NCBI GenBank assembly: GCA_958295525.1
Contig: OY282355.1
Coordinates: 124,001 to 188,000 of the forward strand
Origin: an uncultured Dehalococcoidia bacterium
Lineage (GTDB): Bacteria; Chloroflexota; Dehalococcoidia; Lucifugimonadales; Australimonadaceae
Direction: 5' to 3'
DNA length: 64,000 nt
In this document: positions 1-64,000 of the stretch, one piece after another
How positions within the stretch are numbered: the first letter of the stretch is position 1
Layout: each line of letters opens with the position of its first letter
Made by a program: the position numbers and the translations under genes
Notes under the pieces: model-generated
The model's database searches: none
Seen by the model: only the letters and a program-made list of their open reading frames with translations
What the model was told of the DNA's origin: nothing

Positions 1-13
1 ACATAGGGGCGAG

Positions 14-33
14 GTTCCCGCATGCGCGGGAAC
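14..33. repeat. Dispersed palindrome, copy 1 (GTTCCC variant)
   Basis: Arms GTTCCCGC and GCGGGAAC surround a four-base centre. It belongs to the repeat family seen about 20 times in this window. It lies just past the 3' end of rpoC. No T-tract follows on the minus strand, so it is not a convincing rpoC terminator. Confidence 0.75.
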
Positions 34-102
34 GGCGATAGCGCGGCGGGAGCGCCGGGGCGAGCGCAAGAGCGGATCCCGCGCGCCGCCGCCGGGCTAC
101 GC

Positions 103-4506
<4,404 letters not shown>

Positions 4507-4576
4507 TTGGTTGACCTTGCTTCTCCCGGCGGGCGCTCCCCGCCATTCCGATGCGTTGGGACGGCGGCGCGCGGCG

Positions 4577-8440
<3,864 letters not shown>

Positions 8441-8487
8441 ACTGCTTCGATCCTCCTCTTGCCGGACGCCGCAATTTTGGAGACGCG

Positions 8488-8521
8488 AAAAGAGGCCCGG
8501 CGTGCGGAGACGCCAGACCTC
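8488..8521 (-). terminator. Intrinsic terminator-like hairpin in the rpoB leader (attenuator candidate)
   Basis: On the minus strand, GAGGTCTGGCGT (8521-8510) pairs over 12 positions with ACGCCGGGCCTC (8503-8492), with two G-U pairs and a six-base loop, and is followed at once by TTTT. It lies between the rpoB promoter and the rpoB start, about 50 bases before the ATG. A terminator here would cut the operon unless read through, which suggests attenuation. No T-tract follows on the plus strand. Confidence 0.7.
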
Positions 8522-8536
8522 GCTGGTGCGTGGGGG

Positions 8537-8587
8537 TTACGGATTTCGGTGGCTTTGCTGCTTGCGCGCGTTTGACAGCATTTGCAT
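8537..8587 (-). CDS. Possible 16-residue leader peptide of rpoB
   Basis: A short frame starts at ATG 8587, with a second in-frame ATG six bases later, just after the predicted transcription start. It reads MQMLSNARKQQSHRNP and stops at 8537, 16 bases before the attenuator hairpin. It is polar, with Lys, Arg and Gln clustered. The upstream GGGACGAGC is only a weak ribosome site. Its position fits a translated leader controlling the hairpin, but such a short frame could arise by chance. Confidence 0.2.
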   Translation of the reverse strand: MQMLSNARKQQSHRNP

Positions 8588-8599
8588 GCTCGTCCCGCG

Positions 8600-8629
8600 A
8601 GCGTAGCAGACTCCGCCGCAGTTTGTCAA
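8600..8629 (-). promoter_or_regulatory. rpoBC promoter
   Basis: TTGACA (8629-8624) is a perfect -35 box. An 18-base spacer separates it from TACGCT (8605-8600), a fair -10 box. The expected start is near 8593, giving a leader of about 150 bases that contains the attenuator hairpin. Confidence 0.65.
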
Positions 8630-8682
8630 GCGCCTGCGATCGTTCGCCGATCGGGCGGTGTCGGGCTGTTGATGAGGCGTCC

Positions 8683-8759
8683 TGGTGGGCCGGGCAGGAC
8701 TTGAACCCGCGACCAGGCGATTATGAGTCGCCCGCTCTGACCAACTGAGCTACCGGCCC
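8683..8759 (-). tRNA. ileX: tRNA-Ile (anticodon CAU, lysidine type, reads AUA)
   Basis: A full cloverleaf is visible on the minus strand: acceptor GGGCCGG/CCGGCCC, D-arm GCTC/GAGC, anticodon stem GGCGA/TCGCC with loop CTCATAA, T-arm GCGGG-TTCAAGT-CCTGC, discriminator A and an encoded CCA (8685-8683). The CAU anticodon alone would suggest Met, but the anticodon arm and variable loop closely resemble E. coli tRNA-Ile2 (ileX), where TilS converts C34 to lysidine. Initiator features (three G-C pairs in the anticodon stem, mismatched first acceptor pair) are absent. Confidence 0.9.
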
Positions 8760-8789
8760 GTGGGCGCGTCCGCAGACGTTCCGCCTGAG

Positions 8790-8798
8790 AGGATAGCA
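8790..8798 (-). promoter_or_regulatory. Extended -10 element upstream of tRNA-Ile
   Basis: The minus strand carries TGCTATCCT, an extended -10 (TGn plus TATCCT), about 30 bases before the tRNA 5' end. No convincing -35 box is seen. The same nine bases occur before the SDR gene at 62896-63681. Confidence 0.4.
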
Positions 8799-8830
8799 GA
8801 CTATCGCGGGCGGGCGAGCGGAGCGCGGGG

Positions 8831-9781
8831 CTAGTCGGCTTCGGCGGGCATCTGGCGGACGGCGGCGGCGACTCGGTCGGCCGACACCCCGGAACTCGCC
8901 AGCAACTGGCTCGCGACGTCGTCGGCGCTTTCCACCAGCGCTTGCAGCAGGTGCCCGGTGCCGACGGTGCGGAGGCCGGAGTTGCGCGATATGCGGACGG
9001 CGCGCTCGATGACGCGCTGGCAGCGCTGCGTCATACTCGCGGAACTGCCCAGCAGCGCCCCGCGCCTGCCGATGATCCCCTCGACCTCGCGCTTGAGCGA
9101 CGACGGGTCCACGCCCAACTCGACCACGACCCGCGACGCCTGCGACCGGGAGTCGCTCAGCAAGCCCAGGAGCAGGTGCTCCGTGCCCATATTGGACTGC
9201 TCGAAGCGCTTGGCCTCCTCCTGCATAAAGGAGAGCGCGCGCCACGCGAGGCCGGTGAAGCGGCCGGGCACGTCGCGGGAGCCCGTCCCGCCGACGGCGC
9301 GCTGCGTGAGCGCCGCCGACGCGCCTTCGTCCGCAGGCGCTCGGAACAGCATCCGAAGCCCTGTCATCCCAATCAGCAGCGCGCCGAGCGACGAGGCGAT
9401 AACCATCCGCCCGGGAACGCCGACGAGGAGGCTGGGAAGGCCGAGGAACGGGCCGGAGCCGAACCGCTCCAGCGGGACGAGGAGGATAACGACGAGCGGA
9501 AACACGACGAGCACGTACGCGAGCCATGCGTACTTGCGGGCGTAGTAGGCGCTGCCGCGCACGCCGATGATCATCGCGCCCCCGACGACGAGGCCGAGCG
9601 CGCCTGAGATCAGCGTGAGGAAGTAGGCGTTGATGGTCGTGATCCCGCTCGGAAGCGGGCCGTGCCCCAGCGAGTCGTCCGCGCTGTCGGCGAACCACGC
9701 CGCGAGGAACACGAGAGCCCAGACCCCGACGGAGAACAGCAGGACGAGCGCCAGTTGGCGCATAGGCGGTTGTTCGGTCAT
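8831..9781 (-). CDS. Membrane protein with C-terminal Clp N-domain repeats
   Basis: About 316 aa. The N-terminal half has about four hydrophobic segments (roughly residues 8-30, 42-65, 78-105 and 120-145). The cytoplasmic C-terminal half carries two Clp N-terminal repeats, recognisable from MGTEHLLLGLL and VGTGHLLQAL, the substrate- or adaptor-binding module of ClpA/ClpC. There is no AAA+ ATPase domain, so it is not a chaperone. It may tether or present substrates at the membrane; that is inference. The ATG at 9781 is chosen because the upstream codons are Arg-rich and lack a ribosome site; an ATG at 9763 is also possible. Confidence 0.7.
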   Translation of the reverse strand: MTEQPPMRQLALVLLFSVGVWALVFLAAWFADSADDSLGHGPLPSGITTINAYFLTLISGALGLVVGGAMIIGVRGSAYYARKYAWLAYVLVVFPLVVILLVPLERFGSGPFLGLPSLLVGVPGRMVIASSLGALLIGMTGLRMLFRAPADEGASAALTQRAVGGTGSRDVPGRFTGLAWRALSFMQEEAKRFEQSNMGTEHLLLGLLSDSRSQASRVVVELGVDPSSLKREVEGIIGRRGALLGSSASMTQRCQRVIERAVRISRNSGLRTVGTGHLLQALVESADDVASQLLASSGVSADRVAAAVRQMPAEAD

Positions 9782-9970
9782 ATCCACACGAGGGCGGCGG
9801 CGCCGCCGATTGGATTGCAGTCGCATTCTACTCTACTCGCTCCGCCCGCGCAGCGGAAGGCGTTGCCCGCCCCTGTTTCGGGCTATCGCGCGCCGTTCGC
9901 GCGTCTGCGCCGGCAAGGCGGGGCGCCTGGGGTCGGGGACGAGGGCGCTGCGCGCCCGAGTGAGGGGCGA

Positions 9971-10051
9971 GATTCCCGCCTGCGCGGGAATGACGGCAGG
10001 GGGGGCGCTGCGCTGCGCGCCGACTGGATTCCCGCCTACGCGGGAATGACG
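9971..10051. repeat. Two dispersed palindromes in the 9782-10226 gap
   Basis: Copies at 9971-9995 and 10027-10051 (GATTCCCGCC, TGC or TAC, GCGGGAATGACG), both in the same orientation and 56 bases apart. Apart from these, the 445-base gap shows no gene; frames crossing the repeats give spurious peptides rich in Arg and Ser. Confidence 0.85.
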
Positions 10052-10226
10052 ATGGCCGCCCGCCCTGCATCTGAGCAATCTGCGGATATGACATTCGCTA
10101 GTTGCGTAGAGGAAGCGCCGTGTCTACGATGGAATTCCAACAAGGCGCAAGGCGGGCGCCTATGCGGAGAGGGCAAGCGCGGCGAGCGCGAAGAACGCAG
10201 AGAGGCGAGCGCGAAGGAGGCGAGCG

Positions 10227-10688
10227 ATGGCGGTCAGAGAGCGGGAGCGGAGCGGTTACGCTCCGTCGGTGCGCCCCCGGTCGGCGCGGCAGGACGGGCA
10301 GCGGCGGTACACGCCGGGCTACTTGGTGGACTTGTCGGACACGCAGACGGCGTATTTCAGCGACCCGGGGCGGTCGGCGCAGCGGCGGACGCTGCTGCGG
10401 CCCAGCCGCGGGAGGCGTCTGCGGCTGATCAACGTGTCGGTGCATCAGACGTCGCCGGACAACCTGCACTTCTGCGAGGTGTACTTCGGCGTGGGCGCGA
10501 GCATCGCGGATGCGCCGGAGAAGGCGGTGGGGTACGCGCGCGTGCCGAATCTGGGCGAGGGCGGGACGCGCGCCTGGGGGCGGGGCGCAGGGCCCGCCGG
10601 CGGGAAGAACGAGCCGCTGAGCATCCGCTGGACGAAGCCGCCCACGACCTCCCACAAGTTCATCGTCGAGTACACGGAGGAGCGCTAG
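10227..10688 (+). CDS. Hypothetical protein at head of a phage-derived gene group
   Basis: 153 aa, start after GCGAAGGAGGCGAGCG. The N-terminus is basic and likely disordered. The middle (residues 40-150) looks like a compact beta-rich fold with aromatic residues (LHFCEVYFGVG, HKFIVEYTEE). No family is recognised. It ends two bases before the next gene, which also has a good ribosome site, and sits with a connector-like gene and a terminase, so a virion or head-completion role is possible. That role rests only on context. Confidence 0.5.
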   Translation: MAVRERERSGYAPSVRPRSARQDGQRRYTPGYLVDLSDTQTAYFSDPGRSAQRRTLLRPSRGRRLRLINVSVHQTSPDNLHFCEVYFGVGASIADAPEKAVGYARVPNLGEGGTRAWGRGAGPAGGKNEPLSIRWTKPPTTSHKFIVEYTEER

Positions 10689-10690
10689 CG

Positions 10691-11509
10691 ATGAAGATGG
10701 AAGCCTATCGGTCGCTGTACGGCGACCTGTCGAAACTGAAGGACGGCTCGCTGCTGGACGACCCGGCGGGAGGGACGAGCGCGGACGCGGCGCTTTTCAA
10801 CTTGCTGCTGGCGGCGTCGGAGGCGGTTGACCGCCACTGCAACCGCCATTTCTACGCGCTTTCGGAACGCCGACGGTTCGACGGCCCGGGCGAGGCCGCG
10901 CTCGCGCTGCCCGATGTGATCGCCCTCGCGTCGCTGCGGTCGGACGACGACGGGGACGGAGAGCACGAGACGGAATGGCCCGCCGCGTCGTATGAGTTGC
11001 TGCCGCTGAACGCCGCGCCGACGTCGCACTGGGGCGGGCCCCACAACGCGGTTCGGACGCGGGGCGCGGGCGGCCGGCGGTTCGAGCGCGGGCAGGCGCG
11101 GTACGAGGCGCGTGGATGGTGGGGCTACGGCGAGCGGCTCGAGCCGTCCGGCTCCACGCTGCGGACGCGCGCGCTGCTGGCGTCCTCGTCCCTGGAGGTG
11201 TCGCGCGGGACCGACTTCGCCGTCGGGCAGACGCTGGCGATTGGGAACGAGCGGATGCTCGTCACCGCCGTCTCGTCTAACCGGCTCACGGTGCGGCGCG
11301 GGCTGAACGGAACGACGCCCGCCGACCACCGGACGGGAAGCGCGGTCTTGGCCGTTCGCTGGCCGGCGCCGGTGGAGCGGGCGGCGCTGATCAACGCGGC
11401 GCGGCTGTGGACGCGGGCGCCCGCCTTCGAGCCGTTCTACGTTGACGCGGATTTGGATACGGACGTGCGGCTGCTGCTGGAGCCGTACCGCGCAGGAGGC
11501 GGACGATGA
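10691..11509 (+). CDS. Phage head-tail connector-like protein (putative)
   Basis: 272 aa. The N-terminal part (AALFNLLLAASEAVDRHCNR) resembles the start of gp6-type head-tail adaptors, which begin with helices around a residue pattern of this type. A central region (VSRGTDFAVGQTLAIGNE...RGLNGTTPADH) looks like a beta module found in phage structural proteins, and the end (ALINAARLWTRAP) is again typical of connector subunits. The start follows GAGGAGCGCTAGCG; the stop overlaps the next ATG (ATGA). The assignment rests on pattern resemblance and neighbours, not on a diagnostic motif. Confidence 0.5.
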   Translation: MKMEAYRSLYGDLSKLKDGSLLDDPAGGTSADAALFNLLLAASEAVDRHCNRHFYALSERRRFDGPGEAALALPDVIALASLRSDDDGDGEHETEWPAASYELLPLNAAPTSHWGGPHNAVRTRGAGGRRFERGQARYEARGWWGYGERLEPSGSTLRTRALLASSSLEVSRGTDFAVGQTLAIGNERMLVTAVSSNRLTVRRGLNGTTPADHRTGSAVLAVRWPAPVERAALINAARLWTRAPAFEPFYVDADLDTDVRLLLEPYRAGGGR

Positions 11510-11799
11510 CAATGATGACGCAGAAGGAGCGGCTCGCGGCGCTGGAGGCCGAGGGCGAGGCGCACGCGCGGGAGCACGAACTCACCGACCGCGTGTGGTC
11601 GGCGAAACTGGAGGCGATAGACGCGCGCCTGCGGAGCATCGAGCGCTTTCTGCTCGAGGCTCCCCACAACGGAAGCGCGGCCTATCAGGGCAAGCGGCTG
11701 CAGCGGCGCGACTTCATCGTGATGAGCGGAAGCGCGGGCGTCACGTCGCTGTTCTGGCTCGCCGTCGAGTTCGGCCTGCGGGTGGGGCTGGGGGGGTAG
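11506..11799 (+). CDS. Small coiled-coil plus single-TM protein (XhlA/holin-accessory-like)
   Basis: 97 aa. Residues 5-50 are highly charged and helical (KERLAALEAEGEAHAREHEL), and residues 74-92 form one hydrophobic segment near the C-terminus. A coiled coil followed by one membrane span is the layout of XhlA-type phage lysis proteins, but such small proteins vary greatly. It overlaps the preceding gene by four bases with AGGAGGCGG upstream, showing translational coupling inside the phage-derived group. Confidence 0.45.
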   Translation: MTMMTQKERLAALEAEGEAHAREHELTDRVWSAKLEAIDARLRSIERFLLEAPHNGSAAYQGKRLQRRDFIVMSGSAGVTSLFWLAVEFGLRVGLGG

Positions 11800-11948
11800 G
11801 GAGCGGCTGCTCGCCTACACGCGGAGCGCATCGTCGTTCCTGCGTAGGCGGGCAGGAGTAGGTTCTTGCTTTCGCAGGAATGACGGGGCCCCAGGGGATA
11901 TGAGGGAGACGGGGCGCGCAAGCGCCCCGTCCGTCCCCGCCCCCTGTC

Positions 11949-12132
11949 CGTCGTCCCCGCGTAGGCGGGAACCTACCCCTCGGGTCTCCGTCATTCCCGC
12001 GTAGGCGGGAATCTCGCCCCGTGCCCCACGCAAGCGCCCCCCTCCTCCGTCATTCCCGCGTAGGCGGGAATCTCGCCCCGTGCCCCACGCAAGCGCCCCC
12101 CTTGCACCGTCATTCCCGCGTAGGCGGGAATC
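11949..12132. repeat. Cluster of palindromic repeats, three in a 59-60-base tandem
   Basis: Copies at 11949-11973 (degenerate), 11989-12013, 12048-12072 and 12108-12132, with a more decayed pair at 11830-11885. The last three are spaced 59 and 60 bases apart, and the intervening sequence (TCTCGCCCCGTGCCCCACGC and following) is also conserved, so the unit has been tandemly copied with its spacer. It fills the 401-base gap between the coiled-coil gene and the terminase; no gene is seen in the gap. Confidence 0.85.
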
Positions 12133-12200
12133 TCGCCCCATCCCAAAATTCGGACACATGCCCCTATTGCATTGCGCCATTAGTTGCGATACTGTCAACT

Positions 12201-13877
12201 ATGAGTCTCATCGCCAAACTCTTCAACCGCCATCCGCGCGACGCTTCCCCCAAGCCTCGCAGAGGCCGCGACGCCCCGCGCTGCGCCTCCTGCGGCCACC
12301 AGCCGCCGCGCCCTGACCGCGAACGCGGGAAGGACGCCGCCCCCGCCCTCGCCCAATTCCGCGACGACCCCGCCGCCTTCATCCAACACGCCCTCCCCAA
12401 CGCCGGCCAGCCCTACCCCAAGCAGATCGAAATGCTCGATCTCGTCGCCAACCACCGCCGAATCTCCGTCGTCGGCTGCAACGGCTCCGGCAAGGATTGG
12501 GCCGCCGCCCGCATCATCCTCTGGTGGCTGGAGACCCGCCCAGCAGCGAAGGTCGTCGTCCTCGCCCCAACCCAGCGCCAGATCGAGTACATCCTGTGGC
12601 CCGAAATCGCCACAGCAGTCGCAAACGCCGACATCCAACTCTCCGGCAAACTCACCAAAAGCCGCTACACCATCTCCCCCGACCGCTTCGGCGTCGCCTT
12701 CTCCACCAACAAACCCGACCGCGTGCAGGGCTTCCATTCGCCCCAACTCCTCGTCATTGTCGACGAAGCCCACGGCGTCGAGCAACCCTACATTGACGCG
12801 GCGATACGCCTCAACCCCACGAAGTTCCTGATGATCGGCAACGCCCTCTCCCGCCCCGGCGAGTTCTACGACTCCCACCACGCGAAGCAGGTGGCCTACG
12901 CGCGCCTCCGCATCTCCGCCCTCGACACGCCCAATCTCATCGAAGGCGCCGAGCCCGTGCCCGGCCTCATCACGCCGGAGGACATCGCCGACAAAGCGCT
13001 CATCTGGGGCGAAGACCATCCCCTCTTCCGTTCGTCCGTCTACGCCGAGTTCCCCGACGCCGAGGACAATTCGCTCGTCGGACGCAAGGCCGTTGAGACG
13101 GCGATGGCCGAGTCCGCCCCGTCCGGCGCAGGCGCGCCCACAGAAGAGGAGGACGCCCGCGAGCCCGTGTATATCGGCGTGGACGTCGCCCGATTCGGAG
13201 CCGACAAGTCCGTGCTGATCGCAAGGCGCGGCCAGCGCGTCATCGCGACGAAATCTCTCGACCGCGAGATGGACACGATGCGCGTCGCGGGCGAGACGAT
13301 ATTGATGGCGAACGACCTCAACGCCGAGGCGGTGTTCGTTGACGAGAACGGCGTCGGCGGAGGCGTCTGCGACCGCCTCAAGGAGGTCGGCGCGCCTGTC
13401 TACGGCGTGCAATTCGGGCGCCGCGCCCCGCACCCCACGCGGTTCGCCAACCTCCGCTCCGAGATCTTCTGGGAGTTGCGCCGCCTAATGAACGACCATC
13501 TCATCGCGCTTCCGCAAGACGAAATCCTCGCGGCGCAACTCCTGTCGCTCCGCTACGACGTGACGAGTTCCGGGCAAGTGAAATTGGAGAGCAAGCGTGA
13601 GACGCGCAAGAAAGGCGTGCCGTCGCCTGACCGCGCCGACGCTTTGGCCTTGGCGTTTATGCGCCCGCCGTCCTTGCAGATCTGGACGGGCTACGAGCCC
13701 TTCCTGCGCGCTCGCGCCCCTGCCGGCGTCCCCCTCCCGCCCCCCGCCCCTGACGACCCGCCAGACGACGATGATGGCGATGATGGTGGTGATCGTCATT
13801 CCCGCGTAGGCGGGAATCCCGCATCCCCTGACTCGGAGGCAGAGGAAATCGCCCGCAACAGGTTCTTCGTAGGATGA
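12201..13877 (+). CDS. terL: Phage large terminase subunit (TerL)
   Basis: 558 aa motor-nuclease that packages phage DNA. The ATPase domain has Walker A VVGCNGSGKD (about residues 90-100) and Walker B LLVIVDEAHG. The RNase H-like nuclease domain has acidic segments YIGVDVARFGADKS and VFVDENGVGGG and the late SPDRADALALAF. A start at ATG 12201 avoids translating upstream repeats. The last part is unusual: a Pro/Asp-rich stretch followed by RHSRVGGNP, the translation of a palindromic repeat at 13794-13818, then a short tail. No portal, capsid, integrase or tail genes are nearby, so it is probably a remnant or domesticated copy. Confidence 0.85.
   Translation: MSLIAKLFNRHPRDASPKPRRGRDAPRCASCGHQPPRPDRERGKDAAPALAQFRDDPAAFIQHALPNAGQPYPKQIEMLDLVANHRRISVVGCNGSGKDWAAARIILWWLETRPAAKVVVLAPTQRQIEYILWPEIATAVANADIQLSGKLTKSRYTISPDRFGVAFSTNKPDRVQGFHSPQLLVIVDEAHGVEQPYIDAAIRLNPTKFLMIGNALSRPGEFYDSHHAKQVAYARLRISALDTPNLIEGAEPVPGLITPEDIADKALIWGEDHPLFRSSVYAEFPDAEDNSLVGRKAVETAMAESAPSGAGAPTEEEDAREPVYIGVDVARFGADKSVLIARRGQRVIATKSLDREMDTMRVAGETILMANDLNAEAVFVDENGVGGGVCDRLKEVGAPVYGVQFGRRAPHPTRFANLRSEIFWELRRLMNDHLIALPQDEILAAQLLSLRYDVTSSGQVKLESKRETRKKGVPSPDRADALALAFMRPPSLQIWTGYEPFLRARAPAGVPLPPPAPDDPPDDDDGDDGGDRHSRVGGNPASPDSEAEEIARNRFFVG
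13794..13818. repeat. Dispersed palindrome inside the terL reading frame
   Basis: A perfect 25-base copy (CGTCATTCCCGCG, TAG, GCGGGAATC) lies within codons about 532-540 of terL and is read through without a stop, giving RHSRVGGNP. Confidence 0.85.
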
Positions 13878-13983
13878 GCGCCGCGATGAAAATTACGCCC
13901 TGCCCGCGAAGGCGGGAACCCAGAGGCGCGCAAGCGCCGGACGATGCGCGCAGCGCATCGTCTCCAGATCACCCCACGCGCCC

Positions 13984-14058
13984 CGTCATTCCCGCGAAAG
14001 CGGGAACCAACTGGGAGCGCCCCCCGATGCCTGGATTCCCGCCTACGCGGGAATGACG
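13984..14058. repeat. Two palindromes between terL and hpnH
   Basis: Copies at 13984-14008 and 14034-14058 in opposite orientation, plus a weaker half copy near 13897-13912. The 230-base gap holds nothing else recognisable. Confidence 0.8.
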
Positions 14059-14107
14059 GGTGCAGAAGGCGGGAATTGACGATGAGGGGCGAGGGGCGCG
14101 TTCATTG

Positions 14108-15130
14108 TTAGAGCCTGCCGGTGAGGGCGGCGGATGCAGCGTCGCGGAGGCCGCGCCAAGTGGCGAAAGTCGCGTGGACGGCGGCGGGCTCGTAGCCGCA
14201 GTGCACCATGCAGTTGGCGCATTGCGGGTTGCCGCTCGCGTGGCCGTACTCTTCCCAGGGCGTTTCGTCCATCAGTTGGCGGAAGGTCGGGGCGTAGCCG
14301 TCCTGCAGGAGGTAGCAGGGGCGCTGCCATCCGAAGATCGTGTAGAGCGGGTTGCCCCAGGGCAGGCATTCGAAGTCGCGCTTGCCCATCAGAAACTGCA
14401 GGAAGAGAGGCGACTGGTTGAACCGCCAGCGCTTCTTCTTATCGGCGAGCGCCTGCGCGAAGAGTTCCCGCGTCTTGCCGCGCTCGAGGAAGGAGTCTTG
14501 ATCAGGGGCGTTCTCGTAGGAGTAGCCGGGGGAGACCATCATTCCTTCGACGTCGAGGTCCATCATCGCGTCGAAGAAGTCGCGGACGCGGGCGGGCTCG
14601 GACTGGCTGAAAAGCGTGGTGTTGGTCGTAACGCGGAAGCCGCGCCGGACGGCCTCGCGGATGGCCTGCGCCGCTATGTCGTAGACCCCATCGCGGCAGA
14701 CGGAGGCGTCGTGCTCCTCGCGGAGGCCGTCCATATGGACGCTGAAGGTGAGGCGTTTGGAAGGCGCGAACACGCCCTCCGCCATCTTCTCGCTCAGCAG
14801 CAAGGCGTTCGTGCAGAGGTAGACGTACTTCTTGCGTCGGACGAGTTCCTCGACGAGTTCGCCGATATGGGGATAGAGCAGCGGCTCGCCGCCCGGGATG
14901 CTGACGATGGGGGCGCCGCACTCCTCGACGGCGGCGAGGCACTGCTCGACGGTGAGCGCGCGCTTGAGGACGTGGGGGGGATATTGGATTTTGCCGCATC
15001 CGGCGCAGGCGAGGTTGCAGCGCAGGAGCGGCTCCAGCATCAGGACGAGCGGATAGCGCTCGCGGCGCATCAGCCGCTGCTTCAGCGCGTAGGTTGCGAC
15101 CGTCCAAGCCTGCGACGCCGGCACGCCCAT
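14108..15130 (-). CDS. hpnH: Adenosyl-hopene transferase, radical SAM (HpnH)
   Basis: 340 aa radical SAM enzyme that joins 5'-deoxyadenosyl to diploptene to give adenosylhopane, the first step toward extended hopanoids. It has the radical cluster motif CNLACAGC, the family signature [53 protein letters not shown] and the C-terminal [11 protein letters not shown]. It aligns over its full length with HpnH. The start is ATG 15130, which lines up with the family N-terminus; a TTG six bases upstream is closer to GGGAGG and may be used. It is divergent from lepA, and no squalene-hopene cyclase or other hpn gene is in view. Confidence 0.9.
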
Positions 15131-15204
15131 CGGCAATCGTCCTCCCGCAAGAGGGGGATTGTAGCAAACCGGGGAAGGGGGCGCCCGCCCCGCCGCCTGC
15201 TAGA

Positions 15205-17055
15205 ATGGAGCGCGTGGACGCTTCCCTCATTCGCAACTTCTGCATCATCGCCCATATAGACCACGGCAAATCCACGCTCGCCGACCGCATCCTCGAGATC
15301 ACGGGGGCGGTGTCCGCGCGCGAGATGCACGCTCAACTCCTCGACTCTATGGACTTGGAGCGCGAGCGCGGCATCACGATCAAGGCGCAGGCCGTCCGTA
15401 TGGACTTGCCCCACGGCGGGCGAACCTACGAACTGAATCTGATAGACACGCCCGGCCACGTCGACTTCTCCTACGAAGTGTCGCGCTCGCTGGCGGCGTG
15501 CGAGGGCGCGCTGCTCGTGGTGGACGCCTCGCAGGGCATCCAGGCGCAGACGCTCGCCAACGTCTACCTGGCCATGGAGCACGACCTGGCGATCATTCCC
15601 GTCGTGAACAAGATAGACCTGCCCGCCGCCGAGCCCGACCGCGTGATCGAAGAGTTGGGGACGGCGTTCGGCTTCGTCCGGGACGAAGTTCTGCGCGTGT
15701 CCGCGAAAGACGGCGCGGGCGTGCGCGAGTTGCTGGAGGCCGTCGTGGAGCGCATCCCGCCGCCGGAGGCGCGCGGCGAAAAGCCGCTGCGGGCGCTCGT
15801 TTTCGATTCCAAATACGATTCTTACAAGGGCGTCCTGGCCTATGTGCGCGTAATGGACGGCTCCGTCAAGGGAACCGACCGCGTGCGGATGATGGCGACG
15901 GGCACGGAGGCCGATCTGCTGGAGGTCGGCGCGTTCAAGCCTGCGATGGCCAAGTCGCCCGGCCTCGCCGCCGGGGAAGTCGGCTATCTGGCGACGGGGC
16001 TCAAGAGCGTGGGCGATTGCCGCGTCGGCGACACGGTCACGCTGGCGCGCGGGGGCGCGGGCGACCCGCTCCCCGGCTACGGCGAGCAGAAGCCGATGGT
16101 GTTCGCGGGGCTGTACCCCACCGACGGCAATGAGTTTCACGATCTGCGCGAGGCGCTGGAGCGTCTGCAGATGAACGACGCCGCGCTCGTCTACGAGCCG
16201 GAGAGTTCGCCCGCGCTGGGGCCCGGCTTCCGATGCGGCTTCCTCGGGCTGCTCCATATGGAGATCGCGCAGGAGCGGCTCGAGCGCGAGTACGGGATGG
16301 ACCTCGTCGTAACCGCGCCGAGCGTCGTCTACCGCGTCACCATGAACGACGGCTCCGTGCGAGAGGTGTCGAGGCCGACGGATCTGCCGACGGGCGGCGA
16401 GTCGCAGCAGGTGGAGGAGCCGTGGCTGGACTTGTCGCTGCTCACGCCGTCGCGGTTCATAGGGCCGATGATGGAACTGATCAACGCGCGGCGCGGCGAG
16501 TTCAAGCGCACCGAGTACTTGGACGCGGCGCAGGGGCGCGCCGCAGGCGCGGACGCCGCGCCGTCGTCCGACCCGCGCGTGCTGCTGGAGGCGTCCGCGC
16601 CGATGGCCGAGGTGCTGGTGGATTTCTATGATCAGGTGAAGACGCGCAGCCGTGGGTACGCCTCGTTGGACTATTCGTTCAACGGCTACCGGGCCGCGCC
16701 GCTCGTGCGGTTGGACATTCTCGTGAATCAGTCGCCGGTGGACGCGCTCTCGCTCATCACGCACCGCGACCGCGCCTACCACCAGGGGCGGGCGCTGGTG
16801 GAGCGCTTGCGGAAACTGATCCCGCGCCAAATGTTCGACGTGCCGATTCAGGCGGCCATCGGCAGCAAAGTCATCGCCCGCGAGACGGTGACGGCGATGC
16901 GGAAGAACGTGCTGGCCAAATGCTACGGCGGCGACGTCACCCGCAAGCGCAAACTACTGGAGAAGCAGGCCGAAGGCAAGAAGCGAATGAAGCGCATAGG
17001 CCGCGTCGAGGTTCCGCAAGAAGCGTTCCTCGCCGTCATCAAGATGGACCGCTGA
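15205..17055 (+). CDS. lepA: Elongation factor 4 (back-translocating GTPase)
   Basis: 616 aa ribosome-associated GTPase. G1 is AHIDHGKS, G2 RERGITIK, G3 DTPGH and G4 NKID. The C-terminal LepA-specific domain is complete, ending in [25 protein letters not shown]. The start at ATG 15205 gives the family-typical start before [15 protein letters not shown] short Ala/Asp-rich insert lies at about residue 445 ([15 protein letters not shown]). Single gene, divergent from hpnH. Confidence 0.96.
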
Positions 17056-17137
17056 GGGGGAGGGTCTTGCGTAGACTAGGCGGCGCGAAAGTTCCGTATT
17101 ACCGGATGATTAGCGGGTCGGGCTGCATGTGGATATA

Positions 17138-17557
17138 TCAGGGCAGCCAGGGGTTGATGACCTCGACGCCGCAATCCGCGAAGCCGCCGACGTCCCGCGT
17201 GGCGACGCCGGCGGCATGGGAGCGCGCAATCGCGGCGATCAGGCAGTCGTGCGTGCTGATGGCGCGTCCGGCGGCGCGCCGGCTCGCGGCCAGAAACCCG
17301 TAGGCCCGCGACGCCTCGCTGTCGAAGGAGAGGATGCGCTCGGCGAAGGCGGCGGCGAAGAGGCGCTCGGCGGTTTCCGCGAGTTCCCGCCGCCGCCTTC
17401 CTTCGGGCAGCACGGCTATTCCCGCCCGGATCTCCGCCTCGGTGATGGCGGTGATGAACAGCGTATTCGCCGGATGGCCGTCCGCCCAGTCGAGAACTTC
17501 CTGCTGCGGCCGATCCCGCATCAACTCGGAGACGACGTTCGTGTCAAGGACGATCAT
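17138..17557 (-). CDS. vapC: PIN-domain toxin of the FitB/VapC type
   Basis: 139 aa ribonuclease toxin. The acidic PIN active site is visible: D5 in VLDTNV, E in ITEAEI, D in STHDCLIAA and D in ATRDVGGF. The NVVSELMR and PxxxxLDWAD features match the FitB-like branch. It starts six bases after the antitoxin stop, in an antitoxin-first operon. The antitoxin should bind the toxin and the operon's own promoter. Confidence 0.9.
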   Translation of the reverse strand: MIVLDTNVVSELMRDRPQQEVLDWADGHPANTLFITAITEAEIRAGIAVLPEGRRRRELAETAERLFAAAFAERILSFDSEASRAYGFLAASRRAAGRAISTHDCLIAAIARSHAAGVATRDVGGFADCGVEVINPWLP

Positions 17558-17563
17558 CGCCGG

Positions 17564-17812
17564 TTAGCAGTCGAAGCGGGGCAACTCGCGCATCGGCTCG
17601 CGTGCGGGGATATCCAGTTCCACGCCGCCGAACGGCTTGAACAACTCGTGGATAGCGGTTCCCAGCCCTTTGGCGGGCGCGTCCCCACGGTGGAGCGCGG
17701 AGCGCAGGATGTTGCGGACCTCCTCCTCCATCGAGTGGCCGCGCTCAGCGGCGCGCACGCGCAACCGCAATTTCAGGTCGTCTTCGATGTTCCGCACGGT
17801 GATGGTGGTCAC
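17564..17812 (-). CDS. vapB: FitA-type ribbon-helix-helix antitoxin
   Basis: 82 aa. The N-terminal TTITVRNIEDDLKLRLRVRA is the DNA-binding ribbon-helix-helix typical of FitA, with the following GHSMEEEVRNILR; the C-terminal tail should wrap the toxin. The GTG at 17812 has GGAGG seven bases upstream, better than the TTG at 17830. It is transcribed from a strong promoter at 17860-17888 with repeated operator motifs, giving autoregulation. Confidence 0.88.
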   Translation of the reverse strand: MTTITVRNIEDDLKLRLRVRAAERGHSMEEEVRNILRSALHRGDAPAKGLGTAIHELFKPFGGVELDIPAREPMRELPRFDC

Positions 17813-17850
17813 GGCCAAGCCTCCGGGCAAGCGCGCCTATGAATGATTGC

Positions 17851-17888
17851 GTTGCAAGCATTATATGCTATCGTTGCAAGCATTGCAA
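17851..17888 (-). promoter_or_regulatory. Toxin-antitoxin promoter with repeated TTGCAA operator motifs
   Basis: On the minus strand, TTGCAA (17888-17883), a 17-base spacer and a perfect TATAAT (17865-17860). GTTGCAAGCATT occurs as a direct repeat at 17851-17862 and 17873-17884 on the plus strand, and the self-complementary TTGCAA appears three times (17852, 17874, 17883). The repeats overlap both promoter boxes, as expected for FitA-type autorepression. Confidence 0.75.
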
Positions 17889-17924
17889 GCCCCGCCGGAA
17901 GGCGGATTCCATCAGTCTGGCGCG

Positions 17925-18791
17925 CTACGCGATGCGCTCGGCGAGGCCGCGCAGCCAAACGCGCATCGCGTCGGCGTAGTCGGGATGGCGGAGCGCGAGT
18001 TCCACGGACGTTTGCAGAAGGCCCAGGGGCGTGCCCGCGTCGAAACGCTCGCCCTCGAAGCGGTAGGCGTGAACAGGCTCGCGCTGCGCGAGGAGGTCTA
18101 TGCCGTCCGTGAGTTGCAGTTCGCCTATCGCGCCCGCCGTGATGGACTCGAGGCAATCGAAAATGGCGGGAGAGAAGACGTAAGGGCCGACGATGGCGAG
18201 ATTCGACGGGGCCTCGCGGCGCGGAGGCTTCTCGACGCAGCGCGTCAGCAGCGTCTCGCGCGGCGAGCGGGCCTCGCCCTCGACGACCCCGTAGCGCGGC
18301 ACGTCGTCCCACGGGACTTCGACGACGCCGACGGCATTGCCCAGCCGCTCGTAGGCGTCGAGCATCTGGCGGGTGACGGACGGCTCGCCGAGGAGGATCT
18401 CGTCGGGCAGGTAGACGATGAAAGGCTCGCCGCCTACGGCGCTCTTCGCGGTGAGAACCGCGTGGCCCAGCCCGAGGGGCTCGCGCTGGCGGACGGCGGT
18501 GATCTCGGCCATTCGGGAGACGCGCTCCACGGCTTCGAGTTTGGGGCTGGCGCGCTCACGGAGCGTCCGCTCGAGGTCGGGCGCGAGGTCGAAGTAGTCC
18601 TCCATCGCCGTCTTGCCGCGCGAGGTCACGAGGACGACGCGCTCGATCCCTGCCTCCGCCGCCTGCTCGACCGCGTACTGAATGACCGGCCGGTCGACGA
18701 GGGGCAGCATCTCCTTCGGGACGGACTTGGAGACCGGGAGAAAGCGGGTGCCGACTCCGGCGGCGACGATGACGGCGGTTCGGACGGGCAT
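17925..18791 (-). CDS. galU: UTP-glucose-1-phosphate uridylyltransferase
   Basis: 288 aa. Makes UDP-glucose from UTP and glucose-1-phosphate for cell-envelope glycans. The nucleotide-binding signature VAAGVGTRFLPVSKSVPKEM is at residues 9-28, followed by VDRPVIQYAVEQA and the later GVVEG and RFDAGTPLG. Length is normal for the family. The toxin-antitoxin operon follows in the same direction, with its own promoter. Confidence 0.95.
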   Translation of the reverse strand: MPVRTAVIVAAGVGTRFLPVSKSVPKEMLPLVDRPVIQYAVEQAAEAGIERVVLVTSRGKTAMEDYFDLAPDLERTLRERASPKLEAVERVSRMAEITAVRQREPLGLGHAVLTAKSAVGGEPFIVYLPDEILLGEPSVTRQMLDAYERLGNAVGVVEVPWDDVPRYGVVEGEARSPRETLLTRCVEKPPRREAPSNLAIVGPYVFSPAIFDCLESITAGAIGELQLTDGIDLLAQREPVHAYRFEGERFDAGTPLGLLQTSVELALRHPDYADAMRVWLRGLAERIA

Positions 18792-18912
18792 AGCGGGCGG
18801 ATGATACCAGAAGGGGAAGGGTTGGCGACGAGGGGCGCGCCGCCGCTCTTGCCTTTACCTTGCCGCCTCGTCCTCCTCGCTCCCTCCGTCCGGGAATCTC
18901 GCCCCCTTGTCC

Positions 18913-19049
18913 CGTCATTCCCGCGTAGGCGGGAATCTCGCCCCCTGTCCCCGTCGTCACGCGGAGGCGAGAACCTCGCCCCCGGACGAGGCGCCACGCG
19001 CATCGCCATTCCCGCCCCCTGTCCCGTCATTCCCGCGTAGGCGGGAATC
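18913..19049. repeat. Two palindromes (and one decayed copy) upstream of a dehydrogenase
   Basis: Good copies at 18913-18937 and 19025-19049; a degraded copy (GTCACGCGGAGGCGAGAAC) near 18955-18975. The 301-base gap 18792-19092 holds nothing else recognisable beyond the short start region of the next gene. Confidence 0.8.
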
Positions 19050-19092
19050 CAGAGGCGTGACGGCGGCGCGCCAATCGCCTACGATACGCCCG

Positions 19093-20058
19093 ATGAAAGC
19101 CGTCGTTCTAGACGCCGCCGGCCCGGAGCCCGCGCTCCGCGACGCGGAGATCCCCGATCCGGAGCCCGGCCCCGGCGAGGCGTTGCTGCGCGTCGCCGCC
19201 TGCGGCTTCTCGCATCACGACGCGCTCATTATGGAGGGCGCGCTCCGGCGAGGCGTTTCGCTGCCCCGCGCGCTCGGCCACGAGGCCGCAGGCGTCGTCT
19301 GCGCCGTCGGCGAGGGAGTGGACGCGAACCTCATCGGCATGGAAACCGCCGTCATCCCGGGCGCCATTGGGCACCGGCGCGACGGCGGCTTCGCCGAAAT
19401 GCTCGCCGCGCCCGCTGATTCGCTCATTCCGCTGCCCGCAGGGACGGACGCTGCGGACGGCGCGATGCTCGTCTCGCCCACCGGCGTCGCGCTCAAGGCG
19501 CTGGAGACGTGCGGCCTGACCGCAGGCCAAACGCTCGTCGTGACCGGCGTCAGCGGCGGAGTGGGGGGGCGCGCCGCGCAGGCCGCGCGCGCCATTGGCG
19601 CGCGCGTCATCGGGATCACCGGATCGTCGGAGAAGGCGCGGCGTCTGCAAGACGAGCCCTGGCTCGACGCCGTTCTGCTCGATAGCGAACCGTGGGAGGA
19701 AGCCGTCGCCGCGCTAACCGGCGGGCAAGGAGCCGACGCCGCGCTCGACGCGACGGGAACGGCGCTCGGACGGCTCGTCGTCTCCCTCCGACGGGGCGGG
19801 CGCGTCGCGCTGGTGGGGCAGGTGGAGCGCGGCGCAGCCCCGTTCGCTCCGGCGGAGGCCGTCTTCCGCGAACTTACGATCACGGGCAGCCTCGGCGCGG
19901 AGCGCCGCCACGCGGAGCGCGCCCTGCAACTGACGCGGAGCGGGCTTATCCCGCCTTTCGTCCACGAAACGCTGCCGCTGTCCGCCGCGGCGGTCGCCGC
20001 CGCCTATCGCGCGCTGAAGCGCCGCGAATGCGTCGGGCGCATTATCTTGCGTCCGTAG
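19093..20058 (+). CDS. Medium-chain alcohol dehydrogenase / quinone reductase family oxidoreductase
   Basis: 321 aa NAD(P)-dependent MDR-family enzyme. GHEAAG and the Rossmann VTGVSGGVGG are clear. A catalytic-type Cys (AACGFSHHD) and the GHE His are present, but the structural zinc lobe with its four cysteines is missing; the segment between GHEAAG and GGFAEM is short. The start ATG 19093 follows a palindromic-repeat region; longer frames only translate the repeats. The substrate cannot be told from sequence. Confidence 0.85.
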   Translation: MKAVVLDAAGPEPALRDAEIPDPEPGPGEALLRVAACGFSHHDALIMEGALRRGVSLPRALGHEAAGVVCAVGEGVDANLIGMETAVIPGAIGHRRDGGFAEMLAAPADSLIPLPAGTDAADGAMLVSPTGVALKALETCGLTAGQTLVVTGVSGGVGGRAAQAARAIGARVIGITGSSEKARRLQDEPWLDAVLLDSEPWEEAVAALTGGQGADAALDATGTALGRLVVSLRRGGRVALVGQVERGAAPFAPAEAVFRELTITGSLGAERRHAERALQLTRSGLIPPFVHETLPLSAAAVAAAYRALKRRECVGRIILRP

Positions 20059-20082
20059 GAGACGCCCCTCCCTATAACGCCC

Positions 20083-22251
20083 TTACTCCGGCAGGATGGT
20101 CACCTCCATGAGTTCCGGGGTTCCGAAGGGGTTGACGCGGAAGCCTTGCACGCGGGGCTTGACGAGCACGTAGTTGGATGCGTGGCGCAGCGGAATGATC
20201 GCCGCGTCCTCGACGAGAATCCGCTCCGCATGCGCGTACAGGGCGAGCCGCGCCTCGGTGTCCGGCTCGACGCGCGCGCGCTCTATGACCGCGTCGTACT
20301 CGGGGTTGGCGTACCCCCCGACGTTGTTGCTCGTGTTCTCGCTGTGCAGCAGCAGGTCGAGGAAGTTCTCCGGGTCAGGGTAGTCGGCGACCCACCCATA
20401 ACTGAAGAGATTCTTGGCGCGCTCCTCCAACTGGTAGAAGTAAGTTTCCGTCTCCACGAGTTCGACTTCCACCTCCACGTCCAAAACCTCGCGCCAAGCG
20501 TCCACGGCAAACTGAACGCTCGCGGGAGCGGCGGCGGCGCCGGGCGCGGTGTAGACCGTGCGGGGGAAGTCGTCCGCGTAGCGCGATTGGGCGAGCGCCG
20601 CCCGCGCCCCTTCCGGGTCGTAGGGAATGCCCGCGAGGTCTTCGGAGTAGCCGGGCATCCCGGGCGGGAGCAGCCCCTTGGCCGGCTCGCCGAGCCCTCC
20701 GTAGACCGTCTCTATCAGTTGCTCTCTGTCCAACGCCATTGCGAACGCCCGCCGGACGTTCGGGTCGTCGAACGGAGGCTCCTGCGCGTTGAAGCCGATG
20801 AAGAACGTATCGAGTTCGGAGTAGATGGACAGTTGACCCGCGAGACCGGACGCCGGGTCGCGCGCGCGGTCGACGTCCCTGCCGCCGATGAACGCCACGT
20901 CCACGCGGTCGGTTTCGTAGAGTTGCATCGAGGGGCCGAGGAGGATGGGGAAGACCGCGAACTCCAGAGACGCGGGCGCGTGGTAGCCGTCGAACCGCTC
21001 CAGCACGAGGACGTCTCCCTCCGTCCATTCCCGCAACTTGAACGGGCCGGAGCCGTTGACGCCGTCGCGCCACCACTCCGCGCCGCCCGCTTCCACGCTG
21101 CGCCTGTCCACCGCCGCGGCGACGGGGTAGGTGAGTTTGGAGAGGAAGTAGGCTTTCGGCGCGTCCACCGTGATCTCGATCGTGCGGTCGTCCACGACGC
21201 GCACGCCGGAGACTTCCGCCGCGTCGCCGTTGAGTTTGTCGCGCGCGCCGACGATGTCCCCCAGGTAGAGGGCGGCGGTGTCGCTGCCGGTCGCGGGGTC
21301 CGCGGCGCGTTCGATGGAGTACTTGAAGTCGTCCGCTGTGATCGGCGTTCCGTCGTGGAACGCGACGCCCTCGCGCAGCGTGAACGTGTAGACCACGCCG
21401 GACGGGTCTATGTCCACGCGCTCCGCGAGGTCGGGCTGCACGACCAGGTCGGCGTCAATGGTCACCAAGCCCCGGAAAAGCGCCCCGACGTAGAAGTGCG
21501 ACGTCACCTCGCGGCTGATCGCCGGGTCGAGCGTGAGCGGATCGCTCCACGGCATCGTGAGGGCCTTGTCGCGGGGCGCGCCGAACGGGGCGGGCGCGAA
21601 CGCCGTAAAGGAATCCATCACCGCGTCAACCGCATCGTCGTGCCGGGGAAAGGCGTCGCCGGACGCTCGCGCCGTGATCACGAACGTCTCCAGGCTGCGC
21701 GCCGCGACCTGCAGACGCAAGACGACGGACTCCCCTTCGATCAGAAACGCAACGTCCACGCGCTCCGCTTCCGCGCCATCGTCGAGCGAAACGGAGCGGC
21801 GGCGGTTCTCGCGCCACTCGATGTCGCCCAAGCCCGACTCCAGCAGCGAGTCCATCCGCTCCGTCAGCGAGAGATCCTCATCCTCGTAATAGTTGAGGAC
21901 TTGAACGAACAGTTCCCCGGAAGGTTCCAAGAGGGCCACGTTCCCGCCTGCGGCGTCGAGCGCCCAGTCCGACGGATGCCGGAAGGCGAACCCCTCGCGG
22001 TCGTCCGTGTAGTTGCGGTAGCCCGCCGGTGCGGGCGCGATGCGCTCGGGCGTCGGCGTTGGCGCGGGGGTCGGCGTCGGCGTGAGCGTGGGGGTCGCCG
22101 TCGCCGGCGGCGAAAGCGTGGGCGTCGCCGTGGCGAGCGTGACGCGCGGCGTGGGCGTGGGCGTCGGGTCGGGCCTGCCGCCCGAGCAGGCGGCGGCGAT
22201 GACGAGCGAAGCGGCGGCGAGGACGGCGAAGGACAAGGTCTGCAGTTTCAC
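20083..22251 (-). CDS. Peptide/solute-binding lipoprotein with an N-terminal PsbP-like domain
   Basis: 722 aa. The signal peptide ends in a lipobox (AAACSGG), followed by a TP-rich spacer of about 45 residues. Residues about 80-215 form a separate domain starting YRNYTDDREGFAFRHPSDW, resembling PsbP/DUF1795-type domains. The rest is an extracytoplasmic solute-binding protein of family 5 (oligopeptide type): DPAISREVTSHFYVGALFRGL, FTLREGVAFHDGTPITADDFKYS, GSGPFKL. It starts at GTG 22251 after AGGAG, overlapping the stop of the peptidase gene (GTGA). No permease or ATPase genes accompany it. Confidence 0.88.
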   Translation of the reverse strand: MKLQTLSFAVLAAASLVIAAACSGGRPDPTPTPTPRVTLATATPTLSPPATATPTLTPTPTPAPTPTPERIAPAPAGYRNYTDDREGFAFRHPSDWALDAAGGNVALLEPSGELFVQVLNYYEDEDLSLTERMDSLLESGLGDIEWRENRRRSVSLDDGAEAERVDVAFLIEGESVVLRLQVAARSLETFVITARASGDAFPRHDDAVDAVMDSFTAFAPAPFGAPRDKALTMPWSDPLTLDPAISREVTSHFYVGALFRGLVTIDADLVVQPDLAERVDIDPSGVVYTFTLREGVAFHDGTPITADDFKYSIERAADPATGSDTAALYLGDIVGARDKLNGDAAEVSGVRVVDDRTIEITVDAPKAYFLSKLTYPVAAAVDRRSVEAGGAEWWRDGVNGSGPFKLREWTEGDVLVLERFDGYHAPASLEFAVFPILLGPSMQLYETDRVDVAFIGGRDVDRARDPASGLAGQLSIYSELDTFFIGFNAQEPPFDDPNVRRAFAMALDREQLIETVYGGLGEPAKGLLPPGMPGYSEDLAGIPYDPEGARAALAQSRYADDFPRTVYTAPGAAAAPASVQFAVDAWREVLDVEVEVELVETETYFYQLEERAKNLFSYGWVADYPDPENFLDLLLHSENTSNNVGGYANPEYDAVIERARVEPDTEARLALYAHAERILVEDAAIIPLRHASNYVLVKPRVQGFRVNPFGTPELMEVTILPE

Positions 22252-23660
22252 GCGGTTCTCCTGATGGCGAGCAGCGCGCCGCCCGCGAGAAGCGCGGCGA
22301 GCGCGGCGTCGAGTCCGGACGTTTCTCCGCCGCCTGAGCGGTTGCACCCCGCGCCGCCGGACGGCGTTGGGGTTGCCTGCGGCGGCGGCGGAGCGGCTGC
22401 GGTTGGCGTGGCGGAAGAGGCCGCCGCGGAGGGCGCAACGGTTGGCGGCGCGGTCGCGGGCGTCGGCGCGGCCCCGGTCGGTTGCGGCTGCGGCGTTCCC
22501 GTTTGGAAAAGAGGCGCCGACGGAATCGGAATAGGCGTCGGAAGCGCCTGCGCCGCGCGGCCCGGCAGCCCCAGGCTTTCCCGCCAGCGGTTCTCCAATC
22601 CAAGCGTGTCGAATCCGTAGGCGTCGGCGAGGGCTCGCTCTATCGCGCCGCTCCCCGCGAACGATTGCAAAAGGACGTTCATGCGTTCCGGGCCGTGCTC
22701 GCGGATGAGGTAGTCAACGACGCTCCAACTCTGCGCGTAAGCGAGGACGGCGTCCTCGGGTTCGCTGGGGAACGCTCCCGCGACGCCGTCCAGCGTGAAC
22801 AGGCGGTTCGATGCGACGGCGGCGTCCAGCGGGCGGCGAAAAGCGCCCTCCAACGGCCCCTCATTATACATCGCCAGCCCTTCGTCTAGCCACGAGGGGA
22901 TTCCCGCGCCGCAACGGAACGCCGCCTGCCCTACGACGACGTGCGACAACTCGTGCGCGATGGCGCGCCTGCCCCAAGCGAGGTTGGCCGGATCGAGGCC
23001 GATGGCGATCAGTCCGTAGGCGGGATAGGCGACGCCGCCCGTGTATTCGCGCGGGAAGACGAGGCCGCCCTGCAGCGACTCGGCGTCTTCGTAGAGGCGT
23101 ATCTCAACGCGGTCGTCCGGGGCCGACCCGGCGGACTCCGCGATGCGGCGCAGGCTCGCCTCGGCGGCGTCGAGCGCGCTATAGGCGAACCGCTCCTCGC
23201 CTTCGTGCCACAGGACGTCCACGCCCTCGCCCGAAAGCCGCCGCCACTCGAATCGCGGGTCTTCGTAGACGAACGTCCGCTCCGGCGTCTCGAACACGCG
23301 CCCGCCGCCCGTCAGCCGCCAGTTGTAGGAGACGGACGCGCCCGGCGGCAGCCCGCCGCTCCGCCGCAGATTCCACTCCCACCGGGCGGAAAGCGCTCCG
23401 CCGCCCGCGTCCGTCAGTTCGGCCTCGCCCAGGGAGACGCTCGAGACGCATTGCCGCCGCCGCGCGCTGTAGCGCACCTCCGCCCGCTCGACCTCGACGG
23501 GGAGCGCGGCGCGCAATTCGAAGACGACCGCGTCCGGGAAGCCGTCGGTCGAGACTTCGTCGCTGACGGCCTCGAGCGGCTCCTGAGCGGCGGCGCCCCC
23601 GGGAGACGCGAGCGCCGCGAGGAGCGCGGCGGCGAGGAGGCCAACGCGGAGCGCGGTCAT
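22248..23660 (-). CDS. Secreted, membrane-anchored zinc metallopeptidase (Peptidase MA-like)
   Basis: 470 aa. A signal peptide (residues 1-25) leads to a beta-rich N-terminal domain, then a gluzincin-type domain with IAHELSHVVVG (His, Glu, His) and the downstream PSWLDEGLAMY, whose Glu is the probable third zinc ligand. A Pro/Thr/Ala-rich linker of about 75 residues and a C-terminal hydrophobic segment (AALAALLAGGALLAI) followed by RR anchor it with the catalytic domain outside. It overlaps the upstream amidohydrolase (ATGA) and the downstream binding protein (GTGA), so the three genes are translationally coupled. Confidence 0.85.
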   Translation of the reverse strand: MTALRVGLLAAALLAALASPGGAAAQEPLEAVSDEVSTDGFPDAVVFELRAALPVEVERAEVRYSARRRQCVSSVSLGEAELTDAGGGALSARWEWNLRRSGGLPPGASVSYNWRLTGGGRVFETPERTFVYEDPRFEWRRLSGEGVDVLWHEGEERFAYSALDAAEASLRRIAESAGSAPDDRVEIRLYEDAESLQGGLVFPREYTGGVAYPAYGLIAIGLDPANLAWGRRAIAHELSHVVVGQAAFRCGAGIPSWLDEGLAMYNEGPLEGAFRRPLDAAVASNRLFTLDGVAGAFPSEPEDAVLAYAQSWSVVDYLIREHGPERMNVLLQSFAGSGAIERALADAYGFDTLGLENRWRESLGLPGRAAQALPTPIPIPSAPLFQTGTPQPQPTGAAPTPATAPPTVAPSAAASSATPTAAAPPPPQATPTPSGGAGCNRSGGGETSGLDAALAALLAGGALLAIRRTA

Positions 23661-24730
23661 CCTCCGATGGGGTAGAGTTTGCGGACGTTCGTGTTCACCA
23701 GTTTGCGAATGACGTCGGCGGGGAGGTGCCCCAGGTTTTCGGCGAGCACTCTGCGGGAGTTGGGCCACGGCGAATTCGGATGCGGGTAGTCCGTGGACCA
23801 CATGCAATTGTCGTGCCCCCACCACGAGAGCAACTGCCCGCCGACGTAGTCGTTGAAGAACGTGGCGTAGCAGTTGCGGGCGAAGTACTCGCTGGGGAGC
23901 ATCGTCATCGGCATCGGGCGCTGGTCTTTGAAGCGCTTGTAGTAGTAGTCCCACTGCTGCAGAACGAAGGGTATCCAGCCGATCTCGCTCTCCACGACCA
24001 CCGCCTTGAGGCGCGGGAAGCGCTCGAACACCCCCGTGAAGATGAGGTCGAAGAGGGAATTCGTCACGCTCTGGAGTTTGAGGTTGACGGAGCCCCGGTG
24101 CGCGAGGAGCGCGTCGCTCTGGCGCTGCCCGAAGTTCACGCTCGCGCTGTAGTCGAAGCCCGTGAGGATGTGCAGGTGAATGGGAACGTCGAGTTCCTGC
24201 GCGGCGGCCCAGAGTTTGTCGTAATGCGCGCCCGTGAAGGGCAAGTCGGGGTGCGGAACCTGCCAAACGAGCGCGCCGACCAGTCCCGCCTCGCTCGTGC
24301 GGTGCAACTCGGCGACCGCCTTGTCTATGTCGTAGGTTGCGATGCACGGTATGCCGACGAGCCTGCCGGGCGCGGCGGCGCAGTACTCGATGAGCCAGTC
24401 GTTGTAGATGCGGAAGCACGCTTCCTGCGCCTCTGGGCTTTCGAGGCTGAACAAGCGCAAGCCAAGCGTGGGGTACAGCGTCTCGGCGGAGACGCCGTCG
24501 GTCTCCATTTCGCGGACGCGCTCGTTGGGGTCGTACCCGCCGGGCCGCTGATCGTCCATCGCCGTGCCCGTCTTCGGGCGCGGAGGGAACGCGGGCACGT
24601 CGCCCCTGAGGGCGTCCGGCAGTTTGGAATGCCAGAAGTCCGGATCCTCCATCACGTGCGAGTCGGCGGAGATCAGAACCTCGCCGGAGATGTCCGGCGT
24701 CTTGGCCGGGGCTTCCATCGTCATCGTCAT
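23657..24730 (-). CDS. Amidohydrolase family 2 (ACMSD-like TIM barrel)
   Basis: 357 aa metal-dependent hydrolase or decarboxylase. Visible metal-site segments are SADSHVMEDP near the N-terminus, the central PIHLHIL and the C-terminal STDYPHPNSPWP, the DYPH element characteristic of this group; NTNVRKLYP closes the fold. The ATG at 24730 has GGAGG six bases upstream, better than the internal ATG 24724. First gene of a coupled operon with the peptidase and binding protein. The substrate is unknown; ACMSD-type members act on aromatic acids. Confidence 0.85.
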   Translation of the reverse strand: MTMTMEAPAKTPDISGEVLISADSHVMEDPDFWHSKLPDALRGDVPAFPPRPKTGTAMDDQRPGGYDPNERVREMETDGVSAETLYPTLGLRLFSLESPEAQEACFRIYNDWLIEYCAAAPGRLVGIPCIATYDIDKAVAELHRTSEAGLVGALVWQVPHPDLPFTGAHYDKLWAAAQELDVPIHLHILTGFDYSASVNFGQRQSDALLAHRGSVNLKLQSVTNSLFDLIFTGVFERFPRLKAVVVESEIGWIPFVLQQWDYYYKRFKDQRPMPMTMLPSEYFARNCYATFFNDYVGGQLLSWWGHDNCMWSTDYPHPNSPWPNSRRVLAENLGHLPADVIRKLVNTNVRKLYPIGG

Positions 24731-24839
24731 CGCGCGCCTCCTTCCGCGTCTGCGGCGCCCCGCGAGGGTACGCCCGCCGGCGCCGCGCGTCAATGGCGCA
24801 GGCGCGTTCCTACCTTGCGCCCCGTGCTACCATTCCCGT

Positions 24840-25718
24840 ATGACCACCGCCCGCCGCCACGAACGCCTGCCGCCCTGGCTCAAGGTTCCCTGGCCCGGCG
24901 GCGCGAACTACCTCCAACTCCGCCGGACGCTGCGCGGCGCCGAACTCCACACCGTCTGCGAGGAGGCGCGCTGCCCCAACATCGGCGACTGCTGGGAGCG
25001 CAAGTCCGCGACCTTTATGCTGCTCGGCGACGTCTGCACCCGCGCCTGCCGCTACTGCGCCGTGACCAGCGGCAAGCCCGCGCCCCCCGACCCCGCCGAG
25101 CCCGCCCGCCTCGCCCGCACCGTCGAGCGCCTCGGTCTGCGCTACTGCGTCATCACCTCCGTCGACCGCGACGACCTGTCGGACGGCGGCGCGTCCGCCT
25201 TCGCCGAAAGCATCCGCCTCATCAAAGAGCGCGCCCCTGATTGCGAGGTGGAGGTTCTCACGCCCGACTTCGGCGGCGGCGCGGACGCCCTCCGCGTCGT
25301 GCTCGATGCGGGCCCCGCCGTCTACAACCACAACATCGAAACCGTTCGGCGCGTGTTCAAGAGCGTGCGCGCGAAAGGCGACTACGATCTCTCCCTCCGG
25401 CTGCTGGCGCAGGCGCGCGAATTCGCCCCGGACATCCCGACGAAGAGCGGCATAATGGTCGGGCTCGGCGAGACGCCGGACGAGGTCTTGGAGACGATGC
25501 GCGATTTGCGGGAGGCCGGCGTCAGTCTGCTCACCATTGGCCAGTACCTGCGCCCGTCTCCCGCGCACGCGCCGATGGCCCGCTTCCTGCATCCCCGCGA
25601 ATTCGCGGAGTTGGAGCGCGCAGGCTGTGGGATGGGCTTCGCCCGCGTCGCGTCGGGCCCGCTCGTGCGCTCCTCCTACCACGCCGACGAGCAGCGCGCC
25701 GCCGCCGCGCCGGCATAG
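24840..25718 (+). CDS. lipA: Lipoyl synthase
   Basis: 292 aa radical SAM enzyme that inserts two sulfurs into octanoyl-protein to give lipoyl cofactor. The auxiliary cluster cysteines are in CEEARCPNIGDC, the radical cluster in CTRACRYC, and the C-terminal RSSYHA supplies the Ser ligand of the auxiliary cluster. It starts at ATG 24840, divergent from the amidohydrolase operon. Its last 67 bases are duplicated about 400 bases downstream. Confidence 0.96.
   Translation: MTTARRHERLPPWLKVPWPGGANYLQLRRTLRGAELHTVCEEARCPNIGDCWERKSATFMLLGDVCTRACRYCAVTSGKPAPPDPAEPARLARTVERLGLRYCVITSVDRDDLSDGGASAFAESIRLIKERAPDCEVEVLTPDFGGGADALRVVLDAGPAVYNHNIETVRRVFKSVRAKGDYDLSLRLLAQAREFAPDIPTKSGIMVGLGETPDEVLETMRDLREAGVSLLTIGQYLRPSPAHAPMARFLHPREFAELERAGCGMGFARVASGPLVRSSYHADEQRAAAAPA
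25652..25718 (+). repeat. 3' end of lipA, original copy of a direct duplication
   Basis: The last 22 codons of lipA. They match 26049-26118, including an unbroken run of about 27 bases spanning CCACGCCGACGAGCAGCGCG. Confidence 0.85.
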
Positions 25719-25853
25719 AGACGGAGGGCGGCGCCTTCGCGCGTTGCGGAATGTCGGATTGAATTGCGGACACGTGGTTATTGCGCGAAGGCGAGGAACG
25801 CAACGCAGAAGGCGAGCATCGCGTCTACGTAGACGTCTTATTAGCGGGGCCTT

Positions 25854-25968
25854 CTCATCGCGTTCTTCTCGTCGCGCTAGGGAGAAGCGGCGGCGCGGAG
25901 GCGCAAGGTTGGCGCACGGAGGGCCAGCGAGGGCGGGCAGCAGCAGCGAAGGGCGGGCGGGCTACGCG
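25854..25968 (+). repeat. Inverted-repeat copy A of the acd/tctA intergenic junction
   Basis: Matches the reverse complement of 35425-35537 with only a two-base indel and about two substitutions. It includes the last eight codons of tctA (LIAFFSSR and TAG at 25878-25880) and the spacer up to the last codons of the dehydrogenase. Confidence 0.9.
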
Positions 25969-26048
25969 ACGTTGGACTTCAAGACGGAGGGCGTCCCCAG
26001 CCCGCGCTTCACGCTGGACATTTATTAGGTCGCGGGCGGCGCGGCGCG

Positions 26049-26118
26049 GCGGGCCCGCTCGTCCGCTCGCTTCCACCACGCCGACGAGCAGCGCGCCGCC
26101 GCGGGCGTGGGGCGGTAG
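26049..26118 (+). repeat. Decayed second copy of the lipA 3' end
   Basis: Aligns with 25652-25718 and ends in its own in-frame TAG (26116-26118). Identity is about 85 percent by eye, with divergence concentrated at the tail. Confidence 0.85.
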
Positions 26119-26214
26119 GGACACCAAGGGCTTGCGCCAAGAGAACCGATATGATTAGAATTCTGCTGTCGCTCGGATAGAATAGAATTATTGGAAGGCG
26201 TGAGCAGGACAGCG

Positions 26215-27309
26215 ATGGCGGCTCCCAAGACAACCAAATGGGCTATAGAGCCTCACACGAAGGCGAAGCATGAAGTGCTGATGCGCTACCTGCTCGCTTG
26301 GTTCCCCATTCTGGGGCAAAGCGCATTCCCGTATATCAGATACATAGACGCCTTCGCGGGGCCTGGGAGGTATTCGGATGGCGAGGATGGCTCCCCTATC
26401 ATCGCCATCAAAACCGCGATGAAGTATCGCCACTTGATAAAGGGCAGACTATCCTTCCTGTTCTTGGAGAAGAGGCAAGACAGGGCGGATATGCTCCGAA
26501 GAGTCGTGGAGGAAATCAAGATTCCTAGTCATTTTGACGTCAAAGTGGTAGACGGAACTTTCGATGAAGAAATTGCTAATTTTGTAGATAAGCAAGCAGG
26601 AATGGTCCCTATTTTCGCTTTCATAGACCCATTTGGATGGACAGACATTCCCTTCAGTTCGATCCGGAGAATACTTACGTCCCCACATTGCGAAGTGCTC
26701 GTGAATTTTATGTACGAAGGCATCAATCGTTTCATTAGTCTGCCTGAACAAGCAGACAGTTTTGACGAGCTTTTCGGCACAGAAAATTGGCGAGAAATCA
26801 ATAAATTATCCGATCCTAATGAGAGGAAACAGGAGTTTCACAATCTGTATATGCATCAGTTGCAATCTTCGGCATATGCAAAATATGTGCGCTCATTTGA
26901 GATGAAAAACATTCGGAACAGCACCGAGTACTACCTCTTCTATGCGACCAACAGCCTTCTGGGGCTCAAGAAAATGAAAGAGGCGATGTGGAGAGTAGAC
27001 CCATCTGGTGATTTCACATTCTCCGATGCAACCAACCAAAATCAACTCGTCCTCTTTGAAAAAGGGCCGCGATCGGACATTCTCCGAGCCCAAATAATAG
27101 ACCAGTTCCACGGGCAAGAGGCAACTGTACAGGAAATCGAAGATTTCGTTATCGAAAAGACGGCGTTTCGTGAGACGCACTATAAGAAAGTTCTCAAAGA
27201 AATTGAGCATGCATATCTTGCTAGACTTGAGGTAATTAACCCTCCAGTTACGCGACGGAAAGGGACGTACCGAGATCCTTCAATGAGACTGCGGTTTGCT
27301 CCGAAATAA
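26215..27309 (+). CDS. tcmP: Three-Cys-motif partner protein TcmP
   Basis: 364 aa. Belongs to the family named for co-occurring with a CxxxxxGCxxC protein; biochemical role undescribed as far as I know. Visible features: YIRYIDAFAGPGRY near the N-terminus, resembling a methyltransferase-type nucleotide-binding loop, then LSFLFLEKRQDRAD, VPIFAFIDPFGWTDIP and VLVNFMYEGINRF. The C-terminus resembles a winged helix (VQEIEDFVIEKTAFRETHYKKVLKEIE). ATG 26215 follows AGGACAGCG; an in-frame TTG lies 24 bases upstream. Base composition is far more AT-rich than every neighbour, pointing to recent transfer. Its 3' end overlaps the convergent three-Cys partner by 62 bases. Confidence 0.85.
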   Translation: MAAPKTTKWAIEPHTKAKHEVLMRYLLAWFPILGQSAFPYIRYIDAFAGPGRYSDGEDGSPIIAIKTAMKYRHLIKGRLSFLFLEKRQDRADMLRRVVEEIKIPSHFDVKVVDGTFDEEIANFVDKQAGMVPIFAFIDPFGWTDIPFSSIRRILTSPHCEVLVNFMYEGINRFISLPEQADSFDELFGTENWREINKLSDPNERKQEFHNLYMHQLQSSAYAKYVRSFEMKNIRNSTEYYLFYATNSLLGLKKMKEAMWRVDPSGDFTFSDATNQNQLVLFEKGPRSDILRAQIIDQFHGQEATVQEIEDFVIEKTAFRETHYKKVLKEIEHAYLARLEVINPPVTRRKGTYRDPSMRLRFAPK

Positions 27310-28075
27310 GGGCAGTTCTCGGCAACCTGCTCCATAGCAGCCCGTCCAATTCTCGCCCCGCCGCTTTCTTGCCTACGCGCTTTCCGTCCTCGCTGAACGC
27401 GCCCCATTGCTTGAAGAAGAAGGGGACGCCGTGCTCTTGGCATTGATCTCTGAGGTCGCGCGCCCAGTCAATGTCCATTGGCCTGGCGCCTCTGCCACTT
27501 TCGCCGCCAACGATGACCCATTGCAGGTCGCCGTTTTCGAGCCACTGGCGGAAGTTGACGCGCTCCAGAAGAGGCTCGGCGGAGACGAATTTGACGGGAG
27601 CAGGGAGACGCGCCAGCACGCTGAGGCGCGGGGCGTACTTCTGATTCTCGACGGACGTTCCGATCCAGACGTTCGCGGGCCAGCCGCCGGGGAAGCGGTC
27701 TGCGTACTCGTTCCACCAGGCGACGGCGCGGCCGGGGCGCTTCGTGAGCGCTTGGAAGATATGGCCATGCCGCTCGGCGGCTTCCTGCATCACGGAGAAC
27801 GCCTCGAAAATGAACGGGAACGAAACGTCCGGGTGAAACAGGTCGGCCATGCTGTTGACGAACACGCGCCGGGGCGTTTTCCACGTGAGCGGAGCACTGA
27901 GCCGCTCAGGGAACTCCCGCACGATATTGGGGGATTCCTCGTAGCCGCGCACGTTCATCGCCCGCAAGCGGGGGTAGAGCGCGAACATATAGCAGTGGTC
28001 GCAGCCGGGCGAGATGCGCGTGCACCCCGTGACGGGGTTCCACGTTTCGTCCGTCCATTCGATAGAGGAGCCCAT
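27248..28075 (-). CDS. Phage Gp37/Gp68-type (DUF5131) three-Cys-motif protein
   Basis: 275 aa. Starts IEWTDETWNPVTGCTRISPGCDHCY; the three cysteines C-x6-C-x2-C define the motif and suggest an iron-sulfur or radical SAM-like site. Conserved SMADLFHPDV, QALTKRP, WIGTSVENQ, FVSAEPLL, IVGGESGRGARP and FFFKQWG follow. These proteins are known from phages and mobile elements; the reaction is unknown. The family usually ends soon after GRELDG; here about 30 extra residues are encoded antisense to the tcmP 3' end. ATG 28075 has GGGAGGGTAGGG upstream and follows a 51-codon methyltransferase fragment. Confidence 0.85.
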   Translation of the reverse strand: MGSSIEWTDETWNPVTGCTRISPGCDHCYMFALYPRLRAMNVRGYEESPNIVREFPERLSAPLTWKTPRRVFVNSMADLFHPDVSFPFIFEAFSVMQEAAERHGHIFQALTKRPGRAVAWWNEYADRFPGGWPANVWIGTSVENQKYAPRLSVLARLPAPVKFVSAEPLLERVNFRQWLENGDLQWVIVGGESGRGARPMDIDWARDLRDQCQEHGVPFFFKQWGAFSEDGKRVGKKAAGRELDGLLWSRLPRTALISEQTAVSLKDLGTSLSVA

Positions 28076-28077
28076 CC

Positions 28078-28233
28078 CTACCCTCCCCCGGAGCGCGAGA
28101 CGTGCGTGCCGCGGGCTTTCGTCTCCTCGCGCAGTTGCTCGATGGGGTCGACGGTCGCGCTGTTCATTCCGCGCAGGACGTCGAGGTTGCCGGCAATGAA
28201 GAGGGTGCGGTTGGCTATCGTGTTCTCGGCCAT
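28078..28233 (-). pseudogene. Truncated DNA methyltransferase N-terminus (51-codon frame)
   Basis: Reads ATG 28233 to TAG 28078. Residues 8-29 (NRTLFIAGNLDVLRGMNS) match the N-terminal motif of N4/N6 DNA methyltransferases, where it is normally followed by a VDLIYLDPPF catalytic motif. Here the sequence switches after TVD to PIEQLREETKARGTHVSRSGGG, so the catalytic DPPF and the rest are deleted. It stops two bases before the ATG of the three-Cys gene and may still act as its translational leader. Confidence 0.6.
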
Positions 28234-28402
28234 CGGGCGTTTCTCCGGGTCGGTCGTGGTTGGATTGTGCGGCGGCGCGGGGCGGGGCGCAAGGGGCGCG
28301 TGTCCGATCCGGGGGCGCGGGGTTCCCGCTGACGCGGGCAGGGGCGGGACAGAGGGGCGGGGCGAACTGCAGCGACTATGCTATGATAGAGGCGCCAAGA
28401 GG

Positions 28403-28870
28403 ATGGCGCGCATGGTCATCGCAGAGAAACCGATTACGTCTCACTCCCGCCACCGGGACAGACTCTTCGCGCATTCGAAAGAGATGATCGCGAACGGCGA
28501 CCGGCTGCAGGCGTGCGAAAAGATCTGGGGCTCCGTCGCGCATGCGCTGAAAGTGGTGGCCGACCGCCGCGACTGGTCTTACGAATCGCATGTGGACGCG
28601 CTGGTCATCGCCGCCCACGTCGGACGGCTAACGAATGACGACCGCGTGGAGTTGCTGTTCCGCCGCGTGCAGGACTTGCACGGGAACTTCTACGCGGACA
28701 CGCTGCCGATGGACGCGATCAAGCGGACGAGGGCCGACGCGCAAACGCTCTTGAAACTCCTCAAGCAGGCCAACAGGGAACTGCCCCGCGACGCCCCGAT
28801 GCCTACGGACGCGCGCTATTTGGAGCGCGTCCGCCGCCGCCGTCGTCGCGTTGAGTCGCAGGCGGGCTAA
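28403..28870 (+). CDS. PaREP1-like (HEPN-type helical) protein, copy 1
   Basis: 155 aa, mostly helical. The segment HSKEMIANGDRLQACEKIWG...HALKVVADRRDW is the PaREP1 signature, and RVQDLHGNFYAD follows. A paralogue lies at 52306-52959 with matching QASEKIWG, VADRRGW and HVNFYED. PaREP1 proteins are small helical proteins, first described in Pyrobaculum, of unknown function; a link to HEPN/MNT toxin-antitoxin modules is plausible because of the fold, but no nucleotidyltransferase is adjacent. The start is 28403 or the in-frame ATG 28412. Confidence 0.65.
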   Translation: MARMVIAEKPITSHSRHRDRLFAHSKEMIANGDRLQACEKIWGSVAHALKVVADRRDWSYESHVDALVIAAHVGRLTNDDRVELLFRRVQDLHGNFYADTLPMDAIKRTRADAQTLLKLLKQANRELPRDAPMPTDARYLERVRRRRRRVESQAG

Positions 28871-29865
28871 CTGCGGCGCTCCGCGACGTAGTCCACTAGC
28901 GCGTCGAGCGATTGGCGCTCCCTCGCGTCGGGGAGAACGGCGAGCGCTGCGCGCGCCGCGTTCCGGTAACTATCCAATTCCATTAGCGATTCCTCCACCG
29001 CCGACGAGTTCCGCACGAGTTCCACGACCGCCGCGAGATCGGCCTCGTCGCGGCTCCCCTCGCGCAAACGGCGGACGGCGGGCTCGTCCGGGCGGCGCGC
29101 CGCGAACAGCAGCGCGGGCAGCGTGAGCGTCCCCTGCAGCAAGTCGTTGCCGACGGGCTTGCCCAACTCCTCCTCGCTGCCCGTGAAGTCCAGCACGTCG
29201 TCCACGATCTGAAACGCCATGCCGACGTTGTAGCCGAACGCGCGCAGCGCCTGCGTCTCCTCTTCCGGCGCGCCGCTCAGCGCCCCGCCCGACTCCGCAG
29301 CCGTGCGGATGAGCGAGGCGGTCTTGTCGTAGATGCGCCGCTGATAATCCTCCGGGGTCTGCGTCCAATCGTGCTTGCTCATCCGCTCCGCGAGTTCCCC
29401 CCGCGCCAGTTCCATAATCGTTTCGGAGAATCTGCGGATCACGCGAATGTTTCCCGTGTCGCAGACGAACGTCGCGGAGGCCGCGAACACGTAGTCGCCG
29501 AGCAGCACGGCCACGTCGTCGCCCCAGACGCTGCTCACGGTGGCTCGCCCCCGCCGCTTCTCCGACCGGTCGACGGTGTCGTCGTGAACGAGCGTCGCGA
29601 CGTGCAGCAGTTCGACGGCGGTGGCCATCAGCGCGACGCGCTCCTCCTGCCCGGGGCGGAGCCCTCCCGCGAGGAGCGTGATCGTGGGGCGCAGCAGTTT
29701 GCCGCCGCCTCCGACGACGTGGGAGAGCATTCCGCGAGGAACGCCGGAACTCTCGGCGAGCGCGGCGAGGTTCTCCATCACGAGTTCCAAGCCGCCGGAC
29801 GCCGGCTCGTAGATGAAGCGCGCCGCCTCGTCGAGCCGCTCCCGCGCCGCCGCGGCGGTGGTCAT
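28867..29865 (-). CDS. Polyprenyl diphosphate synthase
   Basis: 332 aa trans-prenyltransferase. The first aspartate-rich motif is HDDTVD and the second QIVDDVLD; GGGGKLLRPTITLLAGG supplies the GGKxxRP substrate-binding region. Likely product is a long-chain prenyl chain for a quinone or lipid carrier; chain length cannot be told from sequence alone. The ATG at 29865 overlaps the stop of metG (ATGA), an unusual coupling of isoprenoid and translation genes. It converges with and overlaps the PaREP1 gene by four bases. Confidence 0.93.
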   Translation of the reverse strand: MTTAAAARERLDEAARFIYEPASGGLELVMENLAALAESSGVPRGMLSHVVGGGGKLLRPTITLLAGGLRPGQEERVALMATAVELLHVATLVHDDTVDRSEKRRGRATVSSVWGDDVAVLLGDYVFAASATFVCDTGNIRVIRRFSETIMELARGELAERMSKHDWTQTPEDYQRRIYDKTASLIRTAAESGGALSGAPEEETQALRAFGYNVGMAFQIVDDVLDFTGSEEELGKPVGNDLLQGTLTLPALLFAARRPDEPAVRRLREGSRDEADLAAVVELVRNSSAVEESLMELDSYRNAARAALAVLPDARERQSLDALVDYVAERRS

Positions 29866-31544
29866 TCCGTTTCGCCCTGGCGCAGTTTGGCGCGCATCTC
29901 CTCGGCCGCCGACTCGTCCAGTTTCGTGAACAGCGGGGCGGGCTCGGGAAGCGGCGCGCCGGGCTCGAGGTCTTCCAGCCGCCAGCCCGCGTCCTGCACG
30001 CGCCCGCTCTTGCCGAGCAACTCGTGCAGCCGCTGCGCGCTGAACGGCAGAAAGGGGTAGAGCGCGATCCGCAGCGCCATAAGCGCCCGCATCGCCGTAT
30101 GGAGCGAGCGCCCCGCCGCCGCCTTGTCGCTTTTCACTTGCCGCCAGGGCGCTTGCGCGTCCAAATAGCGGTTCGCCTCCCGCGCCAGCCCCATCGCGGC
30201 GTTGAGCGCTTCCCGCAGACGCACCGCCTCTATGGACGCCGCGACTGCATCGAGCGCGGACGCGGCTTTGGCCGCGAGGGCGGCGTCCGCGTCCCCAAGT
30301 TCGCCCGGATCCGGGACGCGCCCCTCGAAGTTGCGGGCGACCTGCGTCAGCGTTCGGTGAACCAAGTTGCCGAACGTGGCGACGAGTTCGTCGTTGTTCC
30401 GCCGGACGTACTCGCTCCAAGTGAAGTCCGCGTCGCCCGTCTCCGGCAGATTCGCCGCGAGGTGGTAGCGCAGCGGGTCGGGAGGGAACCTGTCGAGGTA
30501 GTCGGGAAGCCACACCGCCCAGTTGCGGCTCGTGGAGAACTGCCGCCCTTCAAGGTTCAGAAACTCGTTGGCCGGGGCGTCGTAGGGGAGAATGTAGGCG
30601 CCTTGCCCCGTCAGCATCGCAGGCCAAATGATCGTATGGAAGGGAATGTTGTCCTTGCCGATGAAGTAGTAGGCGCGCGTCGCCGGGTCTTCCCAGAACG
30701 GACGCCAAGCGTCGGGCTCGCCCTTGCGCGCCGCCCACTCCACGCTCGCGGAGAGATAGCCGATGACCGCCTCGAACCAGACGTAGATGCGGCGGTCGCC
30801 GTAGCCCTCTTCCGGCACGGGAACGCCCCAGTCCAAGTTGCGCGTGATGGCTCGGTCTTTCAGACCTTCCCGCAGAATGCCCAGCGTGAAGTTGCGGACG
30901 TTCGGCCTCCAGTGCGTCTGCCGCCCCACCCATTCGGCGAGTTGTTCGCGGAAGGCGCTCAGGCGCAGGAACTGATGCTCCGCGTCCCGAATCTCGATGG
31001 GGTAACGCTCGCCGTCGCGGTTGTGCGTCGGGTTGCCCAAGTCCACCGGATCGAGAATGGAGCCGCACTCGTCGCACTGATCGCCGCGCGCGTCCTCGAA
31101 ATTGCAGACGGGGCAGACGCCGCGCACGTAGCGGTCGGGGAGGAAGCGGTTGAAATCGGGGGAATACGCGACCTGCATCTCCGACTCGTAGATGTGCCCG
31201 CGCTCCTTGAGCGTCCGCCAGATCGAGTGGGTGACCTCGCGGTGGTTGTCGGTCATCGTCGTCGTGAACAGATCGAACGATATGCCGAGCCGCTCCCACG
31301 AGTCCAAGAACGAAGCGTGGTTGCGCTCGACCAGTTCGCGGGGCGCGACGCCCTGCTGGTCCGCGCCTATGGTGATCGGCGCGCCGTGGGAGTCGCTGCC
31401 CGACACCATCAGCGCGTCGTTGCCCCGCATGCGGTGATAGCGGGCGAACACGTCGGCGGGCAGATACGCCCCCGCGATGTGGCCGAGATGGAGCGGGCCG
31501 TTGGCGTAGGGCCAAGCGACCCCGATAAAAATGCGTTCCGTCAT
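29862..31544 (-). CDS. metG: Methionyl-tRNA synthetase
   Basis: 560 aa class Ia synthetase charging tRNA-Met. The HIGH element is PLHLGH in YANGPLHLGH, and the four-cysteine zinc knuckle is CPVCNFEDARGDQCDECG. The KMSKS loop is degenerate: it reads QFSTSRN, so neither usual lysine is present. No C-terminal EMAP-type tRNA-binding domain is attached. The anticodon-binding helical bundle is complete. Translationally coupled to the prenyl synthase downstream. Confidence 0.95.
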   Translation of the reverse strand: MTERIFIGVAWPYANGPLHLGHIAGAYLPADVFARYHRMRGNDALMVSGSDSHGAPITIGADQQGVAPRELVERNHASFLDSWERLGISFDLFTTTMTDNHREVTHSIWRTLKERGHIYESEMQVAYSPDFNRFLPDRYVRGVCPVCNFEDARGDQCDECGSILDPVDLGNPTHNRDGERYPIEIRDAEHQFLRLSAFREQLAEWVGRQTHWRPNVRNFTLGILREGLKDRAITRNLDWGVPVPEEGYGDRRIYVWFEAVIGYLSASVEWAARKGEPDAWRPFWEDPATRAYYFIGKDNIPFHTIIWPAMLTGQGAYILPYDAPANEFLNLEGRQFSTSRNWAVWLPDYLDRFPPDPLRYHLAANLPETGDADFTWSEYVRRNNDELVATFGNLVHRTLTQVARNFEGRVPDPGELGDADAALAAKAASALDAVAASIEAVRLREALNAAMGLAREANRYLDAQAPWRQVKSDKAAAGRSLHTAMRALMALRIALYPFLPFSAQRLHELLGKSGRVQDAGWRLEDLEPGAPLPEPAPLFTKLDESAAEEMRAKLRQGETE

Positions 31545-31604
31545 GCGCGTTCCGTAAGGCGATTGCCCGCGCCTATTCTAGCAGGCGCGGAGCGCGGGCG
31601 GCGC

Positions 31605-32429
31605 TTACACGCCCAGGGACGCCGCATACGCCGCCCGCCGCGTCACGCCCAACTCGCGCGCGACCTGCGCCGCGGCGTCGCGCCGGCTCAGCCCGGACGC
31701 CCGCGCCGCCGCCATCGCCTCCGCGACGCGCTCCCCGCTGGGCGGCGAGTCCGCCGGGGCGGGCCGCGCCGCACCCTCGACGACAATCGTGAACTCGCCG
31801 CGAGGAGCGTCGAAATGCGCGGCGGCCTCGCTGACGGTTCCCCGAAAGACCTCCTCGTGCGCTTTCGTCAACTCGCGGCAAACGGCGACGCGGCGGTCGC
31901 CAAGCGTCGCCCCAATATCGGCGAGCGCCGCCGCCAGCCGGTGCGGCGCCTCGAACAGCGCGAGCGGCGCGGCGAACGACGAAGCCTCGGCGAGCGCGGC
32001 GCGGCGCGCCTTCCCCGTCCGCGGCAGGAACCCCAGAAAATGGAATGCGTCCGTCGGAAACCCCGAAACGGCGAGCGCGGCGGTGACCGCCGACGGGCCG
32101 GGAACGCTCACGACCGCGAATCCGGCCTGCGCCGCCGCCGCAACCAATTCCGCGCCCGGATCGCTCACGCCAGGCGCGCCCGCGTCCGTCACGAGCGCGA
32201 CGTCGCCCTCGCGGAGCGCGTCCAGCAGCGCCGGAATCCGCTTCCGCGCGTTGTGCCGGTGGTGGCTCGCCATCCGCGTCCGCGCCCCGATGCGGTCGAG
32301 CAGATTGCGCGTCCGCCGCGTGTCCTCCGCCGCGATCAGCGCAACCTCCCGCAGAACGCGCGCGGCGCGCGGCGACAGATCATCCATGTTGCCGATAGGC
32401 GTGGCGACGACGTACAGCGTTCCGCTCAT
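31605..32429 (-). CDS. rsmI: 16S rRNA (cytidine-1402 2'-O) methyltransferase
   Basis: 274 aa SAM-dependent tetrapyrrole-methylase-fold enzyme that 2'-O-methylates C1402 in the ribosomal P-site. Motifs: LYVVATPIGNMDDLSPRA, AAEDTRRT, LVTDAGAPGVSDPG, VPGPSAVTAAL, FLGFLPR and ALFEAPHR. A C-terminal helix-turn-helix-like extension is present. Its ATG overlaps the stop of the TOPRIM-like gene upstream (ATGA), so in this genome it is the last cistron of an ATPase operon. Confidence 0.96.
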   Translation of the reverse strand: MSGTLYVVATPIGNMDDLSPRAARVLREVALIAAEDTRRTRNLLDRIGARTRMASHHRHNARKRIPALLDALREGDVALVTDAGAPGVSDPGAELVAAAAQAGFAVVSVPGPSAVTAALAVSGFPTDAFHFLGFLPRTGKARRAALAEASSFAAPLALFEAPHRLAAALADIGATLGDRRVAVCRELTKAHEEVFRGTVSEAAAHFDAPRGEFTIVVEGAARPAPADSPPSGERVAEAMAAARASGLSRRDAAAQVARELGVTRRAAYAASLGV

Positions 32430-33007
32430 AGGCGCGGATTCGCGGCGTCCGGCGTCTCGTCTTGCAACTTCTCAATTCCGTTCAGCAGCGCGTGAAAACT
32501 CGCTGACCGGTTGCCCTCGCGGGTGAGCCGCGCCGCCATGCGCCGCGCCCCGTCCACCTTTTGGAATTCGGGGGCAAGGCGCCTCAGGGCGGCGGACGGA
32601 TGCTGGACCGCGTCGGGATTTCTGAATCGGGCGCGACGGCCAACGCCGCGCAGTTTCTCGTTGGCGTAGGCGTCGGCCAGGGCATCGGAATCGCCCAAGT
32701 ACCATGCCTCTATCTCCTGGCAGGCGATACGCACGACGGAATCGCCGCGTCCGGCATCCTCGCATAGGGCGGCCAACCGGCGCTTCAAGGCGACGCAATC
32801 TTCGCCGTCGTTGTCGCGCACGACGAGAAAACGCACGCCGGGCTCGCGCCAAGCCCGCAACTTGCGCGGAACGCTCTTTTCCAAATCCTGCTTGCCTTCG
32901 TGCGCCACGCACTGAAAGATCAGGCTGGGATAGAGGCGGGGAAGCAAACCCTCCAGCAAATGCTTCAAGGATGGCTCTTCCAGCAGGAAAACCACCTTGC
33001 CCGTCAC
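32426..33007 (-). CDS. DUF4276-like TOPRIM-fold protein (RloB/AbiLii-like)
   Basis: 193 aa. Begins VTGKVVFLLEEPSLKHLLEG, where the Glu of FLLEEPS is in the place of the TOPRIM glutamate; FLVVRDNDGEDC gives the DxD-type acidic pair, then IACQEIEAWYLGD. These are the landmarks of DUF4276. Such proteins pair with AAA ATPases in phage-resistance loci. The GTG at 33007 overlaps the ATPase stop (GTGA), and its own stop overlaps rsmI. Nuclease activity is inference. Confidence 0.75.
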   Translation of the reverse strand: MTGKVVFLLEEPSLKHLLEGLLPRLYPSLIFQCVAHEGKQDLEKSVPRKLRAWREPGVRFLVVRDNDGEDCVALKRRLAALCEDAGRGDSVVRIACQEIEAWYLGDSDALADAYANEKLRGVGRRARFRNPDAVQHPSAALRRLAPEFQKVDGARRMAARLTREGNRSASFHALLNGIEKLQDETPDAANPRL

Positions 33008-34176
33008 GGCGCGGCTCTCTCGAAGAAGCCTTGTTTCCACAGCGCGCCGGGCAAATCGCCCTCGGCGGCGAAGTTATGCAGGAGTTCGCTGTCGCCCACG
33101 CGCCTTACGGAAGTAAAACCATCGCGTTTAGCGAGGTGGAATATCTCGTTGAGTTCCACGCCGTTCAGAAAGTCCGGCGAGTGCGTGGAGACGAACGCTT
33201 GGCCGCCGCGAGTCGAGTAATCGCGGAATTCCTCCGCCAGTTCCCGCAGCAACTCGGGGTAGAGTTGGTTCTCCGGCTCCTCCACGGCAAGCAGCGGATG
33301 CGGTTTAGGATCGTAGAGCAGGACCAGGTAGGCGAACATTTTGAGCGTGCCGTCCGAGACGTACCGCGCCACGAACGGGTCGCGGAACGCGCCGTCTGTG
33401 AACCGCAACACGAGGCGCCCGTCTTCCGTCGCCCGCGCCTCGACATTGCTTACCCCGGGAACGCGGACCTGCATCCGCTCCAGCACGCGCTCGAACAAAT
33501 CAGGGTGATTCTGATAGAGGTACTGAGCGACCAGCGCAACGTTGTCTCCGCTGGGCGACAGATGCTCGGCGTAGCCCGCGTCCATGCCTGGCCGCGCCTC
33601 CGTGACGTGGAAGTCCGAGACGTGCCAGTTCTCGATGAGGCTTCGGAACTCCGCGACCACCCGGAATTCGCGGAATTGCCCCAACCCTTTGATCGCCAAG
33701 ACGCTCGGGTCGTCCAGCGCGTACCATTCCCGCTCGCCGCCAACGCCCTCTTGTCCGTAGGCGGACTCATTCGTGATGGCGGTTCCCTGCCCTCGGGAGA
33801 AGTCCACGAAATGCCAGGGCAGGCCACGCTGCCCTCTGCGGTAGCGGAGAACCTCGCGCTCCACCACGGCGCGGCCTCCGTCGGACCCGATCTCAAGGCG
33901 GTACGTCGCCAACCGCCCGCCGCTCTCGCGGAACCGCGCCTCTATCCCTATAGGCCCGGCCTCGTCTCTGCTCACCAGTTCGCGGAAGCCGCCCCTGCGC
34001 TCCACGGCGGAAGCCGCATTATGCGTCAGAGCGTCTCTCAAGAAAGCGAACACGTCGAACAGCGTTGACTTGCCCGAACCGTTCGCGCCTACGATCACCG
34101 CGAGCGACGGCAACTTGTCGAACACCGCCTTGCGGAACACGCGGTAGTTCGTGATTTCAATGCGCTCTATCTTCAT
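33004..34176 (-). CDS. AAA-family ATPase (OLD/RloA/AbiLi-like)
   Basis: 390 aa ABC/SMC-type ATPase. Starts IERIEITNYRVF, with Walker A VGANGSGKST at about residues 27-36. Later come the ABC-like signature region (ARYVSDGTLKMFAYL), Walker B with catalytic Glu (LLAVEEPENQLYP) and the switch FVSTHSPDFLN. Unlike OLD itself it lacks a fused TOPRIM domain; that domain is supplied by the next gene. The ATG at 34176 follows GGAGAGAGCAAGG; it is divergent from the acyl-CoA dehydrogenase. Probably a two-protein abortive-infection type defence module. Confidence 0.8.
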   Translation of the reverse strand: MKIERIEITNYRVFRKAVFDKLPSLAVIVGANGSGKSTLFDVFAFLRDALTHNAASAVERRGGFRELVSRDEAGPIGIEARFRESGGRLATYRLEIGSDGGRAVVEREVLRYRRGQRGLPWHFVDFSRGQGTAITNESAYGQEGVGGEREWYALDDPSVLAIKGLGQFREFRVVAEFRSLIENWHVSDFHVTEARPGMDAGYAEHLSPSGDNVALVAQYLYQNHPDLFERVLERMQVRVPGVSNVEARATEDGRLVLRFTDGAFRDPFVARYVSDGTLKMFAYLVLLYDPKPHPLLAVEEPENQLYPELLRELAEEFRDYSTRGGQAFVSTHSPDFLNGVELNEIFHLAKRDGFTSVRRVGDSELLHNFAAEGDLPGALWKQGFFERAAP

Positions 34177-34209
34177 CCTTGCTCTCTCCGGCGCGGGCGC
34201 GGCCTCTAT

Positions 34210-34238
34210 GTTACACGCTCCCACCGAATCTCTATACT
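34210..34238 (+). promoter_or_regulatory. Probable promoter of the acyl-CoA dehydrogenase gene
   Basis: TATACT (34233-34238) is a good -10 box, 17 bases after GTTACA (34210-34215), which matches four of six -35 positions. It lies 36 bases before the start codon, in the divergent gap with the ATPase gene. Confidence 0.5.
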
Positions 34239-34273
34239 ACACTTGCCCGACAACGCCGCAGGAGAGAATTGCG

Positions 34274-35431
34274 ATGGACGCGCTCTACACCGAAGAGGAA
34301 CGCCTGATCCGCAACACGATGCGCGAGTTCGCCGACGCCGAACTCGCCCCGAACGCCGCCCGATGGGACGAAAACGAAGAGTTCCCCTGGGCAAGCGTCG
34401 AGGCGATGAAACGGATGGGCCTGATGGGCCTGACCGCCAAGCCCGAGCACGGCGGGTCCGGCGCGTCCTACGCCGAACTCGCCATCGCCGCCGAGGAGGT
34501 CTCCCGCGTCTGCATGACGTCGAGCACGACCCTCCTCGCCCACCTCTCGCTCGGCGTCTCCACCATCGACCGCTTCGCGGACGGCGGGCAGGCCGAGCGC
34601 TTCCTCCCTGCCGCGTGCTCCGGCGACAAGATCGTCGCGTGGGCGCTCTCCGAGCCCAGTTCCGGCAGCGACGCCGCCGATATGCAAACCTCCGCCAAGC
34701 GCAACGGCGCCGGCTCCTACGTCCTCAACGGCTCCAAGATATTCATCACTAACGCCGAGCAGTCCGGCCTCATCGTCGTCTTCACCTCCACCGACCGCGC
34801 GAAAGGCCATCGCGGAACGACGGCGTTCGTCGTCGAAAGCGATGCGCCAGGGATCGAAATGCGCGGTATGCACGGCAAACTCGGCATACGCGGCTCCGGC
34901 ACCGCCGAGATCTACTTCAGCGACGTCGAGGTTCCCGCCGGCGCACGGCTTGGCGAAGAGGGCGACGGCTTCCGCATCGCAATGACGATCTTGGACTCCA
35001 GCCGCGTGTCGCTCGCCGCGCAGTCCGTCGGCCTCGCGCAAGGAGCGTTCGAGGCCGCCGCGCGTTACGTCCAGCAGCGCGAAACGTTCGGCGAACTGCT
35101 CAAGGAGCGCCAGGCCATTCAGTTTATGCTGGCGGATATGGCGACGCGGACGGACGCCGCCCGTCTTCTCACGCGCCGCGCCGCGCAACTGAAAGACGCC
35201 GGACTCTCCCACAACCGCGAATCCGCGATGGCGAAACTCTACGCATCCGAAGCGGCGCACTTCTGCGTGGACAAGGCCGTCCAGATATTCGGCGGCTACG
35301 GCTTCTTCAGAGAAAACCCCGTCGAGCGGATGTACCGCGATCAGCGCATCACTGAAATCTACGAGGGCACGTCCGAGGTGCAGCGCATCGTCATCGCCCG
35401 CAGCCTCCTCAAAGACTACGCCGCCGCGTAG
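34274..35431 (+). CDS. Acyl-CoA dehydrogenase
   Basis: 385 aa flavoenzyme that oxidises acyl-CoA thioesters to enoyl-CoA. Family signatures: WALSEPSSGSDAA (flavin and substrate contacts), ITNAEQSGL, DSSRVSLAAQSVGLAQGAFE, and the C-terminal QIFGGYGFFRENPVERMYRDQRITEIYEG, whose Glu before Gly is the catalytic base in short-chain-type members. The start ATG 34274 follows GGAGAGAATTGCG. Full length. It converges with tctA; its last codons belong to a 113-base duplicated segment. Confidence 0.95.
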   Translation: MDALYTEEERLIRNTMREFADAELAPNAARWDENEEFPWASVEAMKRMGLMGLTAKPEHGGSGASYAELAIAAEEVSRVCMTSSTTLLAHLSLGVSTIDRFADGGQAERFLPAACSGDKIVAWALSEPSSGSDAADMQTSAKRNGAGSYVLNGSKIFITNAEQSGLIVVFTSTDRAKGHRGTTAFVVESDAPGIEMRGMHGKLGIRGSGTAEIYFSDVEVPAGARLGEEGDGFRIAMTILDSSRVSLAAQSVGLAQGAFEAAARYVQQRETFGELLKERQAIQFMLADMATRTDAARLLTRRAAQLKDAGLSHNRESAMAKLYASEAAHFCVDKAVQIFGGYGFFRENPVERMYRDQRITEIYEGTSEVQRIVIARSLLKDYAAA

Positions 35432-35537
35432 CCCGCCCGCCTTTTGCTGCTGCTGCCCGCCCTCGCTGGCCCTCCGTGCGCCAACCTTGCGCCTGCGCCG
35501 CCGCTTCTCCCTAGCGCGACGAGAAGAACGCGATGAG
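35425..35537 (-). repeat. Inverted-repeat copy B: acd/tctA junction
   Basis: Covers the last codons of the acyl-CoA dehydrogenase, the 79-base intergenic spacer and the last eight codons of tctA. Near-identical, in the opposite orientation, to 25854-25968. This is the parental copy because both flanking genes are intact here. Confidence 0.9.
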
Positions 35538-37571
35538 CGGCTCAGGCCAGATAACGGCCATCACGTAGTCCATCACGATCAGGTTGAACGCGACGACGAA
35601 CGATACGGCTATCGCCGCGCCTATCCAGCGCGTCCGCCCCTGCAGGAAGAAGAGCGTCGGGCCGAGCGGGAAAAGCATCGTCGCGTACTTGATTCCAATC
35701 AGGAATATCAGCGCTGTGAACACGGCGATCATGCCGAATATGAGCCATGCGGCGCGGCGCGCTCCCGCCATTCCCGCGCTCCTCATTCCGATGTCCATAA
35801 TCGCGCCGGTCTTGCCGCGCCCCAAATCGAAGATGAACTGGACGCCGGCCAGCGCGATGACCGTGCTGCTCAGCGCCATAGGGAACACCTTCCCCCGCGT
35901 CGTGAAGACGGTCGACGCCTCCCAGAGCGCCCAAGCCGCCATGCCGACCATCGCAAGCGTGAAGAGCGCCGCCGGCGTCAATGGGAACGCGCGAGCCTTT
36001 GCCGGAGCCGCCGGAGCCGCGTCTCCCGATCCGCCGGCGGGCGCGGGACGGCCCCCTCCCGGCGCGGACGGCGGCGCGCCATCCTCGGAGTCCGCCCCCG
36101 CCGCGCCGATCTTCCCCATCCGCGAGAACGTCACCGCGATAATGACCGCCAGTATCAGCAGCGCGATGGTCAGCGGACGGGCAAGCAACCCGCCGATGCC
36201 GTAGATGGAGACCGCCGATTGGAAGTTGAACTCGATGATGCGGCCCAAGATAAACCCGAGCAGCAGCGGAGGGCGCGGCCACTTGTGCTGCTTCATCAGA
36301 AGTCCGAGAATCGCCGCGGCCACGATGATGTACACCGCCATAAGGTTCGTCATCGAGAGGAACGCGGAGAGGAACGATATGGGAATGATGATCGCCCCGA
36401 TGAGCGGGTAGGGAATGAGCGTGAGTTTCGCCAGTTGCCCCGTGAGGAACATGCCGATGACCGTCACGGCGAGGTTCCCCAACGCCAGGCTGAACACCAT
36501 CATTATCGTGATGTCCGCGAACCGCCCAAGCATCGGCGGGCCCGGCGTGATGCCGTAGGCGAGCATCGCCACGATCACGAACGCCCACGCCCTGCCGCCC
36601 GGCACGCCGAACGCGAGCGTTGGAATCGCTTGCCCCGCCTCCTTCGAGTTCTGCGCCGCCTCCGCGAAGAGCACGCCGTCCAACGAGCCGTTGCCGAACC
36701 CGCTCTTGTCCTTCGAGAAGAAGATGCCCATCGCGTAGGAGAGCCAGTCCACCACCGCGCCGCCAATGCCGGGCACGGCGCCCAGGAACACGCCGAACAT
36801 TCCGTGACGGATCGCTATCGGCCACTTGGAAAGCCCGTAGCGCGCGCCGCGGAACACCTCGCGCTGATTCACCACCGCGCCGCGGGCGGCGACAGGCTGC
36901 CTCGTTATCGTCAGATCAACCATCTCAGGCAGCGCGAACAGCCCTATCGTCGTCGCAATGAGCGGCAGCCCCTCCCAGAGGTGCAGGCTGCCGAACGTGT
37001 AGCGGTGCGAGCCCGAAATCGGGTCTATTCCAATCGTCCCCAGCAGCAGGCCGAACGCCGCCGCCGCAAGCCCTTTCACCATCGCGCCCGAGCTCAGCGC
37101 GGCGACCATCGCCACGCCGAACAGCGCCATCGCCGCGATCTCAGGGAAACTGAACGCGAGGATGAACGGCTTGATGACGGGAATCACGATGGCGAGAACC
37201 GCCGCGCCTACCAGCCCGCCCATCGCGGAGACGGCGTAGACCGCGCCGAGCGTGTGCGCCGCGAGCCCTTTCCTGGCGAGTTGGTTGCCTTCCAAGAACG
37301 TCACCTGCGTCGACGCTCCGGGCTGCCCAAGCAGCACGGCGGGAATCGAGTCCAGCGTGTTGTCCACGCCGGTCAGGGTGGCGAGCATAACGATGCCGAT
37401 GAGCGGGTCTTCCACTCTGAGGACGATGAACGAAATGGAGAGCGCCATCACCAGCGTCGCGGAGACGCCGGGGAGCAAGCCGACGAAGACGGCCATAAAG
37501 ACGGCGATGCCGAACGCCGCCCAGAACGCGCCGTTGCCCAAGTAGCTCAGCCCTTCGAAGAGTTCGCTCAC
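35511..37571 (-). CDS. tctA: Tripartite tricarboxylate transporter permease, TctA fused to TctB
   Basis: 686 aa integral membrane protein. Residues 1-500 are the TctA permease of about 12 spans, with the family segments GLLPGVSATLVMAL, GVDNTLDSIPAVLLGQPG, GAVPGIGGAVVDWLSY and IPTLAFGVPGG. A Gly/Pro/Ala-rich linker of about 45 residues follows (about 505-550). The last 135 residues have four spans and match the small TctB subunit, normally a separate gene. Lies downstream of the binding-protein gene after an 80-base gap holding a perfect 28-base palindrome. Confidence 0.92.
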   Translation of the reverse strand: MSELFEGLSYLGNGAFWAAFGIAVFMAVFVGLLPGVSATLVMALSISFIVLRVEDPLIGIVMLATLTGVDNTLDSIPAVLLGQPGASTQVTFLEGNQLARKGLAAHTLGAVYAVSAMGGLVGAAVLAIVIPVIKPFILAFSFPEIAAMALFGVAMVAALSSGAMVKGLAAAAFGLLLGTIGIDPISGSHRYTFGSLHLWEGLPLIATTIGLFALPEMVDLTITRQPVAARGAVVNQREVFRGARYGLSKWPIAIRHGMFGVFLGAVPGIGGAVVDWLSYAMGIFFSKDKSGFGNGSLDGVLFAEAAQNSKEAGQAIPTLAFGVPGGRAWAFVIVAMLAYGITPGPPMLGRFADITIMMVFSLALGNLAVTVIGMFLTGQLAKLTLIPYPLIGAIIIPISFLSAFLSMTNLMAVYIIVAAAILGLLMKQHKWPRPPLLLGFILGRIIEFNFQSAVSIYGIGGLLARPLTIALLILAVIIAVTFSRMGKIGAAGADSEDGAPPSAPGGGRPAPAGGSGDAAPAAPAKARAFPLTPAALFTLAMVGMAAWALWEASTVFTTRGKVFPMALSSTVIALAGVQFIFDLGRGKTGAIMDIGMRSAGMAGARRAAWLIFGMIAVFTALIFLIGIKYATMLFPLGPTLFFLQGRTRWIGAAIAVSFVVAFNLIVMDYVMAVIWPEPLIAFFSSR

Positions 37572-37577
37572 AACCGC

Positions 37578-37605
37578 CCTCCGCCGCCGCCGGCGGCGGC
37601 GGAGG
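37578..37605. repeat. Perfect 28-base GC palindrome between tctC and tctA
   Basis: CCTCCGCCGCCGCC followed by its exact complement GGCGGCGGCGGAGG. In the mRNA it folds to a stem of about 12 pairs. No U-tract follows, so it is more likely an mRNA-stabilising or attenuating hairpin than a full terminator. It would favour more TctC than TctA. Confidence 0.8.
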
Positions 37606-37652
37606 CGTCAGCCTCCCCGCCGCTCAGCGATGCCCGGCTCTTTCCGGCGCCG

Positions 37653-38924
37653 CTACTTGGTGAACTTCGCGTAGACGCCTTCTTGCACCTCGCGCAATCG
37701 CCCGATGTTCCGCAGGAACGAATCCTCGACCTGCGCGAATATCTCCTGCAACTCCGCCCCGCTCTGCTCGATCTCGATCGGCTGGCCGAGAATCCGCTCG
37801 AAGTCCTCGCGGAACTCCGGGTCGGCGAGCGCGCTGTCCCACGCCCTCCGCAGCGTGTTGACGACGTCGGGAGGAGTGTCCGGCGGCGCGAGCAGGTTCT
37901 TGCCCACGAACGTCTCCGGCGCCATCAAGCCGTCCCAAATGTCCTTCTGCTCGTCGTTGAGCAACTCGCGGGCGTTGGACGCGGTGAACTCGCCGCTCTC
38001 GGTGTTCGGGCGCACTACTCCGCCCGGGCCGGTGAGCGCGGCGAAAGGTTTGATGAAGCCGTCCGCCACCCACCCGGGGCGGCGCTGCGGCAACTGATAC
38101 CACACGCTCCCCGCCGTGAAGTTGTTCGTCGCCCCCTGCTCGATCATCAGCAATTCCTGCTCCGTGCCCGTCGCGGCGATCAACTTGAACTCGTAAGGCA
38201 GGTTGAGCCAGTCCGCGAGCAGGAAGTTGCCGAGGTCGCCCACGCCCGTCAGTTCCTGCGGAGTCGGGGCGGACCCCGCCGCGATCAGCTCCGGGCCGGA
38301 TTGCCCCACTGCGTCCGTAATGTCGTTGTAGGGCAGCGTCTCCCCGTTGATCATCCATACCGCGTTGCGCGCGACGGGCGCGCCGATCACCTCGAAACCC
38401 GAAGCCGTGAAATCGGCGTTCGGATCGGTGGACGATTGAATGGGAGCCGTCGCGTTGTAGATCAGCACGGTGCCGTCGTTCGGCGCTCTCCACACGAAGT
38501 TGCTCGCCGCGATGGAGGGGGTGAGGTTGCTAATGACGATGCGCGGGTTGCCGGGGATGAACTGCCGCCACTTGGCGGCGAGGAACCGCGCCTGCGTGTC
38601 CGTGCCGCCGCCGGGGTTGAATCCCACCACGATGCGGATCGTCTGGCCGCGGAAGTGCGCGTCCGCGTCGAACGAGGGCAGCGGCGTCGCCGTCGGGCGC
38701 GGCGTGGACGTCGGCGGAACCGGCGTCGCCGTGGCCGCCGACGTTCCGGTGGACGGCGCGGCGGTCGCGGGAACCGGCGTCGCGGTGGCCGCCGCCGCCG
38801 GCGCGGGCGTGTCCGTGGGGCGCGGCGTGGAAGTTGGGGAGTCGCCGCCGCCGCAAGCCGCCGCGGCCAGCGCGATAAGCAAGGACGTCGCTATGAACGA
38901 TAGGCGCGAGCGGAACATTTGCAT
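37653..38924 (-). CDS. tctC: Tripartite tricarboxylate transporter substrate-binding lipoprotein
   Basis: 423 aa. Signal peptide with lipobox AAACGGG, then a Pro/Thr/Ala linker of about 60 residues, then a TctC-type binding domain: IRIVVGFNPGGGTDTQARFLA (the carboxylate-binding loop), and the late APPDTPPDVVNTLRRAWDSAL. It should capture an organic acid and deliver it to the fused permease. ATG 38924 follows GGGGGC; an in-frame ATG lies six bases downstream. Confidence 0.88.
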   Translation of the reverse strand: MQMFRSRLSFIATSLLIALAAAACGGGDSPTSTPRPTDTPAPAAAATATPVPATAAPSTGTSAATATPVPPTSTPRPTATPLPSFDADAHFRGQTIRIVVGFNPGGGTDTQARFLAAKWRQFIPGNPRIVISNLTPSIAASNFVWRAPNDGTVLIYNATAPIQSSTDPNADFTASGFEVIGAPVARNAVWMINGETLPYNDITDAVGQSGPELIAAGSAPTPQELTGVGDLGNFLLADWLNLPYEFKLIAATGTEQELLMIEQGATNNFTAGSVWYQLPQRRPGWVADGFIKPFAALTGPGGVVRPNTESGEFTASNARELLNDEQKDIWDGLMAPETFVGKNLLAPPDTPPDVVNTLRRAWDSALADPEFREDFERILGQPIEIEQSGAELQEIFAQVEDSFLRNIGRLREVQEGVYAKFTK

Positions 38925-38963
38925 CTCGTTGCCCCCGGCGGATAACCCGCCTAATCGCGTCAT

Positions 38964-38993
38964 TATGTATCACACCGGCGCCCTTATCGGCAA
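38964..38993 (-). promoter_or_regulatory. Probable promoter of the tct operon
   Basis: Minus strand TTGCCG (38993-38988), an 18-base spacer, then TACATA (38969-38964), about 40 bases before the tctC start. A moderate match in an otherwise GC-rich gap. Confidence 0.45.
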
Positions 38994-39127
38994 CCCGCGC
39001 CGCCAATCGCGGCGAAATTGCGCGTTCCTGGACGCCCCCGCCGCGCCGTCTCCGGTGAGTTTCCGCTTTCGCGTGGCGCAACCCTCGCCTGAATGTCCAG
39101 ACTATGTCCGGGCGCCCGCAAGCCCCT

Positions 39128-39874
39128 CTAGTTCGCCGCGAGCGAGCCGCCGTCCACGAGGATGTCCGCCGCCGCGATGAAGTCGGCGTCGGGGGACGCC
39201 ATAAAGACGCACACCGACGCGATGTCCGGCGGCATCCCCTGACGCCCCACGAGGTTCGTGACGCCGCGCCCCGTCTCCGGCATCGCGTCGCGTCCGACCG
39301 GGGAGCCGATGCGGTTGGGCGTGAGGGAGTTCACGCGCACGCCGAACGGCGCGAACTGAATTGCCAGCGAGCGCGTGAGGTTCAGCACGCCGCCCTTCGC
39401 CGCCGAGTACGCCGTCGCGTCGGCGCGCCCCCGGTGGCCGGAGGTGGACGCGATGTTGATGATCTTCCCGCCGCGCCCCTGCTCCCGCATTTGGCGGCCA
39501 GCGTATTTCGCCGTGAGGAAGACGCTCTTGAGCGTGACGTTGATCACGTTGTCCCACTCGTCCTCCGGCAGGTCGAGCGCGGGCGTATGGTCGGTGACGG
39601 CGGCGTTGTTCACGAGGATGTCCACTCCCCCGAAGCAAGCGACGGTCTCGGCAACGATGCGCTGGACGTCCGCGCTCGACGACACGTCCGCGCCGACGGC
39701 GAGCGCGCAGTTCGGATGCGCCGCGTTGACCGCGTCCGCGACCGCTTGCGCGGCGTCGGGGCGGAGGTCGACGACGGCGACGCGCGCTCCCTCGTCCGCG
39801 AACGAATGGGCGACGGCCTCGCCGATGTTGCGCCCTGCGCCGGTGACGATTGCAACCTGGTTCTCCAGTCTCAT
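39128..39874 (-). CDS. Short-chain dehydrogenase/reductase
   Basis: 248 aa NAD(P)-dependent oxidoreductase. Cofactor motif TGAGRNIG, NNAAV, the catalytic Ser in NIASTSG, YSAAK (Tyr and Lys), and the C-terminal ILVDGGSL. Standard length. The substrate is unknown. No RBS of note and no close partner; the tct operon lies downstream in the same direction after about 165 bases. Confidence 0.9.
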   Translation of the reverse strand: MRLENQVAIVTGAGRNIGEAVAHSFADEGARVAVVDLRPDAAQAVADAVNAAHPNCALAVGADVSSSADVQRIVAETVACFGGVDILVNNAAVTDHTPALDLPEDEWDNVINVTLKSVFLTAKYAGRQMREQGRGGKIINIASTSGHRGRADATAYSAAKGGVLNLTRSLAIQFAPFGVRVNSLTPNRIGSPVGRDAMPETGRGVTNLVGRQGMPPDIASVCVFMASPDADFIAAADILVDGGSLAAN

Positions 39875-40003
39875 ACGCTCTCTCCTTGTCGCTGCCGTGT
39901 GTTCGCTATGCGTTATGCCCGCCTGCCGCTCCGAACGGCGCGGCGCGCATAACGATACTCCTCGCGGCGGCGCTCCGCCTAGCGGGTCCGGCGCGCGCCG
40001 CTA

Positions 40004-40032
40004 TTGCCTTTGCAAGTGGAGCCTGCTACAAT
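40004..40032 (+). promoter_or_regulatory. Orphan plus-strand promoter-like sequence
   Basis: TTGCCT (40004-40009), 17 bases, TACAAT (40027-40032). It points rightward, yet only minus-strand genes lie downstream for 1.8 kb. It would make an RNA antisense to the 40083-40433 gene; a ten-codon frame follows at 40060. Confidence 0.35.
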
Positions 40033-40082
40033 TGCGCTCACGGATCGAGGAACCGCTATGCTGGCCGTCCGCCTCCTCCGCG

Positions 40083-40433
40083 CTACCTGACCTCCGTCGC
40101 CGCGTCCAGCAGCAGGCACGGCTCGCCCCACTGCGCCGGGTCGTCGAGCGACCATTCCGTTGACGATCCGGCGGGGCGCAGCCGCAGCCCCTCGCCGCCG
40201 CCGTAGACGAGCGTGAGAACGCCGTCGCCGGAGTCCGACACTTTGGCCGCCATCGCGGGCGCGGGCGCGCCGTCCGCCCAACCCGTAACGTCGCAGGCGC
40301 CCTCCCAGCCGTCCGGGCGGAACGCCGCCGCAACCCACCGCGCCTCGCGGGGCGGCTCCAGCGCCTCGAACATCCGCGTGACCGAGAGGTCGCAGTTGCG
40401 CCCCGCCTCGACGTCCACCTCGATGAAATCCAT
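40083..40433 (-). CDS. Hypothetical 116-aa protein
   Basis: No family recognised. The sequence is beta-rich and acidic with regular Trp residues (ARWVAAAFRPDGWEGACDVTGWADG) and no membrane segment or signal. It starts ten bases after the stop of the dehydrogenase at 40444-41745 and is probably co-transcribed with it, so it may be an accessory or a cupin-like binding protein. That role is speculative. Confidence 0.6.
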   Translation of the reverse strand: MDFIEVDVEAGRNCDLSVTRMFEALEPPREARWVAAAFRPDGWEGACDVTGWADGAPAPAMAAKVSDSGDGVLTLVYGGGEGLRLRPAGSSTEWSLDDPAQWGEPCLLLDAATEVR

Positions 40434-40443
40434 CCTGCGCCTC

Positions 40444-41745
40444 CTACGCCCCGCGCAGCCGGATGCCCGCCGCGTCTTCGCGCAGCCCCAGCGCCCGCGC
40501 GAAAACTTCCGCGTCGTCTCCGCCGCCTGCTTTGCGCCAGACGTCCGCAGACGCTTCGTGCAGCGGCAGCCGCAGACCCTCGCGCCGGGCGTTCTCCAGA
40601 ACCGGCTCGTACAGCGAAGCGTAGACGCTGGCGGGCGCCGAAGCCTGCGGCTCGCCGCCGAAAATGACCTCAGCGGCGCGCTCCAACTGCGCCGACGCCC
40701 CCGACGCCGTCCGCATCACCTCGAACATCGCTTGCGCGTCCATGCCTAGTTTCGCCGCGAGGGTGAACGCCTCGAACACGCCCGCGAGATAGAGCGCCGC
40801 CGTAAGGTCGTCGAGCGTCTCTTCCGGGTTGCTCGCCGTCCGGCCGTAATCGGAGCGCATCTCGCCCTTGACCTCGACGCCCGCCTCGCGCTCCAACGCC
40901 TTGACCGCCTCCGTCGGGTCGGCCTGCGCGAGACCTTGATCGGCGGCGCGCTGCCAGGAGTCGCGGGCGGCGTTCCGCAGAGGCAATTCCATTCCCGCCT
41001 GCCCGATCATCCAGCCCATCAACCCCTGATCCTTGATGTTCGTGGACACGTAGGACGTCTGCTCGAATGTTCGGGAGAGGATCTTGGGCGCGATGCGGTT
41101 CAACTGACGGCTCGCCGCCGCTCCGCTCCGCATCACGGAGACCAGCAGGCCGAGGTCTAGCCCCCATTTCGCGCCGAGGACGAGCGTCTCCATCACGCCC
41201 AACTGGTTGATGTCCTTCACCATATTGTTGACGAGTTTGGCCATATTGCCGGAGCCGACCGGCCCCATGAGCCGCGCGTTGGCCGACACCGCGTCCAGCG
41301 CGGGCCGGGCGCGCTCCATCGCGTGCGCGCCGCCGCCGAGCATCACCGTCAGTTCGCCGTCCCACGCCACTTGCCCCGTCCCCGAAACCGGCGCGTCCAA
41401 GTAGACGACGCCGCGCTCGGCGCACGCGGCCTCCATTCGCCGCGCGAACTCAGGATGGACGGTCGAATGGTCGAGCGCGACAGCCCCGGGCTGCGCGCCC
41501 TCCAGCGCTCCGCCCTCGCCGCGCAGGACGGACTCGACGACCACGTCGCCGACGAGGCACAGCGCGATGACGTCGGCTCCCCGCGCGGCGTCGGCGGGCG
41601 ACGCGCAGGGCCGCGCGCCCATATCGGCCAACTCCCTCACTTTGCCCTGGCTGCGGTTGACGACCGCGACGTCGTGCCCCGCCCGCAGCAGGTTGACCGC
41701 CATCGGCTTGCCCATCATTCCCAGCCCGATGAATCCGATACGCAT
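40444..41745 (-). CDS. 3-hydroxyisobutyrate dehydrogenase-family protein with a duplicated C-terminal domain
   Basis: 433 aa, against a usual length of about 290-300. Residues 1-160 are the NAD-binding Rossmann domain (IGFIGLGMMGKPMAVNLL, DAPVSGTG). Residues about 165-285 are the normal helical domain with the catalytic Lys in GNMAKLVNN. Residues about 300-430 look like a second copy of that helical domain (LYLAGVFEAFTLAAKLGMD against GVMETLVLGAKWGLDLG; SGASAQL against SGAAASRQL) but lack the AKLVNN lysine segment. ATG 41745 gives the glycine-rich loop at the N-terminus. Confidence 0.85.
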   Translation of the reverse strand: MRIGFIGLGMMGKPMAVNLLRAGHDVAVVNRSQGKVRELADMGARPCASPADAARGADVIALCLVGDVVVESVLRGEGGALEGAQPGAVALDHSTVHPEFARRMEAACAERGVVYLDAPVSGTGQVAWDGELTVMLGGGAHAMERARPALDAVSANARLMGPVGSGNMAKLVNNMVKDINQLGVMETLVLGAKWGLDLGLLVSVMRSGAAASRQLNRIAPKILSRTFEQTSYVSTNIKDQGLMGWMIGQAGMELPLRNAARDSWQRAADQGLAQADPTEAVKALEREAGVEVKGEMRSDYGRTASNPEETLDDLTAALYLAGVFEAFTLAAKLGMDAQAMFEVMRTASGASAQLERAAEVIFGGEPQASAPASVYASLYEPVLENARREGLRLPLHEASADVWRKAGGGDDAEVFARALGLREDAAGIRLRGA

Positions 41746-41887
41746 CGGCGCGCTCCGCTCGTTGAGGATCAGGGGCGAATGATACTGCAGATGATGCGGC
41801 GCGTTATTGGCCGCTTCGGGGTAGGATTCGGTCTCGCAGCGCCTTATCATGCATCCCGCGCCGCGAGCGTCGCGAAGGAGCATGCGA

Positions 41888-42877
41888 ATGGAATACCGCA
41901 AACTGGGCGACAGCGACCTCGACGTCTCCGTCATCGGGCTGGGGACGAACAACTTCGGCAACCCCGCCCGCATCGCCGATCACGCCGAGAGCCAGCGCGT
42001 GCTCGACGCGTGCCTAGACGCCGGCGTCAACTTCATAGACACGGCGAACATCTACGGCTCCGGCCAAAGCGAGGTTCACGTCGGCGAGGCGCTGCGCGGC
42101 AAGCGCAACGACTTCCTCATCGCCACCAAATTCAATCTCAACGGGCTGAACGGCGAGTCGCCCCGCGACCGGATCCTCAGAAACGCCGAGGAGAGCCTCG
42201 CCAAACTCCGGACGGACGTGATCGACCTCTATCAGATCCACTTCATCCCGCACGGGATTCCGCGCGAGGAGTACCTGGAGCCGCTGAACGACCTCGTGAC
42301 GCAGGGCAAAGTCCGCTATATCGGCGAGTGCAACTACTCCGGCTGGCGGCACGCCGAGGCGAACCGCGCCGCCGAGGAGCGCGGCTGGGCGCCCTTCGTT
42401 TCCGCCCAGAACAACTACAGCCTGATGCATCGGCAGGTGGAGTTGGAACTGCTGCCCTACTGCACGGAGCGCAACATCGGCTTCCTGCCCTACTTTCCGC
42501 TCGCGGGCGGATGGCTCACGGGCAAATACGCCGGAGGCGCGGAGGTTCCCGGCGGCGCGCGACGGATGGTCGGCCAATTGCAAGGCGACGAGCGCTCCCG
42601 CGCCGTCCTCGCCAAACTGGACGCTTTCGCCAACGAGCGCGGGCGCTCCGTGCTCGACCTCGCGTTCGCGTGGCTGCTCGCGCACCCGGCCGTCAGTTCC
42701 GTCATCGCCGGGGCAATGACCCCGGAGCAAGTCCATGCGAACGCCAACGCCGCCGGCTGGACGCTCTCCCCCGAAGACCGCGACGCCGTGGACGCCATCG
42801 CGTCATGGGACGGCTCCGACGAAGAGGTCGAGCGCTTCGGCATGGGGCCGGACGTTCCCTCCGCCCCTGCGCGTTAG
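41888..42877 (+). CDS. Aldo/keto reductase
   Basis: 329 aa NADPH-dependent TIM-barrel oxidoreductase. The catalytic tetrad is visible: Asp and Tyr in NFIDTANIYGSGQSE, Lys in LIATKFN, His in LYQIHF. The C-terminal cofactor segment includes SSVIAGAMTPEQVHAN. ATG 41888 is seven bases after AAGGAG; an in-frame ATG six bases earlier is less well placed. Its stop overlaps the XdhC stop tail-to-tail. Confidence 0.92.
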   Translation: MEYRKLGDSDLDVSVIGLGTNNFGNPARIADHAESQRVLDACLDAGVNFIDTANIYGSGQSEVHVGEALRGKRNDFLIATKFNLNGLNGESPRDRILRNAEESLAKLRTDVIDLYQIHFIPHGIPREEYLEPLNDLVTQGKVRYIGECNYSGWRHAEANRAAEERGWAPFVSAQNNYSLMHRQVELELLPYCTERNIGFLPYFPLAGGWLTGKYAGGAEVPGGARRMVGQLQGDERSRAVLAKLDAFANERGRSVLDLAFAWLLAHPAVSSVIAGAMTPEQVHANANAAGWTLSPEDRDAVDAIASWDGSDEEVERFGMGPDVPSAPAR

Positions 42878-44001
42878 GATGCGGTTGCGGATGCGCTGAG
42901 TTTGCCGACGATGCGGTCTATGCGGGCGGACTCCATCGTCATCGGGCCGCCGAGCCGGTCGTTGCGCCACGCGACGATTTCGGCGACGATGCTGAGGGCG
43001 ATCTCCTCGGGGGAGCGTCCGCCGACGTCGAGGCCGATGGGCGCGTGGATTTCGCGGATGCGCTCCTCGGGGACGCCCTTTCGCAGCAGCGATTCGTAGA
43101 TCATTATGGTTTTGCGCTTGCTGCCGAGCAGCCCGACGTAGCCGGCGCCGGTTCGGGCGGCGGCCTCGGTGGCGTCGTCGTCGTAGTGGTGGCCGCGCGT
43201 GCCGATGACGATGGCGGTGTTGGGGGTTACGGGGAAGGATCGGACGCCCTCGGAGTAGGGGGCGACGCTGACGGCTTCGGCCATTGGGAAGCGCTCGGCG
43301 TTGGCGAATTCTCGGCGGTCGTCGGTGATCATCACGCGGAAGCCCATCATTTGGGCGAGGCGCGCGACCTGCAGGTTGACGTGGCCGCCGCCGACGCAGA
43401 CGAGGAGCGCGGGGGCGGTGTAGCCCTCGACGAACGCCTCGTCGCCTTGCTCGGTGCGGATGCGGGCGGTTTTGCCCATCGGCGTCACGGCGCGGGCGGA
43501 CTCGACGGCTTGCGCGTCGAGGGCGGGGTCGCCGAGCGAGCCGTCGGGCGGGGCGTTCTCGCGGACGACGATGCGGGCGCCTATGGGGAGGCGGTCGCTG
43601 GAGACGAGGGTGGCGACGGCGAGCGGGGGGCCTCCGGCGTAGGCGGCGGCGATTTCGGCGGAGAGGGCGCGGGCGTCCGCCGCCTTGTCGGCGTAGGGGG
43701 CGATGTAGAAGAACATAGAGCCGCCGCAGACGAGGCCGTCGCGGGCGGCGATGTCTTCGTTGAGGAAGTAGCGTTTGTAGAGGGGGCCGGAGCGCTCGCG
43801 CAGGGCTTCTTTCGCGGCGAACCAGATGTCGCCTTCGACGCAGCCGCCGCCGAGCGTGCCGACGGTGGAGCCGTCGCCGCGGACGAGGAGGGCGGCTCCG
43901 GGCTTCTGGGGCGTGGAGCCTTGCGTGTGGACGACGGTGGCGATGACGAAATCGTCGTTCGCGTCCGCGAGGGCTGCGGCTTCATCGTAGACGGCTTTCA
44001 T
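42874..44001 (-). CDS. XdhC/CoxI-family molybdenum cofactor insertion protein
   Basis: 375 aa. The N-terminal XdhC/CoxI part has TVVHTQGSTPQKPGAALLV and LGGGCVEGD; the C-terminal Rossmann domain has LLVCVGGGHVNLQVARLA, VMITDDRREFANAERFP and YVGLLGSKRK. Such proteins bind and sulfurate molybdenum cofactor for xanthine- or CO-dehydrogenase-type enzymes. No such hydroxylase is in this window, so its client is elsewhere. Confidence 0.9.
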   Translation of the reverse strand: MKAVYDEAAALADANDDFVIATVVHTQGSTPQKPGAALLVRGDGSTVGTLGGGCVEGDIWFAAKEALRERSGPLYKRYFLNEDIAARDGLVCGGSMFFYIAPYADKAADARALSAEIAAAYAGGPPLAVATLVSSDRLPIGARIVVRENAPPDGSLGDPALDAQAVESARAVTPMGKTARIRTEQGDEAFVEGYTAPALLVCVGGGHVNLQVARLAQMMGFRVMITDDRREFANAERFPMAEAVSVAPYSEGVRSFPVTPNTAIVIGTRGHHYDDDATEAAARTGAGYVGLLGSKRKTIMIYESLLRKGVPEERIREIHAPIGLDVGGRSPEEIALSIVAEIVAWRNDRLGGPMTMESARIDRIVGKLSASATAS

Positions 44002-44043
44002 AAGGCGATTGTAGCACGCCCGCGAGGGCCGGGTAGGGGGCGG

Positions 44044-44288
44044 GATTCCCGCCTGCGCGGGAATGACGGGGCAAGGGGGCGGGATTCCCGCCTACGCGGG
44101 AATGACGGGGCAAAGGGGGCGCTGCGCGCCGCATGGGTTCCCGCTTTCGCGGGAATGACGTGGCGCATAGGCGCCGGACGGCGAATGCGGGTCGTCGTCC
44201 GCAGGCGAGGCGTCAGGGGATGCGAGGTTCCCGCCTCCGCGGGAATGACGATTGGGGGGCGGGATTCCCGCTTTCGCGGGGAACGACG
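44044..44288. repeat. Cluster of five palindromes between xdhC and the type III res gene
   Basis: Copies at 44044-44068, 44083-44107, 44136-44160, 44226-44250 and 44263-44288, all in the same orientation. Centres vary (CTGC, CTAC, TTTC, CTCC). They fill the 305-base gap 44002-44306; no gene is present. This is the densest cluster in the window and sits at the 3' edge of the restriction-modification operon. Confidence 0.9.
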
Positions 44289-44306
44289 GGGCAAAGGGGG
44301 CGGGGG

Positions 44307-46922
44307 TTAGCGCGGGGCGGCGGTTCGCAGTTCGGCGGCGAGTTCCCAGAAGGAGGGGGCGGTCGAGCGGCGGAACGTTTCGTAGGGGACTTTGAGGTAG
44401 TCCCATTGGACGCCCGTGAGCGCGGAGGCGTCGCGGCTCCACTGGCGGGCGCGGGCGTCTTTCAGCGCGACCTCTATGTCCTCGAGCCCTTTCGTTTCGA
44501 TGAGCCAGTGGTCGCCGTTGACGAGGCGGACGATGAAGTCCGGGTAGTAGAGGCGGAGCGCGCCCTGCGAGTCCTGATACTCCAGCGTGAAGCGGACGAG
44601 CGGCGCGTTCTTGCCGTAGGCGGCGACGTCGCCGGCGCGGTCGAGGAATTGCGCGAACTCGGCCTCGTAGGGGTTGTCGCACGCGACGAGATTGAAAACC
44701 GTCTTGGCGCCCCGAAAGACGACGCGGTCGCGGGTTTCGCTCCACTCGAAGCCGGGCGTATCGCTGAGGCGCAGCGCGTCGCCGGTGGGGCGAACCTCGC
44801 GCTGCGCGACGCTCCGCGCCCAGACCGCGCGCCGGAACGCGAGGAAAATCGCTGTCTTGGCGTCGGCGCGGTTGAGGCGCGTCAGCACGTATTCCTCCTC
44901 CATCGAGTAGTAGCCGCCGAACAGCGCGTTCTCGATGTATTCCTTCACGAGCCCTGCGAGAATGTGGAATTGCCCGACGAGCCGGCATTCCTTCTCGATG
45001 AGTTGGCAGGCCGCGTTGACGTAGCCCGCCGGGTCCGCCGGAAAGTCGCGCTCGATCTCCTGCGTGTCCACGACGTCCAGCGTGAGCATCTCCCGCCCCT
45101 GGTAGAGGATCGTGTCCTCCCGGATCAGGTGGGGGTGCGGCGGCGCGACCGTGATGGGCTCGATCTCGTCCAGCGTCATTCCCTCCAGGCCGACGGACAC
45201 GGCGAGCGACGGCGTGAGCAGCGGAACCTCGACGTCGCACTCCGATTTCGACGGGTCGACGTAGACGGCGTGAAAGTTCGGGCGGACGTCGTTGACCGGC
45301 CTCCATTCGACGTCCAGCCCCTCCTCCTCGATATATTCCGACCAGAATTGCTTGAACGCCTCGTGCTCGATGACGATGATCTCCTCGTCGTGGCCGGAGC
45401 CGGGGAGATTCATTCTGCGGAGGCCGCGCCCGAGCGTTTGCTCCGGCAGAATCTGCGCTTTGGAGGTGTACGGGCGCAAGGGCACGATCACGACGACGTT
45501 CTTCACATCCCAGCCCTCGCGGAGCATCAGGACGCTCACGATGGCGCGGTAGGGGTTGTCGTCGGAGTCCACTTTGCGCGCGGCTTCCCGCAATCTGTCC
45601 AATTCGCGCTGATTGGACGTTCCCTCCGCGACCTCGCCCTTCTGGTTCGTGTGGATGGTGAGCACGCGCTCCGCGAACCCCTCCTGCCCCTCCAGCCAGT
45701 TGGCGATCTGATCGGCGGACTTGGTGTTCTCCGTCATCACGAACAGCACGGGCTTCTTGCCCGACTTCTCCATTTCGGCGTTGATCTCCCGCCATTTGGC
45801 GACGCCCGCGACCAGCCGGTCGCGGTAGCGGTTGGATGCGTCGTTGCTCTGATAGTCGACCACGCCGGAGAGTTCGCCGAGGATGGGGCGTTTGACGATG
45901 CCGTCGGCGACGGCTTGCGCGATGGGATAGTCCACGACGATTTCGCGGAAGAGGGCGCCGTTCTGATGCTTGGGGGTCGCGGTGAAGTCGAGTTGGGCGG
46001 CCACGCCGCCGCCGCGCTCCGCGAGCGTATCGTTCAGCCGCGCGATGACTTTCGCCCACTCCAAGTCGTCGTTGTGCAAGTGATGGCCTTCGTCGTTCAT
46101 CACGAGGATGCGGTCGTGGCGGGCGACGAGATCGCGCAGCGCCTCGCCTGATCCGGCGGCGTCGGGGCGGACGCGCGGGCCGAGCACGCCCGTCATCGCG
46201 GGCGGTTCGTTGCGCGACGCGCGGTCGGCGGGCGCGTCGTAGAGCCGCTGCACGTTCGTCAGATAGAGCGCTCCGAGCGTGGACGGCGCGGACGGGTTGT
46301 CGCGCAGCACGACGGAGAACTGCCATTGCGATTGGAACTCCGGGGGAATGAGCGGATCCTCGCGGAAGACGCGCCCGTCCTCGAAATCGGTCTTGAGGCG
46401 CTCGTAGACGATGACGTTCGGCGCGATCAGCAGAAAGGCGCGCGGCAGTTCCGACCCCGGCTCCAAAACGGCGTTGAGGTACGACCAAACGACGGCCATG
46501 CTCATTACTTTCGTCTTGCCGGAGCCCGTCGCCATCTTGAAGACGTACCTGGCGAGGTCGTCGTCGTTCGGGTCGAGCAAAAACCGGCCTTGCTCCGGCG
46601 GAAAGTTGCGCGCGAGGTCGAACATCGAGCGCAGCCGCCGGACTTCGTAGAGATGGATCAGCGTCTCTATCGCCTCGCGCTGGCAGAAGTAGTAGCGGAA
46701 TTCGCCGGCGCTTTTGCCGCGCCCGACCTTGTGGTCGTCCTCGAACCAGTACTGCAGCAAGCGCTTGGTCGTGTCCGACGCGCCCGGGTAGCCTTCGCCG
46801 CGCCACTGCGCGACGGCGTTGCGAATCTTCGGGACGAGCATCGCCTTGCTGGGGCGGCGCTCGCCTTGCGGAATCGCGTAGGCGTTCAGCAGGCCGGGCG
46901 CGCTTGCGCTCCGCAGACTCAT
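44307..46922 (-). CDS. res: Type III restriction enzyme, helicase-nuclease (Res) subunit
   Basis: 871 aa. A superfamily 2 translocase with Walker A KMATGSGKT (about residues 131-139), the DExH-like MNDEGHH, FTATP and the late LGRGLRR helicase motif. A C-terminal PD-(D/E)xK nuclease is visible as YYPDFIVRLVNGDHWLIETKG. It needs Mod for DNA recognition. Its ATG overlaps the mod stop (ATGA), so Res output is tied to translation of mod. Length is near normal for the family, and no frame damage is seen. Confidence 0.92.
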   Translation of the reverse strand: MSLRSASAPGLLNAYAIPQGERRPSKAMLVPKIRNAVAQWRGEGYPGASDTTKRLLQYWFEDDHKVGRGKSAGEFRYYFCQREAIETLIHLYEVRRLRSMFDLARNFPPEQGRFLLDPNDDDLARYVFKMATGSGKTKVMSMAVVWSYLNAVLEPGSELPRAFLLIAPNVIVYERLKTDFEDGRVFREDPLIPPEFQSQWQFSVVLRDNPSAPSTLGALYLTNVQRLYDAPADRASRNEPPAMTGVLGPRVRPDAAGSGEALRDLVARHDRILVMNDEGHHLHNDDLEWAKVIARLNDTLAERGGGVAAQLDFTATPKHQNGALFREIVVDYPIAQAVADGIVKRPILGELSGVVDYQSNDASNRYRDRLVAGVAKWREINAEMEKSGKKPVLFVMTENTKSADQIANWLEGQEGFAERVLTIHTNQKGEVAEGTSNQRELDRLREAARKVDSDDNPYRAIVSVLMLREGWDVKNVVVIVPLRPYTSKAQILPEQTLGRGLRRMNLPGSGHDEEIIVIEHEAFKQFWSEYIEEEGLDVEWRPVNDVRPNFHAVYVDPSKSECDVEVPLLTPSLAVSVGLEGMTLDEIEPITVAPPHPHLIREDTILYQGREMLTLDVVDTQEIERDFPADPAGYVNAACQLIEKECRLVGQFHILAGLVKEYIENALFGGYYSMEEEYVLTRLNRADAKTAIFLAFRRAVWARSVAQREVRPTGDALRLSDTPGFEWSETRDRVVFRGAKTVFNLVACDNPYEAEFAQFLDRAGDVAAYGKNAPLVRFTLEYQDSQGALRLYYPDFIVRLVNGDHWLIETKGLEDIEVALKDARARQWSRDASALTGVQWDYLKVPYETFRRSTAPSFWELAAELRTAAPR

Positions 46923-48903
46923 TCCAGCGCAACCTCATGCAATTTCGTCGCGTCGTTGCCGAAGATGTCGATCACTTTGACGAGAATCCGGCGCGTTCCC
47001 GCCTCCTCGTAGACGTGGGGCTCGCTCAGCAGAATCAGCGCGGGCGCGCTCCGCGTCCGGTAGGTCTGCCATTCGTTGTGGAACGTGTCGCCGTCGCCCG
47101 CCGCGCCGTAGTTCCAATCCACCGCCCAGAAATCAATGTAGTCCGACCACTTCTTGATCCGCGAGCGAACCTCGTCCGGCACGAGTTCCGGGTTCGGAAT
47201 GATGAATTCGTCCAGGCGGACGACGACCTGCCGCCCGGCCGTCTCGAGCGACGTCTTGAGATAGGCGAGTTCGTGGAATCGCACGCCGCCGCTCTCGACG
47301 GCGCGCTTGTCCATCACCTCGCGCGGAATCACGAGCAGGCGGACGTTCACGCCCTCCGCCTGCGCCTCGTCCGCGATCGTGTCGTGCAGACCGAGTTCCC
47401 ACTCCCAGCCGAGGACGTCCAGCCCGCCGATGCGGTTCGCCGCGCACTCGCGGACAGCGGCCATTATCTCGTCGCGCGTCACCGGCGCGTCCGCCGGGCC
47501 GACGTGCGCCATCCGCCCCGCCTTCCGCCCGTGCAGATGCTGATGCCCGCCGACGGCCTCCGCGTTGTAAAGCGCGATGATGAATCGGTAGTACTCCGCA
47601 ACGGCGCGCTCCGGCGGCTTGTCGCCGTTCAGCACGTTCACTTGCCAGTGGCGCCGCTCGTAGCGCCCCAAATTCAGCAACTGGAACGGGCGGCAGCCGT
47701 CAATGTCCAGCATCCGCTTGCGCGCCACCTGAATCGCATATCTGGAGAGGTCGCATCCGATCCAGCGCCGCCCCAACCTCTCCGCGACGGCCAGCGTCGT
47801 GCCGGAGCCTGCGAAAAAGTCCAGCACGAGGTCGCCCTCGTTGGACGACGCTTTGATCACGCGCTCCAGCAGCGCCTCGGGCTTTTGGGTGGGGTAGCCT
47901 CTACGCTCTAGGGAATGCGCGTGCACGTTGGCAACGTCAATCCAAACATCCTCAAATGCTTTCCCTCGTTGCTCGTCTAAGTAGCGGACTTGTCGAGGAA
48001 CTCTCCCTGGAGCAGACTGCACCACTTCCCCTGCGGCATAAGCGCGCCCCATTCGTTCCTTCGTCCATCGCCAAGTCCTCGTAACCCCTAAGAACTCGTA
48101 GGTCAGTGAAGAAGCGGAGTCTTGCGTTGGTGCGGTTAGCGCAGTATATGACACTAGTCGTCCGTTCGCGTCAGGCTTGTATTGCTGTTTGGTTTTGTCA
48201 TCCAAGTCATTCAGGTCATAGGGCGCTATAACTGCTTCTACGTTCCAAGTGTAGTTAGGTGATTTGGAGTAGAACATTAGCAAGTCGTGGGCAGCAGGGA
48301 GGCTTCGCGTTGCATTCCCTTTCACAGTGCTCGTTCGCTTCCACACAATTTCGTTACGGAATTCATCCGCTCCGAAAACGTCATCTATCAGCAATTTGAG
48401 ATAGTGACTCGCCGTCGGGTCGCAGTGGAGATACATACTTCCTGTTGGGCTCAGCAACTCCCGGGCGAGCGTCAGCCGCTCGTGCATCATTTGGAGGTAC
48501 GACTCCATGCCTTTGCCCCACGTGTCGCGGTAGGCTTTCTCCTCGATGAGGTTGGCCTCTTTGCGCCACGTCTCGTCACCGACGCGCACCTGGTAGGAGA
48601 AGTCCTGCCCGGAGGCGAAAGGCGGGTCTATGTAGATGAGGTCAACCTTGCCGGCGAGGGGCTCGAGGCCGATGGAGGGGTCGCCTGCGATGAGGGATGC
48701 GAGGATGCGCTTGTTGTCGCCCCAGATCAGGCTATTGGCCCAATCGGCGCCCGGCCGCGGGGGGGGGCGACAACATGGGAAAGCAGGCCCTCGCGCGAGG
48801 CGCGGGAGCGATTTATCGTCTCGGCGATTTGGAAAGGAAGGGCGACGCGCTCGACGGCGGCGCTCTTGCCTGGCCATACGAGTTCGACGCGGGTGGGCTC
48901 CAT
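46919..48903 (-). CDS. mod: Type III DNA methyltransferase (Mod), frameshifted at a poly-G tract
   Basis: The reading frame begins at ATG 48903 (MEPTRVELVWPGKSAAVERV) but, with nine C on the coding strand (48767-48759), runs out at a TGA at 48727-48729. The rest of the enzyme, from GADWANSLIWGDNKRI to the end, lies in the next frame. Adding one C (or removing two) joins them as a 661-aa protein. The body has the catalytic IDPPFASG, the SAM motif FFAGSGTT and an extensive C-terminal domain. The target-recognition region (about 47900-48400) is far more AT-rich than the rest. Either a phase-off state or a homopolymer sequencing error. Confidence 0.85.
48759..48767. repeat. Nine-G homopolymer in the mod coding region
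   Basis: Read as C9 on the coding strand, about 45 codons into mod, exactly where the N-terminal and main frames must be joined. No comparable mononucleotide run in a coding region was noticed elsewhere in the window. Confidence 0.9.
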
Positions 48904-48989
48904 TGGGCGGGGTCTCTCCTTGCGGCGGGGTTGGGGGATTGCGGCGGGCGCGAGGGTAGCATAGGGCGGGGCTGGGGGCAAGGGGGCGA

Positions 48990-49014
48990 GGTTCCCGCCT
49001 ACGTGGGAACGACG
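48990..49014. repeat. Dispersed palindrome upstream of mod
   Basis: GTTCCCGCCTACGTGGGAACGACG, a slightly decayed copy. The gap 48904-49222 between divergent mod and the amidohydrolase otherwise shows no gene. Confidence 0.75.
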
Positions 49015-49222
49015 GGACAGGGGGGCGAGGGCGATGCGCAGCGCGAGCCCTCCTCAGCCGCGGCGGTTGCCCCTTCCCCGCGCGCGGCCTATCATTCCGC
49101 GCAAGCGCGATTCACGGCGGCATCCGGGCGGCTGACGCGGCAAGCGAACCGCCCTGCCCAGAATGCGGACTGCCCTGCTAGGCTGCGAACGGCCCTACCC
49201 AGGGATGCGAAGGAGGCGGCGT

Positions 49223-50254
49223 ATGACGACAACGACGACGGCGACGCTCTGCATTGACGCGGACGGCCACGTGCGCGACACGGACGAGGACGTGCGCCCC
49301 TACGTGAGCCCGCCCTACAACGAAAGGCCGCGCCTGAGCGGGGGCGTCGCGCGCGACGGCTTCGACAACACGCTCGGCAACCGCCTCGGCACGCGCGAGG
49401 TGGACGTGAGCGTCTGGCTCGACGCGCTGGAGCGCGGCGGCCTCTCCGCCTCCGTTCTCTACCCCACCGGCAGCCTCGCCTGCGGCTGGCTCCGCGAGCC
49501 CGGGTTCGCCGCCGCCCGCGCTTCCGCCTACAACGACTGGCTCTTCGACGTCTACCTCAAAGCCGACTCCCGCTTCAAGGGCGTCGCGCTCCTCCCCGTG
49601 CAAGACCCTGCGGCGTCCGCCGCCGAACTCCGCCGCGCCGTAACCGAACTCGGCATGGTCGGCGGAATGCTGCCCGAAGGGCCCCACCTCTTCGGCAAGC
49701 CGGAGTTCGACGTTCTCTACGAGGAAGCGCAGCGTCTCGGCGTTCCGCTCGCGGCGCACGGGAGCGGGCGGCTCACCGGCCTCTACGACGAGTTTCTGTT
49801 CGACAACCTCTCGCAGGTCCACTCGCTCGGCCACGCCTTCACTCAAATGAAGCAGTTCGTCAGCATCATCCTCTCCGGCGTCCCCGAAAAGTTCCCTGAT
49901 CTGAAAATCGCCTTCTTGGAGGCCGGATGCGGGTGGGCCGTCTATATGCTCGACCGGATGGACGAGCGCTATCACGTTCGCGGGCGCGAGGATTCCCCCA
50001 TCCTCACGAAGTATCCGAGCGAGTACCTCGCATCCGGCAATATCTTCATCTCTTGCGAGGCGGAGGAGCGGATGCTGCCGGAGACGCTCCGCGTCCTCGG
50101 CGAGGACGTCATCGTCTTCGCGTCCGACTTTCCCCATTGGGACGCGGAGTTCCCGGAGAACGTCCATCATCTGCTCGCCCGCGAGGATCTCACGCCCGCG
50201 CAGCGCGAGAAAGTCGCCGGACGCAACGCCCAGCGCCTCTACGGGCTCGCGTGA
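49223..50254 (+). CDS. Amidohydrolase family 2 protein
   Basis: 343 aa ACMSD-like TIM barrel. Metal-site segments: IDADGHVRD at the start, AAHGSG in the middle, and ASDFPHWDAEFP near the end. It differs from the 23657-24730 paralogue but shares the layout. ATG 49223 is preceded by AGGAGG at six bases. Its stop overlaps a GTG of the next SDR gene, so the pair is probably an operon. Substrate unknown; probably a cyclic or aromatic acid. Confidence 0.85.
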   Translation: MTTTTTATLCIDADGHVRDTDEDVRPYVSPPYNERPRLSGGVARDGFDNTLGNRLGTREVDVSVWLDALERGGLSASVLYPTGSLACGWLREPGFAAARASAYNDWLFDVYLKADSRFKGVALLPVQDPAASAAELRRAVTELGMVGGMLPEGPHLFGKPEFDVLYEEAQRLGVPLAAHGSGRLTGLYDEFLFDNLSQVHSLGHAFTQMKQFVSIILSGVPEKFPDLKIAFLEAGCGWAVYMLDRMDERYHVRGREDSPILTKYPSEYLASGNIFISCEAEERMLPETLRVLGEDVIVFASDFPHWDAEFPENVHHLLAREDLTPAQREKVAGRNAQRLYGLA

Positions 50255-50259
50255 GCGCG

Positions 50260-51093
50260 ATGTACGGACTCGACGGCAAAGTCGCGCTGGTCACCGGGGC
50301 GGGGGGCGAACGCGGATTCGGGCGCGCCATCGCCAACCGCCTCGCGCGGGAAGGCGCCGACGTCGCAGTGAACGACGTCGCGCTGAACCCCTACGGCGGC
50401 GCCGGAGGTTGGGGCGGCCTCGAGGCGGTCGCGGGCGAAATCGCGGCGGCGGGGCGCGGGGCGCTCGCCCTCGTCGGCGACGTGTCCAACGCCGCCGACG
50501 TCGACCGGATGACGCGCGAAACCCTCGACCGCTTCGGGCGGATAGACATCCTCGTCAACAACGCGGGGTCGCGCCCCGGGCCCGACCGCGTGCCGCTCGT
50601 TGACCTCACGGAGGAGGCGTTCGACGAGGTGCAGCGCGTCAACGTGCGCGGAACGTTCCTCTGCACGCGGGCGGTCGCCCGCCACATTATCGAGCGGGGC
50701 GGCGGCGGCAAGATCATCGTCATCGCATCCACCGCGGGCAAGCGCGGCCTGCCCAGGTACGCGGCCTACACCGCGTCCAAGTTCGCGCTCGTCGGCTTCA
50801 CGCAGTCCGTCGCGCACGAATTGGGGCCGCACGGCGTGAACGTCAACGCCATCTGCCCCGGACTCGCCGAGACGGAGCGCGCCGCTTTCATCGCCGACGC
50901 CGTTCGTCCTATGAGCGAAACCGGCGAGGAGCATCTCCGCAGAATGGTCGCCGAGCGCGCGGAAGCCAACCCGATGGGGCGCATCGCCGAAACCGACGAC
51001 GTCGCGCGAATGGCCGCGTTCCTCGCCTCGTCCGAGTCCGACTACCTCACGGGCCTCGCCGTCTCCGTCTCAGGCGGAGACGTGATGCACTAA
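50260..51093 (+). CDS. Short-chain dehydrogenase/reductase
   Basis: 277 aa NAD(P)-dependent oxidoreductase. LVTGAGGERGFGRAIA is a widened cofactor loop, then DILVNNAGS, IVIASTAGKRG with the catalytic Ser, YTASK with Tyr and Lys, and the C-terminal VSVSGGDVM. ATG 50260 is used here; GTG 50251, which overlaps the preceding stop as GTGA, is an equal candidate and would make the pair translationally coupled. Confidence 0.9.
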   Translation: MYGLDGKVALVTGAGGERGFGRAIANRLAREGADVAVNDVALNPYGGAGGWGGLEAVAGEIAAAGRGALALVGDVSNAADVDRMTRETLDRFGRIDILVNNAGSRPGPDRVPLVDLTEEAFDEVQRVNVRGTFLCTRAVARHIIERGGGGKIIVIASTAGKRGLPRYAAYTASKFALVGFTQSVAHELGPHGVNVNAICPGLAETERAAFIADAVRPMSETGEEHLRRMVAERAEANPMGRIAETDDVARMAAFLASSESDYLTGLAVSVSGGDVMH

Positions 51094-51177
51094 CCATACC
51101 CTGGCCGCGCAGACGGGGCCGCGCAGACGGGAACGGCGGGGTCGCGCAGTAGTCTCCGCGAGAAGAGGGAGGAGAGG

Positions 51178-51202
51178 AAAAAGCCCGGCGCGTCGTCCGG
51201 GC
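51178..51202 (-). terminator. Intrinsic terminator of the small zinc-ribbon gene
   Basis: Minus strand GCCCGG (51202-51197), an eight-base loop, CCGGGC (51188-51183), then TTTTT. It lies 25 bases after the stop of the 51228-51383 gene. It also faces the 3' end of the convergent SDR gene. Confidence 0.75.
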
Positions 51203-51227
51203 CCTCCCCGCATGCCCGAATCGGGGC

Positions 51228-51383
51228 CTACTTCATGGCGGCCATCGTCTTGCCGATGATGTTCAGGCCGGTGCTGCAAACCGTGCACGAGCCTTTGATG
51301 ATCGGCTTGCCGTTCTTGGTCATCTCGTCGCGCGCGTTGGTCATATCGCGCTTCTCCCGGCACTTCACGCAGTAAGCCTGCAT
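51228..51383 (-). CDS. Small zinc-ribbon protein (DUF5679-like)
   Basis: 51 aa. Starts MQAYCVKCREKRDM and carries a second pair CTVC near residue 33, so two CxxC knuckles separated by about 25 residues form a zinc ribbon. The sequence fits DUF5679, found in Chloroflexota and Actinobacteria. Strong ribosome site GAGGAGG before ATG 51383 and a clear terminator after it, so it is a monocistronic, probably well-expressed gene. Function unknown. Confidence 0.8.
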   Translation of the reverse strand: MQAYCVKCREKRDMTNARDEMTKNGKPIIKGSCTVCSTGLNIIGKTMAAMK

Positions 51384-51589
51384 CGTTGTCCTCCTCAGGG
51401 CGCGTGTCTGCTCCTGCGCGCTCTTGGCGCGGGAGCGCAGCCCTGCCGCTCAATGCTTTCTCACGCGCGCGGCGGTTCGCAACCCCCATTAGAGGCAAGT
51501 TATGAGCGTTTTTCCGCAATCCCCGCGCCGCCGTTGTACACTTGCGCCGAAATCGACGCGCCAAACCCGCCGCCAAAGGAGCCCGGACG

Positions 51590-52204
51590 ATGATCTACGA
51601 ACTGCGAACCTACAACCTTACGCCCAATTCCGTCCCGGAGGTCGAGCGCCGCTTCGCCGAGAAGATCGAGGCGCGGACGCGCCTCTCTCCGATGGCCGGC
51701 TTTTGGCATACCGACATCGGCCCCCTCAACCAGATCGTCCATCTCTGGCCCTACGAATCCCTCCAGCAGCGCGCCGACGTCCGCGCCCAAGCCATCGCCG
51801 ACAAGATCTGGCCGCCCGACATCACCGAGTTCGCCGTCTCGATGGAGAGCGACATCCTCACGCCGTCGCCGGTCAACGACCCGCTGGACGGCCCCCGCGA
51901 GTGGGGCAACCTCTACGAGTTGCGGATGTACACCTTCCCTGCAGGCTCGCTCCGCTCCGTGATGCAGCAGTTCTCCGATCAGGCCGCGAAGCGGCTGGAA
52001 CTCTACCCCGGCTGCTTCTTCGGCAGCGAACTCGGCCAGTTGAACCGTTTCTACCAACTCTGGCCGTACAAAGACTGGGCGCACCGCGACGAACTCCGGC
52101 AGGTCTACCTGTCGCAGGGCATTTGGCCGCCCCACACGGACGAGCGCGCCGTCCACCAACTCGTGCGCCATATGGTTCCCGCCGCCTTCTCCCCTCTGCG
52201 CTGA
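51590..52204 (+). CDS. NIPSNAP-family protein, two domains
   Basis: 204 aa made of two ferredoxin-like NIPSNAP repeats. The first begins IYELRTYNLTPNSV and contains LNQIVHLWPYES; the second begins LYELRMYTFPAGS and contains LNRFYQLWPYKD. ATG 51590 follows AAAGGAG. In bacteria these dimeric alpha-beta barrels often accompany catabolic enzymes; the exact role is unknown. Confidence 0.9.
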   Translation: MIYELRTYNLTPNSVPEVERRFAEKIEARTRLSPMAGFWHTDIGPLNQIVHLWPYESLQQRADVRAQAIADKIWPPDITEFAVSMESDILTPSPVNDPLDGPREWGNLYELRMYTFPAGSLRSVMQQFSDQAAKRLELYPGCFFGSELGQLNRFYQLWPYKDWAHRDELRQVYLSQGIWPPHTDERAVHQLVRHMVPAAFSPLR

Positions 52205-52305
52205 GCGCGTGGCTAGGCTTGCGACGGGGAGCGGACAGCGCGCGGCGTTGCCCGCCTCGGCGCGCGGGGTTATCATAGGCGCAGGCTGGAACTGAGAGAA
52301 CGCGA

Positions 52306-52959
52306 ATGACGACGGACATCGCCTTTGACGCGAAGAGAACGCACGCCGAAATCAGCGCGGATATGCTGGAGCATGCCGCGCAGTTCATCGAGGACGGCGA
52401 CTTGGTTCAGGCGTCCGAGAAAATCTGGGGCGCGCTCAGCCACGGCGTTAGGCAGGTGGCGGACAGGCGCGGCTGGCCTATCGGCGTGAACGAGGACCAG
52501 AAGGACGTCGGGCGGTATATCGCGCGGCTGATGAACGACGACGTTCTGGACAGCAAGATCAAGTCCTTGTGGGAATTCCACGTCAATTTCTATGAGGACA
52601 CGAAGGAGAGGGGCGAGGTGGAGGAGGAAGGGCTGGCCCGCGCGCGGGAAGTGTGCGCGAAACTGACGCAGGCGGACAACGACTTGGGAATGCTGCCCGC
52701 CCCCAACGGGCCGCTCTTTCGGGCGTACCAAAGGCGGTGGGACGCCAAGAGGGACGAATACCCGTCTGTCTTGCCCATAGAGTACACGCCTGACGAATGG
52801 AGAAGCCACTATCGTGCATTGGAGAACAGGGCGCTGAAAGTAGGCGAAAGCGTAAAGCGCGCCCGCGAGGAGATGCGGAGGTTGGGCATAGAGGTTCCGC
52901 GCCGGCGCGCCGCCTCGCGCGGAGCGGCGCGCCCTTCGCCCCAACAGACCGTTCGTTAG
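52306..52959 (+). CDS. PaREP1-like helical protein, copy 2
   Basis: 217 aa. The core MLEHAAQFIEDGDLVQASEKIWGALSHGVRQVADRRGW matches copy 1 at 28403-28870, followed by FHVNFYEDT. It carries an extra C-terminal region of about 80 residues with WRSHYRALENRALKVGESVKRAREEMRR, a charged helix, and a basic tail. Function unknown. Two paralogues in one window suggest an expanded family in this genome. Confidence 0.65.
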   Translation: MTTDIAFDAKRTHAEISADMLEHAAQFIEDGDLVQASEKIWGALSHGVRQVADRRGWPIGVNEDQKDVGRYIARLMNDDVLDSKIKSLWEFHVNFYEDTKERGEVEEEGLARAREVCAKLTQADNDLGMLPAPNGPLFRAYQRRWDAKRDEYPSVLPIEYTPDEWRSHYRALENRALKVGESVKRAREEMRRLGIEVPRRRAASRGAARPSPQQTVR

Positions 52960-53033
52960 AAGACCCGGGAGAATGAGGAGCGGGCGCCCCGCTCCGGCGG
53001 CGCCTTGCCGCGTGCCTTAAGGAGAATGCCGAT

Positions 53034-53888
53034 ATGCGCCTCGTAAGTTACGACGACTACCGCATCGGCGCGCTGACCGACCAGGACAGCGTCGTTGATC
53101 TGACCGGCCTGCTGCCCGATCTGCCGGACGAGTTCCGCCCGATGCGGATGCTGCTGCTCATCGAGCGGTGGGACGCGCTGCGCCCGCAAGCCGAGGCGCT
53201 CGCCGCTTCCGGCGGCGGCGTTCCCCTCGCGTCCGTCCGCCTCCTCGCGCCCGTCCCCGCCCCCCGCAAAGTCTACGCGCAGCCCGTCAACTACAGGGCG
53301 CACCACGAGGAGATGCAGAACAGCCCGTGGAGCGGAACCGCCCCTCAGGTCTCCTCCGATCAGGGCATGTTCCTCAAAGCCTCCAGCGCCGTCTCCGGCC
53401 CCAACGACCCCATCCTCCTCCCCTACGCCGACCGCGTGATTCACCACGAGTCGGAGTTGGTGATGGTCATCGGCAAGGGCGGAAGCGCAATCCCCGTGGA
53501 CGACGCGCTCGGGCACGTCTTCGGCTACGCCTGCGGCCTCGATATGACCGTGCGCGGGCCGGAGGACAGGAGCAAGCGCAAGTCGTTCGACACGTTCGCC
53601 CCCACCGGCGCCTGCGTCGTCACCGCCGACGAGGTTCCCGACCCGCAGGACTTGGAGATCAACCTCTGGGTGAACGAGGAACTGCGCCAGCACGCCTTCA
53701 CCCGCGATATGATCGTGGACTGCAAGAACCAGATCGCCAATATGTCTTGGGTCGCGCGAATGGAGCCCGGCGACCTCGTCTTCACCGGCACGCCGGAAGG
53801 CGTCGGCCCCGTCGCCCCGGGCGACCTCGTCACCATCAGCATCAGCGGCGTCGGGGAACTCTCCGCAAGGGCTCAGGCAAGGGAGTAG
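53034..53888 (+). CDS. Fumarylacetoacetate hydrolase-family protein
   Basis: 284 aa. The C-terminal FAH domain has VYAQPVNYRAHHEEM (the loop entering the active site), HHESELVMVIGKGG (metal-binding Glu residues), FGYACGLDMTVRGPED and VFTGTPEGVGPV. Members cleave or decarboxylate ring-fission products in aromatic degradation (for example fumarylpyruvate from the gentisate route). A gentisate dioxygenase-like cupin follows after one intervening gene. ATG 53034 follows AAGGAG. Confidence 0.9.
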   Translation: MRLVSYDDYRIGALTDQDSVVDLTGLLPDLPDEFRPMRMLLLIERWDALRPQAEALAASGGGVPLASVRLLAPVPAPRKVYAQPVNYRAHHEEMQNSPWSGTAPQVSSDQGMFLKASSAVSGPNDPILLPYADRVIHHESELVMVIGKGGSAIPVDDALGHVFGYACGLDMTVRGPEDRSKRKSFDTFAPTGACVVTADEVPDPQDLEINLWVNEELRQHAFTRDMIVDCKNQIANMSWVARMEPGDLVFTGTPEGVGPVAPGDLVTISISGVGELSARAQARE

Positions 53889-53941
53889 ACTCAGCCGGAG
53901 CGTGCAGGCGCAGCGCTAGGCAAGGAGCGGAAGAGACAGCG

Positions 53942-54574
53942 ATGCCCATCCCCGACTACATACTGAAGCGCTTCCAGCGGCCAACCCCGCCGGACTGCTG
54001 CGTCGTGCAGGGACAGTGGCCAGTCATAGCCAACGGCGACCCCGGCGTCGCTAGGGTCGCCACCATTGGCCTGAATCCGGGCGGGGCCACGCCTTACAAC
54101 GAAGTCACCCCTGAAGAGGCGTGGGAGGGCCAGAAGAGGTACTTCCAATGCGACGTCTACGGGAGGTACTTCACTCCGCTGGAGAAGGCTCTGAAAGAGT
54201 GCGGGGCTTCCTACTACGACGGCTCCGCTTGCAACATTGACCTCGTGTGTTGGGCAACCGACCCCCGAGGTTGGAGCAAGGTGCCCCCGGGTGCGCGTGA
54301 CCAGTTGATTGAGCAGGACAAGGAATTTTTGTCCGACCTCCTCAGGCGGAACCCCAACATCAACTGCTTGCTCGCTACTCCCGTGAGGGTCGTTGATGAG
54401 TTGAAACGCTCGCATGGAGCGTATCTGCAGGAGGAGAGGATGGGGAAAGATCGACTGTTTTACGGTGAACTGTCTGGGAGTGGTCAGAAATGCATCGGAT
54501 GGAATCGGCCTACGCGCTTCCTGTCTAGGGATGCCATAAAGCGCGTCGCGGAGTTGTACCATAGCGGACGCTAG
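53942..54574 (+). CDS. Uncharacterised protein, possible uracil-DNA glycosylase-like fold
   Basis: 210 aa. VATIGLNPGGATPYNEV near residue 40 resembles the active-site loop of the uracil-DNA glycosylase superfamily, and LLATPVRVVDELKRSHG and GWNRPTRFLSRDA fit later parts of that fold. GSACNIDLVCWATDP is also notable. The catalytic residues cannot be confirmed by eye, so this is only a suggestion. Base composition is visibly lower in GC than its neighbours. It is inserted between two aromatic-pathway genes. Confidence 0.5.
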   Translation: MPIPDYILKRFQRPTPPDCCVVQGQWPVIANGDPGVARVATIGLNPGGATPYNEVTPEEAWEGQKRYFQCDVYGRYFTPLEKALKECGASYYDGSACNIDLVCWATDPRGWSKVPPGARDQLIEQDKEFLSDLLRRNPNINCLLATPVRVVDELKRSHGAYLQEERMGKDRLFYGELSGSGQKCIGWNRPTRFLSRDAIKRVAELYHSGR

Positions 54575-54606
54575 TAGGTTGCGCCCCTAGCGAGAGGAGG
54601 TCTGCG

Positions 54607-55662
54607 ATGGCTTGGACGATGCCGGAGAGCGAGCGGGCGTTTCACGAGGAGTTGGACGCGGAGAACATCAACCCGCTGTGGGTGATGCACGCGAACCCGC
54701 CGGAGCGTCCGAAGTTGGCGCCCTACGTGTGGCGCTGGGAGCGGATGCGCGAACTGGCGATGCACGCGGGCGACCTCCCCAGCCTGAGGGGGCAGGGCTT
54801 CCGCCGCGCGCTCACGATGCGGAACCCCGGGCTGAAGAACCCGCAGGCCGGCGCGACGAAAACGATGTCCGCCGCCGTCCAGATCGTTTGGCCCGGCGAG
54901 ATCGCCGAGGCGCACCGGCACACCGCCGCCGCCATCCGCTTCGTCATCGAGGGGGAGGGCGCCTTCACCGTGCAGGGCGGCGAGCGCTTCCGTATGGAGG
55001 AGGGCGACCTCACGCTTACGCCTTCCTGGGTGTGGCACGACCACAACAATCCGCAGGATAAGCCTGTCATCTGGCTCGACTGCCTCGACGCGCCGATGGT
55101 CGGCTATCTCGACGCGATGTTTCAGGAGCCCTACCCGGAGGACGTTCAGCCCGTCACCAAGCCGAACGGCTACACGAACGCGGCCATCGGCAACGGGCTG
55201 ATGCGCGCGAACCTCAAGGACGTCGTGGGCGGCACGCTGCCGATCACCTACAAATGGAACGACGCCTACGGCGCGCTGCTCGGCTATGGCGAGGAAGACC
55301 CGCACGACGGCGTGGTGATGGAGTACGCCAACCCCGTCACCGGCGGCCACTCGATGCCGACGCTCGCGCTCAAACTGCAGCGCCTCGCCCCGAACTCGCA
55401 TGGCGAGGCGCACCGCCACACGTCCAGCGTCGTCTACCACGCGGCGAAGGGAGAGGGGTACTCCGTCATAGACGGCAAGCGGCTCGACTGGGCGAAAGGC
55501 GACACGTTCGTCCTGCCGTCGTGGGCCGTTCACGAGCACGGCACGGACTCCTCCGACGACGCGGTTCTCTTCTCGATGAGCGACCTGCCGCTCGTTGAGG
55601 CGATGGGGCTCTACCGCGAGGAAGCCCGTCCCCGCCAGGAGGTTACGGGGGCTATCGGGTAG
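54607..55662 (+). CDS. Gentisate 1,2-dioxygenase-like bicupin
   Basis: 351 aa with two cupin domains. The first has the metal ligands in AEAHRHTAAAIRFVIEG and WVWHDHNN; the second has GEAHRHTSSVVYHAAKG and WAVHEHG. This arrangement, with PPERPKLAPYVWRW upstream, is that of gentisate or 1-hydroxy-2-naphthoate dioxygenases, which use Fe(II) to open the ring between carboxyl and hydroxyl. Strong ribosome site GAGAGGAGG. The FAH-family hydrolase upstream could act on the product. Confidence 0.88.
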   Translation: MAWTMPESERAFHEELDAENINPLWVMHANPPERPKLAPYVWRWERMRELAMHAGDLPSLRGQGFRRALTMRNPGLKNPQAGATKTMSAAVQIVWPGEIAEAHRHTAAAIRFVIEGEGAFTVQGGERFRMEEGDLTLTPSWVWHDHNNPQDKPVIWLDCLDAPMVGYLDAMFQEPYPEDVQPVTKPNGYTNAAIGNGLMRANLKDVVGGTLPITYKWNDAYGALLGYGEEDPHDGVVMEYANPVTGGHSMPTLALKLQRLAPNSHGEAHRHTSSVVYHAAKGEGYSVIDGKRLDWAKGDTFVLPSWAVHEHGTDSSDDAVLFSMSDLPLVEAMGLYREEARPRQEVTGAIG

Positions 55663-55834
55663 CGCGAAAGGGAACGCCGGGAGCGCGTCAGCGCGGGAGT
55701 AGGGCGGACGGCGCAGGCTTCGCCGCTTTCCGGGGCTCGCGCGACATTCGCCCCTTGCGCCAATTGCGTCCGTTTGCGGACACTGCGTTGGGCGGCTTTG
55801 ACGCTGCCCAACAATACTCGCATAGGGAGTCCCG

Positions 55835-56317
55835 ATGCCTGCCGACGACGCCCTCGTCCAGAAGTCCCCTGCTAGCGCCGAGCGCAGAGAGTCCATATGG
55901 AGCGTCAACGAGCGCTGGCGGTGGCTCTACTTCGCCTTCTTCCTCCTGCTAATGAGCGTGAGTTCCGCGTTCGTCGCGTGGCACGAGGCGTTCGGCGCGG
56001 GCGCGGGAGGCGGAGTGGTACAATGGGTCGTGGACGTGATCGCAGGCGAGGCGTCCGCTGCCGTGGCGTCGGCGGGCTTGTCCCTGTGCATAACGGAGGG
56101 AGTGATGCTTTCCACCCTGTTGAGCCGGAAAATGGACGAGCGGAAGGCGCGCCTCATCAACGAGGGGCGGCAAGAGGGCCGCGAGGAAGGCCGCGACGCG
56201 CGCGACGCCGAATGGGACGCCTGGCTCGAGCGGATGATGGCCGCTCAGGCGAAAGGCGAGCCCTTCGCGGAGCCTCCGCCCTCCCGCCGCGCGGGCGACG
56301 CCAACGGCAAGGCGTAG
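55835..56317 (+). CDS. Hypothetical membrane protein with charged C-terminal helix
   Basis: 160 aa. Two hydrophobic segments (about residues 30-50 and 62-95) are followed by a highly charged helix (KARLINEGRQEGREEGRDARD) and a Pro-rich tail. The EGR-type repeats are common at the ends of small helical or transposase-associated proteins, but no family is assigned. It ends five bases before the Gfo/Idh gene and is probably co-transcribed with it. Confidence 0.6.
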   Translation: MPADDALVQKSPASAERRESIWSVNERWRWLYFAFFLLLMSVSSAFVAWHEAFGAGAGGGVVQWVVDVIAGEASAAVASAGLSLCITEGVMLSTLLSRKMDERKARLINEGRQEGREEGRDARDAEWDAWLERMMAAQAKGEPFAEPPPSRRAGDANGKA

Positions 56318-56322
56318 CGGCG

Positions 56323-57555
56323 ATGGCGACCACGAACCCCATCAAAATGGGCGTCATCGGCGTGGGCGTCGGCGCGACGCAGATTATGCCCAGCATGGAG
56401 TCGCTCGACGAGATCGAGTTGATGGCCGCCGCCGACGTGAACCCCCGCGTCCGCAGCGCCTTTCAGGAGCGCCACCCGGACGCCCGCGTCTACGACAGCG
56501 CCTCGGCGCTCTGCGCCGACCCGGACGTCGAGGCCGTTTGGGTCGCCACGCCGAACAACTTCCATAGCCCGCACGTCGTCCTCGCCGCGAACGCGGGAAA
56601 GCACGCCGTCTCCGAGAAGCCGATGGCGCTGACCATCGCGGAGGCCGAGGCGATGGTCGAGGCGGCGGCGCGCAACGGCGTCAAACTGCTCTGCGGCCAC
56701 ACGCTCGGCTTCAGCCCTCCGGTGATGGAAATGCGCCGGATCATTATGTCCGGCGAGTTGGGCCCGCTCAAGGCGCTCAACAATTGGGCGTTCACCGACT
56801 GGATGCTGCAGGCGCGCCAGCCGGAGGAGTTGGACGAGAGCGTCGGCGGGGGAGTGCTCTACCGCCAAGGGCCGCACCAACTCGACACCCTGCGGCTGCT
56901 CGGCGGCGGCATGGTTCGGACAATTCGCGGAACCACCGGCAAGTGGTGGCCGGAGCGCAACGCCGTCGGCTACTACTCCGCCTTTATGGAGTTCGAGAGC
57001 GGCGCGACGGCGACCGTCACGAACAACGGCTACGGCTACGCGATGACCGCCGACCTCGTGCCCTGGAGCGACGAGCAGGGGCGCGGCCTGATCGAGGGCT
57101 ACACCCACGACGACCGCGTCCGCATCCGCGCCGAACTCAAGGCCGGAACGCGCGACGAGTTCGAGGCGAAAGACGCGCTCCGCATCGGCTCCGACCACGA
57201 GCGGCGCTTCTGGCGCGAGCGCCCCGCCGAGCCTCCGCCGTGGCGTCCGGCCAACCTCGGCATCCTCATCGCGACCTGCGAGCGCGGCGACCTCCGCCAG
57301 TCGCGCTACGGGCTGCACGTCTACAAAGACGGCGGAGTCGAAGACCGCCCGTTCGCGCAGGCGCGCTACAACGCCGGCCAGGAAGACCTGCTGGAGTTGC
57401 ATCGCGCTGTCCGCGACGGCGCGCCCGTCCACCACGACGGCCTGTGGGGCATGGCGACGCTGGAACTGATCACCGCCATTATGGAATCATCCCGCACGGG
57501 CAAGGACGTCCGGCTCACGCATCAGGTTCCGATGGCGCCGGAGTACGGCGCGTAA
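56323..57555 (+). CDS. Gfo/Idh/MocA-family oxidoreductase (phthalate dihydrodiol dehydrogenase-like)
   Basis: 410 aa NAD(P)-dependent dehydrogenase. The Rossmann loop is MGVIGVGVGATQIMP, then VWVATPNNFHSPHV and the family motif SEKPMAL. The C-terminal domain with GGGVLYRQGPHQLDTLRLLGGG supplies the catalytic region. Its place between a ring-cleaving cupin and an extradiol dioxygenase fits a dihydrodiol or cyclitol dehydrogenase such as those in phthalate routes; that assignment is inference. Confidence 0.85.
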   Translation: MATTNPIKMGVIGVGVGATQIMPSMESLDEIELMAAADVNPRVRSAFQERHPDARVYDSASALCADPDVEAVWVATPNNFHSPHVVLAANAGKHAVSEKPMALTIAEAEAMVEAAARNGVKLLCGHTLGFSPPVMEMRRIIMSGELGPLKALNNWAFTDWMLQARQPEELDESVGGGVLYRQGPHQLDTLRLLGGGMVRTIRGTTGKWWPERNAVGYYSAFMEFESGATATVTNNGYGYAMTADLVPWSDEQGRGLIEGYTHDDRVRIRAELKAGTRDEFEAKDALRIGSDHERRFWRERPAEPPPWRPANLGILIATCERGDLRQSRYGLHVYKDGGVEDRPFAQARYNAGQEDLLELHRAVRDGAPVHHDGLWGMATLELITAIMESSRTGKDVRLTHQVPMAPEYGA

Positions 57556-57645
57556 TCCACGCCTTCGGGCGCTCACGCTTGCGCCCGCCGCCTCGCTCCT
57601 CTACGATAGACGGGAAGCCGCGTTCGGCGGCGAAGGAGCGAACCT

Positions 57646-58785
57646 ATGGGAGAGATCGTCTGGGCCGCAGGATCGGTGCACGCGCCGCAACTTCTCACCA
57701 GGCCCCCGCAGGAAGATCAGGCGCAATTGCAAGCCGGCATAGACGCGATGGGCGTCCTCGGCGGCGAACTCGACGCCGCGTCGCCCGACGTCCTCATCCT
57801 CATCGGCATAGACCACGTCGAGACGTTCTTCCCCGGCTCTGTGCCCGCGTTCGCCCTCATCAGCGGCAAGACGGCGACGGCGGAGTACGCAGGCCACGAG
57901 TACGAGGTTCCGATCCATCAGGAGATGGCCACCGCGCTCCTGAACGGCCTCGTCGCCGATGGGATAGACCTCGCCTACGCGCACGAGGCGCTGCTGGGCC
58001 ACGCTTTCGCCACGCCGCTGGAGTACATTCACCAGGGGCGCGCCATCCCCATCGTGCCGATGTTCGTCAACGTCTACCTGCCGCCGCTCCCCACGACGCA
58101 TCGCTGCATTCAGGTGGGCGAGGCGATCCGCAAAGTCATAGACGACCGCCCGGAGAAGGTCGCCATCCTCGCCAGCGGCGGCCTCTCCCACTACCCCGGC
58201 ACGTGGAAGTACTTCGATCCGGAGTACGAGTTCGACCATTGGGTGATTCAGGAGTTGGAGGAAGGCAGGCCGGAGTCGCTGCTCGAGTTGACCGGCGAGC
58301 AGTTGGACGAGGTTGGCAACACCGAACTCCTGCCCTGGCTCGTGATGCTGGGCGCGACCGGAACGCGGCGCGGCGAGTTGCTGAGCTACCAGCCCACCTC
58401 CCACCACGGGCACGGCGTGATGCGGTTCATTCCCGACCGGGGAGGGCGGGGGCAAGAACGCCGGGAGATACCCAAGTTCGGCGGCTTCGAGTTCCGCGGG
58501 CAAGGCTATGAGTTCTACAAATACCCCACGCCGGAGACGTACCCGCTCAACAAAGCCCTCTTTGAGTTGCGGCGCGACGAAGGGCTCCGCCGGCGTTTCG
58601 TCCGCGATATGGACGGCGTCGCCGCTGAGTTGGGCGTGAACGCCGACCAAGCCGCCGCGCTCCGAACGGTGAGCACGGACGCGCTTGCGAAGGCGGGCGC
58701 GCACGGCATCCTGGCCATCACGACGACGCTCGTGATCCAGCGCGCCGCCAAAGAGGAGGGCGTGGAAATCGCGTCCGTGGCGTAG
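57646..58785 (+). CDS. Extradiol ring-cleavage dioxygenase, LigB fused to LigA
   Basis: 379 aa. Residues 1-275 are a class III (LigB) extradiol dioxygenase: GSVHAPQLL, LIGIDHVETF, GLSHYPGTW and TSHHGHGV carry the candidate Fe(II) and catalytic His residues. Residues about 305-379 match the small LigA subunit (YPLNKALFELRRDEGLRRRF...ALAKAGAHGILA), normally a separate chain as in protocatechuate 4,5-dioxygenase. The order LigB-LigA in one chain is the reverse of the usual ligA-ligB gene order. Starts at ATG 57646 after GAAGGAGCG. Confidence 0.88.
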   Translation: MGEIVWAAGSVHAPQLLTRPPQEDQAQLQAGIDAMGVLGGELDAASPDVLILIGIDHVETFFPGSVPAFALISGKTATAEYAGHEYEVPIHQEMATALLNGLVADGIDLAYAHEALLGHAFATPLEYIHQGRAIPIVPMFVNVYLPPLPTTHRCIQVGEAIRKVIDDRPEKVAILASGGLSHYPGTWKYFDPEYEFDHWVIQELEEGRPESLLELTGEQLDEVGNTELLPWLVMLGATGTRRGELLSYQPTSHHGHGVMRFIPDRGGRGQERREIPKFGGFEFRGQGYEFYKYPTPETYPLNKALFELRRDEGLRRRFVRDMDGVAAELGVNADQAAALRTVSTDALAKAGAHGILAITTTLVIQRAAKEEGVEIASVA

Positions 58786-58832
58786 ATTGGCGCTTCCGAC
58801 GCTCGCGGGAAGTTCGTCGGCGCGCCTTCGCC

Positions 58833-60443
58833 CTAGTCCCGCCGCTCGCGCAGCACGAGGAACGCGGCGGGAACGCCCGCCGCGAAGATCAGCAGGATCG
58901 CGGGCATCGCCGCGCGCGCGAAGAACGCCTCCGACGCCGCGCTCCATACGGACGTCGCCAGCGTGCGGAACCCCGTCGGCGCGAGGATCAGCGTCGCGGG
59001 CAACTCCTTCATCGTGAGCAGGAACACGAGCGCCGCTCCGGCGGCTATCCCCCGCGACAGCATCGGCAGCGTCACGAGGCGGAAGGCGTGGAACGGCGTT
59101 TTGCCCAAACTGCGCGCCGCTTCCTCGACGCGAGGGCTGACCTGCCGCAGCGCGGTCTGCGTCGCGCCGAGCGACGCCGGCAGGAACAGCACGACGTAGG
59201 CCGCGATGAGCAGGAACGTCGTCTGATAAAGCGGCCTGAGCACGGACGCCCCGAAAAAGACGAACGCCAGCGCGACCGCCAGCCCCGGCAGCGCGAATCC
59301 GACGTAGGCGAGGCGCTCCAGCGCGGACGCCGCCCATCCGGGGTAGCGCGCGCTGAGCAGCGCGACCGGCGCGGCCCCGATAGCCGCCGCTCCCGCCGCG
59401 AGCGCGGAGACGTAGACCGTGTTGAGCGCGTTCGCCCACAGCAAGTCCAGCGGCTCGCCCGCCGAAACGCCCCGCGCAACCCAGTAGCCCAGCACGGCCA
59501 TCGGCGCGGCGAGCGAGAGCGCGACGACGCTGCCGGCGCAGGCCGCCGCAGGCCATCGCCAGCGTCCGAGCCGAACGAGGCGAAAGGCGCGCTGCGTCCC
59601 GGGCGTTGCGCGGTGGTACGCGGCGCGCCCCCGGCTGCGGCTCTCCGCCACCAGCAGGGCGAGCGCCAGCGCCGTTAGCGCGAGCGAGAGACCGGCGGCG
59701 ACGCTCCGGTCGAACGCCGTCTCGTACTGAATGAAAATCGCCCAGGTGAACGTCGGGTAGCGCAAAAGCGAGACCGCTCCGAAGTCGCTGAGCGTGTACA
59801 GCGCGACGAGAAGCGACCCCGAGACGATGGCTGGCCGCAGCAGCGGAAGCGTCACGTGGAAGAACGCGCCGCGCGCGCTCCGCCCCAGGCTTCGGGCGGC
59901 TTCCTCTGTCGCAGGGTCGATGCGGTGCAGCGCGGCTTTCGCCGGAAGCATCACGTAGGGGAACGAAAGCAGAATGAGGGTGAACGCCGCGCCGGGCAGC
60001 CCGAAGATGGACGGCAGCCGCTCCACGCCGAGCGGCTCCAGCCAGCCCTGCAGCATCCCTTTCGGGCCGAGCGTTACGATCACCAGCAAGGCGAAGACGT
60101 AACTGGGAATGGCGAGCGGCAGCGCGGTCAGAATCCCGAACGCGCGGCGGAACGGCAGGTCGGTTCGGAGCGTGAGCCAGGCGAGCGCAACCCCCAAGAC
60201 GGCGCACGCGGCGGTTACGACGCCCACCAATACGACGGTGCGAAGCAGGATGGCCAGCGTTCGCCCGCTGATGAGAATATCGAGCGCCGCCGTCCCCGAC
60301 TCCGCCGTCCGCGCGAGCAAGTAGACGGGCGGCAAAAGCATCAGCAGCGCGATGGCGGCGGAGGGCAGCCAGATGAACACGGGCGGCCCGGCGCGGGGCG
60401 CTTTGGCGGCTCCGGCGGGCGCGTGGCTTGCTGCGTTTCGCAT
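58833..60443 (-). CDS. Ferric-iron ABC transporter permease (FbpB-like, two modules)
   Basis: 536 aa integral membrane protein of about 12 spans built from two homologous halves. Each has an EAA loop that docks the ATPase: EEAARSLGRSARGAFFHVTL in the first and EEAARSLGKTPFHAFRLVTL in the second. This duplicated layout is typical of FbpB-type iron permeases. It follows the binding-protein gene. No ATPase gene is in the window. ATG 60443 or 60464 could be the start; neither has a strong ribosome site. Confidence 0.9.
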   Translation of the reverse strand: MRNAASHAPAGAAKAPRAGPPVFIWLPSAAIALLMLLPPVYLLARTAESGTAALDILISGRTLAILLRTVVLVGVVTAACAVLGVALAWLTLRTDLPFRRAFGILTALPLAIPSYVFALLVIVTLGPKGMLQGWLEPLGVERLPSIFGLPGAAFTLILLSFPYVMLPAKAALHRIDPATEEAARSLGRSARGAFFHVTLPLLRPAIVSGSLLVALYTLSDFGAVSLLRYPTFTWAIFIQYETAFDRSVAAGLSLALTALALALLVAESRSRGRAAYHRATPGTQRAFRLVRLGRWRWPAAACAGSVVALSLAAPMAVLGYWVARGVSAGEPLDLLWANALNTVYVSALAAGAAAIGAAPVALLSARYPGWAASALERLAYVGFALPGLAVALAFVFFGASVLRPLYQTTFLLIAAYVVLFLPASLGATQTALRQVSPRVEEAARSLGKTPFHAFRLVTLPMLSRGIAAGAALVFLLTMKELPATLILAPTGFRTLATSVWSAASEAFFARAAMPAILLIFAAGVPAAFLVLRERRD

Positions 60444-60510
60444 AGGCGCAAGGTTACCGCGCATCGCCTGCGTTCGGGGCGCCCGCCAACTAAGAGCGGA
60501 TGCTTCCGCA

Positions 60511-61587
60511 CTAAGGCAGCGCGCCGAGTTCCCGGAGGATCGCCGTCGTGCCCTCGAGGTCGGCGAGGTCGGCGAGCGCAATGTCGGGCCTGCGTATCTC
60601 GTCGAGCGGCGTCAGCAGCCGGTTGACGTTCACGTTCTCCACCAGCGGGTACTCGTAGGTCTGCCCCGCGAAGTACTGCTGCGCGACGGTTCCCAGCATA
60701 AAGCGGATGAAACGCTCCGCGTTCTCCCTGTTCTCGGCGGTGGAGAGAATCCCTGCGCCGGACACCATCACGAGCGCGCCGGGCCCGCCGCCCGGCAAGT
60801 GGTAATTGCGCGCCGCGAAGTTCTCGCCCTCCTCCGCGATGAAACGGTAAAGGTAGTAGTGATTCACGAGACCGACGTCGATCTCTCCCGCCGCGACCGC
60901 CGCGACTTGCGGCGTGTTCTTCGGGTAGGCCACCGCGCCGTTGGCCACCATTCCGCGAATCCAGTCGGCGGCGCGCTCCTCGCCCCAAATCTTCCGCATT
61001 CCGGTCACCATCGTCAGGAACGACCCGTTCGTCGGCGCCCAGCCGATGCGCCCCTTCCATTCCGGGGCGGTCAGATCGGAGAGGTCGGCGGGCAGTTCGC
61101 TCTCGGGGACGCGCTCCGGGCTGTACACCAGCACGCGGGCCCGGCCGGATATGCCCGTCCAGAGACCTTGCGGCGACCGCGCCCATTCGGGAGCGAGTTC
61201 GAGAATCCCGTTCGGCAGCGGCGAAAGCAGGGGCTCGACCGCGCCAAGCCCGCCCGGGTCTTGCGCGTAGAAGAGGTCGGCGGGGCTGTTCGTTCCTTCT
61301 TCCAGCAACGTGGCCGCCAGCGACGCCGTGCCGCCGTACTTCACCTGCGCGTCTATGCCGGTGGCGTCCGCGAACTGTCGGATGATCGGGTCGACGAGGC
61401 TCTCCCCGCGCCCGGAGTAGATGACCAGCGCCCCCGGCGACGGCTGCGGGGGCAAGGGAGTCGCCGTCGGATCGGGCTGGCGCGGCGCGGGCGTGTTCGT
61501 CGGGCTTGCGCCGCCGCAAGCCGAAACTGCGAGCGCGGCGGCGAGAGCGCCGGCGAGAACGATACGGGAGCGCGCGAAAGACCGCAT
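60511..61587 (-). CDS. Ferric-iron-binding periplasmic lipoprotein (FbpA-like)
   Basis: 358 aa. Signal peptide with lipobox AVSACGG, a Pro/Thr linker, then LVIYSGRGESLVDPIIRQF typical of the FbpA/thiamine-type binding family. The segment DVGLVNHYYLYRF carries the paired tyrosines that coordinate iron in FbpA. ATG 61587 follows AAGGAGAAGCG. The promoter is strong and flanked by repeats resembling iron-regulator half-sites, consistent with iron control. Confidence 0.9.
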   Translation of the reverse strand: MRSFARSRIVLAGALAAALAVSACGGASPTNTPAPRQPDPTATPLPPQPSPGALVIYSGRGESLVDPIIRQFADATGIDAQVKYGGTASLAATLLEEGTNSPADLFYAQDPGGLGAVEPLLSPLPNGILELAPEWARSPQGLWTGISGRARVLVYSPERVPESELPADLSDLTAPEWKGRIGWAPTNGSFLTMVTGMRKIWGEERAADWIRGMVANGAVAYPKNTPQVAAVAAGEIDVGLVNHYYLYRFIAEEGENFAARNYHLPGGGPGALVMVSGAGILSTAENRENAERFIRFMLGTVAQQYFAGQTYEYPLVENVNVNRLLTPLDEIRRPDIALADLADLEGTTAILRELGALP

Positions 61588-61606
61588 AGGTCGCTTCTCC
61601 TTACGC

Positions 61607-61656
61607 CTTAAGGCTAACTTACTCCATAGATTAGTGTGCCCTAACTTATTTGTCAA
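61607..61656 (-). promoter_or_regulatory. Promoter and possible iron-regulator boxes of the iron ABC operon
   Basis: Perfect TTGACA (61656-61651), 17 bases, TAATCT (61633-61628). Two symmetric elements flank the -10: TTAG-N6-CTAA at 61632-61645 and TAAGTTAGCCTTA at 61621-61609. On the plus strand AGGCTAACTTA resembles one half of a DtxR/IdeR-type operator. The region is AT-rich compared with its surroundings. Confidence 0.65.
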
Positions 61657-61712
61657 GCACGGCCTTTGCGGAATGGGGCGCGCCGGATTCCGCGGGAGCG
61701 TTCAGGGGGCGA

Positions 61713-61786
61713 GATTCCCGCCTACGCGGGAATGACGGGCAGGGGCGATGCGCGCCGACTGGATTCCCGCCTGCGCGGGAATGACG
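61713..61786. repeat. Two palindromes upstream of the iron-binding protein operon
   Basis: Copies at 61713-61737 and 61762-61786, same orientation, 49 bases apart, between the divergent-side promoter and the 3' end of the next operon. No gene lies in 61657-61822. Confidence 0.85.
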
Positions 61787-61822
61787 GGCAGGGGGTGGGA
61801 ACGACGATGGGCTGCAAACCGC

Positions 61823-62377
61823 CTACGCGGGCAGGGGCGGCTCGTCGGAGTCCGGCAGCGGAACCTCGAATGTGTTGAGGAAGCAGGCGTTGGTTACGTA
61901 TTGCCCCACGAGCGCGATGAGGTCGACGGTTTGGCGCAGGCCGAATTGGGCGAGGGCGGCCTGATAGGCGCGGTCGGATACGCGGCGGTCGGTCAGCATT
62001 TCGGTCACGAACGCGACGACGGCGTCTTCCTCCGCGCTCATCGCGGGCAGCGGGGCGCGGTCGCGGACGGCGTCCACGAGCGCGGGGCTCACGCCCGCCC
62101 GCCGCGCGAGTTCCGCGTGCGCGTTCCAGACGTAGGCGCAGTCCATCGCGCGGGCGGCGGCGAGGATCGCGAGTTCCTGCGCGCTTTGGGGAAGCGTCAA
62201 TTCCCAGCGGACGTAGTTGCTGAGGGGACGGCGACGGAGGGCCATCTCGGGGCTGAGGGCGGCGACGGCGCCGGGCCCTGTCGGAACGCTGCCGCCGCTG
62301 TCGGCGACGAGCGCGTCGAACGCCTCGCGCAACTCCTCCGGCACGGCCTCTCGGTCAACCTCCGGCATACGCGGCAT
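61823..62377 (-). CDS. Carboxymuconolactone decarboxylase-family protein
   Basis: 184 aa all-helical protein of the CMD/AhpD superfamily. LTLPQSAQELAILAAARAMDCAYVWNAHAELARRAG is the typical core, with the single Cys and the His of CAYVWNAH in the usual active-site place (the second Cys of AhpD is missing). Start ATG 62377 follows GGGAGG and overlaps the upstream stop (TAATG), so it is the last cistron of a three-gene operon. Confidence 0.85.
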   Translation of the reverse strand: MPRMPEVDREAVPEELREAFDALVADSGGSVPTGPGAVAALSPEMALRRRPLSNYVRWELTLPQSAQELAILAAARAMDCAYVWNAHAELARRAGVSPALVDAVRDRAPLPAMSAEEDAVVAFVTEMLTDRRVSDRAYQAALAQFGLRQTVDLIALVGQYVTNACFLNTFEVPLPDSDEPPLPA

Positions 62378-62865
62378 TATGCGCCTCCCTTTCCGCTGCG
62401 GGCGCGCCGCTCGGCCTCGTGCAACTCTTCGTGAGCGCGGAGCGTGCTGGGGCGGACGTCGCGCCCGCGCTCCTCGCTGAAACGGATGGCGTTGAGCCAC
62501 TTGACGTTGGCGCACTGGTCAACCTCGTCCGTTCCGCAGGCGGCGGGGTCGGGGATGAGGAAGCGCACGGGCCCGCCCTGCTCCTCCGGCAACGGGGCGC
62601 CGTCGAGCGCGTAGAGCAGGAGCGCCTGATCGGCGACTGCGGCGAGGGGGACGCTCGCGGAGAAGCCGCCGTCGGCCTCCAGCGTCACGAACGCGGCGTT
62701 CGCTTGCGGCGACACGGCGTCTAGGACTGCGCCGAAGCGCACCGCCGCGCCTTTCCGCCCCGGCGCGAGCGCGCCGACGTCGGGAATCTGGCCGGGCATC
62801 GAGGCGAGGCGCTCGTGCTCGAAATCCAACGGCTGGCTCACCAGCCCGCTAACGCTCAGTGTCAT
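62377..62865 (-). CDS. Molybdopterin-dependent oxidoreductase-like domain protein (sulfite-oxidase fold, short)
   Basis: 162 aa. The centre reads FSASVPLAAVADQALLLYALDGAPLP, then GGPVRFLIPD and VKWLNAIRFSEE, which match the C-terminal half of the sulfite-oxidase molybdopterin domain. The N-terminal half with the molybdenum-ligating Cys is missing, so catalysis by itself is unlikely. It may be a non-catalytic relative or a truncated subunit. Strong ribosome site AAGGAGG. Confidence 0.65.
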   Translation of the reverse strand: MTLSVSGLVSQPLDFEHERLASMPGQIPDVGALAPGRKGAAVRFGAVLDAVSPQANAAFVTLEADGGFSASVPLAAVADQALLLYALDGAPLPEEQGGPVRFLIPDPAACGTDEVDQCANVKWLNAIRFSEERGRDVRPSTLRAHEELHEAERRARSGKGGA

Positions 62866-62895
62866 CGCTCGCGCCTCCTTGTCTCCGCTTGCTTG

Positions 62896-63681
62896 CTACT
62901 CGCCGCCGTGGACGGGGAGGACGACGCCGTTGACGAAGGACGCGGCGTCGGAGCAGAGGAAGAGGGCGGCGCTCCCGATGTCGTCGCCAACGCCGACGCG
63001 CCCGACGGCGATGCGCTCCGCAGCCTGCGCCATCTCCGGCCGGACGGTTCCGGCGGGGCGGGGCGTGTCTATCGTGCCGGGCGCGATGCAGTTGACGCGG
63101 ATCTCCGGCTTCCACTGATGCGCCATATGGAAAGTGAGGCTGTGGACGGCGGCTTTGGCGGTTCCGTAGGCGGCGATGTCGGGAGCGTTGGGATGGCGGT
63201 CGAGGCCGGAGGTGGAGCCGACGTTGACGATCGCGCCCTTGCCTATCGCTTTCATATGCGGAACGACGGCTTTGGACGCGAGGAACGCCGTCTTGACGTT
63301 GCCGACATAGGCGCCGAGGAAGTCGTCGCCGCTCATTTCGAGCAGCGGAGCGCGGCCGTACTGCGGCATATCGGGGTTGCGGCTGTAGGAGCCGCCCGCG
63401 ACGTTGACGAGCGCGTCAATGCGTCCGAAGGCGTCGAGCGTCCGCGCGACCATCGCGTCTATCTCATCCGGATCAGCGACGTTGACCTTGACGCCGATGG
63501 CGGACGCGCCGAGCGATTCGGCCTCGGCGACGGCGGGCGGGATGCTCTCCTCCGGCACGGACGCGACGACGACGTTCGCGCCCGCTTGGGCGAAGGCGCG
63601 GACGCAGCCGCGCCCAATGCCGCCGCTGCCGCCGGTGATGACGACGGTTCGGCCTTCCATCGAGAAGCGGGACAAATCCAT
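62896..63681 (-). CDS. Short-chain dehydrogenase/reductase
   Basis: 261 aa. TGGSGGIGRG cofactor loop, ALVNVAGGS, NVGSTSG with the catalytic Ser, YGTAK with Tyr and Lys, and the C-terminal GVVLPVHGG. ATG 63681 follows AAGGAG. First gene of a redox operon with the molybdopterin-like and CMD-family genes. A hairpin at the predicted mRNA 5' end may stabilise the transcript. Confidence 0.9.
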   Translation of the reverse strand: MDLSRFSMEGRTVVITGGSGGIGRGCVRAFAQAGANVVVASVPEESIPPAVAEAESLGASAIGVKVNVADPDEIDAMVARTLDAFGRIDALVNVAGGSYSRNPDMPQYGRAPLLEMSGDDFLGAYVGNVKTAFLASKAVVPHMKAIGKGAIVNVGSTSGLDRHPNAPDIAAYGTAKAAVHSLTFHMAHQWKPEIRVNCIAPGTIDTPRPAGTVRPEMAQAAERIAVGRVGVGDDIGSAALFLCSDAASFVNGVVLPVHGGE

Positions 63682-63707
63682 CTCGCCGTTCTCCTTGCTA
63701 CGAACAC

Positions 63708-63742
63708 CCGCCTGCGCGGGGGGCGCAGGCGGAAGGATAGCA
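63708..63742 (-). promoter_or_regulatory. Extended -10 promoter and 5' hairpin of the SDR operon
   Basis: Minus strand TGCTATCCT (63742-63734) is an extended -10. Just downstream, CCGCCTGCGC and GCGCAGGCGG (63732-63723 and 63717-63708) form a ten-pair stem with a five-base loop, which would lie at the very start of the mRNA about 27 bases before the SDR ATG. It may be a decayed copy of the dispersed palindrome. Confidence 0.5.
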
Positions 63743-63808
63743 TAGCCTCCGATCAAGGGCAGTCCCCGCGCGCAATGCTGCGGGCGCGTCGCAGCCTGAC
63801 GCGCCGCT

Positions 63809-64000
63809 CCTAATCGGACGAGGGGAGGGCGCGGGGGGCGAGCAATTGCATAGGGCGTCCGTCGCAGTGGATGCGGGAGGCTCCGGCCTTTGTGCAGAGG
63901 GCCATCACGCCGGTGGCCTCGTCCTGGTAGCGTTTGCCGAGTTGGTCGGCCTCGCCGTCGGGGGCGGGGGCGCAGGAGAGTTCGGCGTCGCCGCCTTTCG
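63809..64000 (-). CDS. 3' part of an unidentified gene, cut by the window edge
   Basis: An open frame runs from the window end to TAG at 63809-63811, 63 codons. It includes KGGDAELSCAPAPDGEADQL and ALCTKAGASRIHCDGRPMQL and ends LPSSD. Codon use looks like neighbouring genes. No family recognised; the start is outside the window. Confidence 0.5.

Follow-up and report, generated by a model that had tools for sequence, protein, structure and literature searches.

The locus described here raises the question of what is done by two proteins, TcmP and a DUF5131 protein, whose genes converge and overlap. The pair lies in a 64,000-nucleotide stretch of contig OY282355.1 (positions 124,001 to 188,000; the window) from an uncultured Dehalococcoidia bacterium. 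We consider it probable that the two genes make up a mobile module whose enzymes modify a base in nucleic acid, with the DUF5131 protein acting as a radical-SAM enzyme and TcmP as a methyltransferase, and that it serves in conflict between mobile elements and their hosts. The gene pair is arranged as follows.

26215–27309, plus strand: tcmP, 364 residues (TIGR04474; PADLOC model PDC-M30A, 3e-70)
27248–28075, minus strand: DUF5131 gene, 275 residues (PF07505; TIGR04471, 1e-7; PADLOC models PDC-M30B and PDC-M41B)
27248–27309: 62-bp tail-to-tail overlap, from the last base of the DUF5131 gene (27248) to the tcmP stop (27309)

TcmP scored 202.9 bits against TIGR04474 (curated cut-off 53), and the DUF5131 protein scored 301.6 bits against PF07505 (gathering cut-off 28.9) over its full length (profile positions 2–243 of 243). 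The adjacent genes also matched the PADLOC models of a candidate system, TcmP at 3.3e-70 for PDC-M30A and its partner at 1.8e-80 for PDC-M30B, with a slightly better score for PDC-M41B (6.1e-84). The window locus is an additional member of this listed candidate system, PDC-M30/M41. Each gene is present in a single copy in the 2.51-Mb genome. Within the overlap the C-terminus of TcmP resembles other TcmP ends (R-x-KGTY-x-D...LRF) and the last ~20 residues of the DUF5131 protein have no counterpart in most relatives, so it is probably the DUF5131 gene that was extended into tcmP. The GC content of tcmP is 46.7% (GC3 53%) and that of the DUF5131 gene 62.8% (GC3 80%); the neighboring genes lipA, ispB, and metG have a GC content of 67–72% and GC3 of 87–91%, and the whole window has a GC content of 67.5%. 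The initial annotation of this DNA had described a tail-to-tail pair with a 62-base overlap, a strongly AT-rich tcmP, and a partner of host-like composition. All three observations were borne out, with the partner lying slightly below the host level.

The pair occupies a small island, with these further features.

25706–28864: island, absent from the corresponding site of five congeners (blastn and tblastn of the window against congener regions G402–G406)
26038–26101, plus strand: imperfect copy (~80–90%, ~64 bp) of the lipA 3'-end, close to the island's left boundary (original at ~25642–25705)
28078–28233, minus strand: 51-residue remnant of an HNH-type DNA methylase; its N-terminal ~31 residues are homologous, after which similarity ends and a stop follows
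28397–28870, plus strand: PaREP1/PaREP8-family protein (PF05942, 5e-10), the last gene of the island
C1:70671, 561804, 800669, 1392505, 1572284, and 1609791 of the same genome (G000): further copies of the remnant's family

DNA similarity to the five congeners, all of the same genus, ends at 25705 and restarts at 28865, which identifies the intervening 3.16 kb as a lineage-specific replacement. In the congeners lipA, ispB, metG, and, where visible, rsmI are collinear, and the lipA–ispB interval of ~2.16 kb carries one gene of the enolase superfamily and one for a 2-hydroxyacid dehydrogenase in 5/5 cases (L294–L298), names that we assigned by reading the sequences of the displaced genes. The island contains tcmP, the DUF5131 gene, the 51-residue remnant, and the PaREP1-family gene; no integrase was found in it. 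The 64-bp lipA copy may be the scar of an integration or recombination event, and only hints at an integrated element with att sites at lipA. The PaREP1/PaREP8 family is one named from archaea.

A small island, and a truncated DNA methyltransferase start directly upstream of the DUF5131 gene, had both been proposed at the outset; the island is now bounded, and residues ~1–31 of the remnant show 50–69% identity to the N-terminus of a DNA methylase/HNH family in Chloroflexota genomes. The six further copies in the same genome have long open frames that share this N-terminus and mark a family expanded within one 2.5-Mb genome. The remnant had no match on plasmids or phages. Elsewhere in the window, at 32426–34224 on the minus strand, DUF4276 and AAA_21 ATPase genes match PADLOC HEC-01 (3e-61 and 4e-172); this HEC-01-like pair, a second candidate for defense, is 4.3 kb away, with housekeeping genes in between.

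Two features of the DUF5131 protein bear on its chemistry.

27992–28024, minus strand: C18-x6-C25-x2-C28, which alignment and conservation suggest to be the CX3CX2C motif of radical-SAM proteins, lengthened by three residues
27494–27508, minus strand: GGESG, residues 190–194, invariant; a candidate SAM-contact motif from its conservation

The C-x6-C-x2-C motif picked out by the initial annotation is present, and C18, C25, and C28 are invariant among 50 DUF5131 relatives, as is no other cysteine. An AlphaFold2 model built from 50 sequences (pLDDT 91.9) gave spore photoproduct lyase (SPL; 4rh0) as its best structural match (Z 13.6, rmsd 3.0, 197 aligned), followed by RlmN (Z 11.2), viperin, lipoyl synthase, lysine aminomutase, and other radical-SAM enzymes. 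Foldseek alone was indecisive with this model, returning uninformative TIM barrels; re-alignment of the Foldseek candidates with VIA separated the radical-SAM chains, which filled the first 20 rows (Z 9.0–13.6), from unrelated barrels (Z < 9). The protein also matched the radical-SAM family TIGR04471 over residues 13–223, at a score far below the family cut-off. The DUF5131 profile segment GCtkvspgCknCYa aligned with GCE---FGCAYCYA and GCR---HDCRYCYAK in distant proteins across a three-residue gap, and the partner protein at one TcmP locus (L021) matched both Pfam Radical_SAM (2e-10) and DUF5131 (7e-5). Searches with the single sequence and the profile against solved structures gave no useful match, and hhalign of DUF5131 against SPL-like partners gave nothing, one side having only 7 similar sequences.

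The spacing in DUF5131 is C-x6-C-x2-C instead of the canonical CX3CX2C. Nevertheless, three-cysteine spacings other than CX3CX2C are known in the radical-SAM superfamily (PMC3742179). From the fold match, the TIGR04471 match, the gapped alignment, and the L021 partner, the motif most likely represents the cluster motif of radical-SAM enzymes into which three residues have been inserted. The metal-sulfur or radical center predicted by the initial annotation thereby gains support from the modeled fold and the motif.

The top fold match raises the further possibility that DUF5131 is an SPL-like enzyme that reverses DNA damage, with TcmP as its recruiter, and some alternative TcmP partners (below) do match SPL models. 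However, SPL requires a fourth cysteine (C140/C141) as hydrogen donor (PMC3742179), and this residue has no invariant counterpart among the 50 DUF5131 sequences: beyond the three invariant cysteines there is C212, conserved in 47/50 (94%) and far from the motif. Lyase chemistry is therefore not implied for DUF5131. Moreover, TcmP has kept its presumed catalytic residues, which argues that it is not merely a recruiter, and we regard damage reversal as quite improbable.

TcmP is best read as an RlmJ-like class I SAM-dependent methyltransferase with a C-terminal winged helix, an assignment that draws on the model and on the following sequence features.

26266–26268, plus strand: codon of K18, invariant (48/48); matched to RlmJ K18 by position only
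26347–26367, plus strand: motif I, DAFAGPG, predicted from alignment and conservation to bind SAM
26626–26637, plus strand: motif IV, D138-P-F-G, aligned with DPPY of RlmJ
27019–27201, plus strand: GMT-like wHTH domain (PF22560)

The TcmP model (pLDDT 92.7) best matched RlmJ 6qe5 (Z 17.5, rmsd 3.2, 210 aligned), followed by CmoA-like proteins and Trm1 (Z 14.9). A single-sequence search against solved structures gave no useful match; a profile search found RlmJ chains weakly (E 0.013), with D138 aligned to the motif-IV aspartate of RlmJ. Both K18 and D138 are invariant in 48/48 TcmP sequences, and RlmJ activity is abolished by K18A or D164A (PMC3814359). Motif IV is DPFG instead of DPPY, so the methylated position is not readable from it; DPFG is also found in an archaeal Trm1. 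Some members of the family are short and are without the winged helix. The methyltransferase-like loop noticed earlier thus finds its counterpart in a predicted methyltransferase fold with conserved candidate catalytic positions.

These matches could mean that the module modifies tRNA or rRNA, TcmP acting like RlmJ or Trm1 and DUF5131 adding a radical step, for example to change translation under stress or infection. The best TcmP fold is that of RlmJ, Trm1 follows lower down and has the DPFG motif, and RlmN is among the DUF5131 fold matches. Against this, DNA binding is the more typical function of a winged helix and the top DUF5131 fold match, SPL, acts on DNA. An RNA target is conceivable but on the doubtful side.

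The two families were then counted, over their family cut-offs, in 400 Chloroflexota genomes. Both were found in 54 genomes, TcmP only in 14, DUF5131 only in 30 (84 with DUF5131 in all), and neither in 302, giving a Fisher p of 6e-32, uncorrected for the relatedness of the genomes. DUF5131 lay within 5 kb of 55 of the 81 TcmP hits, nearly always at less than 0.5 kb. Co-occurrence thus goes far beyond chance. In the window's own family both genes occur in 2 of 11 genomes, convergent and at another genomic site, and neither occurs in the other 9. Among 137 located pairs, in which some loci repeat a genome, TcmP comes first in 69 and DUF5131 in 45, while 21 are convergent, 1 is divergent, and 1 is fused. 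The fusion (L082:7971–9575) is a natural single open reading frame with DUF5131 followed by TcmP. Convergent overlaps of 4 bp each occur in Gordonia phages and on the plasmids pNOCA01 and pUSK13_1, and convergent overlaps were also seen in several genomes.

The pair was found repeatedly in bacteria and archaea alike, on phages and plasmids as well as in genomes. Its carriers include temperate phages and conjugative plasmids, in line with the earlier claim of recurrence on mobile elements, and also chromosomes with no surrounding element, as here. No third constant gene was found around 68 pairs. Of 80 viral contigs with DUF5131 (loci L149–L227), 59 had no TcmP close to it, which indicates that it is able to work without TcmP. 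An alignment of diverse TcmPs contained no patch conserved enough for a scan of viral contigs.

Tight co-evolution of the two proteins was considered and rejected. The mirror-tree correlation was weak (r 0.28), and the closest relatives of the window's DUF5131 protein (65–67% identity) are paired with TcmPs only 23–38% identical to the window's, some of which are of the short type. The two genes re-assort, which fits their differing base composition.

Re-assortment extends to the kind of partner. Of 23 loci with a TcmP hit and no DUF5131 gene nearby, 12 have an adjacent radical-SAM gene, with the canonical CX3CX2C motif in 11 and a close variant in 1; the remainder lie at contig edges (5), lie beside glycolytic genes (4), or are degraded (2). 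Seven of eight representative partners scanned matched SPL models and the eighth matched Pfam Radical_SAM, and some radical-SAM partners of TcmP match TIGR04470. Two of these TcmP/radical-SAM pairs (L239 and L246) are again convergent and tail-to-tail, and on the archaeal plasmid pHALXA02, from Halopiger, two genes with a radical-SAM annotation lie next to TcmP. TcmP is accompanied by a radical-SAM protein of whichever kind, DUF5131 being the commonest.

The genes beside glycolytic genes (L242, L244, L247, and L249) are divergent, short TcmP-family members next to enolase and GAPDH, without a radical-SAM neighbor. They come from Chloroflexota of the window's class, and could be a housekeeping offshoot of the TcmP family.

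An anti-phage role of the pair is plausible. In its strict form, the pair would sense or modify phage nucleic acid, or host RNA upon infection, and block phage growth. PADLOC lists PDC-M30/M41 among its candidate defense systems, and PDC-M30 was found in 32/100 Pseudomonas aeruginosa strains, 68.8% of which were phage-resistant, a strain-level correlation only (PMC10855318). In Sinorhizobium meliloti the TcmP SMa2243 and the phage-defense gene hna have been grouped in one putative transcription unit (PMC12445080). On the pSymA sequence we find, in order, a gene matching PDC-S28, TcmP, a second TcmP, and DUF5131; from locus-tag order the first of these would be hna, placing the pair beside Hna. 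Wadjet genes adjoin the pair on pUSK13_1, McrBC and an N6 methylase adjoin it on pNOCA01, and in Gordonia temperate phages it sits between the integrase and the immunity repressor. However, around 68 pairs the density of defense genes within 2.5 kb did not exceed that beyond 4.5 kb, phages themselves carry the genes, DUF5131 often stands alone in viral contigs, and the pair includes no nuclease, membrane protein, or comparable effector. Immunity proper is a real possibility that falls somewhat short of probable. Of the initial guess of nucleic-acid modification or phage defense, the first part stands as the likely activity, and the second part is not borne out by the neighborhoods.

The same carriers would also suit a pair that marks its own element, modifying the DNA of the carrier to defeat host restriction. 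The pair is found on temperate phages and conjugative plasmids, the DNA-methylase remnant touches the DUF5131 gene in the window, and at viral loci with DUF5131 only, DNA methylases gave 6 Pfam matches near the gene vs 1 far from it (~143 proteins each), an enrichment that is small and not significant. Yet the pair also sits, as in the window, on chromosomes that show no surrounding element, and TcmP most resembles RNA, not DNA, methyltransferases. Anti-restriction by self-marking is, as a separate explanation, rather unlikely.

We return to the two-enzyme module as the preferred explanation. The computation shows two folds with conserved residues, a recurrent pairing that includes one fusion, the exchange of DUF5131 for other radical-SAM proteins, and an island; we infer a cluster with radical chemistry, a base as substrate, a physical complex, and a biological role. 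Specifically, DUF5131 would be a divergent radical-SAM enzyme of the SPL/PA0069 kind, whose Cys-18, Cys-25, and Cys-28 would hold a [4Fe-4S] cluster and which would cleave SAM to a 5'-deoxyadenosyl radical. TcmP would draw on another SAM molecule as an ordinary methyl donor, with an exocyclic amine of the base as the probable acceptor, and would bind the target through its winged helix. Both enzymes would form one functional unit on one nucleic acid and yield a modified base, either in two steps or jointly. Plasmids, prophages, and small islands would spread the module, which most likely serves in conflict between element and host, as defense, superinfection exclusion, or self-marking. Only tentatively, and with more doubt than confidence, do we extend this to a general, so far unrecognized class of nucleic-acid hypermodification systems in which TcmP and an interchangeable radical-SAM partner would combine ordinary methylation with radical chemistry to make a new base in phage-host conflict across bacteria and archaea.

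The initial annotation had called the pair undescribed. For its biochemistry this agrees with our literature search, which found no activity for PDC-M30/M41 and no paper naming DUF5131. The co-occurrence itself was already known, as the NCBIfam name TcmP means "three-Cys-motif partner." What is new is the identity proposed for each enzyme and the rule of partner swapping: in the searchable literature we did not find DUF5131 described as radical SAM, TcmP as RlmJ-like, or the interchange rule, although earlier statements elsewhere are possible. PDC-M30/M41 is widespread, as the P. aeruginosa and Chloroflexota counts above indicate, and the enzyme classes, the residues suited to mutation, and the rule of TcmP plus any radical-SAM protein make an anonymous candidate a testable enzyme pair. 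If the pair does make a new base, a radical-SAM route would be added to the chemistry by which phages and hosts mark DNA or RNA.

Among known systems, PDC-M30 and PDC-M41 comprise the identical two protein families; they were listed in PADLOC by guilt-by-embedding, and the literature searched gives no enzymatic identity for them. Both window proteins lie far above the cut-offs of TIGR04474 and DUF5131 (PF07505, "phage Gp37/Gp68"). Known TcmP/DUF5131 pairs are mostly co-directional, whereas the window pair is convergent with its 62-bp overlap. The Radical SAM mobile pair proteins A and B (TIGR04471/TIGR04470) resemble the present system in that DUF5131 matches the former and some TcmP partners the latter, at scores far below the cut-offs; by name, however, that pair consists of two radical-SAM proteins, and here a radical-SAM protein is predicted to be joined to a methyltransferase. 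RlmJ, the 23S rRNA m6A2030 methyltransferase, is the nearest solved fold to TcmP, whose invariant Lys-18 corresponds to that of RlmJ by position and whose motif-IV aspartate does so by alignment, but TcmP differs in having DPFG for DPPY, a C-terminal winged helix, and an adjoining radical-SAM gene. SPL is the nearest solved fold to DUF5131 and likewise carries a three-cysteine motif near the N-terminal end of the barrel; DUF5131 differs in its C-x6-C-x2-C spacing in place of CX3CX2C and in the absence of the fourth catalytic cysteine.
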